This document shows, one piece after another, positions 1-64,000 of a stretch of 64,000 nucleotides of DNA. The position numbers were made by a program, and so were the translations under genes. The notes beneath the pieces are model-generated. The model saw only the letters and a list, made by a program, of their open reading frames with translations. It did no database searches and was not told the DNA's origin. Positions within the stretch are counted from its first letter, which is position 1. The number at the start of each line of letters is the position of its first letter. The stretch is from Streptomyces sp. NBC_00440 (lineage in GTDB: Bacteria > Actinomycetota > Actinomycetes > Streptomycetales > Streptomycetaceae): assembly GCF_036014215.1 (NCBI RefSeq), contig NZ_CP107921.1, positions 310,001 to 374,000 on the forward strand, read 5' to 3'.

Positions 1-296
1 AGGTCGAGCCCGCCGTGCCGTTCCTCGGCCAGGTCGAAGAGGGCGCCCACCTGGTCCTCGTCGGTGACGTCGCAGGTGGCGCCGGCGACCCGGTCGGCGC
101 CGAACTCATCGGCCAGGGCCCGGACGGTCTCGTCGAGGCGGCGGGCGTGGCTGTCGCCGAGGACGACGCGGGCGTCCTCCTCCAGGAACCGGCGCGCGGT
201 GGCGCCGCCGATCCCCGCGCCGGCTGCCGCGGTGATCACTGCGGTACGGCCGGCGAGCAGCTGGTGCCCGGGGAGGTACTGCGGGGGCTTGTTCAC
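1..296 (-). CDS. Short-chain dehydrogenase/reductase, N-terminal part (runs off window start)
   Basis: About 98 N-terminal residues are present, starting at a GTG at 296 (VNKPPQYLPGHQLLAGRTAV). The cofactor-binding glycine motif reads TAAAGAGIGGA, followed by a Rossmann beta-alpha-beta and the CDVTD motif that usually contacts the adenine ring, so this is a classical NAD(P)-dependent SDR. The catalytic Tyr/Lys lie outside the window. It is divergent from the crotonase/acyl-CoA dehydrogenase operon and shares its promoter region. An SDR beside such genes is typical of beta-oxidation of branched or steroid acids, where it acts as a hydroxyacyl-CoA dehydrogenase; that role is inferred. Confidence 0.85.
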   Translation of the reverse strand, partial: MNKPPQYLPGHQLLAGRTAVITAAAGAGIGGATARRFLEEDARVVLGDSHARRLDETVRALADEFGADRVAGATCDVTDEDQVGALFDLAEERHGGLD

Positions 297-378
297 GGAT
301 GTCCACCTCGCGATGCGGTCCGCTGCCGGGCGGTCCCGGTGCCGGATTCCTCGACGCTGCTCATGGCCGTAGGTTAAC

Positions 379-396
379 CTACCAAACACTTGTTAG
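379..396. promoter_or_regulatory. KstR2/TetR-like operator between divergent catabolic genes
   Basis: CTACCAAACACTTGTTAG is an imperfect palindrome with arms of the form CTAnCAA/TTGnTAG. From memory, the KstR2 motif of actinobacterial steroid catabolism is close to AnCAAGnnCTTGnT, and this site differs at one defined position. A perfect 10-bp palindrome, AGGTTAACCT, sits next to it at 371-380. Both lie about 80 bp from the SDR start and 30-50 bp from the crotonase start, so one regulator could control both directions. No regulator gene is adjacent. Confidence 0.6.
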
Positions 397-427
397 GGAA
401 GAATACCTGCCAGAGAAGGAGCCGCCG

Positions 428-1279
428 ATGACCGCCGACCACGAAGAGCCCGTGGTGCGCTACGAGCGGCAGGGCCCCATAGCCCTCGTCACCATGAACC
501 GCCCTGACTACCGCAACGCCCAGAACTCCGCGATGACGTACGCACTCGACCGCGCCTTCTACCGCGCCGCCGACGACAGCGAGGTCAAGGCCGTCGTCCT
601 GGCGGGCGCCGGCCGGCACTTCTCCGCGGGGCACGACATCGGCACCCCGGAGCGCGACGCGCACCTCCCCTTCGACCGCACGGCGGGACTCTGGTGGGAC
701 CACTCGGACAAGACGGGCGCGGAGAGCCGTTTCGCCCGGGAGTCCGAGGTCTATCTGGGCATGTGCCGGCGGTGGCGCGAGCTGCCGAAGCCGCTGATCG
801 CCTCCGTGCAGGGCGCGTGTGTGGCGGGCGGGCTGATGCTCGCCTGGGTCTGCGACCTCATCGTCGCCTCCGACGACGCCTTCTTCGCGGACCCGGTCGT
901 ACGGATGGGGATCCCCGGCGTCGAGTACTTCGCCCACCCCTGGGTGATGCCCCCGCGGATCGCCAAGGAGTTCCTCTTCACCGGTGACCGGATGAGCGCG
1001 CAGCGCGCCTACGAGGTCGGCATGGTCAACCGGGTCGTTCCCGCGGCCGAGCTCACCGACCGCACCCGTGAACTCGCCGCGCGCATCGCCGAGATGCCCC
1101 GGATGGGGCTGGCCCTGACCAAGCGCGCGGTCAACCAGGCCGAGGATCTTCAGGGCCTGCACACCGGTCTCGACTCGGTGTTCGGCCTGCACCATCTCGC
1201 CCACGCGCACAACGCCGAGACGGCGGCCGACTCGCTCGGCGGTATGGACATCGGTGCGATGAAGAAGGCAGGACGCTGA
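428..1279 (+). CDS. Enoyl-CoA hydratase/isomerase (crotonase) family protein, EchA-like
   Basis: 283 residues (MTADHEEPVVRYERQG...), starting at the ATG behind AGAAGGAG. The crotonase fold is clear: an oxyanion-hole segment (GRHFSAGHDIG), a second one (GACVAGGLMLAWVCD), then FADPVVRMGIPG. Unusually, the two Glu used by classical hydratases (as in GGCELAMMCD and the following PEI motif) are replaced by Met and Val, so simple hydration is unlikely. A C-C bond, isomerase or ring-cleaving role on a CoA ester is more plausible. Its stop overlaps the next start (TGATG), so it is the first gene of a coupled three-gene operon with two acyl-CoA dehydrogenases. Confidence 0.9.
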   Translation: MTADHEEPVVRYERQGPIALVTMNRPDYRNAQNSAMTYALDRAFYRAADDSEVKAVVLAGAGRHFSAGHDIGTPERDAHLPFDRTAGLWWDHSDKTGAESRFARESEVYLGMCRRWRELPKPLIASVQGACVAGGLMLAWVCDLIVASDDAFFADPVVRMGIPGVEYFAHPWVMPPRIAKEFLFTGDRMSAQRAYEVGMVNRVVPAAELTDRTRELAARIAEMPRMGLALTKRAVNQAEDLQGLHTGLDSVFGLHHLAHAHNAETAADSLGGMDIGAMKKAGR

Positions 1280-2451
1280 TGGATCTCGACTTCACCGCCG
1301 CCGAGGACACCTTCCGCGCCGAGGCCCGCGAATGGCTCGCCGCGCATGTCCCCGCCTCGCCCCTGCCCTCCCTGGAGACCGCCGAGGGCTTCGCGGCCCA
1401 CCGCGCCTGGGAAGGGACCCTCTCGGCCGACCGCTGGTCGGTGGTCTCCTGGCCCGCCCGGCACGGCGGCCGGGACGCCTCGATCCTGCAGTGGCTGATC
1501 TTCGAGGAGGAGTACTTCGCGGCTGGCGCACCCGGCCGCGTCAGCCAGAACGGCATCAACCTCCTCGCCCCCACCCTCTTCGAGCACGGCAGCCCCGAGC
1601 AGTGCGCCCGGATCCTGCCCGCCATGGCGAGCGGTGAGGTGATCTGGGCGCAGGCCTGGTCCGAGCCCGAGTCCGGCTCGGATCTGGCCTCGCTGCGCTC
1701 CACCGCGACCCGGACGGCCGGCGGCTGGCTGCTCAACGGCCAGAAGGCGTGGTCGTCGCGGGCCGCCTTCGCCGACCGGGCCTTCGGGCTCTTCCGCAGC
1801 GACCCGGACGCGGACCGGCCGCACCGCGGCCTCACCTATCTGATGTTCCCGCTCGACGCCGACGGCGTGACCGTACGGCCCGTCGGACGCCTCGACGGCA
1901 AGCCGGCCTTCGCCGAACTCTTCCTCGACGACGTCTTCGTGCCCGACGCCGACGTCATCGGCGAGCCGAACCGCGGCTGGCAGGTCGCGATGAGCACAGC
2001 GGGCAACGAACGCGGCCTGACGCTGCGCAGCCCGGGACGCTTCACCGCCGCGGCCGAACGGCTCACCGCGCTGTGGCGCGCCGAGGCCGACCCGGACGAC
2101 ACCGCGCTGCGCGACCGGGTCGCCGACGCCGTGATCCGCTCGCGCGCCTACCAGCTGTTCACCTATGCCAACGCCTCACGGATCGCGGCCGGCGGCTCCA
2201 TCGGCGCCGAGTCCAGCCTGAACAAGGTCTTCTGGTCGGAGCTGGACATCAGCCTGCACGAGACGGCACTCGACCTCCTCGGGCCGCGCGGCGAGCTCTC
2301 GGACGAGGCAGCGGACGCACCCGCCGACGGCAGCTGGGCCGACGGCTACACCTTCTCGCTGGCGGGCCCCATCTACGCGGGGACCAACGAGATCCAGCGC
2401 GACATCATCGCCGAGCGGCTGCTGGGCCTGCCGAAGGGACGCCGGTCATGA
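1279..2451 (+). CDS. Acyl-CoA dehydrogenase (FadE-like, full-length subunit)
   Basis: 390 residues with the standard architecture: N-terminal helical domain, central beta domain with the FAD/substrate motif (WAQAWSEPESGSDLASL) near residues 130-145, and a C-terminal helical domain ending YAGTNEIQRDIIAERLLGL. It oxidises an acyl-CoA to the enoyl-CoA using FAD and passes electrons to ETF. The gene overlaps its neighbours on both sides (TGATG upstream, ATGA downstream). The following gene encodes a shorter homologue, so the two probably form the alpha2beta2 heterotetramer typical of steroid-catabolic dehydrogenases (inference from arrangement). Confidence 0.93.
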   Translation: MDLDFTAAEDTFRAEAREWLAAHVPASPLPSLETAEGFAAHRAWEGTLSADRWSVVSWPARHGGRDASILQWLIFEEEYFAAGAPGRVSQNGINLLAPTLFEHGSPEQCARILPAMASGEVIWAQAWSEPESGSDLASLRSTATRTAGGWLLNGQKAWSSRAAFADRAFGLFRSDPDADRPHRGLTYLMFPLDADGVTVRPVGRLDGKPAFAELFLDDVFVPDADVIGEPNRGWQVAMSTAGNERGLTLRSPGRFTAAAERLTALWRAEADPDDTALRDRVADAVIRSRAYQLFTYANASRIAAGGSIGAESSLNKVFWSELDISLHETALDLLGPRGELSDEAADAPADGSWADGYTFSLAGPIYAGTNEIQRDIIAERLLGLPKGRRS

Positions 2452-3464
2452 AATTCCTGCTGGACGACGAACAGACCGAGTTCGGCCGGACGCTGGACCG
2501 GATGCTCACATCGGCCGACGTTCCGGCCGCCGTACGGGCCTGGGGCACTGGCGACACCGGCCCCGGCCGCGCGCTGTGGAAGCGGATCGCCGACGCGGGG
2601 GTCTTCGCCCTCGCTGTACCGGACAAGTACGAGGGAATGGGCCTGCTCCCCGTCGAACTCGCCGTCTCCTTCATCGAGTTGGGGCGGCACGCCGTACCGG
2701 GGCCGCTGGTGGAGACCGTAGCGGCGGGCGTCCTTCTCGGCGGGCCCGCAGGGTGCCCGGACACGGCGACCGCGGACCGCTGGCTGCCGCGGCTCGCATC
2801 GGGACAGGCGATGGCGTCGCTGGCCATGCCGGCGGGCGGCCCGTACGCCCTGGACGTGGACACCGCCGACGTCACCTTCGTGGTGGGACAGGGAGAGACG
2901 GAGCTGCACGCGGCGTCCGGGCACGGCACCGTCCAGCCCTCGGTCGATCCGGCCCGGCGGCTCGCGGTCCCGCACATCGCCGGCGGAGTCCCGCTCGCGT
3001 CGGGCGCGGATGTCGGCGCGGCGGCCCGTGCTGCCGCCGACTGGGCGGCGTTCGCGACTGCGGCCCAGTCGCTGGGGGTCGGTCTGGCGCTGGTCGAGCG
3101 GACGGTCGCCTACGCCAAGCAGCGCACCCAGTTCTCCACCACCATCGGCTCTTTCCAGGCCGTGAAGCACCGGCTGGCCGACGCGCTGACCGGGCTGGAG
3201 TTCGCGCGCCCGCTGGTGCACGGTGCGGCGGTGGCCCTGGCGGGCAGGTCGCCGGATGCGGGGGCCGAGGTCGCGGCCGCGAAGGTGGCGGCGGGCGAGG
3301 CGGCCTACGCGGCGGCCCGTACCGCACTGCAACTGCACGGCGCCATCGGCTACACCGCCGAGTACGACCTGTCGCTGTGGATCCGCAAGGCCCGCGCCCT
3401 GCGCTCGGCCTGGGGCTCCCCGTCCGCCTGCCGGGCCCGGGTGCTGGCCGCGCCGGGTGGGTGA
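2448..3464 (+). CDS. Acyl-CoA dehydrogenase (FadE-like, shorter partner subunit)
   Basis: 338 residues, starting at the ATG that overlaps the preceding stop (ATGA). The acyl-CoA dehydrogenase fold shows in the C-terminal helical motif (YAKQRTQFSTTIGSFQAVKH) and ALQLHGAIGYTAEYDLSLW. It is about 50 residues shorter than the family norm, has a poorly conserved central domain, and lacks the YxGTxEIQR C-terminal motif of its neighbour. This matches the non-catalytic or structural partner subunit of heteromeric dehydrogenases. An inverted repeat follows at 3494-3528, ending the operon. Confidence 0.9.
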   Translation: MKFLLDDEQTEFGRTLDRMLTSADVPAAVRAWGTGDTGPGRALWKRIADAGVFALAVPDKYEGMGLLPVELAVSFIELGRHAVPGPLVETVAAGVLLGGPAGCPDTATADRWLPRLASGQAMASLAMPAGGPYALDVDTADVTFVVGQGETELHAASGHGTVQPSVDPARRLAVPHIAGGVPLASGADVGAAARAAADWAAFATAAQSLGVGLALVERTVAYAKQRTQFSTTIGSFQAVKHRLADALTGLEFARPLVHGAAVALAGRSPDAGAEVAAAKVAAGEAAYAAARTALQLHGAIGYTAEYDLSLWIRKARALRSAWGSPSACRARVLAAPGG

Positions 3465-3493
3465 AGCCTCAGGAGGCACGACCGGGTCCGGGG

Positions 3494-3528
3494 CTCCGCG
3501 ACCGCTCGCACTGGCGGCGGTCGCGGAG
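3494..3528. terminator. Hairpin terminator after the acyl-CoA dehydrogenase operon
   Basis: Perfect 12-bp arms (CTCCGCGACCGC and its complement) around an 11-nt loop, 30 bp after the stop at 3464 and about 70 bp beyond the convergent cyclophilin stop. There is no T-run, which is usual in high-GC actinomycetes. Confidence 0.6.
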
Positions 3529-3597
3529 GCACCCGGACATCTCCGGTCCGTGCCGGGAAGGGTCCCGAAGGGCCCCGTCAGAAACCCCAGGGGGGGG

Positions 3598-4095
3598 TTA
3601 CTTCTCGACGACTCCGGAAGCCGCGATCTCGATCTTCGCGCTGGTGCCGCCGGAGCGGGATCCCAGCGACTCGATCTTCTTCACGAGGTCCTGACCCTCG
3701 ATGACCTCGCCGAAGACGACGTGCTTGCCGTCCAGCCACGGGGTCACCACCGTGGTGATGAAGAACTGCGAACCGTTGGTGTTCCGGCCGGCGTTGGCCA
3801 TCGACAGCAGGTACGGACGCTCGTGCTTCAGCGTGAAGTTCTCGTCGGCGAACTTCTCGCCGTAGATGCTCTTGCCGCCGGTGCCGTCGCCCCGGGTGAA
3901 GTCGCCGCCCTGGAGCATGAACTCCGGGATGACACGGTGGAAGCCCGAGCCCGCGTAACCGAAGCCGTGCTGGCCGGTGGCGAGCTCGCGGAAGTTCTGC
4001 GCGGTCTTGGGAACGACGCCGTCGAAGAGCTCGAAGACGATCCTTCCCGCGGCCTCGCCGTTAATGGTGATGTCGAAGAAAACGTTGTTAGACAT
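3598..4095 (-). CDS. Cyclophilin-type peptidyl-prolyl cis-trans isomerase
   Basis: 165 residues, a single complete cyclophilin domain with no signal peptide, so cytoplasmic. Hallmarks are [36 protein letters not shown] and the [14 protein letters not shown] active-site segment. This includes the catalytic Arg and the Trp linked to cyclosporin binding. It resembles the eukaryote-like CypA of streptomycetes. It is transcribed toward the acyl-CoA dehydrogenase operon from its own promoter. General folding role; no pathway link to its neighbours is implied. Confidence 0.97.
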
Positions 4096-4209
4096 GGAGA
4101 CATCCTGTCACGTCCGCCCCGGAGCCCCAGGCCACAGGTCCGGCGGCCCGCCGGACGGAGTCGTATGCCGTCCGGCGGGCCGCCCGGCCCGGGTGGTGGA
4201 ACAGGGCCG

Positions 4210-5658
4210 TCAGACGGCCTCGGGCTGCTCCTGCGGCACAGCTCCCTCCGTTCCGGAGATCGCCGGCGCGCCGCGCAGGGTGAGGAGCGAGGCGGCCCCG
4301 CCGGCCGCGGCGAGGACCGCCGCACCGATGAACGCGGCGGAGAAGCCGTTGGCGAGGGCCTCGGGATGGCCCAGTTCGTTGGAGCCGTGCGCGGCGGCGA
4401 CCGCCGTCATGGCCGCGAGCCCCAGGGCCGAGCCGACCTGGTAGCTGGTGTTGACGATGCCGGACGCCAGCCCGCCCTCCTCGGGACGCGCGCTGGAGAG
4501 GGCCGTACCGAGCGAGGGGATGAAGGCCAGCGACATACCGACCGCGGCCAGCAGCGAGGCGGGCAGGACATCGACCCAGAAGGTGCCGTCGGCGCGGACG
4601 AAGGAGAGCCAGACCATGCCGGCGGCCAGCGCGAACAGACCTGTGACGATCATCGGCTTGGGGCCGAACCGGGCCATCAGCCGGGGCGCGAGGACGATCA
4701 TCATGACCATGATCGCGACCGTCATGGGCAGCAGCGCGGCCCCGGAGGCGAACGCACCGAGCCCCAGCACCTGCTGCAGGTAGAGGTTGAGGAAGAACCA
4801 CATCGGGATCCAGGCGGCGGCCATCAGCAGCTGGGCGATATTGGCACCCGCCAGATTGGGTGAACGCAGGATGGCGAGCCGCATCAGCGGCTCACGCCGC
4901 CGGGACTGGATGACGACGAAGGCACCGATCAGGGCGATCCCGGCCAGCAGGACGAGCCAGGTCCTGGGCGAGCCCCAGCCCGTTCCGGGGGCACGGACCA
5001 CCGCGAAGACGGCGATGGCCAGCCCCGCCGTGACCGTGACGGCTCCGGCGAGGTCGATGGAACCCCGGCGCGCCGGGACCGACGGCATGACGCCCGGCGT
5101 GATCGCCAGGACGGCGATCGCGATGGGGATGTTGATGTAGAAGACCCAGGGCCAGCTGGCGTACTGGGTGATGAGGCCGCCGAGGAAGACGCCCGCGGTG
5201 CCGCCCGCCGGGGCTGCCGCACCGTAGAGCGACAAGGCCTTGGGGAGCTCGGCCGGGCGGGATCCGAAGAGCATCATCAGCAGCGTCAGCGCCGACGGCG
5301 CGATCAGTGCGGCGCCGATGCCCTGCAGCGCGCGGCCGGTCAGCTCGATCCAGACCTCGCCGGCCAGCCCCGCGGTCAGGGAACCGACCGCGAGGACCGT
5401 CCAGCCGATGACGAAGAGCCGTTTGGCCCCGAACAGGTCCGACAGCCGGCCGCCGAGGAGCAGGAGCCCGCCGAACGCCACGACGTAGGCGTTGAAGACC
5501 CAGGACAGGTTCTCCTGCGAGAACCCCAGGTCGTGCTGCATATCGGGCAGGGCCACGCCAATGATCGACGTGTCCATGATCACCATGAACTGCGCCAGGG
5601 CGATCACCGCGAGCGCGGTCCAGCGCCGCGGATGCGGAGGTGCGGCTGAGTCTGACAT
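4210..5658 (-). CDS. DHA2-family MFS drug/metal exporter
   Basis: 482 residues from the ATG at 5658, preceded by GGGAG (MSDSAAPPHPRRWTALAVIA). It looks like a 14-helix EmrB/QacA-type transporter: motif A variant (GGRLSDLFGAKRLF) between helices 2 and 3, the motif-B segment ALQGIGAALIAPSAL, and motif C (AGGTAGVFLGGLI). Such proteins export lipophilic compounds using the proton gradient. Its promoter region carries copper-type CsoR operators and faces a CopZ-like gene, suggesting metal-induced expression. An upstream in-frame extension to 5850 would run through the operators and is rejected as the start. Confidence 0.93.
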   Translation of the reverse strand: MSDSAAPPHPRRWTALAVIALAQFMVIMDTSIIGVALPDMQHDLGFSQENLSWVFNAYVVAFGGLLLLGGRLSDLFGAKRLFVIGWTVLAVGSLTAGLAGEVWIELTGRALQGIGAALIAPSALTLLMMLFGSRPAELPKALSLYGAAAPAGGTAGVFLGGLITQYASWPWVFYINIPIAIAVLAITPGVMPSVPARRGSIDLAGAVTVTAGLAIAVFAVVRAPGTGWGSPRTWLVLLAGIALIGAFVVIQSRRREPLMRLAILRSPNLAGANIAQLLMAAAWIPMWFFLNLYLQQVLGLGAFASGAALLPMTVAIMVMMIVLAPRLMARFGPKPMIVTGLFALAAGMVWLSFVRADGTFWVDVLPASLLAAVGMSLAFIPSLGTALSSARPEEGGLASGIVNTSYQVGSALGLAAMTAVAAAHGSNELGHPEALANGFSAAFIGAAVLAAAGGAASLLTLRGAPAISGTEGAVPQEQPEAV

Positions 5659-5670
5659 CACTGTGCTCCC

Positions 5671-5687
5671 ATACCGGAGGGGGGTAT
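5671..5687. promoter_or_regulatory. Degenerate CsoR-like operator near the MFS start
   Basis: ATACCGGAGGGGGGTAT keeps the ATACC/GGTAT ends and the G-tract but is less symmetrical than the two sites downstream. It lies 13-29 bp upstream of the MFS start codon on the minus strand, close to its ribosome-binding site, where binding would block transcription. Confidence 0.5.
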
Positions 5688-5702
5688 CGTTGGAGTTGCA
5701 AC

Positions 5703-5719
5703 ATACCCCCAGGGGGTAC
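5703..5719. promoter_or_regulatory. CsoR-like copper operator, central site
   Basis: ATACCCCCAGGGGGTAC is a perfect 7-bp inverted repeat (TACCCCC/GGGGGTA) around one base. From family knowledge, CsoR operators of streptomycetes have this TACCCC/GGGGTA form. It sits midway between the divergent MFS and chaperone genes. Confidence 0.78.
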
Positions 5720-5760
5720 GTAACGCCAGTCCCGATGTCGTATCGATCCGACTTGACGAG

Positions 5761-5777
5761 ATACCCCCAAGGGGTAT
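5761..5777. promoter_or_regulatory. CsoR-like copper operator upstream of the copZ-like gene
   Basis: ATACCCCCAAGGGGTAT is a perfect inverted repeat, ATACCCC/GGGGTAT with a 3-bp spacer, 63 bp upstream of the chaperone start. It matches the expected CsoR site. No csoR gene is in the window, so a regulator encoded elsewhere must act here. Confidence 0.8.
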
Positions 5778-5839
5778 GTAGTCGGACGAGTGACCGGCGG
5801 AGAGACCGCCGGCGCGACCGAGAAGCAGGAGGCTTCGCC

Positions 5840-6106
5840 ATGACCACCACCGCGTCCGCGTCCCCGGCCGTCTACACCGTCAGCGGCATGACCTGTGCGC
5901 ACTGCGTCAAGTCCGTCACCGAAGAGGTCTCCAAGATCGACGGCGTGACCCAGGTCGATGTCGACCTGTCCACCGGCAAGGTGACGGTGACGTCCACCGC
6001 CGCCGTGGACGACGCGGCATTCGCCGCCGCCATCGACGAGGCCGGTTACGAGGTCACCGCGGCACCCGAGCAGGCGTCGGGGAGCTGCTGCGGCAGCTGC
6101 CACTGA
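5840..6106 (+). CDS. copZ: CopZ-like heavy-metal-associated (HMA) copper chaperone
   Basis: 88 residues with one HMA domain. The metal-binding motif is GMTCAHC at residues 16-22, followed by the usual VDVDLSTGKVTV strand and the AAIDEAGYEV end. A C-terminal tail with an extra cysteine cluster (SCCGSCH) is unusual and could bind additional metal. It probably buffers Cu(I) in the cytoplasm and hands it to exporters. It is preceded by AGGAGG and lies behind two strong CsoR-like sites. No P-type ATPase gene is adjacent, which is where copZ is normally found. Confidence 0.93.
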   Translation: MTTTASASPAVYTVSGMTCAHCVKSVTEEVSKIDGVTQVDVDLSTGKVTVTSTAAVDDAAFAAAIDEAGYEVTAAPEQASGSCCGSCH

Positions 6107-6222
6107 TCCAGCCCGCCGCCCCGGCCCGGCGGCCCGCGCACAGCGGGCGCCGGCCGCCGGCGGCCGTATCCCGCCCCCCGCACGATCGGCACGGAGCCGT
6201 CGGCTCCCCGGAAGGACAAGCG

Positions 6223-7158
6223 ATGAACACCATCGGCAAGACAGCAACGTTCGCGGTAGGTCTCGCCCTGGTCTTCGGGGCCTCCCTCGGTATCGGCCAC
6301 GCGGTGGGGCCTGTGGGTGACAGCGCCGAGGCCCACGCCGGCCACGACATGGCCGGTTCCGCCGACCCGATGGGGTCGGGCGACACCGTGCCCGGCGGCC
6401 TGCAGGTCTCCGAGCACGGGTACACCCTCGTACCGCCGTCGGATCCGCTGCCGGCCGGCAAGCAGACCGACTTCCGCTTCCGGATCACGGGGCCCGACGG
6501 CAGACCGGTCACCCGCTACACGCAGTCGCACGGCAAGGACCTGCACTTCATCGTCGCCCGCCGCGACCTGTCCGGCTTCCAGCACGTCCATCCCGAACTG
6601 GGCGCCGACGGCACCTGGTCGGTACCGCTCACCTTCGGATCGGCCGGGAGCTACCGCGTCTTCACCGACTTCGTGCCCGCGGGCGGCAGCGGACTCACGC
6701 TGGGCGCGGACGTCTCCGTCGCGGGCGACTACCGGCCCACTCCGCTGCCCGCCCCCTCCCGCACGGCACATGTCGACGGATACACCGTCACCCTGTCCGG
6801 GGATGCGACGGCCGGCGCGGCGAGCATGCTCACCCTGTCGGTGGCGAGGAACGGCCGGCCGGTCACCGATCTCCAGCCCTACCTCGGTGCGTACGGGCAT
6901 CTCGTCGCCCTGCGCCAGGGCGACCTCGCCTACCTCCACGTGCATCCGCAGGGAGCCCCCGGCGACGGCACCACGCGCCCCGGGCCCGGGATCACCTTCC
7001 ACGCGGAATTTCCCAGCGCCACCGCGTACCGGCTGTATCTGGACTTCCAGCACCAGGGGAAGGTCCACACAGCCGAGTTCACCGTGCAGGCGGCGGCCTC
7101 GCACGACGGCTCCGGGTCCGGTGCGGACATGCCGGACCACGACGGACACGACCACTGA
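6223..7158 (+). CDS. Secreted or membrane-anchored His/Met-rich protein of the copper module
   Basis: 311 residues. The N-terminus has a hydrophobic signal or anchor (MNTIGKTATFAVGLALVFGA...) followed by a metal-ligand-like stretch (AHAGHDMAG). The middle contains two beta-rich segments with histidine pairs (SHGKDLHFI, QHVHPEL, YLHVHPQG), and the C-terminus ends in MPDHDGHDH. A His/Met-rich exported protein right after a copper chaperone suggests periplasm-side copper binding or sensing. No enzymatic family is recognised. Good GGAAGGA ribosome site; a strong terminator follows at 7171. It is probably cotranscribed with the chaperone gene (116-bp gap). Confidence 0.85.
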   Translation: MNTIGKTATFAVGLALVFGASLGIGHAVGPVGDSAEAHAGHDMAGSADPMGSGDTVPGGLQVSEHGYTLVPPSDPLPAGKQTDFRFRITGPDGRPVTRYTQSHGKDLHFIVARRDLSGFQHVHPELGADGTWSVPLTFGSAGSYRVFTDFVPAGGSGLTLGADVSVAGDYRPTPLPAPSRTAHVDGYTVTLSGDATAGAASMLTLSVARNGRPVTDLQPYLGAYGHLVALRQGDLAYLHVHPQGAPGDGTTRPGPGITFHAEFPSATAYRLYLDFQHQGKVHTAEFTVQAAASHDGSGSGADMPDHDGHDH

Positions 7159-7170
7159 TCCACGCACAGG

Positions 7171-7199
7171 ACGGACCGGGCCCGGCGGGCCCGGTCCGT
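7171..7199 (+). terminator. Strong hairpin terminator of the copper module
   Basis: 13-bp perfect stem (ACGGACCGGGCCC and complement) with a 3-nt loop, starting 13 bp after the stop at 7158 and followed by a short pyrimidine-rich stretch (CTTCATTTCCCC). Confidence 0.8.
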
Positions 7200-7392
7200 C
7201 TTCATTTCCCCCCGTCCCCTCAGTTCCGCGGGGCCAATGCCATGTGCTGGGTGGCGAGTTGCTGTGGCAGACTGCGCCGACAAGGCGCTGGTCGGCCGGG
7301 GTGCGGTGGACTGCGACAGTGCGGCAGTCACCCTCTCCCCCGGCCTCACCCAGGGGCCTGCCCCGTCCACTCCTCGCGCAACGGAGCCCGCC

Positions 7393-8178
7393 ATGACGGC
7401 AGCCGCACCCGCCCCCCGGATCGACACGAGCAAGCCGCACCCCGCGCGGGTCTACGACTGGCTGCTGGGCGGCAAGGACAACTACCCCGTCGACCAGGAG
7501 GTGGGCGAGAGCCTTCCGCCCGAGGCGAAGGACGCCGCCCGGCAGAACCGCGCGTTCATGAACCGCGCCGCCGGGTGGCTGGCGGGCAGCGGCATCGACC
7601 AGTTCCTCGACATAGGCACCGGCATACCCACTCGGCCGAACCTGCACCAGATCGTCCAGCAGACCGTGCCGTCGGCGCGGATCGTCTACACGGACAACGA
7701 CCCCATCGTCCTGCGGCACGCGGAAGCCCTGCTGGTCAGCAGCCCGGAGGGCGCGACCGACTACATCCAGGCGGATGTGCGCGAGCCGCGCACGATCATC
7801 GACCACGCCAGGAAGTTCCTGGACTTCGACCGGCCGATCGCGCTCTCCCTGATCGCGCTGATGCACTTCGTGCCGGACGACCAGGACCCGTACGGCATCG
7901 TCGGCGCCCTGGTGGAGACGTTGGCGCCGGGCAGCTGCCTGGTGATGTCCCACGCCGCGTCGGACCGGTACGAGGAACTGGCGGCCATGGTGACGGCGCA
8001 GTACGCCAAGGGCGGCATCCGGCTCGGCTTCCGCACCCGTACCGAGGTGGCCCGGTTCTTCGACGGAATCGATCTCGTCGAGCCCGGCCTGGTGACCGCG
8101 ACCGAGTGGTTCAAGGACACGGCCTCCCCGGAAGCGGAGGGCAGCGGGATCTACGCAGCGGTGGGGCGCATCCGCTAG
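7393..8178 (+). CDS. SAM-dependent methyltransferase, DUF574/Methyltransf_19 family
   Basis: 261 residues from the ATG behind GGAG (MTAAAPAPRIDTSKPHPARV). Family signatures are ARVYDWLLGGKDNYPVD at the N-terminus, the SAM-binding motif FLDIGTGIPTRPNLHQI, and VVYTDNDP-like acidic loop (IVYTDNDPIVLRHAEAL) followed by DVREP. Streptomycetes hold many copies, usually of unknown substrate, often as orphan genes like this one. The frame stays open upstream, but the start chosen here matches the family N-terminus. Confidence 0.92.
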   Translation: MTAAAPAPRIDTSKPHPARVYDWLLGGKDNYPVDQEVGESLPPEAKDAARQNRAFMNRAAGWLAGSGIDQFLDIGTGIPTRPNLHQIVQQTVPSARIVYTDNDPIVLRHAEALLVSSPEGATDYIQADVREPRTIIDHARKFLDFDRPIALSLIALMHFVPDDQDPYGIVGALVETLAPGSCLVMSHAASDRYEELAAMVTAQYAKGGIRLGFRTRTEVARFFDGIDLVEPGLVTATEWFKDTASPEAEGSGIYAAVGRIR

Positions 8179-8333
8179 GGCCGGACAGAACCTGGAGCCC
8201 CGGCCCTGGGGAGTCTCCTCCGGATCCGGCCGGGAGCGGCGCGGGCGGAGCACACTGGGTGGTACAGGATCCGTGTGATCAGGTGCGCGGCCGCCCGCGT
8301 TCCCGGTGGCCGCAGCCGGGAAGGGGATTCCTC

Positions 8334-8663
8334 ATGTCCCACCGTGCCGCACTGGGAACAGGCCACGGCGGACGCGCCCCGCACTCGCACTCAGTGTTCT
8401 CCGGCCCCCGATGGGTCAGGACCGGGACCGAACCGCTGACCGCCTACAGCGCACTGGGCGCCCGCCTGGTGCTCTCCGCCATCGCCCTGCCGCTGTTCGC
8501 CGCGGGGGCGGCGCTCCTCGCCCTGTGGGCGGCTTCCGCGCGCCCCGCGGGATCCCCGGGCACAGCGGTCCTGGTGGCTCTCGCCGCCGTCTGCGCTCTC
8601 TTCACCGCCGTGTCGGCCATCGACATCGCCGTCATCCGGCGCCGCCGCGCCGAGCGCCGGTGA
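8334..8663 (+). CDS. Small two-helix membrane protein, DUF6343-like
   Basis: 109 residues from the ATG behind AAGGGG. After a basic, His-containing N-terminus come GTEPLTAYSALGARLVLS, two hydrophobic helices (about residues 45-67 and 77-98) and a basic RRRRAERR end. This fits the actinomycete DUF6343 pattern as I recall it. Function unknown. It lies 155 bp after the methyltransferase; long upstream continuation of the frame antisense to nothing is not protein-like. Confidence 0.75.
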   Translation: MSHRAALGTGHGGRAPHSHSVFSGPRWVRTGTEPLTAYSALGARLVLSAIALPLFAAGAALLALWAASARPAGSPGTAVLVALAAVCALFTAVSAIDIAVIRRRRAERR

Positions 8664-8869
8664 GGTCCGGCCCCGCCCACGACTCCGCGTGCCGCTCCGA
8701 TCGTGCGGGGTGGGTAGGCGCGTGAGCGGGCACCTGACACCACACACCCGGATGCCTCGTGCATCGGCTGCGCCCTCGGCGGGCATGGACCTCATGTCCC
8801 GCGTGAGGGCGCAAGGTGTCATTAGAGTCGCATCGCGGAGCATTCCGCAGACACTGGAGGCGGAGAGAC

Positions 8870-9133
8870 TTGAACCGTGACGTCATGCTGGCCCTGGTCC
8901 CCGACGAACAGGGCGTGCTGCATGTGGCAGCCGCCGACGTGAGCCACATGCTGCGGACGCTCGGCGCCGGCTGGCTCCAGGCGGTGCGCGACGACGCGTC
9001 GAACGCCGACGAGGACACCGTGGCCGCCCTCACCATCGAACTGGCGAAACTCGCCGACCAGATCGACGTCGAGTGCATCGCCCACACCTCCAAGGGGAGC
9101 GGAGACGTGAGCGGAGACGTGGAGAGCCCCTGA
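8870..9133 (+). CDS. Small conserved streptomycete protein (DUF6213-like), TTG start
   Basis: 87 residues starting at TTG 8870 behind GGAGGCGGAGA; the upstream in-frame ATG at 8816 has no ribosome site. The sequence (LNRDVMLALVPDEQGVLHVA...) contains a helix-rich middle and the segment ELAKLADQIDVECIA. It resembles a family of unknown function that I associate with DUF6213; that name is from memory. It ends with a short repeat (SGDVSGDVESP) and a terminator at 9158. Confidence 0.7.
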   Translation: MNRDVMLALVPDEQGVLHVAAADVSHMLRTLGAGWLQAVRDDASNADEDTVAALTIELAKLADQIDVECIAHTSKGSGDVSGDVESP

Positions 9134-9157
9134 GCCCCGGCACGCCCCGGACGCAGT

Positions 9158-9189
9158 AAGGGGTGGGCCCGGACGCGGGCCCACCCCTT
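9158..9189. terminator. Bidirectional hairpin terminator
   Basis: 14-bp perfect stem (AAGGGGTGGGCCCG and complement) with a GACG loop, lying between convergent genes ending at 9133 and 9206. The A/T pairs at the stem base give a short A/T end for both strands. Confidence 0.8.
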
Positions 9190-9205
9190 GTCGTACCGCC
9201 CGCGT

Positions 9206-10024
9206 CTACCAGATCGAGTCGACCCACTCGGGGTGGTCGATGAACGGGTTGCGGTTGTGCTGGTAGTCGCTGTAGATCACGTCGTTACGGTGTTCCTCGA
9301 AGGCGTCGGGCGGGTCCTCGTCGCTCCACTTCGTGAGCACGCTGATCCGGCCGATGGCCGGCGCCGATCCGTTGTCCACCTTGTCGTTCGGCTCCAGGTC
9401 CGGGAATCCGTCACCACCGTCGTACCGCACGGCCATGTAGAGGATCATGCGCGCGACATCCCCCTTGACCGCGTCGCGCGGCTCGAAGGAGTCCGAGTCG
9501 GTGAAGTTGCCGGGGGCTCCGGCCACCGCCGTGCCGCCGTTGTCGAAGTCCTTGTTCCCCCGGACACCGTTCACCGAGACGTCCGCGGGCCGCAGATGGT
9601 GGAGATCGGTGCCCGGTCCGGTGGTGGTACCGAAGTCCCCGTGCGACTTGGCCCAGACGTGCTCGCGGTTCCAGTCCCCCGTGCTGCCGCCGCTGCTCGA
9701 CTTGGGCACGGACTTCCCGGTGTACAGCTCGATCACGTCGGAGGAGTTGGCCGGGTCCTGGTCGGTGACCTCCAGCGCGTCCCAGACCTGGGCGTAGCTG
9801 ACCGTCGACTGCTTGCTGATGATCGTGTGGAGCGCGCTCTTGAGCGCCGCGCCGGACTTGCCCTCGGCGTCCGCGTAGTACGAATCGTCCAGCACCCCGG
9901 CGGCCGTCGCCGCCGGGAGGGGAGCCGGGCGGGCCGCCGCGGGCGCGGGGGGTGCCACGCTCAGCGCGGCGACCGCCGCCAGGGCCGCGGCGGTCATCCA
10001 TCTCGTCGCTGTAAGACGGGACAT
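9206..10024 (-). CDS. Secreted endonuclease I family nuclease
   Basis: 272 residues from the ATG at 10024 (MSRLTATRWMTAAALAAVAA), preceded by GAGAGGAC. A signal peptide is followed by APAAA cleavage context. The catalytic domain shows DWNREHVWAKSHGDFG, DLHHLRPADVSVNGVRGNKDF and GDVARMILYMAVRY, which are the His-Asn metal-finger landmarks of EndA/NucM-type nucleases. It probably degrades extracellular DNA (and possibly RNA) for nutrient recovery. An alternative ATG six codons upstream has a weaker context. Confidence 0.93.
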   Translation of the reverse strand: MSRLTATRWMTAAALAAVAALSVAPPAPAAARPAPLPAATAAGVLDDSYYADAEGKSGAALKSALHTIISKQSTVSYAQVWDALEVTDQDPANSSDVIELYTGKSVPKSSSGGSTGDWNREHVWAKSHGDFGTTTGPGTDLHHLRPADVSVNGVRGNKDFDNGGTAVAGAPGNFTDSDSFEPRDAVKGDVARMILYMAVRYDGGDGFPDLEPNDKVDNGSAPAIGRISVLTKWSDEDPPDAFEEHRNDVIYSDYQHNRNPFIDHPEWVDSIW

Positions 10025-10177
10025 GTGGGGTGTCCTCTCCAACTGGCGCGCGGTAGCACGTGGTTGATGTCATGTACGGTTCACAGGACACTGCCACGGC
10101 CCCCGGTCCGGCGTGTGAAGAACACGGAACGAGCGTGTGCCGATCTGCCGAACGCCCCGGCCCTGGACAATGGCGGC

Positions 10178-10630
10178 ATGCAGCTCCGTATCGAAGCCTC
10201 CGGCCTCCCCGGCCGCACCAGTTCCGCTTTCGCCGACGCCGTCGACATCCACGTCGGCGTCCAGGCCAAGGACCGCCCCCAGGAAGTGGCCGCACCGCAC
10301 GCCGGCGACCTGCCGTCGGCCCGGTGGACGCTGGAGTGCACGACGGCGCCGGGGCCCGACGGCACCGTCATCTCCGGTCCGTACATCCAGAACCGCTTCG
10401 GCGGACGCTTCGTCTATCTGTCCTGGACCACCGCGGACGAGGACGGCACCGCCACCATGTTCCGGCGCGCCAAACTGATGCTGGACGCCGTCAGCCCAGA
10501 AGTGCTCGACGCGGCGGTACGGTCCGGCCGTCTCACCGCCCGGCTGCGCCTCACGGACGGCCAGGGGCAGCCGCTCTGCGGGTCGGTGCGGCCCCCGCTG
10601 ATCACCTGGACCGCCGAGCCCGCCGACTAG
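10178..10630 (+). CDS. DUF5990 family protein
   Basis: 150 residues (MQLRIEASGLPGRTSSAF...). Landmarks are HVGVQAKDRPQEV, RWTLECTT, GPYIQNRFGGRFVYLSW and MFRRAKLMLDAVSPEVL, which match the DUF5990 pattern as I know it. It is cytoplasmic with no known function and is monocistronic. The ribosome site is weak (GGACAATGGCGGC). Confidence 0.8.
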   Translation: MQLRIEASGLPGRTSSAFADAVDIHVGVQAKDRPQEVAAPHAGDLPSARWTLECTTAPGPDGTVISGPYIQNRFGGRFVYLSWTTADEDGTATMFRRAKLMLDAVSPEVLDAAVRSGRLTARLRLTDGQGQPLCGSVRPPLITWTAEPAD

Positions 10631-10770
10631 GTCCTTTCGCTGGGAGCCGGCCGGGCTCGCGGCTACGTCGCATTCCGGCCATCAGCAGGCAACCGCCGTG
10701 CCGGGGTGGTGCGTTCGTACGGACGTCCGGTCTACGCTTCGCCTCCCGCTGCCGAACCGCCGGAGGATCA

Positions 10771-11607
10771 GTGCCCCCCAAGACGCTCCGCGTTGCCGCC
10801 GTCCTGACGGGCGCCATAGCGCTCTCCGTCGCGTTCCTGCCCAGCGCGACCGCCGCCTCCCCCGGTGGCTGGACCGAGTCGGGCACCTCCTACACCGGCT
10901 CCCTGACCGGCGGCGAGGGCGTCGCCAGCCGGGCGGACGGCTCGCTGCTCTTCCGCGGGCTCGCGTCGGTGCCGCTGGACCTCCGCGCCAAGGGCTGGAA
11001 CCACGTGGGCGATCCGGACATCGCCGACGGCGATGTCTTCGACGCCTACCAGGGCGGGGACGACGCGACATCGAAGATGTACGCGGTGACGACCCCCGAC
11101 GGGAAGCGGTACGAGTACGTCCACCGACTCGACCCGGGCGAGAAGCTCAACAACTCCTTCACCGCGGCCTCTCCGGACTCGCAGTGGATGGTCTCCGGGG
11201 AGTGGGGCGACCAGGACCGCCTCCAGGTCTTCCCGGCTCCGCTGCTGAATCCGGCCACTCCACCCACGGGCGGGGCGCTCCCGCAGGCCGGCCAGATCTC
11301 ACTGGACCGCGCGGTGAGCGACATCCAGGGCTGCGACTTCGTATCGGACACCCGGCTGGTGTGTGTATCCGACGACGAGGCCAAGGACCTGCTCCAGGTC
11401 GACCTCCCGCACGCCCTGGACGGCAGTGCGGTCACCGGCCGGGTGACGACACTGCTCCAGCTCCCCCGGCGCAGCATCTGCTCCGGCACCTTCGAGTCCG
11501 AGGGCGTCGACTACGACCCGAAGACGTCCACCCTGCGCGCGGAGGTCGTCCAGCCGGGCGCCTGCATGGTGTCCACGACGGTCTACTCGTACTCCCCGGC
11601 CGGCTGA
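10771..11607 (+). CDS. Secreted protein of unknown function, GTG start
   Basis: 278 residues from GTG 10771, with an ideal GGAGGATCA in front. The N-terminus (VPPKTLRVAAVLTGAIALSV) is a signal peptide with an ATAASP cleavage region. The mature part reads like a beta-propeller (repeated segments such as DSQWMVSGEW, LQVFPAPLL, CDFVSDTRLVCVSDD). Four cysteines could form disulphides. I do not recognise a named family. A long in-frame extension upstream to 10060 overlaps the DUF5990 gene and is not real. Confidence 0.8.
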   Translation: MPPKTLRVAAVLTGAIALSVAFLPSATAASPGGWTESGTSYTGSLTGGEGVASRADGSLLFRGLASVPLDLRAKGWNHVGDPDIADGDVFDAYQGGDDATSKMYAVTTPDGKRYEYVHRLDPGEKLNNSFTAASPDSQWMVSGEWGDQDRLQVFPAPLLNPATPPTGGALPQAGQISLDRAVSDIQGCDFVSDTRLVCVSDDEAKDLLQVDLPHALDGSAVTGRVTTLLQLPRRSICSGTFESEGVDYDPKTSTLRAEVVQPGACMVSTTVYSYSPAG

Positions 11608-11616
11608 TCCGGCCGG
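11596..11616. terminator. Short GC hairpin spanning the stop codon
   Basis: CCGGCCGG repeated as a self-complementary pair around CTGAT; the stop codon of the secreted protein lies in the loop. It sits 10 bp before the convergent RNase H stop at 11626 and could serve both genes. Weak because the stem is only 8 bp. Confidence 0.4.
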
Positions 11617-11625
11617 CCGCTCGGC

Positions 11626-12324
11626 TCAGGCGTCCGCCGTGCGGCAGTCGGGGTGACCCCAGCCGTCCGCGTTCTTGGCGATGGGCTCACCGGTCGCGTA
11701 GGAACGGCCGCAGCGGCACCGGCCGGGGAACTTCGCGTTCAGTGTCCGCGACGAGGTGCGCTTCGCCGACGGCCCGGCCTTCGTGGCGCCCCCGGAGGGA
11801 CGCCGGGACGCCCCGCCGGTACGGACGGCGTCGGGCGCGGCGGGCGGCTGCGGGGAGCCGAGGTGGCTGCCAGCGGCCTGCTGCGCGATCGCGGCCTGGC
11901 TGGCGGCCCGGTCGGCGAAGTCATTGAGCGGGTCACCGTTGACCTGGTGCGCGGGGACGTAGCGGAACTCGACGGTACGGCCGGTGAGCAGCTCATCGAT
12001 CCGCATCACGAGTTCCTGGTTCGCGACCGGCTTGCCGGCCGACGTCTTCCAGCCCTTGCGCTTCCAGCCGGGCAGCCAGGTCGTGACCGCTTTCATCGCG
12101 TACTGGGAGTCCATCCGGATCTCCATCGCTACGCCCGGGTCCACGGCTGCCAGCAGGCTCTCCAGAGCCGTCAGTTCGGCGACGTTGTTGGTCGCCGTGC
12201 CCAGCGGACCCGCCTCCCAGCGGACGGGTGCCCCCGCACCGTCGGCAATGACCCAGGCCCATGCGGCAGGTCCCGGATTTCCTTTCGACGCCCCGTCACA
12301 CGCGGCGATAACGCGTTCAGCCAT
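11626..12324 (-). CDS. rnhA: Ribonuclease HI with C-terminal basic/zinc-like extension
   Basis: 232 residues. The N-terminal RNase H domain has all four acidic catalytic positions: ACDGASKGNPGP, NNVAELTALE, RMDSQYA and FADRAA. The handle helix is present (LPGWKRKGWKT). After a Pro/Ser/Arg linker, the C-terminus carries CRCGRSYATGEPIAKN and HPDC, a possible metal-binding extension of the type seen in actinomycete RNase HI proteins. It removes RNA from RNA-DNA hybrids. I chose MAERV at 12324; an in-frame ATG at 12336 is also possible, and neither has a strong ribosome site. Confidence 0.93.
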   Translation of the reverse strand: MAERVIAACDGASKGNPGPAAWAWVIADGAGAPVRWEAGPLGTATNNVAELTALESLLAAVDPGVAMEIRMDSQYAMKAVTTWLPGWKRKGWKTSAGKPVANQELVMRIDELLTGRTVEFRYVPAHQVNGDPLNDFADRAASQAAIAQQAAGSHLGSPQPPAAPDAVRTGGASRRPSGGATKAGPSAKRTSSRTLNAKFPGRCRCGRSYATGEPIAKNADGWGHPDCRTADA

Positions 12325-12612
12325 GCCCCCGATCATGCCAGCAACAGCGGCGGGCCCGGCACCACACCTTTACCGGGCGGCCTCGGCGCAGAGCACTGCC
12401 GTCACCGGTCTCGCTTCCTTGATAATTCGGCCATAAAGCCACCAACCACCCCATAAAGACCGCACTATTTACCATTACTTGACCTGCGCTAGAGTATGAG
12501 CAGGGCTACCGGCTGCCCACCGGACCGGATCCACCGAGACCGAGCGCGGTCGGGCCGCGCCTCCGGCAACCGTGTCCGTACACCGCCCCTCAATGCCTTG
12601 ATGGAGCCTTCC

Positions 12613-13098
12613 ATGGAACCCGCCGCCCGCATCCGGAAAACCGGCCTGCCCGGAGTCGGAACCAGGTACGACCTCAACACCGATGCCGGACAGCACATTT
12701 CGGTCGTGGCACATCAGGACGGCCGGCGCATCCTCGCTTTCCACGACCCCGAGGACGACGACAGCTGCCGCAGCTCGACTCCGCTCGCCTCGCACGAAGC
12801 GGCCGCGCTGTCCCGGCTGCTCACACCGGCGCCGGTGGCCCAGTTGCACGAGCACCTGGAGATCGACCTGGTGAGCGAACGCATCGCGATCACCAAGAGG
12901 TCCCCGTACGCGGGGCGCGTCCTCGGCGCCACTCAGGCGCGCACCAGGACCGGCGCCTCCATCGTCGCCGTGCTGCGGCGGACCACCGCATTCCCCTCTC
13001 CCACCCCGGACTTCCGCTTCGCCAGTGGCGACATCCTCGTTGTCGTCGGCACCCGCGAAGGCGTGGACGCCGTCGCGGAACTGATCACCGGAGGATAG
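12613..13098 (+). CDS. Cation:proton antiporter regulatory subunit, KhtT-like
   Basis: 161 residues. The C-terminal half is a TrkA-C (RCK-C) domain (LHEHLEIDLVSERIAITKRSPYAGRVLG...TPDFRFASGDILVVVGT) that in KhtT binds c-di-AMP or ions and gates the partner antiporter. The start at ATG 12613 is preceded by TGGAG. An ATG at 12601 is also in frame. The membrane partner starts 6 bp after the stop, so the two form an operon. The 288 bp upstream, shared with the divergent RNase H gene, hold no recognisable riboswitch. Confidence 0.88.
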   Translation: MEPAARIRKTGLPGVGTRYDLNTDAGQHISVVAHQDGRRILAFHDPEDDDSCRSSTPLASHEAAALSRLLTPAPVAQLHEHLEIDLVSERIAITKRSPYAGRVLGATQARTRTGASIVAVLRRTTAFPSPTPDFRFASGDILVVVGTREGVDAVAELITGG

Positions 13099-13104
13099 AC
13101 GCCT

Positions 13105-14331
13105 GTGCACGACATGTCCGCGCTGCTCATCGAACTCGGGGCGGTCATCCTTGCCCTGGGCCTCCTCGGCCGCTTCGCCGGCCGCATCGGCTTCTCCCCC
13201 ATTCCGCTGTACCTGCTGGCCGGACTCGCCTTCGGCCACGGCGGCCTCATCCCGCTGGACGCCAGCGAGGAGTTCACCGCCACCGGCGCCGAGATCGGCG
13301 TCATCCTGCTGCTCCTGCTGCTGGGACTTGAGTACAGCGCGTCCGAACTCGTCACCAACCTCAAGACGCAGTACCCCTCCGGGATCGTCGACTTCGTACT
13401 GAACGCGACCCCGGGCGCTGCCGCCGCGCTCATCCTCGGCTGGGGCCCGGTCGCCGCCGTCGCGCTCGCCGGTGTCACCTGGATCTCCTCATCGGGAGTG
13501 ATCGCCAAGGTGCTCGGGGATCTCGGCCGCCTCGGCAACCGGGAGACACCGGTCGTCCTCGGCGTGCTGGTCATCGAAGACCTGGCGATGGCCGTCTACC
13601 TGCCGCTGCTCACCGCGCTGCTCGCCGGGCTCAGCCTGGCCGGGGGCAGCCTCACTCTGCTGATCTCTCTCGGCACGGTCGGCGCGGTCCTCTACGTGGC
13701 GCTGCGCCACGGCCGGTTCATCAGCCGGGCGGTCTCGTCCGACAACCCCGAGATGCTGCTCCTCGTGGTCCTCGGGCTGACGCTGTTCGTCGCGGGGATC
13801 GCGCAGCAGCTCCAGGTCTCCGCGGCGGTCGGTGCGTTCCTGGTCGGTATCGCGCTCTCCGGTGAGGTCGCCGAAGGCGCGCACAATCTGCTGACTCCGC
13901 TGCGTGACCTCTTCGCCGCCGTCTTCTTCGTCTTCTTCGGGCTGAGCACCAACCCCGCCGACATTCCGCCCGTCCTCGTCCCCGCGCTGCTGCTCGCGAT
14001 CGTGACGGTGCTGACGAAGATCGCCACGGGCTGGTACGCGGCCCGCCGGGCCGGGATCAGACCGGCGGGACGCTGGCGGGCCGGCGGCACACTGGTGGCG
14101 CGCGGTGAGTTCTCCATCGTGATCGCGGGTCTGGCGGTCGGCGTCGAGCCGCGCATCGGCCCGCTGGCTACGGCATACGTCCTGATCCTGGTCATCGTGG
14201 GCCCGCTGACCGCCCGCTGGACCGAGCCGCTGGCACGCCGGCTCCGCCGCGGAACGACAGCCGCACCGCCGACGGCCCCGCGGGCCCCCGAAGCGGCGGA
14301 CGCGGCCGGCACGGCGGGCTCCCGCGGCTGA
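13105..14331 (+). CDS. Kef/KhtU-type K+/H+ (cation/proton) antiporter, CPA2 family
   Basis: 408 residues from GTG 13105, with GGAGG 10 bp upstream. About 12 hydrophobic helices are visible, with the CPA2 landmarks GFSPIPLYLLAGLAFGHGG, EIGVILLLLLLGLEYS and the unwound-helix region VTWISSSGVIAKVL. The C-terminal cytosolic tail is short, consistent with regulation by the separate KhtT-like subunit encoded just upstream. It likely exports K+ in exchange for H+ under alkaline or osmotic stress. The Ala/Thr/Pro-rich tail (about residues 385-408) is low complexity. Confidence 0.93.
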   Translation: MHDMSALLIELGAVILALGLLGRFAGRIGFSPIPLYLLAGLAFGHGGLIPLDASEEFTATGAEIGVILLLLLLGLEYSASELVTNLKTQYPSGIVDFVLNATPGAAAALILGWGPVAAVALAGVTWISSSGVIAKVLGDLGRLGNRETPVVLGVLVIEDLAMAVYLPLLTALLAGLSLAGGSLTLLISLGTVGAVLYVALRHGRFISRAVSSDNPEMLLLVVLGLTLFVAGIAQQLQVSAAVGAFLVGIALSGEVAEGAHNLLTPLRDLFAAVFFVFFGLSTNPADIPPVLVPALLLAIVTVLTKIATGWYAARRAGIRPAGRWRAGGTLVARGEFSIVIAGLAVGVEPRIGPLATAYVLILVIVGPLTARWTEPLARRLRRGTTAAPPTAPRAPEAADAAGTAGSRG

Positions 14332-14373
14332 CGGGCCGGGTACGGCTACGCACACCGCGCCGGTGAGCGTGCC

Positions 14374-14682
14374 CTACTGCTGAGTCGTCCAGGGCCCTGC
14401 GTTGTACGTGACGGTCTGGGCCGTGGCTCCGCCGCCGGTGCGGACCGCCTCGACGACGATCTGGTGGAGTTCCCGGCTGGCTCGCTCCGAGCCGCAGGGC
14501 ACGGGGCTGCCGACCAGGGTGAACCAGTCCGACGACCCGCTGTACTGCACGGCGAAGGACGCCTGGTCCTCCGACCACGTGGTGTGCACCGTCAGGTCGC
14601 CGGTCAGCACACCGACCTCTTCCGTACGGACTCCGCCCGGTCCCGCGAAGATTCCGCTGGTGGTCCACGAAGCCCAGGTCAT
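14374..14682 (-). CDS. Conserved hypothetical protein (about 100 aa)
   Basis: 102 residues from the ATG at 14682 behind AAGGAC (MTWASWTTSGIFAGPGGVRT...). Beta-rich sequence with several Trp (SSDWFTLVGSP) and a C-terminal AGPWTTQQ. No signal peptide, no recognised domain. It lies convergent with the antiporter gene and divergent from the TenA-like gene. Coding is supported by codon pattern and a good ribosome site. Confidence 0.6.
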   Translation of the reverse strand: MTWASWTTSGIFAGPGGVRTEEVGVLTGDLTVHTTWSEDQASFAVQYSGSSDWFTLVGSPVPCGSERASRELHQIVVEAVRTGGGATAQTVTYNAGPWTTQQ

Positions 14683-14816
14683 GGCGTCGTCCTTTCGGAC
14701 AGGGACAGCCGTTCGAGTGAACATGTCCGAGTATGGCACCGCCGCCCGGGGTGCGCACGACAGGTGCCGCACACACTCTGGGCGGGTACCGCGTACCCGT
14801 GACGAAGGGGACCGGA

Positions 14817-15482
14817 ATGGACCGTACAGCGCTGGACGTACTCAGGAGCACCACGGCCGCGCTCGCACCGGGCGCGGCGGACAACCGGCTCGTGCCGCTC
14901 ATCGCCGCGGGTACCGCGGACCCCGGCGCACTGTCGGCGCTCGCGCTGGAACAGCAGTACATCATCGCGAGCGACCGGAGCGCCTTCGCGTATCTGGCCG
15001 AGCGGTCGGCCGCTCGCCGGGAGGACGCCTGTGCCGTATTCTTCGCCTCCCTCGCGGGCGGCGAGAACACCGCGGCCGAGCGGCTCGAAGCGCTGACCTC
15101 CGCGTGCGGACTCGACAGCGCCGACGTGGCGGCGTACGAACCGACGGCCGGCTGCCAGGCCTACCCCTCGTACGTGGCCAGGCTGGCGCTGACCGCCGCA
15201 CCGGCGGAGGCGGCCCTCGCACTCACCGCCAATTTCGCCGCCTGGGGTGGCTACTGCGCGGCGATCGCGGAGGGGCTGCGCACCCACTACGGCTTCGACG
15301 ACGAGGCCTGCGGGTTCTTCGACTTCTTCGGCGAGCCCGCGCCCGGTCTCGAAACGCAGGCAGCGGCCGCCGTCCAGGCCGGGCTCGACGGCGGCCTGGA
15401 CACCGCAGCCGCCCGCCGGCACGGGCGGCTGTTGCAGAGCTACGAGCTGATGTTCTGGAACACCCTCGCCGAACTGGCCTGA
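14817..15482 (+). CDS. TenA/PqqC-like (heme-oxygenase fold) protein
   Basis: 221 residues, all helical. The segments ALALEQQYIIASDRSAFAYL and FAAWGGYCAAIAEGL with GFFDFFGEPAPGLE are like the haem-oxygenase/TenA superfamily, in which an E/H/Y set lines an internal pocket. The usual thiaminase Cys is not evident, so thiamin hydrolysis cannot be inferred. Starts at ATG 14817 behind AAGGGGACC. Monocistronic. Confidence 0.7.
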   Translation: MDRTALDVLRSTTAALAPGAADNRLVPLIAAGTADPGALSALALEQQYIIASDRSAFAYLAERSAARREDACAVFFASLAGGENTAAERLEALTSACGLDSADVAAYEPTAGCQAYPSYVARLALTAAPAEAALALTANFAAWGGYCAAIAEGLRTHYGFDDEACGFFDFFGEPAPGLETQAAAAVQAGLDGGLDTAAARRHGRLLQSYELMFWNTLAELA

Positions 15483-15495
15483 CGGACATGCCGGT

Positions 15496-15966
15496 TCAGT
15501 GTTCGGACTCCCGGTCGTCGAACTCCTCGGGGAAGGGACAGTCCGTGCCCTGGGGCGGCTCGGGGCCGTACTCCGTCATGACGACCGTCTGTTCGACGCG
15601 CACGATGCGGTAGACCCTCTCACCGAGGACCACCTGGTCCGCGCCGTTCTCGACGGCGTCGGCCGCCTGTGCGTAGCGGACCGCCGTGACCTGCGGGTGC
15701 TCGGTGGTACCGCGCAGGACCGCTGCCAGATCGAGCCGCGCCTCGTCCTCGCTCGGCTGGGCCGGGAACATCTGCCGCCAGCCCGCGCCTTCGAGGACCA
15801 TCGCCGCGTACGCGGTGTACGGCGCCATCCGGGTCCGCTCGAAGGACGTCGATTCGATCGGGTAGCGGCGGCGCAGCTTCTCCTCGCGTGCGCCCGTCGC
15901 GAGGACCTGTCGTGCCTCCTCGTCGAAAGCGCTCCGGCTGCCCGCGGTCTCGTCGTGATCGCTCAT
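15496..15966 (-). CDS. DUF5954-like conserved protein
   Basis: 156 residues (MSDHDETAGSRSAFDEEARQ...). The C-terminal segment GERVYRIVRVEQTVVMTEYGPEPPQ resembles DUF5954 proteins of streptomycetes. The start codon overlaps the stop (ATGA) of a frame ending YGDPDLGRMMAP, so it was the second gene of a coupled pair whose first gene is now broken. No function known. Confidence 0.7.
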   Translation of the reverse strand: MSDHDETAGSRSAFDEEARQVLATGAREEKLRRRYPIESTSFERTRMAPYTAYAAMVLEGAGWRQMFPAQPSEDEARLDLAAVLRGTTEHPQVTAVRYAQAADAVENGADQVVLGERVYRIVRVEQTVVMTEYGPEPPQGTDCPFPEEFDDRESEH

Positions 15967-16200
15967 GGGGCCATCATCCTGCCCAGGTCCGGGTCGCCGT
16001 AAGACGTCAGCGCGGTGTCCGGCACGCGGCTCGTCGACGACGATCAGCTCGGGCTCCAGGGCGAGCGCCCGTGCGATGGCGACGCGCCGGCGCCGGCCCG
16101 CCGGAGAGCTCGTACGGGTAGCTCCGCAGGGTGCGCTCCGGGGCGAGCCGGACCAGTTCGAGCGGTTCGGCGGGGGCTTGGTGCCTCCGCTTGACGTGAG
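15963..16200 (-). pseudogene. Debris of an oligopeptide-type ABC transporter ATPase joined to another gene's 3' end
   Basis: Reading the minus strand, EPLELVRLAPERTLRSYPY then ELSGG (signature motif) in one frame continues as RRRRVAIARALALEPELIVV then DEP (Walker B) in another, so a frameshift lies within the signature. The expected D-loop is missing. A third frame then supplies DTALTSYGDPDLGRMMAP and a stop that overlaps the next ATG. This is typical of a Dpp/Opp-family ATP-binding gene that lost its Walker A half, was frameshifted, and was joined by deletion to an unrelated operon leader gene. Confidence 0.75.
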
Positions 16201-16313
16201 CTGCCTGGTCCCGGCCGCGGTACTCGTGCGCTGAGACGGTGCTCGTGCTCTGAGACCCGGGGGTCCTCCCGATGCGGGGGAACCGAACAGCGACGGCATC
16301 GGGTGCAGAAATT

Positions 16314-16334
16314 TGTCTGATGTCTGATGTCTGA
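16314..16334. repeat. Three perfect tandem copies of TGTCTGA before the GntR gene
   Basis: Heptamer TGTCTGA repeated at 16314, 16321 and 16328, ending 48 bp before the GntR start. On the other strand it reads ACATCAGACATCA, closely related to the ACGTCAGACGTCA within the palindrome upstream of the sialidase. It is likely the autoregulatory binding site of the GntR protein. Confidence 0.65.
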
Positions 16335-16382
16335 TGGCTGGTAACGTGTGAACGTAGCTGGGACGAGGAGAGGGGTCAAGGG

Positions 16383-17126
16383 GTGGAGAGCCGACACATC
16401 CTGGAAGGACGTCAGGGGCGTTCCCTGCTGAGACAGGAGGTCAGCGAGGGCATCAAGCGGTACATCCTGGAGAACAAACTCCGCCCGGGAGATCCGCTGC
16501 CCACCGAGAGCGAACTGAGCGCCACGCTCGGCGCCAGCCGGTCGAGCGTCCGCGAGGCGGTCAAGACCCTCGACGCGCTGGACATCGTGGAGGTGCGGCA
16601 CGGCCACGGCACTTACGTCGGCAGGCTCACCCTCTCGGCTCTGGTGGAGGGGCTCACCTTCCGCGGACTGCTCAGCCGTGACGACGACTTCAAGGTCATG
16701 TCGGACCTGGTGGACGTACGCGAACTGTTCGAGCGCGGGATGGCGGAGCGCATCCTCACCTCCCTGGACAGCGACCACCTCCGCACCCTCTACCGCATCG
16801 TGGACGACATGGAGCGCTCGGGGAGCGGCGACGGTACGGGCTTCGTCGAGGCCGACCGCGCCTTCCACGCCCTGCTGGTCGAGCCCCTCGGCAACGAGCT
16901 GATAGGGCAGTTGTCGCTCGCGTTCTGGGATGTCTACACGATCGTCGTGCCGCATCTCGGCGTGATCACCAGCAAGGACGAGGCCGAGACCGTGGCCAAC
17001 CACCGCAGGATCGTCGACGCCGCCCGCGCCGGCGATGCCGAGGCCTTCACCCGCGCCATCGCCGAGCACTACGCACCGGTCAGGCGACGGGTACAGGAGG
17101 CACGGGCGGCGGCTCCGGCCGGCTGA
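16383..17126 (+). CDS. FadR-subfamily GntR transcriptional regulator
   Basis: 247 residues from GTG 16383 behind GGAGAGGGG. N-terminal winged helix-turn-helix: LRPGDPLPTESELSATLGAS and SRSSVREAVKTLDALDIVEV. C-terminal FCD domain is all helical with the Asp/His ligand positions (DVRELFERGMAE, DRAFHALL, HRRIVDAARAGD), which usually bind a metal and a small acid or sugar acid. It is transcribed toward the sialidase gene. Related DNA motifs before both genes suggest it controls itself and the sialidase, as NanR does in other bacteria (inference). Confidence 0.92.
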   Translation: MESRHILEGRQGRSLLRQEVSEGIKRYILENKLRPGDPLPTESELSATLGASRSSVREAVKTLDALDIVEVRHGHGTYVGRLTLSALVEGLTFRGLLSRDDDFKVMSDLVDVRELFERGMAERILTSLDSDHLRTLYRIVDDMERSGSGDGTGFVEADRAFHALLVEPLGNELIGQLSLAFWDVYTIVVPHLGVITSKDEAETVANHRRIVDAARAGDAEAFTRAIAEHYAPVRRRVQEARAAAPAG

Positions 17127-17144
17127 CCCGCCCCTCCGGAACTC

Positions 17145-17182
17145 CGGGCCCGCCCCCGCACCTTGACGAGGGGGCGGGCCCG
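17145..17182. terminator. Bidirectional hairpin terminator
   Basis: 13-bp perfect stem (CGGGCCCGCCCCC and complement) with a 12-nt loop, 19 bp after the GntR stop and 84 bp beyond the convergent sialidase stop. No T-run. Confidence 0.7.
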
Positions 17183-17265
17183 TACGCCCGCACCGGGCCC
17201 GCCAGCCGACCCGGGTCCGGGAACTGATCGGCTGACCGCACCGCAAGCACCGGATCACGTGCGGG

Positions 17266-19113
17266 TCAGGACTGCCGTGCCCAGTCGGGGGTGAAGCTGC
17301 TGAAGACGATGCCGCCGGTGTCGCCGATCTCGTAGAGGTCGCCGATCACCCCGTCGTTGAGGACCGCCGTGGTCGAGTAGCCGGCCGCGCCCGACTTGAT
17401 CAGCACCTGGTGCGGCCAGGTCACACCGTCGTCCTCGCTGGTCCGCACGGTCAGCTCACTGCGATCGCCGGACGCGTTGTTGCTCTGCACCGTGACGGGC
17501 GTCAGGGCCGGGTATCCGCCGGATCCCACATCGGTGGGCCTGAGGTACGAGATCTCGTCGCCGTTGCAACCGGGGTCGATCAGGCCGGAGTTCCAGGCCG
17601 GACCGTAGGCGCCCGCGACGTTGCGGCCGGCGGCCGTGTCCGCGGCGGTGGCGTACCAGCGGTTGCCTCCGCTGTCCGACCTCAGGTTCTGCACCACCTG
17701 GCCGCTGTCGCGCTGGACCGCCTTGTTCTCGTTGACGCCGGTCGCCGCCGCGGCGCCCGCGTGCCAGGTGGCGCCGTGGTCGTCGGAGTAGATGTTGCCC
17801 GCGTGGTCGGCCCCGTCCTGCTTGTAGACGATCGGCTGGACGAGGCGGCCGTCGGAGAGCTGGATGCCGTGGCCGGAAGAGGCGAACATCCCGGCCCACT
17901 TGACGCTTTTGACCTGCGGGTTCAGATCCACCGGGCGGCTCCAGGTGGCACCGTTGTCCGTGGAGGAGATCACCCGGATGTGCATGGCGGTGGTGTCGGT
18001 CGCCGAGTTCGAGCCGGCCGACGAGCCCGCGTAGCCGATGCCGGGCGCGGGCGAGTAGTTGATGAACGCGTAGACCTTGCCGTCCGGACCGGCCGAACGG
18101 TCCACCAGGAGGCTGCTGTCGCCGTACCCCTCGCTGGTCGTCGCCGCGTGCGCGACCGTGGAGGCGCCCGTCCAGGTGGCGCCGCCGTCGGTGCTGCGGC
18201 GCATGGCCACCTGAATGTTGTTGCTGCTGCCGCCCAGGTCGCCGGAGCTGTCGATGCGGGCGTCGGCCATGGCGATGACCGTGCCGTTGTCGGTGACGGC
18301 CATCGCGGGGATACGGACCGACGCGGCGGTGCCGGTGTAGGTCTCGTAGCCGCTGCCGTCCGCCTTGGCCCGGTTCAGACCGGCGATCGGGGTTCCCGCG
18401 CTGGTGGAGGTGTGCGCGGCGAAGAGCGTCCGAGCGTTCATTCCGGGTGTGCCCGCGGCCAGCCCGCAGCGCACGGTCCCGCTCTCGGTGCGGTCGAAGC
18501 CGGTGGCCGTCGTCCTGATCCGGTACGGGGTTCCGTCGGCCACCGTCCACGACAGCGTGTCGTCGGAACTGCGCGCCGCCACGGTCCGGGTCCAGGGGGA
18601 GCCGGAGCGGCCCTCCCACCCCACAGTGAAGGTCTTCGATGTGTCGGAGCGGTTGACCAGGGTGAGCTTCAGCCGGTGGGTCGCGGCCGGCGAACCGTCA
18701 GCGGCGCGCGGGCACTCCGCGCTGACCTGCGCGGCCATCGACCGGCCGCAGTCCAGGGTGCCCGTCGTGGTCCTGTCCAGCCCCTGGGGTGTGGTGGTGC
18801 GGAACGAGTAGTCCGTACCGCTGGGCTTGGAGAAGTACAGATCGGTACGGTCACCGGCGGCCACCGCCCGGGTCCAGGTGCCGTTGCCCGGCCAGGTGAC
18901 CGTGAAGGTGGTGGCCGCGGCGGTGGGGTTGAGCAGCGCCACCCGGATCCGGCTGCTGGTGCAGTCCTGGCTGACCACGGCCGACTGGCTGCCGTCGGCC
19001 GCGGCGGCCGGGCCCGTTGTCACCACGGCGACGGCGGCGAGTGCCGCCACCACCGCCGACAGGGCAACAGCCAGTCTCCGCAGGGACGTTGGTGCTCTCC
19101 ACGTCAATGCCAT
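17266..19113 (-). CDS. Secreted exo-alpha-sialidase (neuraminidase, GH33)
   Basis: 615 residues from the ATG at 19113 behind AAGGAG. A signal peptide is followed by two tandem beta-sandwich modules of about 80 residues, each with a Cys pair (SQDCTSS...TLDCG; SAECPRA...VRCG) and repeated TVTWPGNGTWTR/TVGWEGRSGSPWTR motifs, likely carbohydrate-binding. The catalytic propeller has the RIP motif (SVRIPAMAV) and four Asp boxes (STDGGATW, STDNGATW, SDDHGATW, SEDDGVTW). It releases terminal sialic acid from host or environmental glycans outside the cell. No sialic acid uptake genes are adjacent. Confidence 0.95.
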   Translation of the reverse strand: MALTWRAPTSLRRLAVALSAVVAALAAVAVVTTGPAAAADGSQSAVVSQDCTSSRIRVALLNPTAAATTFTVTWPGNGTWTRAVAAGDRTDLYFSKPSGTDYSFRTTTPQGLDRTTTGTLDCGRSMAAQVSAECPRAADGSPAATHRLKLTLVNRSDTSKTFTVGWEGRSGSPWTRTVAARSSDDTLSWTVADGTPYRIRTTATGFDRTESGTVRCGLAAGTPGMNARTLFAAHTSTSAGTPIAGLNRAKADGSGYETYTGTAASVRIPAMAVTDNGTVIAMADARIDSSGDLGGSSNNIQVAMRRSTDGGATWTGASTVAHAATTSEGYGDSSLLVDRSAGPDGKVYAFINYSPAPGIGYAGSSAGSNSATDTTAMHIRVISSTDNGATWSRPVDLNPQVKSVKWAGMFASSGHGIQLSDGRLVQPIVYKQDGADHAGNIYSDDHGATWHAGAAAATGVNENKAVQRDSGQVVQNLRSDSGGNRWYATAADTAAGRNVAGAYGPAWNSGLIDPGCNGDEISYLRPTDVGSGGYPALTPVTVQSNNASGDRSELTVRTSEDDGVTWPHQVLIKSGAAGYSTTAVLNDGVIGDLYEIGDTGGIVFSSFTPDWARQS

Positions 19114-19180
19114 CTGCTCGAACGCTCCTTGGTGCGATGGGGAGGGTGCGGGGAACTCGTGGACCACTGAACATCGACGC

Positions 19181-19197
19181 ATGACGTCAGACGTCAT
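19181..19197. promoter_or_regulatory. Perfect palindrome upstream of the sialidase, probable GntR operator
   Basis: ATGACGTCAGACGTCAT: 8-bp arms around one base, 68-84 bp upstream of the sialidase start on the minus strand. It contains two copies of ACGTCA. The core matches, with one transition per half, the tandem repeat before the GntR gene at 16314. Confidence 0.65.
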
Positions 19198-19280
19198 GTG
19201 TCGAGTGGTTCGAGACCTTAGGAGCGGTGGACAGAGGCGTCAATAGGCGTGGTCCGGCGGCGAGTTCCCCCGAACGACGG

Positions 19281-19314
19281 CGACGGCCCCGCGGACCGGG
19301 CCGCGGGGCCGTCG
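19281..19314 (-). terminator. Hairpin terminator of the LLM oxidoreductase gene
   Basis: 14-bp perfect stem (CGACGGCCCCGCGG and complement) with a 6-nt loop, 82 bp beyond the minus-strand stop at 19396 and upstream of the sialidase promoter region, which it would insulate. Confidence 0.7.
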
Positions 19315-19395
19315 AAATATGGGTGAATGATCCATCCGGACAGTGGTACTGATCGGTCCGGTCAGTGGCGCAGGGCCGGTCCGGTGCGGGCGGGG

Positions 19396-20283
19396 TCAGC
19401 CGAGGGAGAAGGCCGACGCCAGCTCGCGCCACTCGGCGCGGGGCAGGTCGCTGCGCCGGTCCCCCGTCAGCACCTGGAGCGCCACATGGTCGGCGCCCGC
19501 CGCACGGTACGCGTCCACCCGGGCCCGCACCGTCTCCAGGTCGCCCAGCGCGAACAGTGCGTCAAGGAGCCGGTTGCTGCCGCCGTCGGCGAAGTCGGCG
19601 TCCTCGAAACCGAGCCGCAGCAGATTGCTGGTGTAGTTGGAGAGTTGCAGGTACATCGAGAGCGTGCCGCGCGCGACGGTGCGCGCCCGGTCGAGATCGG
19701 TGTCGAGTACGACCTTCAGCTCGGGAGCGAGCAGGGCGTCGGCGCCGAGGGCTTCGCGCGCCTGCGCCGTGTGTTCGGCGGTGACCAGATAGGGATGGGC
19801 GCCCACGGCCCGTTCGGCCGAGAGCTTCAGCATCTTCGGGCCGAGCGCGGCCAGCACCCGGCGCGAGGCGGGCACCGGGACGGACGCGGTGTCCAGGGCG
19901 TCGAGGTAGGCGACCATCTCCGAGTACGGACGGGCGTACTTCGGGGCGAGTGCGTCATGGCTGACCCCGATCCCGAGCACGAACCGGCCCGGGTGGCGCT
20001 TCTCGATCCCCGCCACCTGCTCCGCGACATCGGTGGCGCTGTGCTGCCAGATGCTCAGGATGCCGGTCGCTACGGTGATGCGCCGCGTCGCGTCGACGAA
20101 GGGCACCACGTCGTCCATGGACGGGCTGCCGCCGATCCAGAGGGTGCCGTAGCCGAGCTCGTCCAGCTCGGCCACGGCCTCGGTCACTTCACCGCCGCGG
20201 TCGGGACCCGCGGGGTGCAGAGCCGCACTCCAGATGCCGATGGTGCCGAATCGCGCGACTTCGTCAGAGCTCTCAGAGGTCAT
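19396..20283 (-). CDS. LLM-class (F420-dependent type) oxidoreductase
   Basis: 295 residues from the ATG at 20283. Luciferase-like TIM barrel: FGTIGIWSAALHPAG, GYGTLWIGGSPSM, ATGILSIWQHSATDVAEQV and HPGRFVLGIGVSH are typical of the actinomycete TIGR03620-type F420 family. It likely transfers hydride between F420 and an unknown small substrate. No cofactor genes are nearby. It is separated from the next minus-strand genes by a hairpin at 20320, so it is its own transcription unit. Confidence 0.88.
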   Translation of the reverse strand: MTSESSDEVARFGTIGIWSAALHPAGPDRGGEVTEAVAELDELGYGTLWIGGSPSMDDVVPFVDATRRITVATGILSIWQHSATDVAEQVAGIEKRHPGRFVLGIGVSHDALAPKYARPYSEMVAYLDALDTASVPVPASRRVLAALGPKMLKLSAERAVGAHPYLVTAEHTAQAREALGADALLAPELKVVLDTDLDRARTVARGTLSMYLQLSNYTSNLLRLGFEDADFADGGSNRLLDALFALGDLETVRARVDAYRAAGADHVALQVLTGDRRSDLPRAEWRELASAFSLG

Positions 20284-20319
20284 GGAAACCCCAACCGCTT
20301 TCGGTCCGGCGCCTATTCC

Positions 20320-20346
20320 GCCGCCCGGCATCTTCCCCCGGGCGGC
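20320..20346 (-). terminator. Hairpin after the FMN reductase gene
   Basis: 9-bp stem (GCCGCCCGG and complement) with a 9-nt loop, 42 bp beyond the stop at 20388 on the minus strand. Confidence 0.5.
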
Positions 20347-20387
20347 CCATCGGCACGGCAGGCTCCCCCGGTGCCTGCCTGGCAGGG

Positions 20388-21014
20388 TCAGTCGGCGCGG
20401 AGTCCGGCCAACTGCTGCGCGAACGGCACCACGTTCTCGTAGATGTCCTCCGCTCCGGCCGTCGCGGACCTGCCCGCCATCAGTGCGGCCAGTTCCCGGC
20501 CGGCCCGCTCGATGCGGCCCGGAAGGCTCCCGCCGTCGCCGTCGCCGTCCGATCCCCAGTCCTCGGATGCGGCGTAGACGGCGGTGGGGACGACCACCGC
20601 CCGCAGATAGGCGAAGAGCGGGCGCATCGCGTGTTCCAGTACGAGCGAGTGGCGTGCGGTGCCGCCGGTAGCGGCGACGAGCACCGGGGTACCGGCCAGC
20701 GCGGTGTTGTCGATCAGGTCGAAGAACGACTTGAAGAGCCCGCTGTACGAGGCGGTGAAGACCGGCGTCACCGCGATCAGGCCGTCGGCCTCTGCCACAG
20801 CGTCGATGGCTTCACGCAGGGCGGGGTTCGGGAAGCCGGTCACCAGGTGGTTGGCGATGGCGGTCGCCAGATCACGGATCTCGATGACCTGTACCTCGAC
20901 GTCGCCGCCGTCGAGCGCGCGGGACGTGGCCTCCGTCAGCCGGTCGGCCAGCAGCCTGGTCGACGACGGCCGGCCGAGACCGGCCGATACCGCCACCAGT
21001 TTCAGCGCGGTCAT
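20388..21014 (-). CDS. NADPH-dependent FMN reductase, CE1759-type partner of an LLM monooxygenase
   Basis: 208 residues. Flavodoxin-like fold: LVAVSAGLGRPSSTRLLADR at the N-terminus binds the FMN phosphate; ADGLIAVTPVFTASYSGLFKSFFD and GTPVLVAATGG complete the flavin site. Its start overlaps the stop of the upstream monooxygenase by 4 bp, so the two are translationally coupled. Family knowledge: CE1759 reductases occur as fixed partners of CE1758 luciferase-like monooxygenases, supplying reduced FMN. Target substrate unknown. A small insert rich in Asp/Gly (GSDGDGDGGSL) lies near residue 155. Confidence 0.9.
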   Translation of the reverse strand: MTALKLVAVSAGLGRPSSTRLLADRLTEATSRALDGGDVEVQVIEIRDLATAIANHLVTGFPNPALREAIDAVAEADGLIAVTPVFTASYSGLFKSFFDLIDNTALAGTPVLVAATGGTARHSLVLEHAMRPLFAYLRAVVVPTAVYAASEDWGSDGDGDGGSLPGRIERAGRELAALMAGRSATAGAEDIYENVVPFAQQLAGLRAD

Positions 21015-22120
21015 ACCACTGCCTCCTCGGTCCCGGCCCGCAGACCGCGGTCACGTTCGGCGACGAGCGCCGCATGGGTGGGACCGTCCGGCACGTCCGC
21101 CGGCCGGTCCTTCGCGAACTCCTTTCGCAGCACCGGCACCACCTCCTCGCCGAGGATGTCGAGCTGTTCGAGGACGGTCTTCAGCGGCAGGCCCGCGTGG
21201 TCCATCAGGAACAGCTGGCGCTGGTAGTCGCCGAAGGACTCCCGGAACGTCAGGGTCTTCTCGATGACCTCCTGCGGACTGCCCACGGTCAGCGGTGTCT
21301 GCTCGGTGAACTCCTCCAGCGAGGGCCCGTGCCCGTACACCGGCGCGTTGTCGAAGTAGGGCCGGAACTCACGTACGGCGTCCTGCGAGTTCTTCCGCAT
21401 GAACACCTGCCCGCCGAGTCCCACCGTCGCCTGCCGGGGAGTTCCGTGTCCGTAGAAGGCGAAGCGCTCCCGGTAGAACGTGATCAGCCGCTTGAAGTGG
21501 TCCTTCGGCCAGAAGATGTTGTTGGCGAAGAAGCCGTCGCCGTAGTACGCCGCCTGCTCGGCGATCTCCGGACTGCGGATCGAGCCGTGCCAGACGAACG
21601 GCGGCACACCGTCGAGGGGGCGGGGCGTGGCGGTGAAACTCTGCAGCGGTGTACGGAACTTGCCCTCCCAGTCCACGACGTCGTTCCGCCACAGCTCGTG
21701 CAGCAGTGCGTAGTTCTCCACGGCGAGCGGGATCCCCTGCCGGATGTCCTGGCCGAACCACGGGTAGACCGGCCCGGTGTTCCCGCGGCCCATCATCAGG
21801 TCGACGCGGCCGTCGGCCAGGTGCTGGAGCATCGCGTAGTCCTCGGCGATCTTCACCGGGTCGTTCGTCGTGATGAGGGTGGTGGAGGTGGAGAGGATGA
21901 TGTTCTCGGTGCGGGCCGCGACATGGCCGAGCAGCGTGGTGGGGGAAGACGGCACGAACGGCGGGTTGTGGTGCTCGCCGGTAGCGAAGACGTCCAGGCC
22001 CACCTCCTCCGCCTTGAGCGCGATGGCGACCATCGCCTTGATCCGCTCGTGCTCGGACGGCGCCTTCCCCGTGGTCGGGTCGGTCGTGACGTCGCCGACG
22101 GTGAAGATTCCGAACTGCAT
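21011..22120 (-). CDS. CE1758-type FMN-dependent luciferase-like monooxygenase
   Basis: 369 residues from the ATG at 22120 behind GAGAGG. Landmarks: MQFGIFTVGDVTTDPTTGKA, VGLDVFATGEHHNPPFV, ILSTSTTLITTNDPVKIAED and GRVDLMMGRGNTGPVYPWFG. It is predicted to use reduced FMN and O2 to oxygenate an organic substrate; the flavin comes from the coupled reductase downstream. The promoter region holds an AT-richer stretch with an inverted repeat at 22170, suggesting local regulation, probably MarR-like. No regulator gene is adjacent. Confidence 0.93.
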   Translation of the reverse strand: MQFGIFTVGDVTTDPTTGKAPSEHERIKAMVAIALKAEEVGLDVFATGEHHNPPFVPSSPTTLLGHVAARTENIILSTSTTLITTNDPVKIAEDYAMLQHLADGRVDLMMGRGNTGPVYPWFGQDIRQGIPLAVENYALLHELWRNDVVDWEGKFRTPLQSFTATPRPLDGVPPFVWHGSIRSPEIAEQAAYYGDGFFANNIFWPKDHFKRLITFYRERFAFYGHGTPRQATVGLGGQVFMRKNSQDAVREFRPYFDNAPVYGHGPSLEEFTEQTPLTVGSPQEVIEKTLTFRESFGDYQRQLFLMDHAGLPLKTVLEQLDILGEEVVPVLRKEFAKDRPADVPDGPTHAALVAERDRGLRAGTEEAVV

Positions 22121-22169
22121 CGCGCTCACCTCTCGAAGCTCTGGCTCTGGCTTTGACTGCTCGATTAGT

Positions 22170-22185
22170 AGTTGAATGTTGAACT
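22170..22185. promoter_or_regulatory. AT-rich imperfect inverted repeat before the CE1758 gene
   Basis: AGTTGAATGTTGAACT has AGTT/AACT ends and an internal GTTGAA near-repeat. It stands out in a GC-rich region and lies 50-66 bp upstream of the monooxygenase start. Such sequences are typical MarR-family operators; the assignment is tentative. Confidence 0.4.
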
Positions 22186-22363
22186 GAATCGTACAACGGC
22201 CGACCCCCCGTCCGTATTCCGGTCCGGCGCACAGCGCGCAACTGCCGACTGGTCCGCAGCCGTGTTCAGCCGGGTGAGCCGCCGCACCCTCGGCCCGCCC
22301 GGCGGCGTTTGGCACGGCGACCGTACGAACAGTTACGCACGGTTACCGACAGAGGGAGTACGG

Positions 22364-23563
22364 ATGCACGGCAGAGCAGTACGGCACAGCGGGAGGCTCG
22401 CTCTCGTGACGCTGGCCGCCTCGCTGGCGATGGCGGCCCCGGCCCTGGCGGCCGGCGGGGCGCCGGGCGACGGCTGGCACACCTGGAGTCCGGCCGGGCC
22501 CCAGCGCGACGAGGAGTTGCGTGGAGTCGCGGCCCGCGGCCCGGCCGACGCCTGGGCGGTCGGATACCGCGAGAACGGCGCGGGCGTCGACGTGCCCGTC
22601 GCCGAGCGTTTCGACGGCCGGGCCTGGCGGGCGACGCCCGTGCCCGGCCACTCGGGGTCGGGCCGGCTCGACGCCGTGGCTCCGCTCTCCGCCCACGACG
22701 TATGGGCTGTGGGGACCTGGAACGATGCCCCGGCCGCGCAGGACCGCTCGCTCGCCGAGCACTTCGACGGCCGGACCTGGCGCACCGTCCCGCTGCCCGC
22801 CGAACCCGCGAACCGGTCGGCCTATCCCTCGGCGCTCGCCGCCATGGGCCCCGACGACATCTGGGCGGTCGGAGTCACCGCCGAGGACCGGGTCGGCACA
22901 CCCCGGCCGCTGGCCTACCACTGGGACGGCCACCGCTGGTCGTCCGTCCCCACCCCGTCCACCGGTGGCGACGCCCTGCTGCAGGGCGCGGCCTCCGACG
23001 GCGCGGGAGGCGTGTGGGCCGTCGGCGTGGCGTACGACGCGCAGGGCGCCGGCCGCCCGCTGACCGAGCACTGGGACGGCAGGTCCTGGCGGATCGTCGA
23101 CGCGCCGCACACGGCGGGCCAGGGCGAGTCGCTCGACGGGGTCACCGCTGTCGCACCCGATGACGTCTGGGCGGTCGGCGGTGGCGGGCCCGCCACCGGG
23201 GCCTCGCACCCGCTGACCCTGCACTGGGACGGCCACATCTGGGCCTCGGTCGCGACGCCCCCGGCCGACGCCGACCTGCACTCCGTCTCCGCGGACGCGC
23301 ACGGCGGGCTCTGGGCGGCCGGCGAGCAACAGGGCGTCGCCACACCGGCGTTCACCCTGCGCTGGGACGGCAGGGCGTGGCACACCGTGCCCGCCGACAG
23401 TGGACCCGGCGGCAAGGGCGCCTCGCTCTTCGGCGTCGCCACCGTCCCGCACCCGAGACCGGGAGGCCCCACCGTCTGGGCGGTCGGTTCGACGCTGCCG
23501 CAGCTCCGGCCGACGTGGCACCCGGTGATCGAAGGCTTCGGGCGGGCTCCCTCGGCCCGCTGA
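22364..23563 (+). CDS. Secreted seven-repeat probable beta-propeller protein
   Basis: 399 residues behind GAGGGAG. A signal peptide (MHGRAVRHSGRLALVTLAAS..., cleavage near PALAAG) precedes seven units of about 50 residues. Each unit has a DxWAVG-type strand (ADAWAVG, HDVWAVG, DDIWAVG, GGVWAVG, DDVWAVG, GLWAAG, TVWAVG), and six are followed by xxWDGxxW or xFDGxxW. The number and regular spacing predict a seven-bladed propeller exported from the cell, with ligand or scaffold function unknown. No catalytic residues are evident. Confidence 0.88.
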   Translation: MHGRAVRHSGRLALVTLAASLAMAAPALAAGGAPGDGWHTWSPAGPQRDEELRGVAARGPADAWAVGYRENGAGVDVPVAERFDGRAWRATPVPGHSGSGRLDAVAPLSAHDVWAVGTWNDAPAAQDRSLAEHFDGRTWRTVPLPAEPANRSAYPSALAAMGPDDIWAVGVTAEDRVGTPRPLAYHWDGHRWSSVPTPSTGGDALLQGAASDGAGGVWAVGVAYDAQGAGRPLTEHWDGRSWRIVDAPHTAGQGESLDGVTAVAPDDVWAVGGGGPATGASHPLTLHWDGHIWASVATPPADADLHSVSADAHGGLWAAGEQQGVATPAFTLRWDGRAWHTVPADSGPGGKGASLFGVATVPHPRPGGPTVWAVGSTLPQLRPTWHPVIEGFGRAPSAR

Positions 23564-23693
23564 CGCACAGGGCGCGCGCCGCACGGCGATCCGGCGGCGC
23601 GCAACCCGCCTCAGCCCGCTCGCCGCTCAGCCCGGTCGCGCCTGTCCGTACAGATCCATTCGGATGCGCCAAGTGGCGGTACTCCACGGCCGC

Positions 23694-23726
23694 CCCGAGC
23701 CTCGGAAAGAACCCGAGCCTCGGAAA
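23694..23726. repeat. Two direct copies of a palindromic 15-mer upstream of the MFS gene
   Basis: CCCGAGCCTCGGAAA at 23694 and 23712, period 18 bp, ending 28 bp before the MFS start. Each contains the palindrome CCGAGCCTCGG, so a dimeric regulator could bind two sites about two helical turns apart, or the two could fold as hairpins in the leader RNA. Confidence 0.55.
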
Positions 23727-23754
23727 TAGGCAGCGCAGAGGAAGCCGGAGGAAC

Positions 23755-25074
23755 ATGGGCACCGCAACACCCATCGCCGCCCCGACGCCCGCACCCACGA
23801 AACCCACCGCGTCCGCGTACCGGAACCTGGTGCTCGCGACGATCGGCTTCACTCTGACCTTCTGGGCGTGGTCCCTGATCGCACCGCTGGGCAGCGACTA
23901 CAAGGACCGGCTCGGGCTCAGCTCCTTTCAGCAGTCGCTGCTGGTCGCCGTGCCCGTGATCGTCGGCTCACTGGGCGGGATCCCGGTCGGCGCACTCACC
24001 GACCGGTGCGGCGCGAAGGTGATGTTCCCGCTGGTCACGGCGTTCACCATCGTGCCGGTGCTGCTGCTGATCCCCGCGAAGAACTCGTACGGCGCGCTGC
24101 TCGCCGTCGGCTTTCTGCTGGGGCTCGGCGGTACGACCTTCGCGATCGGCATCCCGCTGGTCAACTCCTGGTTCCCGCCCTCCGAACGGGGCCTGGCGCT
24201 CCGTGTGTTCGGTATGGGCATGGGCGGAGTCGCCCTCTCCGGTTACTTCACGACGCGGATCGCCGAGCACGGCGTCAACCTGCCGTTCATCGTGGTGGCG
24301 ATCGCGCTGGCCGCGTTCGCCGGGCTCGGCGCATTGCTGATCACCGACCATCCGGACCGGCAGGTGCCCACCACCACGCTGGCGACCCGGCTCGGCAGCG
24401 CCGGACGGCTGCGGGTGACGTGGGAGCTGTCGGCGCTGTACGCGATCGGGTTCGGCGGGATCGTGGCGTTCGGCGTCTATCTGCCCACGTATCTGAAGAC
24501 CTGGTACAACCTCTCCCCCACCGACGCGGGTACCAAGGCCGCCGGTTTCGCGCTCGTCACCGTCGTCTTCCGGCCCGTCGGCGGACGCCTCGCCGACCTG
24601 ATCCACCCCGCCGTCGTCACCGCGGGCGCCCTCGCCCGGGTCGCGCTGATGGCGATCGTCCAGGCCTTCGATCCGCAGCTGAACCCCACCGGCACCGTCT
24701 GCTTGCTCCTCATGGCGGCGGGCCTCGGCACAGCGAGCGGCAGTGTGTTCGCCCTGGTCTCCCAGGTCACCCCGCAGCCCCAGGTGGGCAGCGTGACCGG
24801 GATCGTCGGGGCGATGGGCGGACTGGGCGGCTTCGTTCCGCCCCTGGTCATGGGGGCGATCTACAGCGCCAAGGGCACCTACTCGATCGGCTTCATGCTG
24901 CTCTCCGACCTGTCGCTGGCCGGGTGCGTCTACGCGTTCGGACGGATGCGGACGATCAGACCGTCCACCGGCGGATCGACTCCCGGCGGATCGTCCACCG
25001 GCCGATCGTCTGCCGGCGGATCGACTCCCGCCGAACCGCGATCAGCCAGAACCCCCGACCGGTCCGAAACTTGA
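23755..25074 (+). CDS. NarK-like (NNP) MFS transporter with repetitive C-terminal tail
   Basis: 439 residues behind GGAGGA. Twelve hydrophobic helices. Motif A variant GALTDRCGAKVMF and the nitrate-porter-like signature GLGGTTFAIGIPLVNSWFPP, SERGLALRVFGMGMGG and GTASGSVFALVSQV support the nitrate/nitrite porter family, though the nitrate-binding Arg pair cannot be verified by eye. No nitrate reductase gene is adjacent, so the substrate is uncertain. The last 40 residues are hydrophilic, built from five 15-nt repeats (24964-25038), and the stop lies in a second repeat array. Confidence 0.88.
   Translation: MGTATPIAAPTPAPTKPTASAYRNLVLATIGFTLTFWAWSLIAPLGSDYKDRLGLSSFQQSLLVAVPVIVGSLGGIPVGALTDRCGAKVMFPLVTAFTIVPVLLLIPAKNSYGALLAVGFLLGLGGTTFAIGIPLVNSWFPPSERGLALRVFGMGMGGVALSGYFTTRIAEHGVNLPFIVVAIALAAFAGLGALLITDHPDRQVPTTTLATRLGSAGRLRVTWELSALYAIGFGGIVAFGVYLPTYLKTWYNLSPTDAGTKAAGFALVTVVFRPVGGRLADLIHPAVVTAGALARVALMAIVQAFDPQLNPTGTVCLLLMAAGLGTASGSVFALVSQVTPQPQVGSVTGIVGAMGGLGGFVPPLVMGAIYSAKGTYSIGFMLLSDLSLAGCVYAFGRMRTIRPSTGGSTPGGSSTGRSSAGGSTPAEPRSARTPDRSET
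24964..25038 (+). repeat. Five 15-nt tandem repeats encoding a Gly/Ser/Thr tail
   Basis: Units of the form TCCACCGGCGGATCG encode STGGS, TPGGS, STGRS, SAGGS and TPAEP in the C-terminal tail of the MFS protein. Units vary at two or three positions. Replication slippage is the likely origin. Confidence 0.8.
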
Positions 25075-25130
25075 TCAGCCCGGACCGTGATCAGGCCGGA
25101 CCGTAACCAGCCCGGACCGTGATCAGACCG
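25072..25130. repeat. 16-bp tandem repeat holding the stop codons of two convergent genes
   Basis: Unit TGATCAGCCCGGACCG in 3.7 copies at 25072, 25088, 25104 and 25120. TGATCA contains TGA on both strands: the first copy supplies the MFS stop (25072-25074) and the last supplies the LacI stop (25123-25125, minus strand). Confidence 0.85.
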
Positions 25131-26121
25131 AAGGGGGACCGTCCGCCGGGCGCTCCGGTGCGGCCGTCGACTCCCGGCGGTGGAGCACGGTCGGCAGCTC
25201 GGTCACGACGGTCCTTCGGCTGCCTGCGCAGACCTCCAGCAGCCGGGTCACCGCGAGCGCTCCCGCCTCACCGACCGGGACACCCAGCGCGGTGACGGCC
25301 GGGGATGTCGCCCCGAGCGCCGTGAGGTCGTCGGCCGCGGCCAGGCTCATGTCCTCGGGGACGCGGACACCGGCCGCCTTGAGCCCGTGCAGCAGGCCGA
25401 GCACCAGATAACTGTTGTACGCGATCACCGCGGTCGCCCCGGACGGCAGCGCCGCGGCGGCCCCGATCCCCGCGTCGAAGGTGGGCGGCAGCGGCCCGAG
25501 CACCCGCAGCCGCGCTCCGGCGGCCTCGGCCTGCTCCGCCATGGCAGCGCGGCGCTGCGCGTCGGCCCAGGACCCGGACGGACCCGACACATACGCGATG
25601 TCGCGGTGCCCCAGGTCGAGCAGATGCCGGACCAGGGCGGACGTGCCGGATGCCGTGTCGAGGACGACGGCGGGCAGCCGGCCGGAGCGGCGGTCGACCA
25701 GGACCAGCGGGCGGCGGCGGGCCCGCTCGCGCAGCGCCGCGTCCGAGCCGACGGGCGCGACCATGATCAGACCGTCGACCTGCTCGGAGATCCGGTCGGC
25801 GAGCGCCGCCTCACGTTCGGCGCTGTACTCGGAGACGGTGAGCAGCAGATGGCTGTCGGTCTCCTCGGCGGCCTGCTGAGCGCCCAGGACCAGCGGTGCG
25901 AAAAACGGGTTGGCGAGGGTCGGTACGATCAGTCCGACCATGCCGGTACGCCCGGTGGTCAGAGCGCGGGCGGCCGGATTCGGGTGGAAGCCGAGACGTT
26001 CCGCGGCGCCTCGCACCCGCTGGAGCGTGGTTTCGGCGACCATCTCCGGGCGCATCAGCGCACGGGAGGCCGTGGCCTTGGACACACCTGCCGCACGGGC
26101 CACGTCAGCCAGCGTCGCCAT
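25123..26121 (-). CDS. LacI-family transcriptional regulator, probable regulator of purine transport/deamination
   Basis: 332 residues. N-terminal helix-turn-helix MATLADVARAAGVSKATASR with the hinge helix PNPAARALTTGRTGMVGLI, then a periplasmic-binding-like effector domain (NPFFAPLVLGAQQAAEE, DGLIMVAPVG, DLGHRDIAYVSGP). It is divergent from the NCS2 permease and adenine deaminase operon. A 38-bp operator cluster lies between the genes. An adenine- or purine-related effector is inferred from context; most LacI proteins bind sugars, though PurR is a precedent. Confidence 0.93.
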   Translation of the reverse strand: MATLADVARAAGVSKATASRALMRPEMVAETTLQRVRGAAERLGFHPNPAARALTTGRTGMVGLIVPTLANPFFAPLVLGAQQAAEETDSHLLLTVSEYSAEREAALADRISEQVDGLIMVAPVGSDAALRERARRRPLVLVDRRSGRLPAVVLDTASGTSALVRHLLDLGHRDIAYVSGPSGSWADAQRRAAMAEQAEAAGARLRVLGPLPPTFDAGIGAAAALPSGATAVIAYNSYLVLGLLHGLKAAGVRVPEDMSLAAADDLTALGATSPAVTALGVPVGEAGALAVTRLLEVCAGSRRTVVTELPTVLHRRESTAAPERPADGPPSV

Positions 26122-26244
26122 CGTCGGATCCCCCTCCGTCCGCCGTACGGGTCGGCCGTCGGCACGCGCCTCCGTACGAACCGTGTGACCGCAGTGTGAC
26201 CGATCACGGGGTTCACGTGGCGGCCCGGTCGTGCCATCCTATCC

Positions 26245-26282
26245 GCAACCGGTCTCTGCAACCGGTTACAGAGACCGGTTGC
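26245..26282. promoter_or_regulatory. LacI operator cluster with three ACCGGT cores
   Basis: A perfect inverted repeat with 14-bp arms (GCAACCGGTCTCTG and complement) whose 10-bp spacer itself contains AACCGGTT. Three ACCGGT cores are evenly spaced, at about 13-bp intervals. LacI-type operators often have a central CG in such cores. It lies 95-132 bp upstream of the permease and 124 bp from the LacI start. Confidence 0.8.
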
Positions 26283-26376
26283 AGAAAGTCCGGCGGCGCG
26301 GCACAGCGGAGTCGCGCCGGAGATGTGCACAAGACCCGGAACACCGGCCTCGCCCCCTCATCCTGCCGAGGTACTC

Positions 26377-27756
26377 ATGCACCGACCCGACGCGCCCGAC
26401 GTACAGGACGCGCCCGACGTTCAGGACGCGCACGCCCCAGGGCCACGCTCCTCGCTGCTGGAACGGGTGTTCCACATCCGCGAGCGCGGCAGCACACCAC
26501 GGACCGAGGCCGTCGCCGGCCTCTCCATGTTCGTCGCGGCCGCCTACGCGGCGGTGGTCGTGCCCGGCCAGCTGGCAAAGGCGGGCCTCCCGCTCGGCCC
26601 CGTCACCACCGCCGTGATCATCGCGATCGTGCTGGCCACGCTCGCGATGGGCCTGTTCGCGAACCTGCCGTTCGTCCTCGCACCCGGTCTCGGCGGGGTG
26701 GCGCTGCTCGCCGTCACGATCGTCGGCCAGGACGGGGTCCCCTGGAGCTCCGCACTGGGCATGGTGTTCTGGTCCGGTGTGGCGTTCCTGGTGCTCACCG
26801 CCCTGGGTATCCGCGACCTGATCACCCGGCTGATGCCGCTCAACCTCAAGTACGCGATCAGTGGCGGCCTCGGGCTCTTCATCGCGCTGCTGGGCTTCCG
26901 CGACAGCGGGCTGGTGATCGCGAAGCCCGCGGGCAATTCGCTGAGCATCGGCGACATCTCGCAGCCGGCGGCCCTGCTCGCGCTCGGCGGCCTGGTGCTG
27001 CTGACGGCCCTGGTGACCCGGAAGGTGCCGGGCGCGTTCCTCATCACCATGGCCGTGGTGACCCTGGCGGGCATCCCGTGCGGGGTGACCGAGCTGCCCG
27101 GTCACTTCTTCGGGGCGCCCGCCGGCCCGGGTCCCGTCATGTTCCACGTCGACATCCTGGGCGCGCTGAAGCCCGCGTACTTCCCGTACATCTTCGCCTT
27201 CTTCGTCTCGGAGTTCTTCTCCATGACGGGCACGCTGCTCGCCGTGGCCGGCCGGGCCGGTCTGACCGACAAGGACGGCAACGTCCCGGGCATCCGGCGC
27301 CCGTTCTACGTCGACTCGGGCGCGGTGATCGGCGGCGCCGGACTCGGCGCGCCCAGCATGACCGCGTATCTGGAGTCGTCGGCGGGCGCGGACAGCGGCG
27401 GCCGTACGGGCCTCACCTCGGTGTACGCGGCGCTCGGCTTCGCGGCGCTGCTGCTCGTCACGCCGTTCGCCACCCTGATCCCGTCGGCCGCGACCGCTCC
27501 GGTGCTGATGTACATCGGTCTGAGCATGCTCGGCGCTCTGCGCAACGTCGACTTCCGGGACCCGACGGACGCGATCCCGGCCGCGCTGGTCGTCGCGACG
27601 ACCATCTTCTTCGGCAACTTCGGCACCGGGATCGCCGTCGGCCTCGCCGCCCACGTCCTGGTCAAGGCCGCCGCGGGCCGGTTCCGGGAGATCCCGCTCG
27701 GGCTGTGGATCGTGATGATCCCGCTCGGCTACTACTTCTACACACTCGTCCCCTGA
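26377..27756 (+). CDS. NCS2/AzgA-type nucleobase permease
   Basis: 459 residues from the ATG behind GAGG. Predicted 12-14 helices with AzgA-like features: RGSTPRTEAVAGLSMFVAAAY, GLFANLPFVLAPGLGG, LNLKYAISGGLGLFIAL and GAVIGGAGLGAPSMTAYLES. AzgA-type carriers import adenine, guanine or hypoxanthine with protons. The next gene is adenine deaminase, so adenine is the best candidate. The N-terminus has a duplicated hexapeptide (DAPDVQ twice) from an 18-nt tandem repeat at 26389-26424, which is absent from the family core. Confidence 0.93.
   Translation: MHRPDAPDVQDAPDVQDAHAPGPRSSLLERVFHIRERGSTPRTEAVAGLSMFVAAAYAAVVVPGQLAKAGLPLGPVTTAVIIAIVLATLAMGLFANLPFVLAPGLGGVALLAVTIVGQDGVPWSSALGMVFWSGVAFLVLTALGIRDLITRLMPLNLKYAISGGLGLFIALLGFRDSGLVIAKPAGNSLSIGDISQPAALLALGGLVLLTALVTRKVPGAFLITMAVVTLAGIPCGVTELPGHFFGAPAGPGPVMFHVDILGALKPAYFPYIFAFFVSEFFSMTGTLLAVAGRAGLTDKDGNVPGIRRPFYVDSGAVIGGAGLGAPSMTAYLESSAGADSGGRTGLTSVYAALGFAALLLVTPFATLIPSAATAPVLMYIGLSMLGALRNVDFRDPTDAIPAALVVATTIFFGNFGTGIAVGLAAHVLVKAAAGRFREIPLGLWIVMIPLGYYFYTLVP
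26389..26424 (+). repeat. 18-nt in-frame tandem duplication at the permease N-terminus
   Basis: GACGCGCCCGACGTACAG is repeated once with a single mismatch, giving DAPDVQ twice, then a partial third copy (DAHAP). It lengthens a hydrophilic N-terminal tail and does not disturb the membrane domain. Confidence 0.8.
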
Positions 27757-27763
27757 CCCCGCC

Positions 27764-27781
27764 GCCCCGAGGGTTCGGGGC
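27764..27781 (+). other. Small hairpin between permease and deaminase genes
   Basis: GCCCCGA/TCGGGGC, a 7-bp stem with a GGGT loop, in the 68-bp gap within the operon. It could modulate the ratio of the two products or stabilise the transcript; no T-run, so probably not a full terminator. Confidence 0.4.
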
Positions 27782-27824
27782 AGAGGTCCTGGACTCCGAC
27801 GGCTCGCTGAGGAGCACCTACCGC

Positions 27825-29549
27825 ATGACCACTGACCAGCAGCACCTGCCGGAACCGCACGACGTCCGCATCAGCGGCGGCCGGGTGGTGTCCACTTTCA
27901 CGGGTGAGGAGTTCGCAGCCGATGTCCTGCTGCGCGGCGACCGCATCACCGGTGTGCTGCCGCCCGGCGCGCCCGGCGACGCGCGGGAGCAGGTGGACGC
28001 GACCGGGATGCTCGTCGTGCCGGGCTTCGTCGACGCGCACATGCACATCGAGAGCTCGTTCCTCACCCCGCAGACCTTCGCCGGGCTGACGCTGGCCCGC
28101 GGGACGACGACGGTCCTTGCCGACCCGCACGAGATCGTCAATGTCGCGGGCGCCGAGGCGATGCGCTGGATGACCGAGGCCGGGCAGGGCACTCCGCAGA
28201 CCCAGCTCTGGGGTGTGCCGTCCTGTGTTCCCGCGCTCGAAGGCCTGGAGCACGCGGGCGCCAGTCTCTCCGCCGACGACATCGACGCGATGCTCCAGTG
28301 GCCGGGCGTCATCGCGCTGGGCGAGGTCATGGACTACCGGGCCGTGGTGGCCGACGAACCCCGGATGCGGGGCATCGTGGGCGCGGCCCGCGACCGCGGA
28401 GTCATCCTCGACGGCCACTGCCCGAACCTCAGCGGGGCCGAACTCAGCGCGTACATGGCCACCGGCGTCGACTCGGACCACACCAAGAACCGCACCGAAG
28501 TCGTCCTGGAGAAGGCCAGGATGGGCATGCTGATGATGCTCCAGGAGAAGTGCCTGCTCCCCGAGGTAATCGAGGCGCTGCTTGCGCTGCCGCAGCTGCC
28601 GCCACTGTGCCTGGTCACCGACGATCTGGCCGCCGACCACATCCTCTCCACCGGCCACCTCGACCACATCGCGCGCGTCGCGGTCCGGGCCGGGCTGCCC
28701 GCGGTCGACGTCCTGCGCGCCCTGACCTGGAACCCGGCGCAGCGGCTGCGGCTGTACGACCGCGGGGTGGTCGCTCCGGGCAAGCGGGCCGATCTGGTCC
28801 TGCTCCGCGGCGAGCTGGCCGCGTTCGACCCGGCACTGGTGATCGCGGGCGGCCGGACCGTGGCACGGGACGGGAAACCGGTGTACGCGACGGAGCCGGT
28901 GGCCGGTGCGCTGTCCGGCACGTTCGACGTCGAGCCGCAGACCCCGGAGGGCTTCCGCTGGCAGGTGGAGCTCCCCGACGGGATGCACCGCTTCCGGGCG
29001 ATGCGGGTCAACTCGCGTGACACGTACACCGACGCCGCGGAGGCCGAACTGCCGGTCCTGGACGGCGAGGTGCAGTGGGAGGGCCGGGTGATACTGGTCC
29101 GGGTGCGGAACCGCTACGGCCGCTCCGGTACGGTCTTCGCCCCACTGCTGGGCCGGGAGCTGGGTGCGGGCGCGGTCGCGACGACGTACGCCCATGACAG
29201 TCACAACCTGGTGACCGTGGGGACGTCCAGGACCTCGATGGCGAAGGCCGCGGCCGCGGTGCTCGCCGACGGCGGCGGGGTCGCCGTCGTGCACGGCGAG
29301 ACGGTGGCGGCCAGGCTGCCGCTGCCGGTCGGGGGCGTGATGTCCCCGGCACCGGCCGAGGAGATCGCCGCGCAGTCGGGTGCGGTGCGGACCGCGCTGA
29401 CGGAGTGGGGCTGGGACCACCTCAACCCGTTCATGAGCGTGTCGACCCTGACGCTCGCGGTGTCGCCCAGCCTCAAGATCACGGATCGGTCGCTGGTGGA
29501 CGTGGTCCGGAGGGAGCCGGTGGGCGCCACGGTGCCCGCTTCTTCCTGA
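27825..29549 (+). CDS. ade: Adenine deaminase
   Basis: 574 residues behind GAGGAG. It belongs to the amidohydrolase-type Ade family and converts adenine to hypoxanthine and ammonia. Landmarks: metal site DAHMHIESSFLTP, RGTTTVLADPHEIVNV, ILDGHCPNLSG, LVTDDLAADHI, NPAQRLRLYDRGVVAPGKRADLVLL; the C-terminal Ade domain is complete (MRVNSRDTYTDAA; MSVSTLTLAVSPSLKITD). Together with the permease it forms an adenine uptake and salvage operon probably controlled by the divergent LacI protein. The stop codon lies within a 13-bp direct repeat. Confidence 0.96.
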   Translation: MTTDQQHLPEPHDVRISGGRVVSTFTGEEFAADVLLRGDRITGVLPPGAPGDAREQVDATGMLVVPGFVDAHMHIESSFLTPQTFAGLTLARGTTTVLADPHEIVNVAGAEAMRWMTEAGQGTPQTQLWGVPSCVPALEGLEHAGASLSADDIDAMLQWPGVIALGEVMDYRAVVADEPRMRGIVGAARDRGVILDGHCPNLSGAELSAYMATGVDSDHTKNRTEVVLEKARMGMLMMLQEKCLLPEVIEALLALPQLPPLCLVTDDLAADHILSTGHLDHIARVAVRAGLPAVDVLRALTWNPAQRLRLYDRGVVAPGKRADLVLLRGELAAFDPALVIAGGRTVARDGKPVYATEPVAGALSGTFDVEPQTPEGFRWQVELPDGMHRFRAMRVNSRDTYTDAAEAELPVLDGEVQWEGRVILVRVRNRYGRSGTVFAPLLGRELGAGAVATTYAHDSHNLVTVGTSRTSMAKAAAAVLADGGGVAVVHGETVAARLPLPVGGVMSPAPAEEIAAQSGAVRTALTEWGWDHLNPFMSVSTLTLAVSPSLKITDRSLVDVVRREPVGATVPASS

Positions 29550-29566
29550 GTGTGCTTCTTCCTGAG
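29538..29566 (+). repeat. 13-bp direct repeat covering the ade stop codon
   Basis: GCTTCTTCCTGAG at 29538 and 29554. The first copy encodes the end of adenine deaminase including TGA; the second is non-coding. Loss of the first stop would simply move termination into the repeat. Confidence 0.75.
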
Positions 29567-29745
29567 CGCGGCAGCCGCCCCGCCCGGCCGAGGCCCGTAC
29601 CGCCTTCGGCTGTGCGGTGCGGGCGAACGGTGTCAGCCTGGAGGGGGCGCACGGTTCCCGCGTATCCGCCGACGGGTGCGGGGGCAGGAGACCGGGCGAC
29701 CGCACACCGGGCACCGGGCACCGGACGACGGGAAGGATCACGGTG

Positions 29746-30807
29746 ATGAACCACCCCACCGACAGCGACGACACCGGCAACGGCGGCGACGACGACGGCA
29801 ACTCCGGATACGGCAGGAAGCCGTTCAAACGGTCGAGGAGCCACTTCGCCGACCGCATCACCGCCGATGGCCGCGACGGCTGGCCGGCCGAGGCCGGGCG
29901 GTACCGGCTGGTGGTCAGCAGGGCCTGCCCGTGGGCGAGCCGCGCACTCGTGTCACGGCGGCTGCTCGGCCTGGAGGACGCACTGTCGCTGGGCATCACC
30001 GACCCGATCCAGGACGACCGCAGCTGGCGCTTCACCCTCGACCCGGGCGGCCGGGACCCGGTCCTCGGCATCCGCTTCCTCAGCGAGGCCTACGACGCAC
30101 GGGAGTCGGGCTACCCCGGCGGTGTCAGCGTCCCCGCGATCGTCGACGTACCCAGCGGGCAGCTGGTCACCAACGACTTCCAGCAGATCACGCTGGACCT
30201 CGCCACCGAGTGGTCCGCGCTGCACAGGACCGGTGCGCCCGACCTGTATCCGGAGCGGCTGCGCAGCGAGATCGACGAGGTCATGGAGGGGATCTACCGC
30301 GACGTCAACAACGGGGTGTACCGGGCCGGGTTCGCGTCGGAGCAGGGCGAGTACGAGGCCGCCTACCGCGATGTGTTCCAGCGGCTCGACCTGGTGTCCG
30401 AGCGGCTGACCGGGCAGCGCTATCTGGTGGGAGACACGATCACCGAGGCGGACATCCGGCTCTTCACCACACTGGTGCGGTTCGACGCCGTGTACCACGG
30501 CCACTTCAAGTGCAACCGGTCGAAGCTGACCGAGGACCCGGTGCTCTGGGCGTACACGAGAGACTTGTACCAGACACCCGGTTTCGGTGACACGGTCGAC
30601 TTCGACCACATCAAACGGCACTACTACCAGGTGCACACGGGGATCAACCCGACCGGCATCGTGCCGCTCGGCCCGGACCTGAGCGGCTGGTTCACCCCGC
30701 ACTACCGGGAGGAGCTCGGCGGCCGCCCGTTCGGGGACGGCACACCGCCGGCTCCGGTCGCACCGGCCGAGGAGGTCCCGTCGGCCGGGCGCCCGCCCGA
30801 GTACTGA
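29746..30807 (+). CDS. Glutathionyl-hydroquinone-reductase-like (Xi-class GST) protein
   Basis: 353 residues. N-terminal thioredoxin-like half with the Xi-class nucleophile motif SRACPWASRALVSRRL (Cys near residue 61), then DFADRITADG-like and VPAIVDVPSGQLVTNDFQQI; C-terminal helical domain has YLVGDTITEADIRLFTTLVRFD, typical of EcYqjG-type reductases. These reduce glutathionylated quinols. Actinomycetes lack glutathione, so a mycothiol-linked substrate is expected. ATG 29746 is chosen; GTG 29743 is one codon upstream. Confidence 0.9.
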   Translation: MNHPTDSDDTGNGGDDDGNSGYGRKPFKRSRSHFADRITADGRDGWPAEAGRYRLVVSRACPWASRALVSRRLLGLEDALSLGITDPIQDDRSWRFTLDPGGRDPVLGIRFLSEAYDARESGYPGGVSVPAIVDVPSGQLVTNDFQQITLDLATEWSALHRTGAPDLYPERLRSEIDEVMEGIYRDVNNGVYRAGFASEQGEYEAAYRDVFQRLDLVSERLTGQRYLVGDTITEADIRLFTTLVRFDAVYHGHFKCNRSKLTEDPVLWAYTRDLYQTPGFGDTVDFDHIKRHYYQVHTGINPTGIVPLGPDLSGWFTPHYREELGGRPFGDGTPPAPVAPAEEVPSAGRPPEY

Positions 30808-30897
30808 CGAGGGGCCCGGCAGGGCTCTACCAGGTGGCGTCACCCCTCCGCGTGCCTCCAGCGAGCGCGCCAACGGCCGTGCGGCCACTATGGAACG

Positions 30898-31224
30898 GTG
30901 ACGAATTCTCAGAAACTGGATCATCTCGCCCAGGTGACGACAGGCTGGGTCGCGCGCGATCTCAGCTCTCCGCACGGCCGGCTCAGGGACGCGCTCGTCA
31001 ACTGGCGCCAGGCGTTCCCGCCGTCCTTCACCACCGACTCGGCCGGTGCGAGCACCGCGCGGCTGGTGATCGCCCCGCCCGGTCCCGCGCATCCCGAGGA
31101 CGCCATGCTCCTCCATCTGACGCGCGCCGAGGCGGACCGGCTGATCGGGCTGCTCCACCAGGACACGACACAGCAGCTGGACACACCCGGCAGCGTGCCC
31201 GAGCGCCTGGGCGTCGGCGGCTGA
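30898..31224 (+). CDS. Small conserved hypothetical protein, GTG start
   Basis: 108 residues (MTNSQKLDHLAQVTTGWVAR...). Soluble, mixed alpha/beta, with PSFTTDSAGASTARLVIAPP and a C-terminal helix (RAEADRLIGLLHQDTTQQ). No recognised domain. The ribosome site is poor, so a leaderless or weak start is possible. Between the GST-like and Ddn-like genes, same strand. Confidence 0.55.
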   Translation: MTNSQKLDHLAQVTTGWVARDLSSPHGRLRDALVNWRQAFPPSFTTDSAGASTARLVIAPPGPAHPEDAMLLHLTRAEADRLIGLLHQDTTQQLDTPGSVPERLGVGG

Positions 31225-31281
31225 ACCAGCCTCGCAGCGGCGTAGGTTGGGCACCGGAGTACCTGAGGATTCCGACAACGA

Positions 31282-31695
31282 ATGGGGTCAGAGATGCTGT
31301 TCGGCAAGGAGCATGTCGAGCGTTACGTCGCAACCGACGGCGCCGAGGGACATGACTGGCAGGGCACGACGACCCTGATCCTGACCACCACCGGCCGCAA
31401 GAGCGGCCAGCAGCGCAGCACTCCGCTGATCTACCAGGAGTACGGGGACGACGTGCTGGTCGTCGCCTCCAAGGGCGGCTCCGACCAGCCGCCGGCCTGG
31501 TATCTGAACCTCCAGGCGGAGCCCGAGGTGCAGGTGCAGGTGAAGGGCGACCGGTTCACGGCGCACGCCCGGACCGCGCAGCCCGGCGAGAAGCCGGACA
31601 TGTGGCGGAAGATGGCTGCCGCCTGGCCCGCGTACGACGAGTACCAGACCAAGACCGAGCGTGAGATCCCCGTGGTGGTGCTCACCAGGTCCTGA
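31282..31695 (+). CDS. F420H2-dependent quinone-reductase-like (Ddn/DUF385) protein
   Basis: 137 residues, a single split-barrel domain of the FDOR-A type: TTLILTTTGRKSGQQRSTPLIYQ binds the F420 phosphate, followed by SKGGSDQPPAWYLNLQAEPEV. Proteins of this family reduce quinones or nitro compounds with F420H2, often at the membrane surface. The start is either ATG 31282 (used) or 31294, the latter closer to GGGG. Probably monocistronic. Confidence 0.88.
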   Translation: MGSEMLFGKEHVERYVATDGAEGHDWQGTTTLILTTTGRKSGQQRSTPLIYQEYGDDVLVVASKGGSDQPPAWYLNLQAEPEVQVQVKGDRFTAHARTAQPGEKPDMWRKMAAAWPAYDEYQTKTEREIPVVVLTRS

Positions 31696-31757
31696 CTGCG
31701 GCGGGCGGGCGTAGCATTTCCGCTGCGCCGGCCGTACGTCCGCAGCAGGAGGATCCG

Positions 31758-32273
31758 TTGTCCAGCACCCCCGCCCCCGGTGTCGTCACCGACACCGCCC
31801 GCCTCGTCCGCGACGCCTCCGACGGGGACCGGGGTGCGCTCTGGCGGCTGGCCGAGCCGGGGCGGCAGCTGGACTCGAACGTGATCCGGCTGGCACCGGA
31901 CGCCGAGGTCGCCGGACATGTGGAACCGGACCTCGACGTGCTCGTGTGCGTGGTCGGCGGCGGCGGGCTGCTGGAGACGGCCGGGGGACGCCAGGAGCTG
32001 GCGCCGGGCGCGGTCGTCTGGCTGCCGCACGGCGTCCGGCGCTCGCTCGCCGCCGGACCGGACGGGCTCTGCTATCTCACCGTGCACCGCCGCCGCCCCG
32101 GCCTCACCGTCGGCCCCGCTCCCACGGCCGCCTCCGCCTCCTCCGCCGTCGAGTACGGAGGCGGCGAAGCGGCATGTCTGCTCCATCTGGTCTGCCCCGG
32201 CTGCGGGCGCCTCGCGCAGGAGTCCGGCGCACGTTTCTGCTCCCGGTGCGGTGAGGAGCTGCCGGCGGACTGA
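31758..32273 (+). CDS. Cupin protein with C-terminal zinc ribbon, TTG start
   Basis: 171 residues from TTG 31758, directly behind AGGAGGATCCG. The middle is a cupin fold (VIRLAPDAEVAGHVEPDLDV, QELAPGAVVWLPHGVRRSL). After an Ala/Ser linker the C-terminus is a treble-clef/zinc-ribbon (CPGCGRL...FCSRCGEEL). The cupin His ligands are partly missing, so it may be non-enzymatic. Function unknown. Confidence 0.8.
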   Translation: MSSTPAPGVVTDTARLVRDASDGDRGALWRLAEPGRQLDSNVIRLAPDAEVAGHVEPDLDVLVCVVGGGGLLETAGGRQELAPGAVVWLPHGVRRSLAAGPDGLCYLTVHRRRPGLTVGPAPTAASASSAVEYGGGEAACLLHLVCPGCGRLAQESGARFCSRCGEELPAD

Positions 32274-32332
32274 AGCCCCGCCGGCCCTCCGCTCAAGCCG
32301 TTTCCCCGCAGCGGCGTTCCCCAAGGATTGGC

Positions 32333-32348
32333 AATGGTCTAGTCCAAG
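32333..32348. promoter_or_regulatory. DasR-responsive element (dre) before the chitinase
   Basis: AATGGTCTAGTCCAAG matches 12 of 16 positions of the published dre consensus ACTGGTCTAGACCACT as I recall it, with the central TGGTCTAG core intact. It lies 65 bp upstream of the chitinase start. DasR represses GlcNAc/chitin genes and is released by amino-sugar phosphates. Confidence 0.8.
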
Positions 32349-32412
32349 TCGTTGACGCGCACCCGACAGGACCCGATTCTGGCGGCCACTCCCCCATTCA
32401 GGAGACCGTCAG

Positions 32413-33669
32413 ATGAAACGCATTCGCATCCGAGCCCTGTTCTGCGGCGTGGCGACCGCCGCGCTGGCCGCCGCCGGGCTGGCCGCATTCAGTACCGGCC
32501 AGGCGGCCGGAGCGACCACCGGCGCCGGCACCACCGGGGCCACCGCGCTCAGCAACCGCTGGTACGCGGCGGCCCCTTACCTCATGCCCACCGACAACAA
32601 CCCGCCCGACGCCGGTGCCATCATGGACGCCACCGGACTCAAGGCCTTCCAGCTCGCGTTCATCCTGGCCCCCAACGGCGGGGGCTGCAGCCCGACTTGG
32701 GGTGGCACATCTGCCGTGTCGTCCGACACCGCGGTGGGCTCCGTCATCAGCTCGATCCGCGCCAAGGGCGGCGACGTCTCAGTCTCCATCGGCGGGTACG
32801 GCGGCACCAAGCTCGGCCAGGCATGCTCCGACGCGGCATCGACTGCCGCCGCGTACCAGCAGGTCATCACCAAGTACCAGCTGAAGGCTATCGACTTCGA
32901 CCTGGAGGAGCCGGAGTACGAGAACACCGCGGCCGTCGCGCACGAGATCGGCGCGGCGAAGATCCTCCAGCAGAACAACCCCGGCCTGTATGTGTCGGTC
33001 ACCACCGCGGGCACGGCCGACGGCACCGGCTGGTTCGGCAAGCAGATGCTGAACGAGGCCAAGTCGCAGGGGTTCACGCCCAACAACTTCTCGATCATGC
33101 CCTTCGACGGGGGGTTCAGCGGGGCCGCCTCGCAGACGAGCGCGCTCACCAACTTCAACACCATCCTGCAGTCCACGTTCGGCTGGGACGAAGCGACCGC
33201 CTACGCCCACGAGGGCTTCTCCGGTATGAACGGTCGCAGCGACACCGGCGAGTACTTCAAGCAGGCGGACTTCCAGACCGTCCTGGACTTCGCCACCAGC
33301 CACCACATGGACCGCTTCACGTTCTGGTCACTCAACCGCGACCGCCAGTGCAGCCCGCCGGACAACGGCACCACATCCGGAACCTGCAGCAGCGTGCCGC
33401 AGACGGACTGGGAGTTCGCCAAGTACGCGGTGACGTTCGCCGGGGCGACACCACCCACCACACCTCCGACGACACCACCCGTCTCCACCTCCCCCACACC
33501 GCCCGGCGGCACCTGCACCGCGGCCGCCTGGAGCAGCACCGCGACCTACACGGGCGGCGACACGGTCTCCCACGGCGGACACACCTGGCAGGCCCAGTGG
33601 TGGACCCAGAACGAGGAGCCGGGGACCACGGGCGACTGGGGCGTCTGGCGGGACAAGGGAGCCTGCTGA
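32413..33669 (+). CDS. Secreted GH18 chitinase with C-terminal CBM5/12
   Basis: 418 residues. Signal peptide (MKRIRIRALFCGVATAALAA), then a GH18 barrel with the VSVSIGGYGG strand and the catalytic AIDFDLEEPE segment (DxDxE retained; the first Asp of DxxDxDxE is Lys). A Pro/Thr linker (PPTTPPTTPP region, about 348-362) leads to a chitin-binding CBM5/12 (AAWSSTATYTGGDTVSHGG, HTWQAQWWTQNEEPG). It hydrolyses chitin outside the cell to feed GlcNAc metabolism, consistent with the dre site upstream. Monocistronic. Confidence 0.95.
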   Translation: MKRIRIRALFCGVATAALAAAGLAAFSTGQAAGATTGAGTTGATALSNRWYAAAPYLMPTDNNPPDAGAIMDATGLKAFQLAFILAPNGGGCSPTWGGTSAVSSDTAVGSVISSIRAKGGDVSVSIGGYGGTKLGQACSDAASTAAAYQQVITKYQLKAIDFDLEEPEYENTAAVAHEIGAAKILQQNNPGLYVSVTTAGTADGTGWFGKQMLNEAKSQGFTPNNFSIMPFDGGFSGAASQTSALTNFNTILQSTFGWDEATAYAHEGFSGMNGRSDTGEYFKQADFQTVLDFATSHHMDRFTFWSLNRDRQCSPPDNGTTSGTCSSVPQTDWEFAKYAVTFAGATPPTTPPTTPPVSTSPTPPGGTCTAAAWSSTATYTGGDTVSHGGHTWQAQWWTQNEEPGTTGDWGVWRDKGAC

Positions 33670-33746
33670 CCGGGCACCGCCCGCAACGCCGGAACCCCGG
33701 CCCGCCCGAGCAGCACCGGAGCACCTGAGCACACCCGTGCACACAG

Positions 33747-33784
33747 AAATGTCCCACTGGGCATCATGTCCCAGTGGGACATTT
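33747..33784. promoter_or_regulatory. Twin TetR operator that doubles as a terminator-like hairpin
   Basis: 15-bp perfect arms (AAATGTCCCACTGGG and complement) with an 8-nt loop, followed by a T-run. Each arm is also palindromic: GTCCCAGTGGGAC (33768-33780) is perfect and GTCCCACTGGGCA (33751-33763) nearly so. It therefore looks like two TetR operators 17 bp apart, 20-57 bp upstream of the TetR start, and could end chitinase transcription as well. Confidence 0.8.
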
Positions 33785-33803
33785 TTAGGTGTACGGTGCA
33801 TGT

Positions 33804-34424
33804 ATGAACGATGCGGGAACCACCGATGACCGGCGGAGCCGCAAGGCCCGCCGCACCCGTGAAGCGCTTGCGGAAGCCGCCTGCACCCTCGTGTGCGACC
33901 GTGGGCTCAAGGCCGTCACGGTCGAGGACATCGCCGACCGCGCCGACGTCGCCCGCCGGACGTTCAGCCGGTATTTCTCCAGCAAGGAGGACGCGGTGCT
34001 GGACTCCGTACGGGCCGACGGCGACCGGATCAACGCCGCCCTCAGCGGGCGGCCGGCCGAAGAGACCCCGCTCGCGGCCTACCGCAACGCGGTGGACGAC
34101 TGGCTCACGGACGACGCACACCCGGCCTGGCACCGGCGCCCGAGGATCTTCGAACTCATGCGGATCGCGGACGGCGAGCCGACGCTGTACGCGGCCTTCC
34201 AGCACATCCGGGTGGAGGCCCAGGCGGACTCGATCCGGATCCTGGCCGCCCGGATGGGCATCCGCGACGAGCACGACCTGCGCCCCGCCGTTCTGGTGGC
34301 CGTGGGTGCGGGAGCCCTCGTGGCGGCCCAGTCCGCCTGGGTCCGGGGCTCCCGCCAGGACGCTCTCCCCAGCCTCGTTCATGCCGCGTTCGCCGCACTC
34401 ACCGGCGAACTGCCTCTGTCGTGA
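33804..34424 (+). CDS. TetR-family transcriptional regulator of the SDR/ADH operon
   Basis: 206 residues. N-terminal HTH: ALAEAACTLVCDRGLKAVTV then DIADRADVARRTFSRYFSSK; helical C-terminal ligand domain. It is the first gene of a likely three-gene operon with the SDR and alcohol dehydrogenase and sits behind twin operators, implying autoregulation. ATG 33804 is used; an in-frame ATG at 33789 would overlap the operator boundary. The inducer is probably an alcohol or carbonyl substrate of the downstream enzymes (inference). Confidence 0.92.
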   Translation: MNDAGTTDDRRSRKARRTREALAEAACTLVCDRGLKAVTVEDIADRADVARRTFSRYFSSKEDAVLDSVRADGDRINAALSGRPAEETPLAAYRNAVDDWLTDDAHPAWHRRPRIFELMRIADGEPTLYAAFQHIRVEAQADSIRILAARMGIRDEHDLRPAVLVAVGAGALVAAQSAWVRGSRQDALPSLVHAAFAALTGELPLS

Positions 34425-34463
34425 CGCCACCGCGGCGCACAGCACGAAAGGAACACAGGCACC

Positions 34464-35231
34464 ATGAGCAACACCACCCCCACAGATGAGTTCGCCGGCC
34501 GGACCGCGCTGGTCACCGGCGGCGCGTCCGGCATCGGCCTGGCCATCGCCGGCCGGCTCGCCCGCGGCGGCGCCGCGGTCGTCGTGGCCGACTACAACGA
34601 GGAAGGCGCCCGCAAGGCCGCCGCCGGTCTTGAGGCGTCCGGGGCCCGCGCCACCGCCGTCGCCGTGGACGTCACCGACCCCGCATCGGTGGAGCGTGCC
34701 GTGCGGCACTCCACCGACACCTTCGGCGCACTGCACCTCGCCGTGAACAACGCCGGGATCGGCGGCCATAGCCGGCCGACCGGTGAGTACGAGGTGGCCG
34801 ACTGGCAGCGCGTCATCGACACCAACCTCAACGGCGTCTTCTACTCGCTCAAGTACGAGCTGCCCGCGATGCTCGCGGCGGGCGGCGGCGCGATCGTCAA
34901 CATGGCTTCCATCCTCGGCACCAACGGTTTCGCGGGATCCCCCGCCTATGTCGCCGCCAAGCACGGCGTCGTCGGGCTGACGAAGACCGCGGCGCTCGAA
35001 TACGCCGCACAGAACATCCGCGTCAACGCCGTCGGTCCTGGCTTCATCGACACCCCGCTGCTGCACGGCACCGAAAACCCGATGCGGGAGCAGCTCGTCT
35101 CGCTGCACCCGGCGGGCCGTCTGGGGACGGCCGACGAAGTGGCGGAGCTGACGGCGTTCCTGCTCTCGGACCGCGCCTCGTTCATCCACGGCAGCTACCA
35201 CCTCGTCGACGGCGGCTACGCCGCGCGCTGA
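34464..35231 (+). CDS. Short-chain dehydrogenase/reductase
   Basis: 255 residues behind AAAGGAA. Complete classical SDR: TGGASGIGLAIAGRL cofactor loop, VVADYNEEGARK (acidic residue after the second strand favours NAD), NNAG at the fourth strand, Ser near MASILGT, catalytic YVAAKHG, and GPGFIDTP. It oxidises an alcohol or reduces a ketone. It is flanked by TetR and alcohol dehydrogenase genes in one operon. Confidence 0.95.
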   Translation: MSNTTPTDEFAGRTALVTGGASGIGLAIAGRLARGGAAVVVADYNEEGARKAAAGLEASGARATAVAVDVTDPASVERAVRHSTDTFGALHLAVNNAGIGGHSRPTGEYEVADWQRVIDTNLNGVFYSLKYELPAMLAAGGGAIVNMASILGTNGFAGSPAYVAAKHGVVGLTKTAALEYAAQNIRVNAVGPGFIDTPLLHGTENPMREQLVSLHPAGRLGTADEVAELTAFLLSDRASFIHGSYHLVDGGYAAR

Positions 35232-35291
35232 CCGATCACCGCGGCGGGCCGACATCGGGGGCGGGCCCGCTGCTCAGCTGAGGAGCACACC

Positions 35292-36332
35292 ATGAAAGCA
35301 GTTCAGTACCGCACCGTCGGGGCAGCACCCGAGGTCGTCACCGTCCCCGACCCCGAGCCGGGGCCGGGACAGGTCCTCCTGAAGGTGACCGCCGCTGGCG
35401 TCTGCCACTCCGACATCGCCGTGATGAGCCGGCCCGCGGAGAGCCTGCCGTACGAGCTTCCGCTCACCCTCGGGCACGAGGGGGCCGGCACGGTCGCCGC
35501 GCTGGGCGCCGGTGTCACCGGCCTCACCGAGGGCGAGTCCGTCGCGGTCTACGGACCGTGGGGCTGCGGCACCTGTATCAAGTGCGCCGAGGGCAAGGAG
35601 AACTACTGCCTGCGCGCCGCCGAACTCGGCATCCGCCCGCCCGGCCTGGGTTCCCCCGGCGCGATGGCCGAGTACATGATCGTGGACAGCCCGCGCCATC
35701 TGGTGCCGCTCGGCGACCTCGATCCGGTCGGGGCCGTGCCGCTCACCGATGCCGGCCTGACTCCGTACCACGCCATCAAGCGCTCACTGGCGAAGCTCAC
35801 CCCCGGCTCCACCGCTGTGGTCATCGGTACCGGCGGCCTCGGGCACGTGGCCATCCAGCTGCTGCGGGCGATGTCCGCAGCGCGGGTCGTGGCGCTCGAC
35901 GTCACGGAGGACAAGCTCGCGCTGGCGAAGACGGTGGGCGCCCACGAGGCGGTGCTCTCCGACGAGCACGCGGCCGGCAAGGTCCGTGCGCTGACCGGCG
36001 GGCTCGGCGCCCAGGCCGTCTTCGACTTCGTGGGCGTCCCCGCCACGGTGGCGCTGGCCGGTGCGGTGGCCGGTATCGAGGCCGATGTCGCGCTGGTCGG
36101 GATCGGCGGCGGCACGCTGCCGGTCGGCTTCGGCACACTCGCCTTCGAGGTGTCGGTGGCCGCGCCCTACTGGGGCTCGCGCTCGGAACTCACCGAGGTG
36201 CTCGATCTGGCGCGCGCCGGATCGGTGGACGTCCATGTGGAGACGTACTCGATCGACGAGGCCCCGCTCGCCTACGAGAGGCTGCACGCCGGACAGATCA
36301 AGGGACGCGCGGTCATCCTGCCGCAGAGCTGA
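35292..36332 (+). CDS. Zinc-dependent NAD(P)+ alcohol dehydrogenase
   Basis: 346 residues behind GAGGAG. Medium-chain dehydrogenase with catalytic zinc ligands (CHSD, GHEGAG), a complete structural zinc site (CGTCIKCAEGKENYC), and a Rossmann motif (VVIGTGGLGHVAIQLL). An Asp at VVALDVTEDKL favours NAD. It acts after or before the SDR in the same operon, probably converting an alcohol/aldehyde pair. The 3' end overlaps the convergent hypothetical gene by 20 bp. Confidence 0.95.
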   Translation: MKAVQYRTVGAAPEVVTVPDPEPGPGQVLLKVTAAGVCHSDIAVMSRPAESLPYELPLTLGHEGAGTVAALGAGVTGLTEGESVAVYGPWGCGTCIKCAEGKENYCLRAAELGIRPPGLGSPGAMAEYMIVDSPRHLVPLGDLDPVGAVPLTDAGLTPYHAIKRSLAKLTPGSTAVVIGTGGLGHVAIQLLRAMSAARVVALDVTEDKLALAKTVGAHEAVLSDEHAAGKVRALTGGLGAQAVFDFVGVPATVALAGAVAGIEADVALVGIGGGTLPVGFGTLAFEVSVAAPYWGSRSELTEVLDLARAGSVDVHVETYSIDEAPLAYERLHAGQIKGRAVILPQS

Positions 36333-36879
36333 AGACCACGGTGGAGCTGTCCAGCGTGGCCAGCAGAACGGCCCCCGAGGGAAGACCCGCCAGGTGCGGA
36401 TTACCGAAGTCACCGCGCCCTCTGGCCTGCGTATGCACCGACAGAGGGCTGCGGTGTTCCGGTACGGATTCGGCTCCCGACGGGGCGAGCGAAGGAATTG
36501 CGCGCTGCATCCGCAGTGCGTCGACCGATTCCGCGAGCAGTTCGTACTCGGTGGTGTCGTCATTGATCGCGAATCGCATGAGACCGCCGCCGGCCAGCAC
36601 TTCGGCGGCCTTGTCCTGTTGCGGTCCGCCGTCCCGCCAGGCGCGGAGAGCGCCCGGTACGTCGGGGGCGTCGGCGGGCAGTTCGAAGAGCGCCCGGGCC
36701 GGGAAGCAGTCACGGCCGGGGCTGGGATCCAGCCGTTCCGCGATCCAGGTCGCCCGGTCCCGCAGCCACCACAGGGCCAGCGGGAGAGTGGGCGCGCGAT
36801 AGGTGCCGAGCGGCACACCGACGCGTCGTCCACCGCAGACTCCGTACGCGGTGACATGGCACAGGAATTCGTCGTGCAC
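36313..36879 (-). CDS. Conserved streptomycete hypothetical protein
   Basis: 188 residues from GTG 36879, five bases after GGGGGAG (VHDEFLCHVTAYGVCGGRRV...). Landmarks are VPLGTYRAPTLPLALWWLRD, RATWIAERLDPSPG and DDTTEYELLAESVDALRMQR. Cytoplasmic, no known domain. I recall related proteins in streptomycetes but no function. A second GTG two codons upstream and an ATG at 36972 are alternative starts. The long upstream region contains a candidate operator (36973). Confidence 0.65.
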   Translation of the reverse strand: MHDEFLCHVTAYGVCGGRRVGVPLGTYRAPTLPLALWWLRDRATWIAERLDPSPGRDCFPARALFELPADAPDVPGALRAWRDGGPQQDKAAEVLAGGGLMRFAINDDTTEYELLAESVDALRMQRAIPSLAPSGAESVPEHRSPLSVHTQARGRGDFGNPHLAGLPSGAVLLATLDSSTVVFSSAAG

Positions 36880-36972
36880 AGCCACTCCCCCAGGGCAGTT
36901 CGCGGCCAGGGCCCCACTCCAGGACCGGTCGATCCCCGGCCGGAAAGTGCGGGCCTTTCGCTGGTGGATCAC

Positions 36973-36996
36973 GGTTGAATCGAGCGGAATTCAACC
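36973..36996. promoter_or_regulatory. Inverted repeat GGTTGAAT/ATTCAACC, candidate operator
   Basis: 8-bp perfect arms separated by 8 bp, 94 bp upstream of the GTG start of the hypothetical gene on the minus strand. AT-rich for this genome and placed as expected for a dimeric regulator. Confidence 0.5.
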
Positions 36997-37103
36997 TTCA
37001 CAGTCAACGAGTATCGTCACTCCGGGCGCATTGTCACCATAGGGTTCTGGCCATATCTCTGGCATATTCCCTGTCGACCATGGCCGAAATGATTCCGGTC
37101 GCA

Positions 37104-37190
37104 CGCCATACGGAACGCCATGCGGAACGGGATACAGCACCGGGACACGCAAGGGGACAGGCAACGGGATACCGCGCCGGATACAGAAGA
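37104..37190. repeat. 12-bp tandem repeat and degenerate purine-rich copies
   Basis: CGCCATACGGAA at 37104 and CGCCATGCGGAA at 37116 are adjacent, followed by diverging units ending in GGGATAC or GGGACA at about 12-bp intervals. Function unknown. Confidence 0.55.
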
Positions 37191-37222
37191 GCCCCGGCTG
37201 GTCGGGGGAGGCCAGCCGGGGC
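37191..37222. terminator. Hairpin in the intergenic repeat region
   Basis: 11-bp perfect stem (GCCCCGGCTGG and complement) with a 10-nt loop. With no gene directly upstream on either strand it may end a short untranslated transcript. Confidence 0.4.
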
Positions 37223-37533
37223 GGTCCGTACGCGGTGACGGAGGGTCGGCGCCTGGGCGCTCCGCTCCGTTCCCACATAAAGGGGAACGGGGAACCAAGC
37301 CTGGATGTTCCATCCCCAACCGGGCAGAGTATGTGAGACGCGACACCCGGCGTCGCCGGGCCCCGGAGGCCCGCCCCGGCACCGCTCCACCCCCGTCGAG
37401 CCGGTGACATATGCCAGAAGCACCACCGCATCGAGTGTTGCCAATTCCCTTACGGGCCTTCGCTCCCTGTGCAACAGTCGTAACCGGTCCATCCCGCAGC
37501 CCTGGCCGCGCCGCGCCCGTATCGGAGTACGTC

Positions 37534-38982
37534 ATGCCGTCCCATGTGTTCGCGGACCGTCCCGCCCCCCAGCCACCCGAGCGGGGCACGGTTGACGCGC
37601 TCATCACCCGGACCCGCCTGCTGCGCGGGGACATGGACGCCGTACGGCGTGACGCCGGAGCGGACGACGACGATGTGCAGGGCCGCTGGCAGCGCGCGCT
37701 GTGCGACCTGGCCGTCCACCACCTCGACGATCTGGGCACGCATCTGGGACAGCTCAAGGAAGGGCTGCCGGCGGCCGGGGCGGAGCCGCTCGCCGGTGAA
37801 CCCTCCGGGCACGGCGCCCATGCCCACCCCGGGTCCGGCGGCGGGCCGGCGTCGCTGCTCAGCCGGGTGGGCAGCGCGGACTGGAATCTCCTCACCGACG
37901 AGGTCAGCTGGTCGGACGAGCTGTACCAGATCTTCGGCCGCCCGCCGGAGAGCGGGCCGCTCTCCCTGGACGAACTCCCCTCCGTGGTACTGCCCGACGA
38001 CCAGACGCGGCTCACCGCGATGGTCACCGACTGCCTGGTCGACGGGAAGCCGATCGACGGCGAATTCCGGATCAGGCGCCCCGACTCGACCGTCCGCACC
38101 CTGCACATGATGGGCGAGCCCGTTCTCGACAGCGACGGCTGCACGGCGTCCATGTGGGCCGTGCTGCGCGATGTCAGCGATCTGCGGCGCAGTGAACGCA
38201 CGGTGCGCGAGACGGAGGACTCGCTCCAGCGCCGGGAGCGGATCGCCAGCACCGAGCGCCAGGTCGCCGTCGAGTTACAGGAGGCCGTACTGCCGCCCTG
38301 GCGCGGCCCGGTACGGCTTCCGCAGGGCGGCCCGGCGGCACTCGACCTGGCGGCGCACTATCTGCCGTCCGCCGCGCCCTCCCGTATCGGCGGCGACTGG
38401 TACGACGCGATGGCACTCCCCGACGGCCAGTCGCTCCTCACCGTGGGGGACCTGACAGGCCACGGCGTGGGTGCCACCTCCGCGATGGCGATGCTGCTGG
38501 GCGCGTTGCGGGGAATGGCGGTGGCCGGGATCGCCCCCGGCGCCCTCATGGGTCATCTCAACGAACTTCTGGAAGCGTCCGCGCAGCCCGCGCTGGGCAG
38601 CTCGGTGTGCTGCCGTTACGACCCCGTCGAACAGACCCTGGCCTGGGCCCAGTCGGGGCACCCCGCCCCCCTGCTCTTCCGCGGGGGAACGGGGTGCGCC
38701 CTCACGCCGCCGAGCGGAGTGCTGCTCGGAGCGATGCCCGGGACGGCGTACGGACAGGCGCAGGAGCAGCTGCGGACCGGGGACGTACTGGTCCTGCACA
38801 CCGGCGGACTGACCGCGCACGGCGCGGACGCACCGGGCGAGGACGGACTGCTCGCACTGGCACCGCGGTTCGCCGGTGCCGGCACCGCACAGGAGTGCAT
38901 GCGGATGATCGTCGAGCAGTACGGCCACACGGAACGCCAGGAAGACTCCTGTGTGCTGATCGCCCGCGTCGGCACCCCGTAG
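37534..38982 (+). CDS. PAS domain-containing SpoIIE/PP2C-type serine phosphatase (TTA codon)
   Basis: 482 residues from the ATG behind GGAG at 37534 (MPSHVFADRPAPQ...). A helical N-terminus is followed by a PAS domain (about 115-225: WNLLTDEVSWSDELYQIFGR...) and a linker helix. The C-terminal SpoIIE phosphatase contains SRIGGDWYDAMALPDG, LLTVGDLTGHGVGATSAMAM and AQSGHPAPLLFRGG, with the metal-binding Asp residues present. Such enzymes dephosphorylate anti-anti-sigma factors. Leu-248 is encoded by TTA (38275-38277), so translation should depend on the bldA tRNA. Confidence 0.92.
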   Translation: MPSHVFADRPAPQPPERGTVDALITRTRLLRGDMDAVRRDAGADDDDVQGRWQRALCDLAVHHLDDLGTHLGQLKEGLPAAGAEPLAGEPSGHGAHAHPGSGGGPASLLSRVGSADWNLLTDEVSWSDELYQIFGRPPESGPLSLDELPSVVLPDDQTRLTAMVTDCLVDGKPIDGEFRIRRPDSTVRTLHMMGEPVLDSDGCTASMWAVLRDVSDLRRSERTVRETEDSLQRRERIASTERQVAVELQEAVLPPWRGPVRLPQGGPAALDLAAHYLPSAAPSRIGGDWYDAMALPDGQSLLTVGDLTGHGVGATSAMAMLLGALRGMAVAGIAPGALMGHLNELLEASAQPALGSSVCCRYDPVEQTLAWAQSGHPAPLLFRGGTGCALTPPSGVLLGAMPGTAYGQAQEQLRTGDVLVLHTGGLTAHGADAPGEDGLLALAPRFAGAGTAQECMRMIVEQYGHTERQEDSCVLIARVGTP

Positions 38983-39035
38983 GGGAACACCCCCTCCTCG
39001 CTCCGCCGCCTTCCGCCCGTCTCCCCGTCGCCCGG

Positions 39036-40535
39036 CTACGCCTGGGCGTTCCGGGGACGCTTCACCTGCTGGGGCATGGCGAGCCGGATCTCCTCCCGCA
39101 GCTCCTGGATGCTCCCGTGGCGCGCGTACTGCCCGGTGAGCCGGTACATCTCACGCAGCCGGTCCCAGGTGCGGTGCGACGAGGTCTCCCCCATCGACAC
39201 CAGTGCCAGCCGGGCGTAACGGTCGGCCTGTTCGGGGTCGTCCGCGATGAAGCAGGCGGAGGCCAGCGAGATGTAGTCGAAGATCTTCGAGCGCTGGCGG
39301 CCGTTGATCCGCAGTTCGAGCGCCCGCTTGGCGTGGCCCTGGGCGATGGCCGCAGCGGACGGATCGTGGTCCGCCAGTGTGCGGTACGCCAGCGCCTGCA
39401 TCCCGTGGAGATCCGCCTCGTCGAACATCTGCATCCAGCTCGGTGCGGGCTCGTCGCCGCGGTCCGAGACGAACAGCTCCTCGGCCTCACCGAGCGTGCG
39501 CCGCATGGCCTGGCCGTGGCCCAGCGAAGCCTGCGCCCAGGCCTCGATGGTGTGCAGCATGGCGCGGGTGCGCGGCAGGTTGCGTTCGCCGGAGCCGCTC
39601 TGCGCGAGCTTCATCAGATCCAGCGCCTCGTCGGGACGGCCCAGGTGGACCATCTGGCGGGCGGCGCGGGACAGCGCCTCACCGGCACGTGGGCGGTCGC
39701 CGCCCTCGCGCGCCGCGTGGGCGGCGATGACGAAGTACTTCTGGGCCGTGGGTTCGAGGCCGACGTCGTGGGACATCCAGCCCGCGAGTACGGCGAGGTT
39801 GGCAGCGACACCCCACAGGCGCCGCTGGAGGGAGTCGGGGTGGTGGTAGGAGAGCATGCCTCCCACCTCGTTCAACTGGCCCACGACCGCCTTGCGCTGG
39901 AGTCCGCCGCCGCGTGAGGCGTCCCAGGCGCGGAAGATCTCGACGGAGTGCTCCAGCGCCTCGATCTCCTGCGACCCGATGGGCGCGGCCTCGTAGCGGT
40001 CGGAGGCGGCGGGCTCGGCGTGCAGGGGGCGGTCGATGCGTGGGGCGTCCGAAGCGAGGGCCGGATCGGTGTGGAGCCAGTCGTGCATGGCGCTGCTGAG
40101 TGCGGAGCCTGCGGCAAGCGCAGCGCCCGCGCCCACCAAGCCGCGTCGGTTGAGCATGAGGTCCATTCCCGTGAATTCGGTGAGGACCGCAGCCGTCCGT
40201 TCTGGCGCCCACGGGAGGCCGTCCGGGTTCGCTGTCTCTTCCGCGTTCCCGACGGTCTGCCGTTTCCCAGCGCGCCCAGGCCGTACGAACCCGAGGTCCT
40301 CGATGGTCACGACACGGCCGAGCCGCTCGGTGAACAGGGCTGCCAGCACCTTCGGTACCGGGTCGCGCGGGCTCTCGCCCATGTCGATCCAGCGCCTGAC
40401 CCGCGAGGTGTCGGTCGCCAGCTGCTGGTGGCCCATGACGGCCGCCTGCCGGTTCACGAGTCTCGCGAGTTCGCCCTTGGACCAGCCGGCCAGGCCGAAC
40501 AGGTCTGCCAGGCGGGTGTTGGGTTCTCCGGTCAC
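39036..40535 (-). CDS. NsdA-like TPR transcriptional regulator
   Basis: 499 residues from GTG 40535. The N-terminal DNA-binding-like part (LFGLAGWSKGELARLVNRQA, TDTSRVRRWIDMG, VPKVLAALFTERLGRVVTIE) is followed by a short hydrophobic stretch (LVGAGAALAAGSALSSA) and a long helical TPR region (LSRAARQMVHLGRPDEALDL and repeats). NsdA and its paralogues are streptomycete regulators that repress antibiotic production and sporulation. This looks like a paralogue rather than NsdA itself. It is divergent from a kinase-like gene, with iterons in between. Confidence 0.8.
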   Translation of the reverse strand: MTGEPNTRLADLFGLAGWSKGELARLVNRQAAVMGHQQLATDTSRVRRWIDMGESPRDPVPKVLAALFTERLGRVVTIEDLGFVRPGRAGKRQTVGNAEETANPDGLPWAPERTAAVLTEFTGMDLMLNRRGLVGAGAALAAGSALSSAMHDWLHTDPALASDAPRIDRPLHAEPAASDRYEAAPIGSQEIEALEHSVEIFRAWDASRGGGLQRKAVVGQLNEVGGMLSYHHPDSLQRRLWGVAANLAVLAGWMSHDVGLEPTAQKYFVIAAHAAREGGDRPRAGEALSRAARQMVHLGRPDEALDLMKLAQSGSGERNLPRTRAMLHTIEAWAQASLGHGQAMRRTLGEAEELFVSDRGDEPAPSWMQMFDEADLHGMQALAYRTLADHDPSAAAIAQGHAKRALELRINGRQRSKIFDYISLASACFIADDPEQADRYARLALVSMGETSSHRTWDRLREMYRLTGQYARHGSIQELREEIRLAMPQQVKRPRNAQA

Positions 40536-40598
40536 GTCAAGCCCCCAGGTTCTCGGCTGGTTCGACAGTAACCCTGTGTCAGATGCCTTGCGACTATT

Positions 40599-40626
40599 CG
40601 CCAGGGTCCGCCAGGGTCCGCCAGAT
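40599..40626. repeat. 10-bp iterons in the NsdA-like/kinase divergent promoter
   Basis: CGCCAGGGTC at 40599 and 40609, with a partial third copy at 40619. The spacing is one helical turn, as expected for cooperative binding. It lies 64-91 bp from the NsdA-like start. Confidence 0.6.
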
Positions 40627-40768
40627 GGTGTGCCACCCGCAGGCCGTTGTGAGGTAGGAACGCGCCACCCCGACCCGGTGGCCGGACCGTACTCCCCAGG
40701 GTACGCACCGGCCACCGGGGCGGGCAGCGCACGTAACCCGTCGGCACACGAAGGGATCTGTCTTCCCC

Positions 40769-41908
40769 ATGTACACAGCATCGTCCTCCGTGTCCGCCCC
40801 ATCCCGGCCGCACCGTTCCCTCCCTGCCGGTGGCGGACCGTTCCTGGATCCCTCCCACGCCGCTGCGGCGCTCGGCACCGGGCGGATCCGGCGGGCGGCG
40901 GGACCGGGCACCCAACCGCTCAGCGGGAGGCTCGACTTGTCCGGCCCCCAGGGTGCGCAGCTGCGGATGGCGATCGCTTCGGTGCACCGCATCTGCCCGG
41001 AGTTCAACCCCGTCCAGATACTGCGCCGGAGCAGCCGTTCGGTTCTACTCGTCGGAACGACCGGGCGGGCGACGGCAGTTGCCAAGTGTCTGATCGACCA
41101 GTCCCCCGCCTGGGCGGAGAGCTTCCGCCACGAAATAGCTACATACCGCACGTTCGTCCGGCACCGCCCACCGGTCCGGGTTCCGCGGCTCATCGCCGCG
41201 GATCCCGAGAACTGCACCCTGGTGATCGAGCGGATGGCCGGACGGGCTGCGGCACTTCAGCGCCACCCCGTGGACACCCCGCCGCGTGCGGATCTGCGGG
41301 CCGTGCTCGGCGCGGTGACCCGGGTGAACGCCTGGCGGCCGCCGGGCGGGCTGTTCGGCCAGCCCCTCGACTACGCCTCCCGGATCGCCAGGTACCACGA
41401 GCTCGGTCTCTTCACCGACCGGGACCTCGGCGACCTCCAGAAGCTGCTGCACGGTCTCGCGTACTCCGGCGGCCGGCAGGGCATGGGCCAGTTCTGCCAC
41501 GGTGACGCGCTGCTCTCCAACATCCTGCTGTCACCGGCGGGCCCGGTACTGGTCGACTGGGAGCACGCGGGCTGGTATCTGCCCGGGTACGACCTGGCGA
41601 CGCTCTGGTCCGTGCTGGGCGAGGCGCCGGTGGCACGGCGTCAGATCAGCCAGCTGGCGCAGGCCGCGGGCCCCGCGGCCAGGGACGCCTTCCTGGTGAA
41701 CCTGATGCTGGTGCTGACCCGTGAGATCCGTACGTACGAGACGGCCGTCCAGCGCACCATCCGCGAGGCCGCGCCCACCGGCGCGGGCCATCAGCCGCAG
41801 CCCGGCGTGCTCTCGCACGGCGAGGAGCAGCGCCTGCTGCTCAGGCGGCTGCACGACGACTGCGCCCTGGCCCGCCGCGCCGTCCGCGCGGCTGTCGGGA
41901 CCCGCTGA
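40769..41908 (+). CDS. Aminoglycoside-phosphotransferase-like (APH/ChoK family) protein
   Basis: 379 residues. APH fold: N-lobe [25 protein letters not shown], with the catalytic loop [13 protein letters not shown] and the metal-binding [18 protein letters not shown]. The N-terminal 60 residues are hydrophilic and unconserved. Likely phosphorylates a small molecule or acts as a pseudo-kinase; it is not a known resistance gene. It faces the NsdA-like gene. A 20-bp hairpin terminator follows. Confidence 0.85.
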
Positions 41909-41949
41909 ACCGCGGGGCCCGACGCCAGGCTCCTGAGGGGTGAGGGGGA

Positions 41950-41995
41950 AGCACGGTGCGCGCCCGGTGCCGACACACCGGGCGCGCACCGTGCT
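41950..41995. terminator. Very strong bidirectional hairpin terminator
   Basis: 20-bp perfect stem (AGCACGGTGCGCGCCCGGTG and complement) with a 6-nt loop, 42 bp after the kinase-like stop and 78 bp beyond the amidase stop. Confidence 0.85.
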
Positions 41996-42033
41996 GTTCG
42001 TGTGCGGTCTCCGCCGGAGCCGGCCGCCGAACC

Positions 42034-42088
42034 GAGTGGCCGTCAGTGGGTGCGCACGGAGCTGAGTGGTCGTCAGTGGGTGCGCACG
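42034..42088. repeat. Tandem 30-bp-period repeat over the amidase stop codon
   Basis: A 25-bp segment (starting GAGTGGYCGTCAGTGGGTGC) occurs at 42034 and 42064 with one mismatch. On the minus strand the second copy encodes the last residues (VRTH) and stop of the amidase; the first repeats that coding sequence in the 3' untranslated region. Confidence 0.8.
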
Positions 42089-43404
42089 ATGTCGACGTCG
42101 GACGCCTTGACGAAGGCCACCCGGTGTCCGATCTGCACGGTCACGTACTTGGTGGCGCCGGGGAAGTACGTGTGGTCGTACGGGTAGGAGGCGTCGATCG
42201 TCGGGGCGTAGTAGTAGCCGGTGGGCGCCTCGCCGCCGCCGGGGTAGGCCTGGCCCTGCTTGATCGTGTACGGGAGGGGCGTGCCGAGGCGGGCGGCGGT
42301 GAAGTCCGCCGGGTACTCGCTCTTCTCGGGGTAGGCCACCCCGTACACCGGCACATCGGTCCGGCCGGCCTTCGGCCTGACCACGTATCCGGAGGTCGGT
42401 GTGGTGGTCCTGGTGTGCGCCGGGCTCTGGAACCAGGCCTTCTGGCCGTACCACCAGATCGCGGTCCAGCCGGGCGCGTGGCCGGCGACCACGGCCTGCT
42501 GCGATGCGCTGATCTTGCTGCCCCAGTCGGCGATGCAGTTGGTGCCGGGCTTGCCGTCGGTGTGCAGTGCCGGGTCCGAGAAGAGCGGTGATCCGGTGGA
42601 GGGCCCGGTGTGGAGCGGCACCGCGCTCGATGCCTGCGCCGGGAGGTCCACGTTCTTCTCGCAGTCGCGGAACTCCTGGATGTTCTCCTTGAACACCGGG
42701 CTGATGGTGACGAGTTGGCTGTGGGGCGAGGCGGTCGGGACGGTGGGCCTGCCCACCAGCTTCATGAAGTAGTCCCAGTCCCAGTACGTCCCGGGGTCCC
42801 AGTGCATGGCCGCCGTCCCGGCGGTGCTGGTGGGCGGGACGTTGTCGTGGCCGATGATGTGCTGGCGGTCCAGCGGGATGTCGTACTTGGCCGCGAGATA
42901 GCGTACGAGGGCGGCCGTCGAGCGGTACATCGCCGGGGTGAACCACGTGGAGCCGTCGGCCGCCACGCCTTCCTGCTCGATCCCGATGGACTGCTGGTTG
43001 ATGTACCAGTTGCCCGCCTGCCAGGCGATGTCCTTGTCCTTGACCATCTGCGCCACATGACCGTCGCCGGAGCGGACCACGTAGTGCGCGGACGTCTGGC
43101 TGTGCGGGTCCTGGAAGATCTGCAGCGTCTTGTCGAAGGTCTCCTCGGTGTCGTGCAGGACGATGTACTTGATCTTCCCGGTGTGCGGGCGGTCCGCGGT
43201 GTCGTAGTTGCCGTACGTCTCCTTGTCGGCGGGATCCCCGGTCTGCTGATAGGCGGCGGGGGCCCACTCGCAGTCGAGGGTGCGGGGGCACTCCGGCCGG
43301 GTGCTCGGGGGGCTCGCCTGCGCCGCCGGGCCGATCAGGGCGAGGCCGAAGGTGCTCGCGGTGGTCAGCGCGAGCGCGAGTCTGATCCGCTGCTTGGACG
43401 TCAT
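42073..43404 (-). CDS. Secreted N-acetylmuramoyl-L-alanine amidase (PGRP/Ami_2 type)
   Basis: 443 residues. Signal peptide, then an amidase_2 domain with zinc ligands in KYIVLHDTEETF and GHDNVPP (His...His, with D/Y region) and the substrate groove SAHYVVRSGDGHVAQMV. A downstream region (about residues 240-443) with repeated CIADWGSKI and GWTAIWWYGQKAWFQSP segments resembles SH3-like or cell-wall binding repeats. It cleaves the lactyl-alanine bond of peptidoglycan outside the cell. A dre-like site 114-129 bp upstream suggests control by DasR, linking wall turnover to GlcNAc. Confidence 0.93.
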   Translation of the reverse strand: MTSKQRIRLALALTTASTFGLALIGPAAQASPPSTRPECPRTLDCEWAPAAYQQTGDPADKETYGNYDTADRPHTGKIKYIVLHDTEETFDKTLQIFQDPHSQTSAHYVVRSGDGHVAQMVKDKDIAWQAGNWYINQQSIGIEQEGVAADGSTWFTPAMYRSTAALVRYLAAKYDIPLDRQHIIGHDNVPPTSTAGTAAMHWDPGTYWDWDYFMKLVGRPTVPTASPHSQLVTISPVFKENIQEFRDCEKNVDLPAQASSAVPLHTGPSTGSPLFSDPALHTDGKPGTNCIADWGSKISASQQAVVAGHAPGWTAIWWYGQKAWFQSPAHTRTTTPTSGYVVRPKAGRTDVPVYGVAYPEKSEYPADFTAARLGTPLPYTIKQGQAYPGGGEAPTGYYYAPTIDASYPYDHTYFPGATKYVTVQIGHRVAFVKASDVDIVRTH

Positions 43405-43517
43405 GACGGCCCTTCTTGCCGGGAGTTGCGCCGTGGTGATCTCTCGAACGGTATGGGCGCACTCTCCGACGTGAGTGATGGCACGTCAAGAGCGCCGCAC
43501 AGGGCGGCTGTTGAAAC

Positions 43518-43533
43518 AGTTGTCCAGACCACT
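43518..43533. promoter_or_regulatory. dre-like (DasR) site upstream of the amidase
   Basis: AGTTGTCCAGACCACT matches 13 of 16 positions of the recalled dre consensus ACTGGTCTAGACCACT; the right half (AGACCACT) is perfect. It lies upstream of the amidase on the minus strand. Confidence 0.65.
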
Positions 43534-43645
43534 GGCATGGCCGATGACCAGCGCGAAGGGCGCGGCAACCAGGCTCTGACAGAGCCGTGTTACCGGACCT
43601 TTACGTACGGGGGTGCTCGTCCCTGCCGGTCCTGGCGCGCGGGAC

Positions 43646-44146
43646 TCAGCCCTGCTGGAACATCTCCGCGGGCAGCGGCTTCAGAAGGGCGTACAGGTCG
43701 TCGGTGATCGGCCGGTCCCAGCTGGCGATGGTGACCAGGACCTTGTCGCTGCGGTCGAACTGGACGCAGGAGATCCGGCTCTCCGAGAGCTTCAGGCGCC
43801 GCACGATGAGGAGGTTGTCGCCCTGCATCACCGGCATGTCCTCGGTGTCGAGCACCTCGATGGGCTCGTCGTTCTCCAGGGCCACGAGCAGCTGCGCCAC
43901 CTCGAAGGGGATCTGGCCATCGGCGACCTCACGGGCGGGCGAGCCCTCCGGCAGATTCCCGATGATCATCGCCGGGCCGCGGCCGCCGAAGAGGTCGTAC
44001 CGCAGGAAGACGCCCTGGCAGGTCCCGTCGGGTGCGGGAAGGAGTCCGGCGCCGAGGTTTCCGGGCCAGTCACCCGGGTCCATGGCCAGGACGTCGAAGT
44101 CCGGGCCCGCGGGAGTGGCGGCGCTGCGGCGGCGGAGGAAGGACAT
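43646..44146 (-). CDS. Conserved hypothetical cytoplasmic protein
   Basis: 166 residues from the ATG at 44146 (MSFLRRRSAATPAGPDFDVL...). Landmarks are GDWPGNLGAGLLPAPDGTCQ, MIIGNLPEGSPAREVADG and NLLIVRRLKLSESRI. No signal or membrane segment. I recognise it as a streptomycete protein of unknown function, not a named family. Separate transcript from the amidase (241-bp gap). Confidence 0.7.
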   Translation of the reverse strand: MSFLRRRSAATPAGPDFDVLAMDPGDWPGNLGAGLLPAPDGTCQGVFLRYDLFGGRGPAMIIGNLPEGSPAREVADGQIPFEVAQLLVALENDEPIEVLDTEDMPVMQGDNLLIVRRLKLSESRISCVQFDRSDKVLVTIASWDRPITDDLYALLKPLPAEMFQQG

Positions 44147-44336
44147 ACAGCCATGGTACGTGGCCCCGCCGGCCCGGCGAAGCCGGGGCCGGGGCTGTGC
44201 GGACCGGCCCTGATCGTCCTGACACCCTCCCGCGGCGAAGCTCAGCGTAGGCCGGTGGGCACACCCTGTGCACCGGGTGCCACGGGCGCCTGCGGCCCGC
44301 ACCGGCACACTGCGGACCCGGGCACCGGGGCGGCCG

Positions 44337-44579
44337 TCAGGTCAGGTCGAAGTCGCCCTCCCGGGCGCCCAGGACGAAGGCCCGCCACTCGCCCGGATCG
44401 AAGATCAGTGACGGGCTCCCCGGTTTACCGCTGTTGCGCATCGCGATGAAGCCCTCCACGAAGGCGATCTGCACGTCGCCCCGCCCCTGGCTCCCCGACT
44501 GCCAGTCCGCGTCGGTGAGATCGAGGTCCGGCTTGTCCCAGCCCGCAAGGGTCCGCTGAGGGGTGGTGCTCTCGCCCAC
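44337..44579 (-). CDS. DUF397 domain protein
   Basis: 80 residues. The DUF397 pattern is clear: ADWQSGSQGRGDVQIAFVEG, IAMRNSGKPGSPSLIFDPGE and WRAFVLGAREGDFD. DUF397 proteins are the small partners of XRE-type regulators in streptomycete development (as WhiJ/BldB-type systems). Here it is an orphan: no XRE gene is adjacent. Confidence 0.92.
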   Translation of the reverse strand: MGESTTPQRTLAGWDKPDLDLTDADWQSGSQGRGDVQIAFVEGFIAMRNSGKPGSPSLIFDPGEWRAFVLGAREGDFDLT

Positions 44580-44707
44580 GTCCGTGCTCCTCCCGGTTCG
44601 TCGTCCGTGGCCACCCTAGCGATCCGTACGGGCGACGGACAGGCCACAGCTGTTCGGTGCCTGATCCGATCGAATGCCCCCGGCCTCCAGCCGTCAGCCC
44701 CCAGCCG

Positions 44708-45907
44708 TCAGCCGGTGGGCGGTTCGGAGCCGACCAGCCACATGGAGAAGAACTGCGAGCCGCCGCCGTAGGCGTGCCCGAGCGCCTTGCGGGCGCCGTC
44801 CACCTGGTGCTCCCCGGCCGCGCCGCGCACCTGGAGGGCGGCCTCGGCGAACCGGATCATGCCGGAGGCGCCGATGGGGTTGGTGGAGAGCACTCCGCCC
44901 GAGGGGTTCACCGGAAGGTCGCCGTCCAGTTCGGTGGCGCCGGACTCGGTGAGCTTCCAGCCCTCGCCCTCGTCCGCGAAGCCCAGGTTCTCCAGCCACA
45001 TCGGCTCGTACCAGGAGAACGGGACGTACATCTCGACGGCGTCGATCTCCCGGCGCGGGTCGGTGATCCCGGCCTGCCGGTAGACATCGGCGGCGCAGTC
45101 CTTGCCCGCCTGCGGGGAGACGAAGTCCTTGCCCGCGAAGAGGGTCGGCTCGCTGCGCATCGCGCCGCCGTGCATCCAGGCGGGCGGCCGTGGCGAACGG
45201 GCCGCCCCCGTACGGTCGGTGAGGACCATCGCGCACGCTCCGTCCGACGACGGGCAGGTCTCGGAGTAGCGGACCGGGTCCCACAGCATGGGGGAAGCCT
45301 GGACCTTCTCCAGGGTGATGTCCTTCTCGTGCAGATGCGCGTAGGGGTTCTTCAGCGCGTTACGGCGGTCCTTGTACGCGACGAGCGAGCCGACCGTGTC
45401 GGGCGCCCCGGCCCTGCGCATATAGGCCCGCACATGCGGGGCGAAGAACCCGCCGGCTCCGGCGAGCAGGGGCTGCTGGAACGGTACGGGGAGGGAGAGG
45501 CCCCACATGGCGTTGGACTCGGACTGCTTCTCGAACGCGAGGGTGAGTACCGTCCTGTGCACCCGGGAGGCGATCAGGTTGGAGGCGACGAGCGTGGTCG
45601 ATCCGCCGACCGAGCCGGCCGTGTGCACGCGCATCATGGGTTTGCCGACGGCGCCCAGCGCGTCCGCCAGATAGAGCTCCGGCATCATCACGCCCTCGAA
45701 GAAGTCCGGGGCCTTGCCGATGACGACGGCGTCGATGTCCGCCCAGGTCAGTTCGGCGTCGTTCAGGGCACGCGCGGCGGCCTCGCGGACGAGGCCGGCG
45801 ATGGACACGTCGTGCCGGGCGGCGACGTGGTGGGTCTGGCCGATACCGACGACGGCCACGGGCTCCTTGCCGGTCGCGCCTCGGTTGTTCGCGGGCTGGT
45901 TACTCAC
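44708..45907 (-). CDS. Thiolase-fold protein lacking the nucleophilic Cys (Ltp-like aldolase type)
   Basis: 399 residues from GTG 45907 behind GGAGAGG, overlapping the upstream stop by 4 bp. Thiolase fold throughout (VAVVGIGQTHHVAA; NPSGGVLSTNPIGASGMIRF; GHAYGGGSQFFSMWLV). The position of the thiolase nucleophile (normally NRLCGSG) reads HTAGSVGGST, without Cys. Steroid-catabolic Ltp2-type retro-aldolases have the same feature and use tyrosines, so a C-C lyase role on a CoA ester is likely. It pairs with the next two genes, which supply a second thiolase-fold protein and a DUF35 partner. Confidence 0.9.
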   Translation of the reverse strand: MSNQPANNRGATGKEPVAVVGIGQTHHVAARHDVSIAGLVREAAARALNDAELTWADIDAVVIGKAPDFFEGVMMPELYLADALGAVGKPMMRVHTAGSVGGSTTLVASNLIASRVHRTVLTLAFEKQSESNAMWGLSLPVPFQQPLLAGAGGFFAPHVRAYMRRAGAPDTVGSLVAYKDRRNALKNPYAHLHEKDITLEKVQASPMLWDPVRYSETCPSSDGACAMVLTDRTGAARSPRPPAWMHGGAMRSEPTLFAGKDFVSPQAGKDCAADVYRQAGITDPRREIDAVEMYVPFSWYEPMWLENLGFADEGEGWKLTESGATELDGDLPVNPSGGVLSTNPIGASGMIRFAEAALQVRGAAGEHQVDGARKALGHAYGGGSQFFSMWLVGSEPPTG

Positions 45908-46950
45908 TGGGCCTCTCCTTCGAGGACGGCGACCAGATTCTGTTGCAGGCACGGGCCGGATGTGGCGTGCGCGAGGGCCCGGTCGGACTCACCGCGCTGG
46001 ATCCGGGCCGCGGCCTCGCCGAGCCTGATGAGCCCGGCCGCCATGACGGGGTTGGCGGCGAGGGCGCCGCCCGACGGGTTGACGCGTACGTCGTCGCCGA
46101 GCCGGAGCGCCTTGCGCAGGACGACCTCCTGGGAGGTGAAGGGCGCGTGCAGTTCGGCGGTGTCGACGGGGCGCTCGAAGGCCCCGGCCCGTTCGGCGGC
46201 CAGCCGGGCGGACGGCGAGTCCGTGAGGTCGCGTACGCCGAGGCTGTGGGCCTCGATGCGGTGGTCCATCCCCCGGATCCAGGCGGGACGCTCGCACAGG
46301 TCGCGTGCCCGGTCGCCCGCCACCAGCACGACGGCCGCCGCGCCGTCCCCGATGGGCGGGCAGTCGCCGGTGCGCAGCGGCTGCACGAGGTAGTCGCCCT
46401 GCGGCCGGGCGCCCGGGAGTTGGGCGTGCGGGTTGTCGGCCGCGTCGCCGCGGCTGCGGGCGGCGACCCCGGCGAGCGCGGGCTCGTCGGTCTCGCCGGC
46501 GTCGATCAGCGCCTGCGCCTGGAGCGCGGCGAGCGCGACGGAGTCGGGCCAGAGCGGGGCGACGTAGTAGGGGTCGAGCTGCCGGGTCAGTACGTCCCTG
46601 ACCGATCCGGGCGATGACTTGCCGTAGGAGTAGACGAGGGCGGTGTCGGCCTCGCCGGTCAGCAGTTTCACCCACGCCTCGTACAGCGCCCAGGCCCCGT
46701 CCATCTCCACATGGGACTCGGAGATCGGGGGCCAGGCTCCGACGCCGTCGAGCGTCATCGTGAACGAGAAGGCCCGGCCCGCCAGATAGTCGCTCGACCC
46801 GGAGCAGGTGAAGCCGATGTCGCTGGTTTTCAGCCCGGTCTGCGCGAGCACGCTGTGCAGGACCGGCATCACCATCTCGACCTCGGAGCACTCGTCGGTG
46901 CGCCGCAGGTGGTCGCTCTGTGCGAAGGCGACGATCGCGATGTCCCGCAT
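45904..46950 (-). CDS. Thiolase-fold protein, second Ltp-like subunit
   Basis: 348 residues from the ATG at 46950. Landmarks are IAIVAFAQSDHLRRTD, GFTCSGSSDYLAGRAFSFTM and VRVNPSGGALAANPVMAAGLIRLGEAA. The usual nucleophile region reads SESHVEMDGAWAL with no Cys; a Cys (SGPCLQQN) is present near the C-terminus. Coupled at both ends (ATG overlap with the upstream TGA; GTGA overlap downstream), so the proteins are probably made in fixed ratio. This order, OB-fold protein then two thiolase-fold proteins, resembles the Rv3521-ltp4-ltp3 cluster of M. tuberculosis (from memory). Confidence 0.9.
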   Translation of the reverse strand: MRDIAIVAFAQSDHLRRTDECSEVEMVMPVLHSVLAQTGLKTSDIGFTCSGSSDYLAGRAFSFTMTLDGVGAWPPISESHVEMDGAWALYEAWVKLLTGEADTALVYSYGKSSPGSVRDVLTRQLDPYYVAPLWPDSVALAALQAQALIDAGETDEPALAGVAARSRGDAADNPHAQLPGARPQGDYLVQPLRTGDCPPIGDGAAAVVLVAGDRARDLCERPAWIRGMDHRIEAHSLGVRDLTDSPSARLAAERAGAFERPVDTAELHAPFTSQEVVLRKALRLGDDVRVNPSGGALAANPVMAAGLIRLGEAAARIQRGESDRALAHATSGPCLQQNLVAVLEGEAQ

Positions 46951-47927
46951 CAGATCAGCTCCTTGTACGTGTCGTAGTCGGCGTCGGGCTCGCCGGTGGG
47001 CCGGTAGTGGTCGGGGAAGCGGGCGCCCTCGGTCCACACCGGTTCGACGCGCAGTCCCATCCGCACCTGGTCGTACGGGATGCCGCCGATCCGGCCGTGC
47101 AGCGCGAGGCCCGCGCCGTCGAGGGCGATGTGCCCGTAGACGTAGGGCACTTCGATGTCGAGGCCGCGGGCCTTGATGTTGACGATGCAGTACGTGGTGA
47201 GGGTGCCTGCGGGGCCGACCTCGACCCGGTCGGTCGTCGCGACTCCGCAGGTGGGGCAGGCGCCGCGCGGGGGTACGTAGACCTTGGCGCAGGAGGGGCA
47301 GCGCTCGCCGACGGTCTTCCGGTCGGCGAGCGCGTTGATGTAGTCGGTCTGCGCGCGGCCGGGGCTGTAGACGTAGTCGAGGCGTGCGGGGGCGGTGATG
47401 CCGGTGACGAGGTCGTCGAACAGTCCGCTGTGTGCGGGCGCGGCGGTCCCGCCCGCGCCCTCGCTCTCGCTCTCGCTCTCATACGGCTCGAAGCAGGCGA
47501 TGTCCGTGATGGCTCCGGTGCGCTCGGCGGCCCAGCGGATGCGTACGCGCTGCCCGGAGTGCACGGCGTCGGGTCCCGGGGCGTCGAGGACATGCAGCAG
47601 TGCGGTGTCGGCGCCGTCGAGTTTCACCAGGACCCAGGCGAAGGGGGTCGTGAGTGGCTGGCCGCGGCGCGGGGACGCGTTCCAGGCCCAGGTGGTGACG
47701 GTGCCGGTGGGGGCGACCTCGACCAGGTCGCGTATCTCGTCGGCGGTGACGGGGTCGTACTCGACGGGTGGGACGAGGATCGTGCCGTCGCCGGTCCGCA
47801 CCCCCAGGACGGTGCGCTCGCGCAGCCCGGTGAGGAAGGCGCTCTGCACGGGTCCGAGGGAGCGGGTGAAGGGGAACTCGACGACGAGGGGGGCGCGGAG
47901 CACCTCCGGTGAGGGAGCGGCTGTCAT
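46950..47927 (-). CDS. Double OB-fold/DUF35 protein with zinc ribbon (acyl-CoA partner protein)
   Basis: 325 residues from the ATG at 47927 behind GGAG. The N-terminal half is a DUF35-like OB fold (VEVAPTGTVTTWAWNASP, FAWVLVKLDGADTALLHVLD). The C-terminal half has a rubredoxin-like zinc ribbon (CPSCAKVYVPPRGACPTC) followed by a second OB fold (VEVGPAGTLTTYCIVNIK, VYGHIALDGAGLALHG). Such proteins form complexes with Ltp thiolase-fold enzymes and bind acyl-CoA. Internal Ser/Glu repeat (SESESEGAG) forms a linker. TGATG coupling to the next gene. Confidence 0.92.
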   Translation of the reverse strand: MTAAPSPEVLRAPLVVEFPFTRSLGPVQSAFLTGLRERTVLGVRTGDGTILVPPVEYDPVTADEIRDLVEVAPTGTVTTWAWNASPRRGQPLTTPFAWVLVKLDGADTALLHVLDAPGPDAVHSGQRVRIRWAAERTGAITDIACFEPYESESESEGAGGTAAPAHSGLFDDLVTGITAPARLDYVYSPGRAQTDYINALADRKTVGERCPSCAKVYVPPRGACPTCGVATTDRVEVGPAGTLTTYCIVNIKARGLDIEVPYVYGHIALDGAGLALHGRIGGIPYDQVRMGLRVEPVWTEGARFPDHYRPTGEPDADYDTYKELI

Positions 47928-48036
47928 GGGTGGGCTCCAAATTCTCCGCTGCGGGCGGGGGCTCGTCCGGCGGGTGCCGGAGCGTCGGAAGGGGAACCGG
48001 TGCCGGCCGGGGGCCGGTGCGGAATGCGGCGCACGG

Positions 48037-48837
48037 TCAGGCCCTGCGGTAGACGGGCGGCCGTTTCTCGGCGAAGGCGCGTGAGCCCTCCTTCGCGTCC
48101 GCGGTGTCGAAGACGGGCCAGCCACGGTCCAGTTCGGCCTTCAGCCCCTCGGTCTCGGTCAGTTCGGCCGTCTCGTAGACCGAGGCCTTGACGGCTTCCA
48201 CGGCGAGCGGCCCGCAGGCGTTGATCTGCGCGGCGATCTCCAGGGCCTTCTCCAGCGCGGTGCCGTCGGGCACCACATGGCCGATGAGACCGACGGCCGC
48301 CGCTTCGGCCGCGGTGTAAGGGCGGCCGGTGAGCAGCATCTCCAGCGCGTGGGTGCGGGGGATCTGGCGCTGAAGGCGCACCGTGGAGCCGCCGATCGGG
48401 AAGAGTCCGCGCCTGACCTCGAAGAGGCCGAAGGTGGCGCTCTCGGCCCCGACCCGGATGTCGGTGCCCTGGAGGATCTCGGTGCCTCCGGCGACGCAGT
48501 GGCCCTCGACCGCGGCGATCACCGGTTTGCGGGGCCGGTGGTGGCGCAGCATCGCCTTCCAGTGCAGATCGGGGTCGGCCTTGAGGCGGTCGCGGTACTG
48601 CTCGCCCTCCATCCCCGCGCCGGCCAGGGCCTTGAGGTCCATGCCGGCGCAGAAGGCGCCGCCCGCTCCGGTGAGCACCACCGAGCGGACCTCGTCGTCC
48701 TCGTCGGCCGCCAGCCAGCCGTCGTAGAGCCCGACCAGCATCGGCAGCGAGAGCGCGTTCTTCGCCTCCGGCCTGTTCAGAGTGAGCACCAGCGTGGCGC
48801 CTTCGCGCCGCACGGTGAGGTGTTCCGTACCACCCAT
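48037..48837 (-). CDS. Enoyl-CoA hydratase (crotonase family)
   Basis: 266 residues. Both oxyanion-hole segments (GGAFCAGMDLKAL; EGHCVAGGTEILQGTDIRV) are present, and both Glu used for hydration remain (GGTEIL and FGLFEVRRGLFP). So unlike the crotonase at 428, this is probably an active hydratase/isomerase. It is first in the catabolic operon with the OB and thiolase-fold genes downstream (110-bp gap). Divergent from the acyl-CoA ligase. Confidence 0.94.
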   Translation of the reverse strand: MGGTEHLTVRREGATLVLTLNRPEAKNALSLPMLVGLYDGWLAADEDDEVRSVVLTGAGGAFCAGMDLKALAGAGMEGEQYRDRLKADPDLHWKAMLRHHRPRKPVIAAVEGHCVAGGTEILQGTDIRVGAESATFGLFEVRRGLFPIGGSTVRLQRQIPRTHALEMLLTGRPYTAAEAAAVGLIGHVVPDGTALEKALEIAAQINACGPLAVEAVKASVYETAELTETEGLKAELDRGWPVFDTADAKEGSRAFAEKRPPVYRRA

Positions 48838-48943
48838 GACCGTCCTCCCGTTTCAAGACCTGGGCGCCCTCAGAGGATGTGAGCCGGATCGGTGAGCGGC
48901 GCGTAGACAGGTTGCAGGAGGCGGGGTTGCAGTTCAATAGTTT

Positions 48944-48960
48944 TCTGACAGTCAGTCAGA
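48944..48960. promoter_or_regulatory. TetR-type operator between crotonase and acyl-CoA ligase
   Basis: TCTGACAGTCAGTCAGA: 6-bp arms TCTGAC/GTCAGA with a 5-bp spacer, 84-100 bp upstream of the ligase start and 107-123 bp from the crotonase start. Such CTGAC/GTCAG motifs are typical of TetR regulators of acyl-CoA catabolism. No regulator gene is adjacent. Confidence 0.65.
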
Positions 48961-49043
48961 TTTCTTCGCGGGGGGCCTTCCCACTTTCCGCGCGCGGCGC
49001 TGTAATGACGCCGGGTCATTGGACGCCGGCGTCAGGAGATGTG

Positions 49044-50666
49044 GTGGAGTACAACCTTGCCGACCTGTTCGAGTCCGTCGTCGACGCGGTCCCGGACCGC
49101 GAGGCGCTCGTGTTCATCGACCATCCCGGTACGGGCGCGGAGCGCAGGCTCACGTATGCCGCGCTGGACGAGGCGGCCAACCGGATCGCGCACCATCTGG
49201 CCGACAGCGGTATCCGCCCGGGCGAGCACCTGGGGCTGCATCTGTACAACGGGGTGGAGTACCTGCAGACCGTGCTCGCCTGCCTCAAGGCACGTGTCGT
49301 GCCGGTCAATGTCAACTACCGTTATGTGGAAGAGGAGTTGGTCTACCTCTACCGGGACGCGGATCTGGCGGCGCTGGTCTTCGACGGCGAGTTCACCGAG
49401 CGGGTCGCGGCGGCGCTGCCGAAGACCGAGAAGCTGCGCCATCTGATACGAGTCGGCGAGCCCCCCGAGGGGGCGCCGGAGCCCGGCGTCCGGCCGGTGG
49501 CGTACGCCGATGCGGAGGCCGCCGGATCCCCGGAGCGCGGCTTCGGGCCCCGGTCGGCCGACGACCAGTTCATCATCTACACCGGGGGCACCACCGGGAT
49601 GCCGAAGGGCGTCATGTGGCGTGCGGAGGACCTGTTCTTCTCCGGCCTCGGCGGCGGCGCCCCCACCGGCGAGCCGGTCGGCGCGCCGGAGGAACTGGCG
49701 GAGCGGGTGGCCGCGGGCGGCGACGGGATCACCTTCTTCCCCACTCCCCCGCTGATGCACGGCACCTCCACCCTGACCGCCTTCATCGCCTTCAACTTCG
49801 GCCAGCGGATCGTGATCCACCGGAAGTTCGCCCCGGAAGAGGTGCTCCGCACCATCGAGAAGGAGAAGGTCACCAGTGTCTCGCTGGTCGGCGACGCGAT
49901 GCTGCGACCGCTGATCGACGCGCTCAGCGGCCCGCTCAGCGGCACCGACTGCTCCTCACTGTTCAGCGTCTCCAGCTCGGGCGCCATCATGTCGGAGACG
50001 GTGCGCGCCCAGTTCCAGGAGCTGGTGCCGACGGCGATGCTGCTGAACAACTTCGGCTCGTCGGAGTCCGGGTTCAACGGAACGGCGACCCCCGACTCCG
50101 GCCCCGACAAGGGGTTCAGGCTGCGGATGAACTCCCGTACCGCGGTGGTCGATCCGGCCACCTGCCGGCAGGTGGCCGTCGGCGAGGTCGGCCGGATCGC
50201 GCAGCGCGGGCATGTCCCGCTCGGCTACTACAACGACCCGGAGAAGACCGCCGAGACCTTCTTCCAGAGCGACGGCGAGCGGTGGGTGCTGCTCGGCGAC
50301 ATGGCGACCGTCGACGAGGAGGGCATCGTCACCGTCCTGGGGCGCGGCTCGCAGTGCATCAACACCGGTGGCGAGAAGGTGTATCCGGAAGAGGTCGAGC
50401 AGGCGCTCAAGTCCCACCCCGATGTGTACGACGCCCTGGTCGCCGGGGTGCCGGACGCCCGGTGGGGCAACCATGTGGCGGCCGTGGTGCAGGTACGCCC
50501 GGGGGCGGACGAACCCAGCCTGGACGACATCCAGGCACACTGCCGCAGCAAGATCGCCGGGTACAAGGTGCCCAGGCAGCTGGTGATAGCCCCGGAGATC
50601 CAGCGCTCGCCGAGCGGCAAGGCCGACTACCGCTGGGCGCGCGGGGTGGCGGTCGCCGCCGACTGA
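49044..50666 (+). CDS. Long-chain/steroid-type acyl-CoA ligase (FadD-like)
   Basis: 540 residues from GTG 49044 behind AGGAG (VEYNLADLFESVVDAVPDRE). AMP-forming ligase motifs: IYTGGTTGMPKGVMWR (P-loop-like A3), NNFGSSESGFNG (A5), GRGSQCINTGGEKVYPEEVE (A8 hinge) and SPSGKADYRWAR (A10 Lys). It activates a carboxylic acid to its CoA thioester, starting the pathway encoded by the divergent operon. Starts at 49005 (ATG) or 48879 are possible but lie in or near the operator. The 3' end overlaps the convergent AraC gene by 40 bp. Confidence 0.93.
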   Translation: MEYNLADLFESVVDAVPDREALVFIDHPGTGAERRLTYAALDEAANRIAHHLADSGIRPGEHLGLHLYNGVEYLQTVLACLKARVVPVNVNYRYVEEELVYLYRDADLAALVFDGEFTERVAAALPKTEKLRHLIRVGEPPEGAPEPGVRPVAYADAEAAGSPERGFGPRSADDQFIIYTGGTTGMPKGVMWRAEDLFFSGLGGGAPTGEPVGAPEELAERVAAGGDGITFFPTPPLMHGTSTLTAFIAFNFGQRIVIHRKFAPEEVLRTIEKEKVTSVSLVGDAMLRPLIDALSGPLSGTDCSSLFSVSSSGAIMSETVRAQFQELVPTAMLLNNFGSSESGFNGTATPDSGPDKGFRLRMNSRTAVVDPATCRQVAVGEVGRIAQRGHVPLGYYNDPEKTAETFFQSDGERWVLLGDMATVDEEGIVTVLGRGSQCINTGGEKVYPEEVEQALKSHPDVYDALVAGVPDARWGNHVAAVVQVRPGADEPSLDDIQAHCRSKIAGYKVPRQLVIAPEIQRSPSGKADYRWARGVAVAAD

Positions 50667-51721
50667 AGCGTGTCCGGGCGAGCCGGCTGATCCGCGTACG
50701 GGCGACCGGGCCGGACGGGACCGGAACCGGAACCGCGGAAGGTGGCACGGTAGGCGCTCGGGGACACCCCGAGCGCCTCGTGCAGATGGTTGCGGAAGGA
50801 GGCAGCGGTCCCGAACCCGGCGTCCGCCGCCACCCGGTCGACCGGCAGGTCGGTCTCCTCCAGGAGCTGTCGGGCCAGGTCGACACGGCGCTGGGTGAGC
50901 CACTGGACGGGGGTGAGGCCGACCTCCTCGCAGAAGCGGCGCGAGAAGGTGCGGGTGCTCATCGAGGCGCGGGCCGCCAGCGCGTCCAGGGTGATGCGCT
51001 CCCCCAGGTGCTCCAGCGCCCAGGCGCGCGCCGCGCCGGTCGGCAGCGGTGCGGGTGCCGGGACCGGGCAGGGCACGAACTGCGCCTGGCCGCCCTCGCG
51101 GTGGGGCGGAACCACCGTGGCGCGGGCCACCGCGTTGGCGACGGCGGCGCCGTGGTCGCTGCGGATCATGTGCAGGCAGAGGTCGATGCCCGAGGCCACG
51201 CCGGCCGAGGTGAGGACACCCCGGTCGTCGGTGTAGAGCACATCGGGATCGACGTCCACCGCCGGGTGGAGCCGCCGCAGATCGGCGGCCGAGCGCCAGT
51301 GGGTGGTGGCGCGCCTGCCGTCCAGGAATCCGGCCGCGGCCAGCACGAAGGAGCCGGTGCAGATGGAGGCGAGACGGGTCCCGGGGCGGATCCGCGCGAA
51401 GGCGTCGGCGAGCGCGGGCGGCAGATACGGGGCTTCGCGCGGGGAGTAGTCCTCGTCCGATGCCGGGACGACCACGGTGTCCGCCTCGGTGAGCAGTTCC
51501 GGCCCGAGGGTGACGTTGACGGTCACATCGGCCTCGGTCCGGATCTCCCCCGGCTCGACCGTGCAGGTCAGGACGGTGTACAGGGGCTCGCCCGCCGCCG
51601 ACACCGCGCCTCTGAACAGCCGGTGGACGATTCCGAGCTCCATGGGCAGCATCCCGTGGCGCACGAGGACGGCCACCCGGTGGCGCCCGCCGGGGCCTGC
51701 TCCGTCACCGAAGAGAGTCAT
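50627..51721 (-). CDS. GlxA-family (DJ-1/PfpI + AraC) transcriptional regulator
   Basis: 364 residues from the ATG at 51721 behind AAGGA. N-terminal DJ-1/PfpI-like domain with the conserved elbow LASICTGSFVLAAAGFLDGR; C-terminal AraC helix-turn-helix (ITLDALAARASMSTRTFSRRF and PVDRVAADAGFGTAASFRNH). Divergent from an MFS transporter with a 70-bp gap, so it probably controls that gene. The inducer is unknown. The end overlaps the ligase gene by 40 bp. Confidence 0.92.
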   Translation of the reverse strand: MTLFGDGAGPGGRHRVAVLVRHGMLPMELGIVHRLFRGAVSAAGEPLYTVLTCTVEPGEIRTEADVTVNVTLGPELLTEADTVVVPASDEDYSPREAPYLPPALADAFARIRPGTRLASICTGSFVLAAAGFLDGRRATTHWRSAADLRRLHPAVDVDPDVLYTDDRGVLTSAGVASGIDLCLHMIRSDHGAAVANAVARATVVPPHREGGQAQFVPCPVPAPAPLPTGAARAWALEHLGERITLDALAARASMSTRTFSRRFCEEVGLTPVQWLTQRRVDLARQLLEETDLPVDRVAADAGFGTAASFRNHLHEALGVSPSAYRATFRGSGSGPVRPGRPYADQPARPDTLQSAATATPRAQR

Positions 51722-51791
51722 GGCGAGATCCTTGCACATCATGTCCATCTCGCCACTGGTACCGGTCGTGGCAGGGGCGCAGGGTCGGTGC

Positions 51792-53099
51792 ATGGCTGAT
51801 ATCGCGACGAAGTACACGGGTGGCCCGACGAGGCGCGGGCGGCTGCATCCCGCCTGGCCGGTCGCGGCCGTTGCGGCGCTGGCGATCGTGGCGGCGGGGG
51901 CGTTCACCACGATGGCGGGGCTGTTCACGGAGCCGCTGCGCCGGGAGTTCGGCTGGTCGCACGGGGAGATCGGTCTGGCGGCCTCGGTGAACATGGTGGT
52001 GTACGGGGTCGTCGCCCCGTTCTCGGCCGCGCTGATGGACCGGTTCGGGATGCGGAGGGTGGTGGGCGCGGCGCTGGCCGCCGTCGCCGTCGGCGCCCTG
52101 CTCAGCACCGCGATGAGCGCCCCCTGGCAGTACGTACTGACCTGGGGCCTGCTGATCGGACTCGGCTCCGGTGCGATAGCGCTGACCTTCGCGGCGACCG
52201 TCACCCAGCGCTGGTTCGTCCGGCGTCGCGGGCTGGTCAGCGGGGTGCTCACGGCCGCCGGGGTCTTCGGCCAGTTCGTCTTCCTGCCCGTGCTTTCGTG
52301 GGTGGTCGACGGCCACGGGTGGCGGACGGCCGCGGTGCTGCTGGCACTGGTCGCGTGCGCGGCGCTGCCTCTGGCGCTGGTGCTGCTGCGGGACCACCCC
52401 GCCGATGCGGGCGTACGGGCCTACGGGGCCCAGCGGTTCACCCCGAAGCCGGCCGCCCTGCCGGGTGCGGCCGCCCGTACGGTGCGGGTCCTGGGCGCGG
52501 TGGCGCGGGGTGCCCCGTTCTGGCTGCTCGCGGCCACCTTCGGGATCTGCGGCGCCTCGACCAACGGCGTGATGTGGACGCACTTCACACCGGCCGCCCA
52601 TGATCACGGGATGCCCGCGACCGCCGCGTCCTCGCTGCTCGCGCTGATCGGTGTCTTCAACGTCGCGGGCACGGTCCTCTCCGGCTGGCTGACGGACCGT
52701 CTCGACCCGCGCAGGCTGCTCGCCGTGTACTACGCGCTGCGCGGGGTGACGCTGCTCTGCCTGCCGGTGCTGATGTCGGCCACGGTCCAGCCGCCGATGG
52801 TCGCCTTCGTGGGGCTCTTCGGGCTGCTCGACGTGGCCACCGTGCCGCCGACTCTCGCGCTCTGCCGGGAGTTGTACGGGGCGGACAGTGCGATCGTCTT
52901 CGGCTGGGTGGCCGCCGCGCACCAACTGGGCGCCGGGCTTGCCGCGTTCCTCGGCGGGGTGGCACGGGACGCGTTCGGTTCGTACGACCCGCTGTGGGTC
53001 GCGATCGGCGCGGTCTGCGGCGCCGGTGCGCTGCTCGCGCTGGTGATCGCGCGGCCCGCCGGCCGGTGCGGCACCGTGTCGGGCCCGGGGTTCCGGTGA
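51792..53099 (+). CDS. MFS transporter (oxalate/monocarboxylate-like antiporter type)
   Basis: 435 residues, 12 hydrophobic segments. Landmarks are EFGWSHGEIGLAASVNMVVY, ALMDRFGMRRVVGAALAA, LIGLGSGAIALTFAATVTQR and FGWVAAAHQLGAGLAAFLGG, typical of the MFS group that includes oxalate:formate antiporters and monocarboxylate transporters. It probably moves an organic acid, consistent with the surrounding acyl-CoA genes. Starts shortly downstream of the divergent AraC-type regulator. A terminator follows at 53193. Confidence 0.9.
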   Translation: MADIATKYTGGPTRRGRLHPAWPVAAVAALAIVAAGAFTTMAGLFTEPLRREFGWSHGEIGLAASVNMVVYGVVAPFSAALMDRFGMRRVVGAALAAVAVGALLSTAMSAPWQYVLTWGLLIGLGSGAIALTFAATVTQRWFVRRRGLVSGVLTAAGVFGQFVFLPVLSWVVDGHGWRTAAVLLALVACAALPLALVLLRDHPADAGVRAYGAQRFTPKPAALPGAAARTVRVLGAVARGAPFWLLAATFGICGASTNGVMWTHFTPAAHDHGMPATAASSLLALIGVFNVAGTVLSGWLTDRLDPRRLLAVYYALRGVTLLCLPVLMSATVQPPMVAFVGLFGLLDVATVPPTLALCRELYGADSAIVFGWVAAAHQLGAGLAAFLGGVARDAFGSYDPLWVAIGAVCGAGALLALVIARPAGRCGTVSGPGFR

Positions 53100-53192
53100 C
53101 CCAGCCTCCGGTACGGCCCGGTGGCGGGGCGGAGTTCCGGTGACCGTGGCCCGGTACGGCGCCGTGGCGGTCGGAGCCACGGTCCCCGGAAG

Positions 53193-53226
53193 GTCCGCCG
53201 GGGGCGGCGCGACGCCCCCGGCGGAC
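53193..53226. terminator. Bidirectional hairpin terminator
   Basis: 14-bp perfect stem (GTCCGCCGGGGGCG and complement) with a 6-nt loop, between the MFS stop and the convergent reductase stop (6 bp away). Confidence 0.8.
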
Positions 53227-53231
53227 GGGGA

Positions 53232-54446
53232 TCAGGCGGCCCCGGCTCCCTGCGGTGCGAGTGCCTCCGCCCACGGTGTGCGGGCCGCGACCAGGGGGCG
53301 GAGGGTGCGCAGCGGACGGATCATGTTCACACCGACCGCGCCGCAGACCTGTCCCGCACGGGCGAACAGTGCGGTGAACTTCCGCTCGGCGAGGCTCCCT
53401 TCGACGATGTGCACCTGGTCGGCGCCCCGGGTCCTGCCGTGGATCTGGACCTTGAGGTCGTACTGGTCCGACCAGACGAAGGGCACCGTGGTGAAGGCGG
53501 TGGCCGCCTCTCCGGCGAGGATGTTGCGGGCGACCGCGCGGCCTTGTTCGGATGCGTTGGTGCGGTGCTCGATCCGCAGCCGCTCCCCGGTCACCGCGTC
53601 GGGCCAGGACGCCACGTCGCCGGCGGCCCAGATGTGCTCGGCGGCGCGGAGGGTGGCGTCGCACTCGACGCCGTCGCCGAGGCGGAGCCCGCTTCCCGCG
53701 AGCCATTCGGTGTTGGGCCGCGCCCCGATGCCGACGAGCACGGCGTCAGCCGCGAGGGTGCGGCCGTCGGAGAGGCGTACGCCCGTCGCACGGCCGCCAT
53801 CGGTGACGATGCTCTCGACGAGGGCATCGGTCACGGTCCGTACACCGTGTTCGTGGTGCACCTCCGTCAGCATGCTCCCGATGTCGTGGCCGACCGCGTC
53901 GGCGAGCGGCACCGCCCGGTCGGTCACCAGCGTGACCTCGCAGCCGGCCTCCCGGGCGACGGCGGCGGCCTCGGCGCCGATGAAGCCTCCGCCGACGATC
54001 ACCAGATGCGGGCGGCCGGCGAGCGACTCGCGCAGGGCTGTCGCGTCGTCCAGCGTGCGCAGGACATGAACCCCCGCGATGCCGTCCGTGCCCGGCAGCA
54101 CCCTGGGCCGGACTCCGGTGGCGATGACGAGCGCGTCATAGCCGATGGTGCCGCCCTCGCCGGTGTCCATCTCCCGGGCGGCCGGGTCGAGGGCCCGGGC
54201 CCTGGTGCCGGAGCGCAGCTCGATGTCCAGGTCGGCCAGCGCATCGGCGCTCCGCAGCAGGACCCGGTCGGCCGCCCACTCACCGGCGAGCAGTTGCTTG
54301 GAGAGCGGCGGGCGGTCGTACGGAAGGTGCGCCTCCTCGCCGACGAGCACGAGCCCACCGTCGTAACCGGACCGGCGCAGCCCCTCCGCCGCGGCGAGGC
54401 CCGCGGCGGACGCGCCGACGACCACGACCCGGCGCGGACCGCTCAC
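53232..54446 (-). CDS. FAD/NAD-dependent ferredoxin reductase
   Basis: 404 residues from GTG 54446. Two dinucleotide folds: FAD motif VVVVGASAAGLAAAEGLRRS and NAD motif LVIVGGGFIGAEAAAVA, with IWAAGDVASWPDAVTGERLR near the flavin. It belongs to the BphA4/putidaredoxin-reductase family that reduces ferredoxins for P450s or Rieske oxygenases. No ferredoxin or oxygenase gene is adjacent; only a 20-codon frame overlaps the start by 4 bp. Confidence 0.93.
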   Translation of the reverse strand: MSGPRRVVVVGASAAGLAAAEGLRRSGYDGGLVLVGEEAHLPYDRPPLSKQLLAGEWAADRVLLRSADALADLDIELRSGTRARALDPAAREMDTGEGGTIGYDALVIATGVRPRVLPGTDGIAGVHVLRTLDDATALRESLAGRPHLVIVGGGFIGAEAAAVAREAGCEVTLVTDRAVPLADAVGHDIGSMLTEVHHEHGVRTVTDALVESIVTDGGRATGVRLSDGRTLAADAVLVGIGARPNTEWLAGSGLRLGDGVECDATLRAAEHIWAAGDVASWPDAVTGERLRIEHRTNASEQGRAVARNILAGEAATAFTTVPFVWSDQYDLKVQIHGRTRGADQVHIVEGSLAERKFTALFARAGQVCGAVGVNMIRPLRTLRPLVAARTPWAEALAPQGAGAA

Positions 54447-54505
54447 GCGAGGGCCCCGGGCAGTCCGGCGCCGCGGCGCCCGTCCTCTTCGGTGGTGATG
54501 CGCAT
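54443..54505 (-). CDS. Possible 20-residue leader ORF coupled to the ferredoxin reductase
   Basis: ATG at 54505 behind CGGAG; it encodes MRITTEEDGRRGAGLPGALA and stops at a TGA overlapping the reductase GTG by 4 bp (GTGA). Coupling suggests translation sets the reductase start. It could be a short leader peptide or the remnant of a ferredoxin gene; no Cys remain. Uncertain. Confidence 0.4.
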   Translation of the reverse strand: MRITTEEDGRRGAGLPGALA

Positions 54506-54854
54506 GGCCGCTCCGATCGTCACGGTGCCCGGCGCCGCGCCGTACACCACGGTGAGTGAACGTCCGAAAATTTACACCCGTGCCCCGACCTCGCCAATGC
54601 CACCCCGCACCCCTGCCCGGGAGTTGGCGCTCCGGGGACCGCGGACGGCCCCTGCTTCAGGCTCGGCCACCCCTGGGGCCACGGCGGCCGGGCGCCGTCG
54701 AATGCCTGCCTCCGGAGCCCGTGCCCGGCCGGGCATTCACCCGCGCGCACCTCTTGACGCTCCGGCCCGCTCCTGAATTACTGATCACAGCAGAGCGACC
54801 GAATGATCGGTCGGCTGGCTGGCCGGTCGGGGACATCGGGACGGGAGTGACCAC
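54506..54854. other. 349-bp divergent region, reductase/paaK
   Basis: No convincing gene. Open frames in the stretch lack ribosome sites. It contains the TetR-type operator at 54797 and, at about 54560, an AT-rich segment (AAAATTTACACC) that may be part of the reductase promoter. Confidence 0.6.
54797..54812. promoter_or_regulatory. TetR-type operator before the phenylacetate-CoA ligase gene
   Basis: GACCGAATGATCGGTC: perfect 6-bp arms GACCGA/TCGGTC around 4 bp, 43-58 bp upstream of the start. Similar to PaaR-type operators of actinomycete phenylacetate genes as I recall them. Confidence 0.65.
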
Positions 54855-56165
54855 ATGACAGCCCTGCTGGACGCGGGTGAGCGGCTCAGCCGCGACGAGC
54901 TCGAAGCGCTTCAGACCGAGCGGCTGCGCGCGACGCTCCGGCACGCGTACGAGAACGTGCCCTTCTACCGTGAGTCCTTCGACAGGGCCGGGCTGCGCCC
55001 TGAGGACTGCCGCACACTCGCCGACCTGGCCCGCTTCCCGTTCACCGTCAAGGCCGACCTGCGCGACCAGTACCCGTTCGGGATGTTCGCCGTACCGCAG
55101 TCCGACGTACGGCGCATCCATGCCTCCAGCGGCACGACGGGCCGCCCGACGGTCGTCGGCTACACCGAGCGCGACCTGTCCACCTGGGCGGACGTGGTGG
55201 CCCGGTCCATCCGCGCGGCGGGCGGCAGGCCCGGCGACAAGGTCCATGTGGCGTACGGTTACGGGCTGTTCACCGGCGGCCTGGGAGCCCACTACGGCGC
55301 CGAACGCCTCGGGTGCACGGTGATCCCCGCCTCCGGCGGGATGACGGCCCGCCAGGTGCAGCTCATCCAGGACTTCCGCCCCGAGATCATCATGGTGACA
55401 CCGACCTACATGCTCACCCTGCTCGACGAGTTCGAGCGCCGGGGCATCGACCCCAGGTCCACTTCACTGCGGGTCGGTATCTTCGGCGCGGAACCATGGA
55501 CCGAGGAGATGCGGCGCGAGATCGAGGAACGCTTCGCGATCGACGCCGTCGACATCTACGGCCTCTCCGAGGTCATGGGGCCCGGCGTGGCCCAGGAGTG
55601 CGTGGAGACCAAGGACGGCCTCCATATCTGGGAGGACCATTTTTACCCGGAAGTGGTCGACCCGGTCACGGGTGAGGTCCTGCCGGACGGCGAGCAGGGG
55701 GAGTTGGTCTTCACCTCGCTCACCAAGGAGGCCATGCCGGTGATCCGCTACCGGAGCAGGGACCTGACCCGGCTGCTGCCGGGCACCGCCAGGGTGTTCC
55801 GGCGGATGGAGCGGATCAGCGGGCGCAGCGACGACCTGGTCATCGTGCGCGGGGTGAACCTCTTCCCCACCCAGGTCGAGGAGATCGTGCTGCGCACCCC
55901 CGGCCTCGCCCCGCACTTCCAGCTGCGCCTCACCCGCGAGGGCCGGATGGACGCGCTGACCGTACGGGCGGAAGCCAGGCCGGACGCCACGCCGGAGGCA
56001 CGGGAGGCCGCGGCCCGTTCGGTCGCGGCCGGCGTCAAGGACTCCATCGGGATCTCGGTCGGGGTCGAGGTGGTCGACCCCGACACGCTGGAGAGGTCGG
56101 TGGGCAAGTTCAAGCGGATCGTGGACCTGCGGAGCGGTCCCGTGGAGTCACCGCGCGGCGCGTGA
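54855..56165 (+). CDS. paaK: Phenylacetate-CoA ligase family enzyme
   Basis: 436 residues. PaaK landmarks are RHAYENVPFYRESFDRAGLR, RIHASSGTTGRPTVVGYT (ATP P-loop), IYGLSEVMGPGVAQECVE, MPVIRYRSRDLTRLL and RISGRSDDLVIVRGVNLFPT. It activates an aryl-acetic acid with ATP and CoA. No other paa genes are in the window, so the exact acid is unclear. The C-terminus (DPDTLERSVGKFKRIVDLRS) recurs as a fragment at 59553. Confidence 0.93.
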   Translation: MTALLDAGERLSRDELEALQTERLRATLRHAYENVPFYRESFDRAGLRPEDCRTLADLARFPFTVKADLRDQYPFGMFAVPQSDVRRIHASSGTTGRPTVVGYTERDLSTWADVVARSIRAAGGRPGDKVHVAYGYGLFTGGLGAHYGAERLGCTVIPASGGMTARQVQLIQDFRPEIIMVTPTYMLTLLDEFERRGIDPRSTSLRVGIFGAEPWTEEMRREIEERFAIDAVDIYGLSEVMGPGVAQECVETKDGLHIWEDHFYPEVVDPVTGEVLPDGEQGELVFTSLTKEAMPVIRYRSRDLTRLLPGTARVFRRMERISGRSDDLVIVRGVNLFPTQVEEIVLRTPGLAPHFQLRLTREGRMDALTVRAEARPDATPEAREAAARSVAAGVKDSIGISVGVEVVDPDTLERSVGKFKRIVDLRSGPVESPRGA

Positions 56166-56184
56166 AGTGGATCGGAGGGTGGCA

Positions 56185-56214
56185 CAGCCCCGGTGCCGAA
56201 GGCTTCCGGGGCTG
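56185..56214. terminator. Hairpin after paaK
   Basis: 9-bp stem (CAGCCCCGG and complement) with a 12-nt loop, 20 bp after the stop at 56165 and 85 bp beyond the convergent TetR stop at 56299. Confidence 0.55.
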
Positions 56215-56298
56215 CGATACCGGGGCTCTTCCCCACCCCGTGGGTGGAAACGACGGTTCAGCGGGGGTGCACGGTCCCGCTCAGCCGTTCGGTGTCCG

Positions 56299-56904
56299 TC
56301 ACTCCGAGCCGTAGTACAGCCGGAGGAACTCCTCCATCGCCGCGTCGACGCCGGCACGGTCACCGGTGGCGAGCAGGTCAAGCAGTAGACCGCGGACAGT
56401 GGCGAGTCCCAGTCTGGCGCGTCTCCGGGCCACGGCAGGGTCCGCTCCCGCGCTGACCTCGGCGGCCACGAGCGGCTCCAGCCAGTCCTTCACAAGCCCT
56501 TCGAGAACCGGAGCCGCCTCGGGGCGGCCTCGCAGCGCCTGCCCGCAGATTTCGAAGAAGAGCCGCTCCTGACCGGCCAGCCGAGGGTCCGTCAGCTGCT
56601 GCCACAGCCGGCGCGCGATGCCGACGGGCGAGAGACCGGGCTCCAGGCGGAGCCGGGACAGAAGATCGCGCTGACGTCGCTCCGACGTCCGGACGATCTC
56701 GACGAACAGCTGTTCCTTGGAGCCGAAGTAGTGGATCAGCATGCGATGACTGACGCCGATCGCAGCGCCCAGGCGGCGCAGGCTCAGGTCCGCGATGCCG
56801 TGTGCCGCGACGTGATCGACGGCCGCGTCCACCAGCTGTGCGCGCCGGTCCCCGTGGGTGCCTTGCCCGGCCTTGCCGCCGGGATGCGAGTCGTCCGTAT
56901 TCAC
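56299..56904 (-). CDS. TetR-family regulator divergent from the SRPBCC gene
   Basis: 201 residues from GTG 56904 (VNTDDSHPGGKAGQGTHGDR). HTH segment: QLVDAAVDHVAAHGIADLSL then RLGAAIGVSHRMLIHYFGSK. The ligand domain has many Arg/Leu-rich helices. Twin TGTACC/GGTACA operators lie in the 50-bp divergent promoter, showing strong autoregulation and control of the SRPBCC gene. The ribosome site is weak; GTG 56907 or ATG 56940 are alternatives. Confidence 0.9.
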   Translation of the reverse strand: MNTDDSHPGGKAGQGTHGDRRAQLVDAAVDHVAAHGIADLSLRRLGAAIGVSHRMLIHYFGSKEQLFVEIVRTSERRQRDLLSRLRLEPGLSPVGIARRLWQQLTDPRLAGQERLFFEICGQALRGRPEAAPVLEGLVKDWLEPLVAAEVSAGADPAVARRRARLGLATVRGLLLDLLATGDRAGVDAAMEEFLRLYYGSE

Positions 56905-56916
56905 CACGGCCGCGAG

Positions 56917-56955
56917 TGTACCAATCGGTACATGCCGCATGTACCGTGTGGTACA
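56917..56955. promoter_or_regulatory. Twin perfect TetR operators (TGTACC-N4-GGTACA)
   Basis: Site one TGTACCAATCGGTACA (56917-56932) and site two TGTACCGTGTGGTACA (56940-56955), 23 bp apart centre to centre. Site two ends on the first base of the SRPBCC start codon, so a bound repressor would block that gene completely; the transcript may be leaderless. Confidence 0.85.
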
Positions 56956-57449
56956 TGAAGTCTGTCACCGTGTCGATCCACGTACCTCAGACGCCGGAGC
57001 AGGTCTACGACTTCCTCGATGTCATGGCTCACCACGAGCGGTTCACCAACCACTACCTGACCGACTGGCGCTACAACGGCCCTGCCCGCGGCATCGGATC
57101 GTGCGTGACGGTGACCGCCGCTCTGGGCGGCACCAAGAGCGACGTCACCATCGAGGTCGTGGAGGCCGATGTGCCGCGGCGCATCGTCGAACGCAACGTC
57201 AGCGCGGCCGGCCGGCGCGTGGCCCACGGCACCTATGCCATGGAACCGCTGCGAACCGGCGGGACCCACATCTCGTTCACCTACAGGTGGGTGCACGCCC
57301 CTCTCGCCGACCGGCTGCTGGCCCCCGCCGTTCGAACCATGATGCGGCGCGCCAACTCGGTGGCCATGCGACGCCTGGCCACCGAGTTGGCGCACCACGT
57401 GCCCGCCGGCGTTGCGGAGGCAGACGAACAACACGGAGGGCATGCGTAG
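56955..57449 (+). CDS. SRPBCC (START-like) lipid- or polyketide-binding family protein
   Basis: 164 residues (MKSVTVSIHVPQTPEQVYDF...). Typical helix-grip fold: VSIHVPQTPEQVYDFLDVMA, then beta strands and the C-terminal long helix (RLLAPAVRTMMRRANSVAMR). Likely binds or converts a hydrophobic molecule. The start codon directly follows the operator, without a Shine-Dalgarno. Ends flush with the ACR3 stop (57449/57450). Confidence 0.88.
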   Translation: MKSVTVSIHVPQTPEQVYDFLDVMAHHERFTNHYLTDWRYNGPARGIGSCVTVTAALGGTKSDVTIEVVEADVPRRIVERNVSAAGRRVAHGTYAMEPLRTGGTHISFTYRWVHAPLADRLLAPAVRTMMRRANSVAMRRLATELAHHVPAGVAEADEQHGGHA

Positions 57450-58541
57450 TCAGACAGGGGCGCGGTCTTCCTCGGCCAGGGGCGCGGGGGCGGTGAAGAA
57501 GCGGCGGGCGTACAGCGCGACGTACACGAGGCCGATCAGTACGGGTACCTCGATGAGCGGGCCGACCACACCGGCGAGTGCCTGCCCGGACGTGGCGCCG
57601 AACGTGGCGATGGCTACCGCGATGGCCAGTTCGAAGTTGTTGCCGGCGGCGGTGAACGCGAGCGTCGTGGCACGCGGGTGGTTGAGTCCCACGGCACGGC
57701 CGACCGCCATCGATCCGGCCCACATGATCGCGAAGTACACGAGCAGCGGCAACGCGATGCGGACGACGTCGAGCGGCTGCGAGGTGATTGCGTCGCCTTG
57801 CAGCGCGAACAGGACGATGATCGTGAACAGCAGCCCGTACAGGGCGAACGGCCCGATGCGCGGGATCAGCTTCGCCTCGTACCAGGCGCGGCCCTTGGCC
57901 TTCTCGCCGATTCGGCGCGTGAGGTAACCGGCGACGAGCGGGATTCCGAGGAAGATCAGTACGCTTCGGGCGATCTCCCACACGGATACGTCGAGGCCGG
58001 CCTGTTCGAGGCCGAGCCATCCCGGCAGCACGGACAGGTAGAACCAGCCGAGGGCAGAGAACGCGATCACCTGGAACACCGAATTCAGCGCCACCAGGAC
58101 GGCGGCGGCCTCGCGGTCACCGCAGGCGAGGTCGTTCCAGATGATCACCATGGCGATACAGCGTGCCAACCCCACGATGATCAGACCCGTGCGGTAATCG
58201 GGCAGGTCGGGCAGGAACAGCCACGCCAACGCGAACATGAGCGCCGGTCCGACGATCCAGTTCAGCAGCAGTGAGGGCAGCAGCAGGCGGCGGTCGCGGG
58301 TGACGGTGTCGAGCCGGTCGTACCTCACCTTGGCGAGGACCGGGTACATCATCACGAGCAGGCCGAGCGCGATCGGCAGTGATACGCCGGTCACGGTGAC
58401 CTTGGCGAGCGCGTCCCCGAGGCCGGGCACGATGCGGCCGAGACCGAGGCCGAGCGCCATCGCGGCGAGAATCCACACGGCGAGGTAGCGGTCGAGGAAG
58501 GAGAGGCGGCCGGCGACCGCCCGCTCGGGCGCGGGGCTCAC
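57450..58541 (-). CDS. ACR3-family arsenite efflux permease
   Basis: 363 residues from GTG 58541, overlapping the arsR stop by 4 bp. Ten hydrophobic helices with ACR3 landmarks VGLARCIAMVIIWNDLA (the conserved Cys of helix 4) and TAAGNNFELAIAVAIATFG (conserved Glu). It exports arsenite using the membrane potential. It forms a coupled arsR-acr3 operon. No arsenate reductase gene is in the window. Confidence 0.95.
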   Translation of the reverse strand: MSPAPERAVAGRLSFLDRYLAVWILAAMALGLGLGRIVPGLGDALAKVTVTGVSLPIALGLLVMMYPVLAKVRYDRLDTVTRDRRLLLPSLLLNWIVGPALMFALAWLFLPDLPDYRTGLIIVGLARCIAMVIIWNDLACGDREAAAVLVALNSVFQVIAFSALGWFYLSVLPGWLGLEQAGLDVSVWEIARSVLIFLGIPLVAGYLTRRIGEKAKGRAWYEAKLIPRIGPFALYGLLFTIIVLFALQGDAITSQPLDVVRIALPLLVYFAIMWAGSMAVGRAVGLNHPRATTLAFTAAGNNFELAIAVAIATFGATSGQALAGVVGPLIEVPVLIGLVYVALYARRFFTAPAPLAEEDRAPV

Positions 58542-58936
58542 GCGGTCACCTCGGCGGGCGTGGGCAGGGGTTCGCCGGCGGGGCGGGTCAGGATGCCTGC
58601 GAGGCGGTCCGTCATCTCGGGCAACAGCCAGTAGTAGACCCACGTACCGCGGCGCTCGCAGTCGATGAGGCCGGCCTGCCGAAGCAGCTTGAGGTGATGC
58701 GAGATCGTCGGCTGCGACAGGTCAAAGGCGGGGGTCAGGTCGCAGACGCAGACCTCGCCGCCGGCGCGCGAGGCGATCAGCGACAGCAGGCGCAACCGCA
58801 CCGGGTCGCCCAGCGCCTTGAAGACCTTCGCCAGTTCCACGGCCTGTCCCTCGTTGAGGGGGGCGGCCAGCAGCCCGGGGCAGCAGGCGCCGGTCTCGTC
58901 GGTCTGGCCGAGCACCGCAAGCTCTTGTTTCGACAT
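58538..58936 (-). CDS. arsR: ArsR/SmtB-family arsenic-responsive repressor
   Basis: 132 residues. Winged helix with KVFKALGDPVRLRLLSLIAS, the sensor motif EVCVCDLTPAF (Cys pair), and the recognition helix LSQPTISHHLKLLRQAGLID. An extra Cys pair near the N-terminus (TGACCPG) may add a third arsenite ligand. The operator lies just upstream at 58951. Confidence 0.95.
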   Translation of the reverse strand: MSKQELAVLGQTDETGACCPGLLAAPLNEGQAVELAKVFKALGDPVRLRLLSLIASRAGGEVCVCDLTPAFDLSQPTISHHLKLLRQAGLIDCERRGTWVYYWLLPEMTDRLAGILTRPAGEPLPTPAEVTA

Positions 58937-58950
58937 GCTTCTATGTTGAC

Positions 58951-58987
58951 GTCCATCGATTCAAGATGCAACCTTGAATCGATGGAC
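58951..58987. promoter_or_regulatory. ArsR operator (long inverted repeat) between arsR and arsI
   Basis: 15-bp perfect arms (GTCCATCGATTCAAG and complement) around 7 bp, extending to 20 bp per arm with one mismatch. It lies 14 bp from arsR and 27 bp from arsI, so one repressor controls both directions. Each arm contains a near-palindrome (ATCGAT), allowing two dimers. Confidence 0.85.
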
Positions 58988-59014
58988 ATCAATACAGCCG
59001 ATCGGAGCCCTGCC

Positions 59015-59488
59015 ATGTCCCGTGCACAGCTCGCCCTGCGCGTCAGCGACCTTGAAGCGTCGGTGACCTTCTACTCGAAGCTGTTCGGCACCGAACCGTC
59101 CAAGCGGCGTGCGGGATACGCCAACTTCGCCATTACGGAGCCGCCGCTCAAGCTCGTCCTGATCGAGGGCGAGCCCGGACAGGAGACCCGCCTCGACCAC
59201 CTCGGCGTAGAGGTGGAAGCCACCGAGCAGGTGACCGCCGCAACGACTCGTCTCAAGGACGCCGGCCTGGCCACCTTCGAGGAGAACGACACCTCGTGCT
59301 GCTACGCCCTACAGGACAAGGTGTGGGTGCACGCCCCCGGCAAGGAGCCGTGGGAGGTCTACGTTGTCAAGGCCGACGCAGACCAGCTGGGCAAGAGTCC
59401 TGTCCTGGAGGGCAACGCGTGCTGCAGCAGCGAGCCCGCTCCTACGGATCCCTCCCCTGCAGCAGTTGGTTGCGCATGCGGCAGCTGA
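59015..59488 (+). CDS. arsI: ArsI/CadI-type C-As lyase (vicinal oxygen chelate)
   Basis: 157 residues behind GGAG (MSRAQLALRVSDLEASVTFY). One VOC fold pair with the vicinal cysteines ENDTSCCYALQDKVWV that bind trivalent organoarsenicals in ArsI; the His/Glu metal ligands are in LDHLGVEVEA and EPWEVYV. A Cys-rich C-terminal tail (NACCSSEP...GCACGS) may add metal binding. It cleaves methyl- or aromatic arsenicals to arsenite, which ACR3 can export. An ATG at 58982 lies inside the operator and is rejected. Confidence 0.93.
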   Translation: MSRAQLALRVSDLEASVTFYSKLFGTEPSKRRAGYANFAITEPPLKLVLIEGEPGQETRLDHLGVEVEATEQVTAATTRLKDAGLATFEENDTSCCYALQDKVWVHAPGKEPWEVYVVKADADQLGKSPVLEGNACCSSEPAPTDPSPAAVGCACGS

Positions 59489-59552
59489 CTCATCGCCCTC
59501 CTGGACTGTGAAATGACCTGGCGCTGCTCTCGAAGGCCGCCGGCTCGAACCC

Positions 59553-59660
59553 GGCATCGCCCTGGAAAGTTGCCGGCTTGACCCCGAAACGCTCGAACGG
59601 CCGGCGGGCACGTTCAAGCGGATCGTGGATCCGCGAAGCGGTCCCGCAGCTCGCGCTTGA
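59553..59660 (+). pseudogene. 3' fragment of a second phenylacetate-CoA ligase gene
   Basis: Encodes 35 residues (GIALESCRLDPETLERPAGT... then a stop) that align without gaps to the C-terminus of the intact PaaK (54855-56165). Over 72 bp (24 codons) the DNA agrees at about four of five positions, with an identical 18-bp run (GTTCAAGCGGATCGTGGA). Nothing upstream of 59553 continues the homology. It overlaps the end of the acyl-CoA ligase on the minus strand. Confidence 0.8.
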
Positions 59661-61155
59661 GGATCTTCCCGCTGGCGTTCCGCGGCAGCGAGTCCACGAA
59701 CAGGACCCGCTTCGGGGCCTTGAAGTGCGGGAGGGATGCGCGGGCGTGGGCGAGCAGTTCGGCCTCGGTGATCTCGTCGCACACCACGACCACGGCCGTG
59801 ACCGCCTCGATCCAGCGGTCGTCGGGCAGTCCGACGACCGCTGCCTCGGTGACCCCGGGGTGGGTGTAGAGCGCGTCCTCGACCTGGCGTGAGGCGACCA
59901 GTACGCCTCCGGAGTTGATGACGTCCTTCAGCCGGTCGACCACGGTGAAGTACCTCTGGGCGTCGCGCACCGCGAGATCGCCGGAGTGGAACCACCCGTC
60001 GCGGAACGCTTCCGCGGTCTCCTCGGGCTTGCCCCAGTAGCCCTCGCACAACTGCGGTGAGCGGTAGACGACTTCGCCCGCCGTGCCGTCGGGTACCTCG
60101 TCGCCGTTCTCGTCGACCACCATGGCCTCCACGAAGAGAACGGGCCGGCCGCAGGAGTCCATCCGCCCCTCGTGCTCGTCCGGCCCCAGGACCATGGCCA
60201 GCGGGCCGATCTCGCTCTGGCCGAAACAGTTGTGGAAGGCCAGACCGGGCAGCCGCTCCCGCAGGCGTTCCAGGACGGGTACCGGCATGATCGACGCGCC
60301 GTAGAACGCCTTGCGCAGCCCGCTCAGATCGCGGGTGGCGAAGCCGGGGTGGTGCGAGAAGCCGATCCACACGGTGGGCGGCGCGAAGAGCGTGTCCGCG
60401 AGCCCGGCCTCGACCAGCCGGAACACCTCGGCCGCGTCCGGAGCGTCCAGGATCGTGTTCTCGGCTCCCACCGCCAGATACGGCAGCAGAAAGACGTGCA
60501 GCTGGGCCGAGTGGTACAGCGGCAGCGCGTGCAGCGGTCGGTCCGACTCCTGAAGGCCGAGGGCGGTGATGGCGCTGACGTACTCGTGGACGAGCGCCCG
60601 GTGCGTCATCATCGCGCCCTTGGCGAGTGCGGTGGTGCCCGAGGTGTAGAGCAGCTGCACCAGGTCCTCGGAGCCGGGTGGGCGCTCGGGGGTGAAGGAG
60701 CGGGGAGCGCCGAGCGCGGTCAGCAGCGAGTCGTCGCCCCCGCGCAGCAGGAGCACCGGGAACCCGTCCGGTACGGCGTCGGCGAGGCCGGGGTCGGCGA
60801 GTACCAGCGCGCTGCCCGACTGGCCCAGGATGTAGGCCAGTTCGTCACCCGAAAGGTTCTGGTTCACCGGGACATGGATCAGCCCGGCCCGGGCGCAGGC
60901 GAGGAAGCCGATGAGATAGACGTCCGAGTTGTTGCCGTAGGAGGCGACCCGGTCGCCGGTCCGCAGCCCGCGTCCTGTCAGGACGGCGGCCGCCGTGCTG
61001 ACGGCCTCGTCGAGGGCCGCGTAGGTCCAGGAGCGGTCCCCGTACCGGACCGCGGTACGCCCGGGCACCCGCCGCGCGCTGCGGCGCAGGATTCCGTCGA
61101 CCGTGCTGGCGCGTACACCTGTCGTGGCGTGTGTCGTGGCGTGGTCCTGTGTCAT
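59614..61155 (-). CDS. AMP-forming acyl-CoA ligase, FadD-like
   Basis: 513 residues. Motifs: LLYTSGTTALAKGAMMTH (A3), HNCFGQSEIGPLAM (A5), WFHSGDLAVRDAQRYF (A7), RLKDVINSGGVLVASRQVED (A8) and NASGKILKREL (A10). It activates a fatty or aromatic acid to the CoA thioester. The start is at 61155 in a stretch of short GTGTCGTGGC-like repeats, without a strong ribosome site. Its 3' 47 bp overlap the PaaK remnant. Not obviously in an operon. Confidence 0.92.
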   Translation of the reverse strand: MTQDHATTHATTGVRASTVDGILRRSARRVPGRTAVRYGDRSWTYAALDEAVSTAAAVLTGRGLRTGDRVASYGNNSDVYLIGFLACARAGLIHVPVNQNLSGDELAYILGQSGSALVLADPGLADAVPDGFPVLLLRGGDDSLLTALGAPRSFTPERPPGSEDLVQLLYTSGTTALAKGAMMTHRALVHEYVSAITALGLQESDRPLHALPLYHSAQLHVFLLPYLAVGAENTILDAPDAAEVFRLVEAGLADTLFAPPTVWIGFSHHPGFATRDLSGLRKAFYGASIMPVPVLERLRERLPGLAFHNCFGQSEIGPLAMVLGPDEHEGRMDSCGRPVLFVEAMVVDENGDEVPDGTAGEVVYRSPQLCEGYWGKPEETAEAFRDGWFHSGDLAVRDAQRYFTVVDRLKDVINSGGVLVASRQVEDALYTHPGVTEAAVVGLPDDRWIEAVTAVVVVCDEITEAELLAHARASLPHFKAPKRVLFVDSLPRNASGKILKRELRDRFADPRSA

Positions 61156-61266
61156 GGCGTGATCCTGCGGTTCACCGGGGGCCCGGTCAAGGGAGCCGTC
61201 CCGGGTGAGTGAACGGCGGGACCACCAGCGGCCGGCCGTCGGCTCCCGGCGACAGCGCGCCCCGGC

Positions 61267-62364
61267 TCAGGGGCTGACGGCCAGGAAGACGAAGGCGGCG
61301 AAGATCGCGAGGTGGATACCGCCCTGCATCAGGGTCGCCCGGCCGGGGACGATGGTCAGCGCGCCGACCACCACGGTCAGCGCGAGCAGCACCATATGGG
61401 TGGCTCCGAGGCCGAGCAGCAGCGGGCCGGTGAGCCAGACCGAGGCCAGCGCGATGGCGGGGATCGTCAGTCCGATGCTCGCCATGGCCGAGCCGAGCCC
61501 CAGATTGAGGCTGGTCTGGACACGGTCGCGGCGCGCCGCCCTTACCGCGGCGAGCGTCTCGGGCAGCAGCACGAGAAGCGCGATCACCACGCCGACGACC
61601 GCGTGGGGCAGCCCCGCCGCGGCGACGCCCGACTCCAGGGTCGGCGAGATGGCTTTCGCGTTGCCCACCACGGCGATCAGCGCGACCAGCAGCAGCCCGA
61701 GGCTGAGCAGGGCGGCCCGTCGGCCGGGCGGCGCCGCGTGGCCGTCCTCGTCCTGGATCTCGCCCTCCTGGGTGACGGGCAGGAAGTAGTCCCGGTGACG
61801 CACCGTCTGGACGGCGACGAAGAGGCCGTACAGGCAGAGTGAGGCGATGGCGGCGAAGGCCAGCTGCGGGCCGCTGAACTCCGGTCCCGGCGTCCTGGTG
61901 AACGTCGGCAGGACCAGAGTGAGGGTCGCGAGCGCCGCCACGGCGGACAGCGCGGTGCCCGATCCCTCGGCGTTGAAGACGGCGACCCCGCGGCGTACCG
62001 CGCCGACGAGCAGGGAGAGACCCACGATCCCGTTGCAGGTGATCATCACCGCGGCGAAGACGGTGTCCCGGGCGAGTGAGGAGTACTTGGAGCCGCCGTC
62101 GGCCATCAGTGTGACGATGAGCGCCACCTCGATGACGGTGACGGCGACCGCCAGCACCAGTGACCCGAAGGGTTCCCCCACCCGGTGGGCGATCACCTCG
62201 GCGTGGTGCACGGCGGCCAGCACCGCTCCGGCCAGGCAGAGCGCCACCAGGACCACGGCGAAGACCGGCAGATCGCGGCCCCAGCTGAGGATCAGGGCCA
62301 CGACAGCGACCACAGGGACCGCGGTGGTCCACTGTGCCGCCAGGGCCCGGCTCGGCGCTCTCAT
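61267..62364 (-). CDS. ChaA-type Ca2+/Na+(K+):H+ antiporter
   Basis: 365 residues, about 11 hydrophobic helices arranged as an inverted duplication. Repeats: AVAVTVIEVALIVTLMADGG and VVGVVIALLVLLPETLAAVR, each with the acidic residue used for cation exchange, plus RDTVFAAVMITCNGIVGLSL and LNLGLGSAMASIGLTIPAIA. The CaCA family exports cations such as Ca2+ or Na+. An acidic loop (EGEIQDEDGH) lies between the halves. Flanked by acyl-CoA ligases on the same strand but not functionally linked. Confidence 0.9.
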   Translation of the reverse strand: MRAPSRALAAQWTTAVPVVAVVALILSWGRDLPVFAVVLVALCLAGAVLAAVHHAEVIAHRVGEPFGSLVLAVAVTVIEVALIVTLMADGGSKYSSLARDTVFAAVMITCNGIVGLSLLVGAVRRGVAVFNAEGSGTALSAVAALATLTLVLPTFTRTPGPEFSGPQLAFAAIASLCLYGLFVAVQTVRHRDYFLPVTQEGEIQDEDGHAAPPGRRAALLSLGLLLVALIAVVGNAKAISPTLESGVAAAGLPHAVVGVVIALLVLLPETLAAVRAARRDRVQTSLNLGLGSAMASIGLTIPAIALASVWLTGPLLLGLGATHMVLLALTVVVGALTIVPGRATLMQGGIHLAIFAAFVFLAVSP

Positions 62365-62447
62365 GGGGCCACGCTGGCAGAGATGATCAGCGGCTGCCCG
62401 GCGAGCCCGCCCTGCCGGGCGGGACGGCAGGGCTCCGCCCGGAGAGG

Positions 62448-64000
62448 TCAGACGGCGCGCTCGTGGCCCTCCCAGTACGGTTCGCGCAGCCGCCGCTTGT
62501 AGAGCTTGCCGTTGGGGTCGCGAGGCATCGTCTCGATGAAGTCGACGGTCCTGGGGCGTTTGTACCCGGCGAGCCGGGACTCGCAGTGGGCGAGGATCTC
62601 GGCGGCGAGCGCATCGCCGGGCTCGGCGCCCTCGGCCGGTTCGATGACGGCCTTGACCTCCTCGCCCCAGTCGGTGTGCGGGATGCCGAAGGCCGCGGCG
62701 TCGGCGACCGCGGGGTGGGTGAGCAGCGCGGACTCGATCTCGGCCGGGTAGATGTTGACCCCGCCGGAGATGATCATGTCGATCTTGCGGTCGCGGAGGA
62801 AGAGGTAGCCGTCCTCGTCGAGCAGGCCCAGATCGCCGACGGTGAAGAAGTCGCCGATGCGGTTCTTCGCCGTCTTGGCCTCGTCCTTGTGGTAGCTGAA
62901 GCCGCCGGTGGACATCTTCATGTAGACGGTGCCGAGTTCGCCGGGCGGCAGCCGGTTGCCGTCGTCGTCGTGGATGGCGAGTTCGCTGATGGGCCAGGCC
63001 TTGCCGACGGTGCCCGGCTTCTTCAGCCAGTCCTCGGCCGTGGCGAAGGCGCCGCCGCCCTCGCTGGCCGCGTAGTACTCCTCGACGCAGTGGCCCCACC
63101 ACTCGATCATCGCCCGCTTGACGTGGTCGGGGCAGGGCGCGGCGCCGTGGATGGCATGGCGCATCGACGTCACGTCGTACCGCCCCTTGACCTCGTCCGG
63201 CAGGGCGAGGAGGCGGTGGAACTGGGTCGGGACCATGTGCGTGTGCGTGCATCCGTGCGCGTCGATGGCGCGCAGCATCTCCTCGGGCGTCCACTTGTCC
63301 ATCAGGACCAGGGGGTGGCCGATGTGCAGGGCAGCGCCGGCGAACTGGAGCACGGCGGTGTGGTAGAGCGGCGAGCAGACGAGGTGGACGTTGCCGTCGA
63401 AGGGCTTGATCCCGAAGATCCCGAGGAACCCGCCGAGGTAGGTCTCCTCGGGCAGCTTGCCGGACAGCGGCCGGCGGATGCCGCGGGGCCGTCCGGTGGT
63501 GCCCGAGGTGTAGTTCATCACCCAGCCGAGAGTGCGGTCCTCCGGTACGGATCCCGGCTGCCCGCCGGGGAGTTCGCCGTAGGGACGGAAGCCCGGTATG
63601 GCGCCGACCGCGTACCGGTGGGTCGCGGGGAGCCCGGCTTCGTCCGCCGCTGTGGTCGCCGCTTCGGCGAACCGCTCGTGGGCGATGAGGACCTTGGCCC
63701 CCGAGTCGGAGACGATCCAGGCGATCTCAGGACCCACGAAGTGGTGGTTGACCGGGACCAGATAGAGACCGGCCTGCGAGGCGGCCAGATACGCGGTGAG
63801 GAACTCGACGCTGTTCGGCAGGACGACCGCGAAGGCGTCCCCGCGCTCCAGACCGGCGGCGCGCAGTCCGTGCACCAGCTGGTTGACGGCCGTGTGCAGC
63901 CGTCCGGCGGTCCACTCCTCGCCGTCGGGTGCGATCACGACCGTGCGGCCGGGGTCGGCGGTGGCCTGGGCCCAGAAGCCGTTGGGGGTTCCGCTGTCCT
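62448..64000 (-). CDS. Acyl-CoA ligase, FadD-like (5' end beyond the window)
   Basis: At least 517 codons; the frame stays open to the window edge with protein-like sequence (SGTPNGFWAQATADPGRTVV...), so the GTG at 63938 is not the true start. Motifs: MNYTSGTTGRPRGIRRPLSG (A3), YYAASEGGGAFATAEDW, TVGDLGLLDEDGYLF (A7), RKIDMIISGGVNIYPAEIES (A8) and DPNGKLYKRRLREPYWEG (A10). It converts an acid to its CoA ester, probably in the same catabolism as the gene cluster at 44.7-50.7 kb. Confidence 0.92.
   Translation of the reverse strand, partial: DSGTPNGFWAQATADPGRTVVIAPDGEEWTAGRLHTAVNQLVHGLRAAGLERGDAFAVVLPNSVEFLTAYLAASQAGLYLVPVNHHFVGPEIAWIVSDSGAKVLIAHERFAEAATTAADEAGLPATHRYAVGAIPGFRPYGELPGGQPGSVPEDRTLGWVMNYTSGTTGRPRGIRRPLSGKLPEETYLGGFLGIFGIKPFDGNVHLVCSPLYHTAVLQFAGAALHIGHPLVLMDKWTPEEMLRAIDAHGCTHTHMVPTQFHRLLALPDEVKGRYDVTSMRHAIHGAAPCPDHVKRAMIEWWGHCVEEYYAASEGGGAFATAEDWLKKPGTVGKAWPISELAIHDDDGNRLPPGELGTVYMKMSTGGFSYHKDEAKTAKNRIGDFFTVGDLGLLDEDGYLFLRDRKIDMIISGGVNIYPAEIESALLTHPAVADAAAFGIPHTDWGEEVKAVIEPAEGAEPGDALAAEILAHCESRLAGYKRPRTVDFIETMPRDPNGKLYKRRLREPYWEGHERAV

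Follow-up and report, generated by a model that had tools for sequence, protein, structure and literature searches.

In the portions of the published reports available to us, the CsoR regulon of Streptomyces lividans and Streptomyces coelicolor comprises csoR, copZA1 (SLI1317/1318), copZA2 (SLI3079/3080), and a few predicted targets such as SCO1044 (PMC3902906, PMC6414726), and the CsoR sites of S. lividans are TAC-N9-GTA dyads, by which the type 2 operator is defined (PMC3902906). Major facilitator superfamily (MFS) transporter STSU_23024 of Streptomyces tsukubaensis is placed, together with a copZ/copA operon, under one regulator of metal homeostasis, SigG1 (PMC7730460). In Mycobacterium tuberculosis, genes regulated by the CsoR paralogue RicR include the transport protein Rv0849 and the sulfur gene cysK2 beside copper genes (PMC10470581), and in Synechocystis the CsoR/RcnR-type repressor InrS controls the metal exporter gene nrsD (PMC4235346). 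The MFS copper importers CcoA and CalT have conserved methionines in TM7 and TM8 of the C-domain (MxxxM in TM7 and HxxxM in TM8 of CcoA), and copA or csoR is found close to some calT genes (PMC6362234). No CsoR-controlled MFS transporter of actinobacteria was named in the titles and abstract openings searched, among which subscription journals are thinly represented. Here, we describe an MFS gene of Streptomyces sp. NBC_00440 that very probably belongs to the CsoR regulon, judging by its upstream sequences, and weigh what it may export.

Locus and operators

The window (the whole 64,000-nucleotide stretch of DNA that was analysed) carries the gene for a 14-TM, DHA2-like MFS exporter (4210..5658, minus strand; 482 aa; PF07690 [MFS_1], 163 bits), divergent from the copper chaperone gene copZ (5840..6106, plus strand; 88 aa; PF00403, 66.4 bits; cut-off, 24.8) across a common intergenic stretch of 181 bp. 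A third gene (6223..7158, plus strand; 311 aa) encodes a His-rich exported or membrane-anchored protein with an N-terminal hydrophobic helix, here called SEC. The original prediction had paired the MFS with CopZ and the exported protein over positions 4210 to 7158, and both the pairing and these limits were confirmed.

The same prediction saw two strong and one weaker CsoR-like palindromes in the divergent promoter. The strong pair are exact matches to the consensus used in our scans (TACCCCNNNGGGGTA), namely, operator 1 on the MFS side (TACCCCCAGGGGGTA; 5704..5718) and operator 2 on the copZ side (TACCCCCAAGGGGTA; 5762..5776), each with the TAC-N9-GTA inverted repeat flanking G/C tracts that characterizes Streptomyces type 2 CsoR sites. 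At ≤1 mismatch the window held two consensus matches (mean of shuffles, 0.08; two were reached in 1 of 100 shuffles). A genome-wide motif scan for CsoR sites, proposed as a check, returned four exact matches in 8.68 Mb, with two at the MFS-copZ locus, one before a biosynthetic set discussed below, and one before the copA gene adjoining csoR2. The weaker palindrome (TACCGGAGGGGGGTA; 5672..5686) has 2 mismatches, a level at which the genome gave 227 matches per strand versus 204 for the reversed control pattern, so that taken alone it does not exceed chance. The same 15-mer occurs ~62 bp upstream of the MFS gene in two loci that lack a strict box (L122 and L150). Operator 2 lies between TTGACG (5753-5758) and TATGTA (5775-5780), possibly a promoter as judged by eye; the automatic promoter scan gave no sigma-70-type site at its threshold.

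CopZ has an MTCAHC (MxCxxC) motif in its HMA domain and a C-terminal CCGSCH tail; it scored 67.3 bits against the best NCBIfam CopZ model (cut-off, 91) and is assigned at the domain level only. The nearest match to this copZ elsewhere in the genome (59%) is at 450273, adjoining copA. SEC has two Ig-like beta-sandwich domains and gave no Pfam or NCBIfam match at an E value of ≤0.001, reaching 15.2 bits against the YtkA-like domain PF13115 (gathering score, 25.9); its family is large (7,999 matches among 8,000 candidates scored), and 27/34 members match PF13115 at an E value of ≤1 (best, 1.3e-5). The protein had been called His/Met-rich, which is borne out for histidine, with eight invariant residues in 34 aligned sequences (positions 103, 108, 121, 123, 226, 239, 241, and 277), but not for methionine, of which none is invariant in that alignment.

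SEC normally accompanies copA, which is present at 71/80 SEC loci; copZ, SEC, and copA stand close together on one strand at 58 of the 80. The window-type locus differs from this actinobacterial operon in having no copA, and at the same locus in NBC_01306 (L040) no copA match was found within ~8 kb on either side. The combination of MFS and SEC recurs elsewhere without copA in the stretch, at L043, L066, and L114 (~8 kb each side) and on a 6.8-kb contig (L041); of these four, all but L114 also gave a copZ match. In Streptomyces flaveolus (L101) a SEC relative is divergent to copZ and copA, and SCO1044 is presumably a SEC relative in the same arrangement.

The locus thus resembles the S. lividans/S. 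coelicolor CsoR regulon in its TAC-N9-GTA operators with G/C tracts and in the presence of copZ but departs from it in lacking copA and in carrying an MFS gene on the divergent side. Synechocystis InrS-nrsD concerns nickel in a cyanobacterium, and NrsD, which we take to be an MFS protein, is likened here by description, not sequence. The same holds for STSU_23024, whose regulator is described as an ECF sigma factor, not CsoR, acting at two separate loci. The accessible text on S. lividans and S. coelicolor does not name any MFS as a CsoR target (PMC3902906, PMC6414726), and that on RicR, in which Rv0849 is again comparable by description rather than sequence, mentions no biosynthetic cluster (PMC10470581).

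Operator conservation and copper genes

The MFS orthologue group is actinobacterial and monophyletic (73/73 tips; support, 0.93). The operator was present upstream of its members in 39/43 cases in the Streptomyces genus set, 22/27 in the class-wide set, and 14/18 at SEC loci, with a strict box absent in 4/43 genus and 5/27 class members, versus none of the other MFS genes used as controls (0/40, 0/11, 0/29, and 0/29; 0/109 in total, with one gene [L220/L258] counted twice). Because the operator marks the orthologue group and is missing from all 109 other MFS upstream stretches, the MFS gene is very probably a member of the CsoR regulon, and its regulation by a CsoR-type operator is well supported by these comparisons. 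Among 49 clustered loci, the recurring copper genes encode SEC (20 loci), CopA (14), and a DUF156/CsoR-like protein (11). Comparative sequence evidence therefore supports the identity of the operators, their conservation before the MFS group, and the gene partners. In our interpretation the locus is a CsoR regulon unit that responds to copper, with CsoR presumably binding the operators and copper presumably acting as the inducer.

Two DUF156 proteins scored over the cut-off in the genome (3813851 and 7614272), with no third match at an E value of ≤0.001. Both show a Cys / His-x3-Cys pattern, which we take to be the ligand pattern of copper-type CsoR; on that assumption, both qualify as copper-type. 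Control of the locus by a persulfide-type regulator (CstR) was considered unlikely, since both proteins carry this pattern.

It had been suggested that the MFS stands in for CopA. We rejected this, since the genome has three copA genes and MFS-bearing genomes are no poorer in them: CopA-like matches averaged 2.35 in 31 of the 43 MFS-bearing Streptomyces genomes versus 2.13 in 31 of the 252 without the MFS, and 2 of these latter 31 gave no CopA-like match.

Biosynthetic set

Within a Streptomyces subgroup (62-65%), the MFS gene directly heads a seven-gene biosynthetic set at 14/32 loci, on the same strand and with a gap of 78-142 bp that held no strict box at any of the 14. The set (~6 kb) encodes a methionine gamma-lyase-like PLP enzyme, a MaoC protein, two methyltransferases, an AurF-type diiron N-oxygenase, an amino acid-ACP ligase-like protein, and AcpS, and is adjoined by carrier-protein-like, SAM-synthetase, and homocysteine-methyltransferase frames. 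In the window's genome it lies away from the MFS locus, from position 7583561 onward, and is preceded by an exact CsoR box of its own at 7583413. No such set was found at a distance of up to ~8 kb from the MFS at 9 Streptomyces loci of the window type (L178-L185 and L198) or at 18 loci of other genera (L199-L216, two of which end early at contig ends). In Solihabitans fulvus (L103), copZ-SEC-copA-MaoC-csoR-MFS is united with PLP and methyltransferase genes.

Among the matches listed (at least 120 each for the AurF-type protein and the MFS), at least two organisms, Streptomyces sp. S1A and Kitasatospora cathayae, appear for both proteins. For K. cathayae the contigs are equally long (8860963), as are those of a further pair of matches, P0151 and P0309 (14328). 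The AurF-type relatives also include one from S. fulvus, on a contig as long (105189 bp) as that of L103.

The MFS is linked to a CsoR-boxed set, and this speaks for a substrate that is organic or complexed rather than free Cu(I). Our best reading, to which we assign a probability of about 0.5, is that the locus, once induced by copper, exports a small molecule that binds copper, or the complex of that molecule. A more specific version, a copper-triggered defence by means of a secreted metabolite, is somewhat less probable than an even chance: in addition to CopZ/CopA, CsoR would switch on the biosynthetic set, whose N-oxygenated, possibly sulfur-containing product would bind copper and leave, free or loaded, via the MFS. 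Speculatively, this product could be a fluopsin-like thiohydroxamate.

Substrate of the transporter

The predicted structure of the MFS (mean pLDDT, 85.5) has 14 TM helices, read from the helix list, as expected of DHA2 proteins. Its score against NCBIfam TIGR00711 (efflux_EmrB) was 213.5 bits, under the cut-off of 230.2, and it is therefore described as DHA2-like and not filed as an EmrB-type member.

The main rival, which we consider unlikely, makes the MFS a Cu(I)/proton exchanger that exports the ion itself. Its soft ligands would be methionines in TM1, TM4, and TM10, buried E105 with D29 would provide the coupling, CopZ would hand copper to the MFS, and SEC would receive it outside. Five Met columns stand out in the clade (28, 128, 312, 317, and 320). 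M28 and E105 occur in 73/73 clade members and 0/40 paralogues, M317 and M320 are conserved in the clade and found in 0 to 3% of paralogues, and M312 and M128, also conserved, are found in 5% and 12% of paralogues (33% in control 3; percentages for control groups are from every second sequence). D29 and R109 are common to the clade, paralogues, and control groups. Also in keeping with metal export, 71/73 clade members are free of Cys, compared with 1/40 paralogues (control groups, 0/10, 4/30, and 0/30), and TM9 and TM10, which we mapped to TM7 and TM8 of 12-TM MFS proteins, where the CcoA motifs sit, carry M286 and M312-x4-M317-x2-M320. In Rhodococcus (L093, L098, and L111) and others, moreover, the MFS stands beside copZ-SEC-copA with no biosynthetic set seen in the stretch.

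The methionines nevertheless lose weight on comparison. Met accounts for 7/219 conserved columns in the clade versus 5/182 in the matched control (control 2) and 0/128 in control 3, and the matched orthologue group shares M375 (93%) and M286 (87% of rows used). With nearly as many conserved Met columns in that group, a Met ladder is weakened as proof of Cu(I) transport; M28, M317, and M320 are the columns that remain group-specific. CcoA and CalT are importers, and neither MxxxM nor HxxxM is present in the window MFS; no His column reaches 90% in the clade. Free Cu(I) as the substrate would also leave the operonic link to the biosynthetic set in need of another explanation, and the related solved exporters are, by name, drug pumps.

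Those relatives lend some weight to a different account, which we regard as improbable, that the MFS is a general drug exporter with no dedicated copper chemistry, placed under CsoR since toxic organics or copper ionophores accompany copper stress. By sequence, its nearest solved relatives are the multidrug exporters EfpA, QacA, and EmrB, of the same fold, and NCBIfam multidrug models match it (25 among the matches listed, all below cut-off). It differs from EfpA, QacA, and EmrB in its CsoR operator, clade-specific Met residues, E105, W86, and near absence of Cys. A dedicated role is indicated by the clade-specific, invariant W86, E105, N291, and Y406 (73/73) and by an operator that is kept from genus to genus. 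That the boxes serve copZ-SEC only, leaving the MFS a bystander across the shared 181 bp with operator 2 on the copZ side, is very improbable. MFS genes that carry a box but stand alone refute most of this account: copZ and SEC were unmatched in the surrounding 1.5 kb at 27/30 loci, yet a strict box precedes the MFS at 26/30. Against it also stand the ≥2 strict boxes before the MFS in 32/43 genus members.

Proposed mechanism and significance

For copper-induced export of a copper-binding molecule, we propose that apo-CsoR, encoded away from the locus (3813851 and/or 7614272), would sit on both operators and silence both directions until Cu(I) releases it. CopZ would then buffer cytosolic Cu(I), while SEC, outside the membrane, may bind copper via the invariant histidines, which form two sets. 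The MFS, probably proton-driven, would expel a small organic molecule linked to copper, either as such or complexed with the metal. In many Streptomyces this molecule may be the product of the CsoR-boxed set. The MFS would work alongside CopA, not in its place.

If the reading is true, an MFS with conserved operators in many genera, tied to a CsoR-boxed set, would form a further arm of the CsoR regulon; a copper-inducible natural product would become directly findable, and MFS-mediated export of copper or a copper complex could be put to the test. Gram-positive bacteria would then possess a detoxification route of the chalkophore type under CsoR control, with the MFS as its export arm, and actinobacteria would answer copper by small-molecule secretion as well as by ion pumping.

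The window (bases 310001 to 374000 of contig 1) belongs to a Streptomyces genome of 8.68 Mb. The 14-transmembrane exporter gene (here MFS; 4210 to 5658, minus strand; 482 amino acids) and the copper chaperone gene copZ (5840 to 6106, plus strand) start 181 bp apart, at 5658 and 5840, and are accompanied by SEC, encoding a His-rich exported or membrane-anchored protein (6223 to 7158, plus strand; 311 amino acids). Five proteins of the locus were compared with their counterparts in Streptomyces sp. NBC_01306 (L040) and show 99 to 100% identity. The original prediction placed two strong CsoR-like palindromes in the divergent MFS/copZ promoter, and both proved to be exact pattern matches (5704 to 5718 and 5762 to 5776), which a genome-wide motif scan found in four places altogether (these two, 7583413, and 7616839). 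Since about one exact place per genome is expected by chance from base composition (~71% GC assumed), finding two exact operators within 73 bp of a single intergenic stretch far exceeds that expectation. A third, weaker palindrome does not stand out by itself: it deviates at two positions, and when up to two mismatches are allowed, the pattern is hardly commoner genome-wide than its reversed control (227 versus 204 per strand). Upstream of two boxless MFS orthologues (L122 and L150) stands the same 15-mer as this weak palindrome, TACCGGAGGGGGGTA, at about the position of the strong box in the window; there it could represent a decayed operator or half of one.

A clear gap in identity divides the MFS orthologues (62 to 100%) from the next paralogues (at most 46%), and the orthologues form one clade (73/73 tips, support 0.93, tree of 148 sequences). 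They are present in 43/295 Streptomyces genomes, and a class-wide draw gave a match in 28/394 genomes, with one match (41%) outside the clade. The strict operator (TACCC-N5-GGGTA, sought within 500 bp upstream of MFS genes) precedes 39 of the 43 Streptomyces orthologues (at least two boxes in 32/43), 22/27 class-wide orthologues (own genome and 41% match left out), and 14/18 orthologues found beside SEC relatives. Over the same 500 bp it was absent from the nearest same-genus paralogues (0/40) and from three control orthologue groups (0/11, 0/29, and 0/29; one gene is counted in two sets, as L220 and L258, and L268 is a second copy within the same genome). The contrast in predicted operators is plain; the counts are drawn from related sequences, and the Fisher value is not a true probability. 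Thirteen boxless orthologues from the three sets differ from TACCCCNNNGGGGTA by one (two genes), two (seven), three (one), four (two), or five (one) mismatches, and the 40 paralogues by three to five. In a number of Streptomyces loci, no copper gene was matched within 8 kb of the boxed MFS.

The MFS model has 14 transmembrane helices (mean pLDDT, 85.5). Positions (near-)invariant in the clade and its own relative to 40 paralogues are M28 (adjoining D29), W86, E105 (one turn from R109), N291, Y406, M128, M312, M317, and M320. Cysteine is missing from 71/73 clade members versus 1/40 paralogues (controls, 0/10, 4/30, and 0/30). Conserved Met occupies 7/219 conserved columns in the clade versus 5/182 and 0/128 in two control groups, and methionines by themselves are thus no mark of the clade. 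The MxxxM/HxxxM motifs described for the copper transporter CcoA in the available text of PMC6362234 are not present in MFS, unlike in CcoA itself. For SEC, an N-terminal hydrophobic helix, two Ig-like sandwiches (residues ~65 to 168 and ~185 to 293), and eight invariant His (four per half, HxH pairs included; 34 aligned sequences) suggest metal binding. CopZ ends in CCGSCH (6086 to 6103), adding three Cys and a His beyond the HMA domain.

The SEC family is large: 177 relatives were found on named genome contigs, and 80 were kept as SEC loci, of which 71 hold copA and 58 have SEC, copA, and a copZ-like match near one another on the same strand. copA was not found at the window's locus. MFS and SEC also occur without copA in the stretch in L041 (a 6.8-kb contig), L043, L066, and L114; the first three have a copZ match, so the composition noted in the window recurs there, and L114 has none. 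Open-frame clustering of 49 loci brought out three repeated copper neighbours: SEC in 20 loci, CopA in 14, and a DUF156/CsoR-like protein in 11. Several of the other clusters seem to be these genes read in overlapping frames, and smaller clusters (up to 5 loci) pointed to a biosynthetic partner set. A methyltransferase-like gene directly downstream of SEC (7393 to 8178) is matched in L040 (99%) and L041 (93%) and, among the other 78 SEC loci, only in L094 (37%), and on this distribution is probably not part of the copper module.

The partner set comprises seven conserved genes, for a methionine gamma-lyase-like PLP enzyme, a MaoC protein, an LCM-type methyltransferase, an Rv2258c-like methyltransferase, an AurF-type diiron N-oxygenase, an amino acid-[ACP] ligase-like protein, and a holo-ACP synthase (AcpS), several of these NCBIfam names being below cut-off and thus family hints only. 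It directly follows MFS on the same strand, after 78 to 142 bp without a further strict box, in 14/32 loci of a 62 to 65% Streptomyces subgroup (long flanks were retrieved for 32/34 members; on the side in question, L344 and L348 extend <4 kb). Four of these genes also occur in L197, at 50 to 66% identity. The set was not seen within ~8 kb of MFS in 9 window-type Streptomyces loci and 18 loci of other genera. The genome under study holds all seven genes at 7583561 to 7589713 behind the third exact CsoR box (box and set, L329:13414-19714, or C1:7583413-7589713), followed by carrier-protein-like, SAM synthetase, and homocysteine S-methyltransferase frames; an IclR-type gene (PF01614) lies upstream. 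In another genus, Solihabitans fulvus unites copZ-SEC-copA, MaoC, csoR, MFS, PLP, and methyltransferase genes in one stretch (L103:7759-16872), where box-like TACTCCCCTAGGGTA precedes a methyltransferase gene.

An organic or complexed substrate is preferred because MFS and the biosynthetic set are operon-like behind one pair of boxes and because the same set has a separate CsoR box in this genome. The main doubt comes from other genera, where MFS stands beside plain copper operons (copZ-SEC-copA in L054, L059, L093, L098, and L111, from Nocardioidaceae, Geodermatophilaceae, and Rhodococcus), which keeps direct Cu(I) export by MFS alive. That the exporter stands in for CopA was not upheld, with three copA genes in the genome and copA-like matches no fewer alongside MFS (average, 2.35 in 31 MFS-bearing versus 2.13 in 31 other Streptomyces genomes; sums, 73 and 66 at E ≤ 1e-100, some below family cut-off). 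The third copA lies at C1:8345083-8347263, with a further copZ-like frame at C1:8351718-8351906; among the matches listed, no box with 0 to 1 mismatch is close to this region (8345083 to 8351906), the nearest being ~11 kb off (8334265).

In the available text of the sources, CsoR targets are csoR and two copZA operons in Streptomyces lividans (PMC3902906) and, as predicted, SCO1044 and a few other genes in S. coelicolor (PMC6414726); an MFS arm is mentioned neither there nor in titles and abstract openings of the literature searched. By the description available in PMC7730460, an MFS gene and a copZ/copA operon of S. tsukubaensis are linked to the sigma factor SigG1 rather than to CsoR. As far as the available text goes, CsoR-family control of the metal exporter gene nrsD by InrS (PMC4235346) and the transport protein Rv0849 in the RicR table (PMC10470581) are precedents in kind.

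With an organic or complexed substrate as the preferred reading, the locus most likely works as follows: CsoR would repress both directions, Cu(I) would lift this repression, CopZ would buffer copper, SEC would bind copper outside, and MFS would export a copper-linked small molecule or complex.
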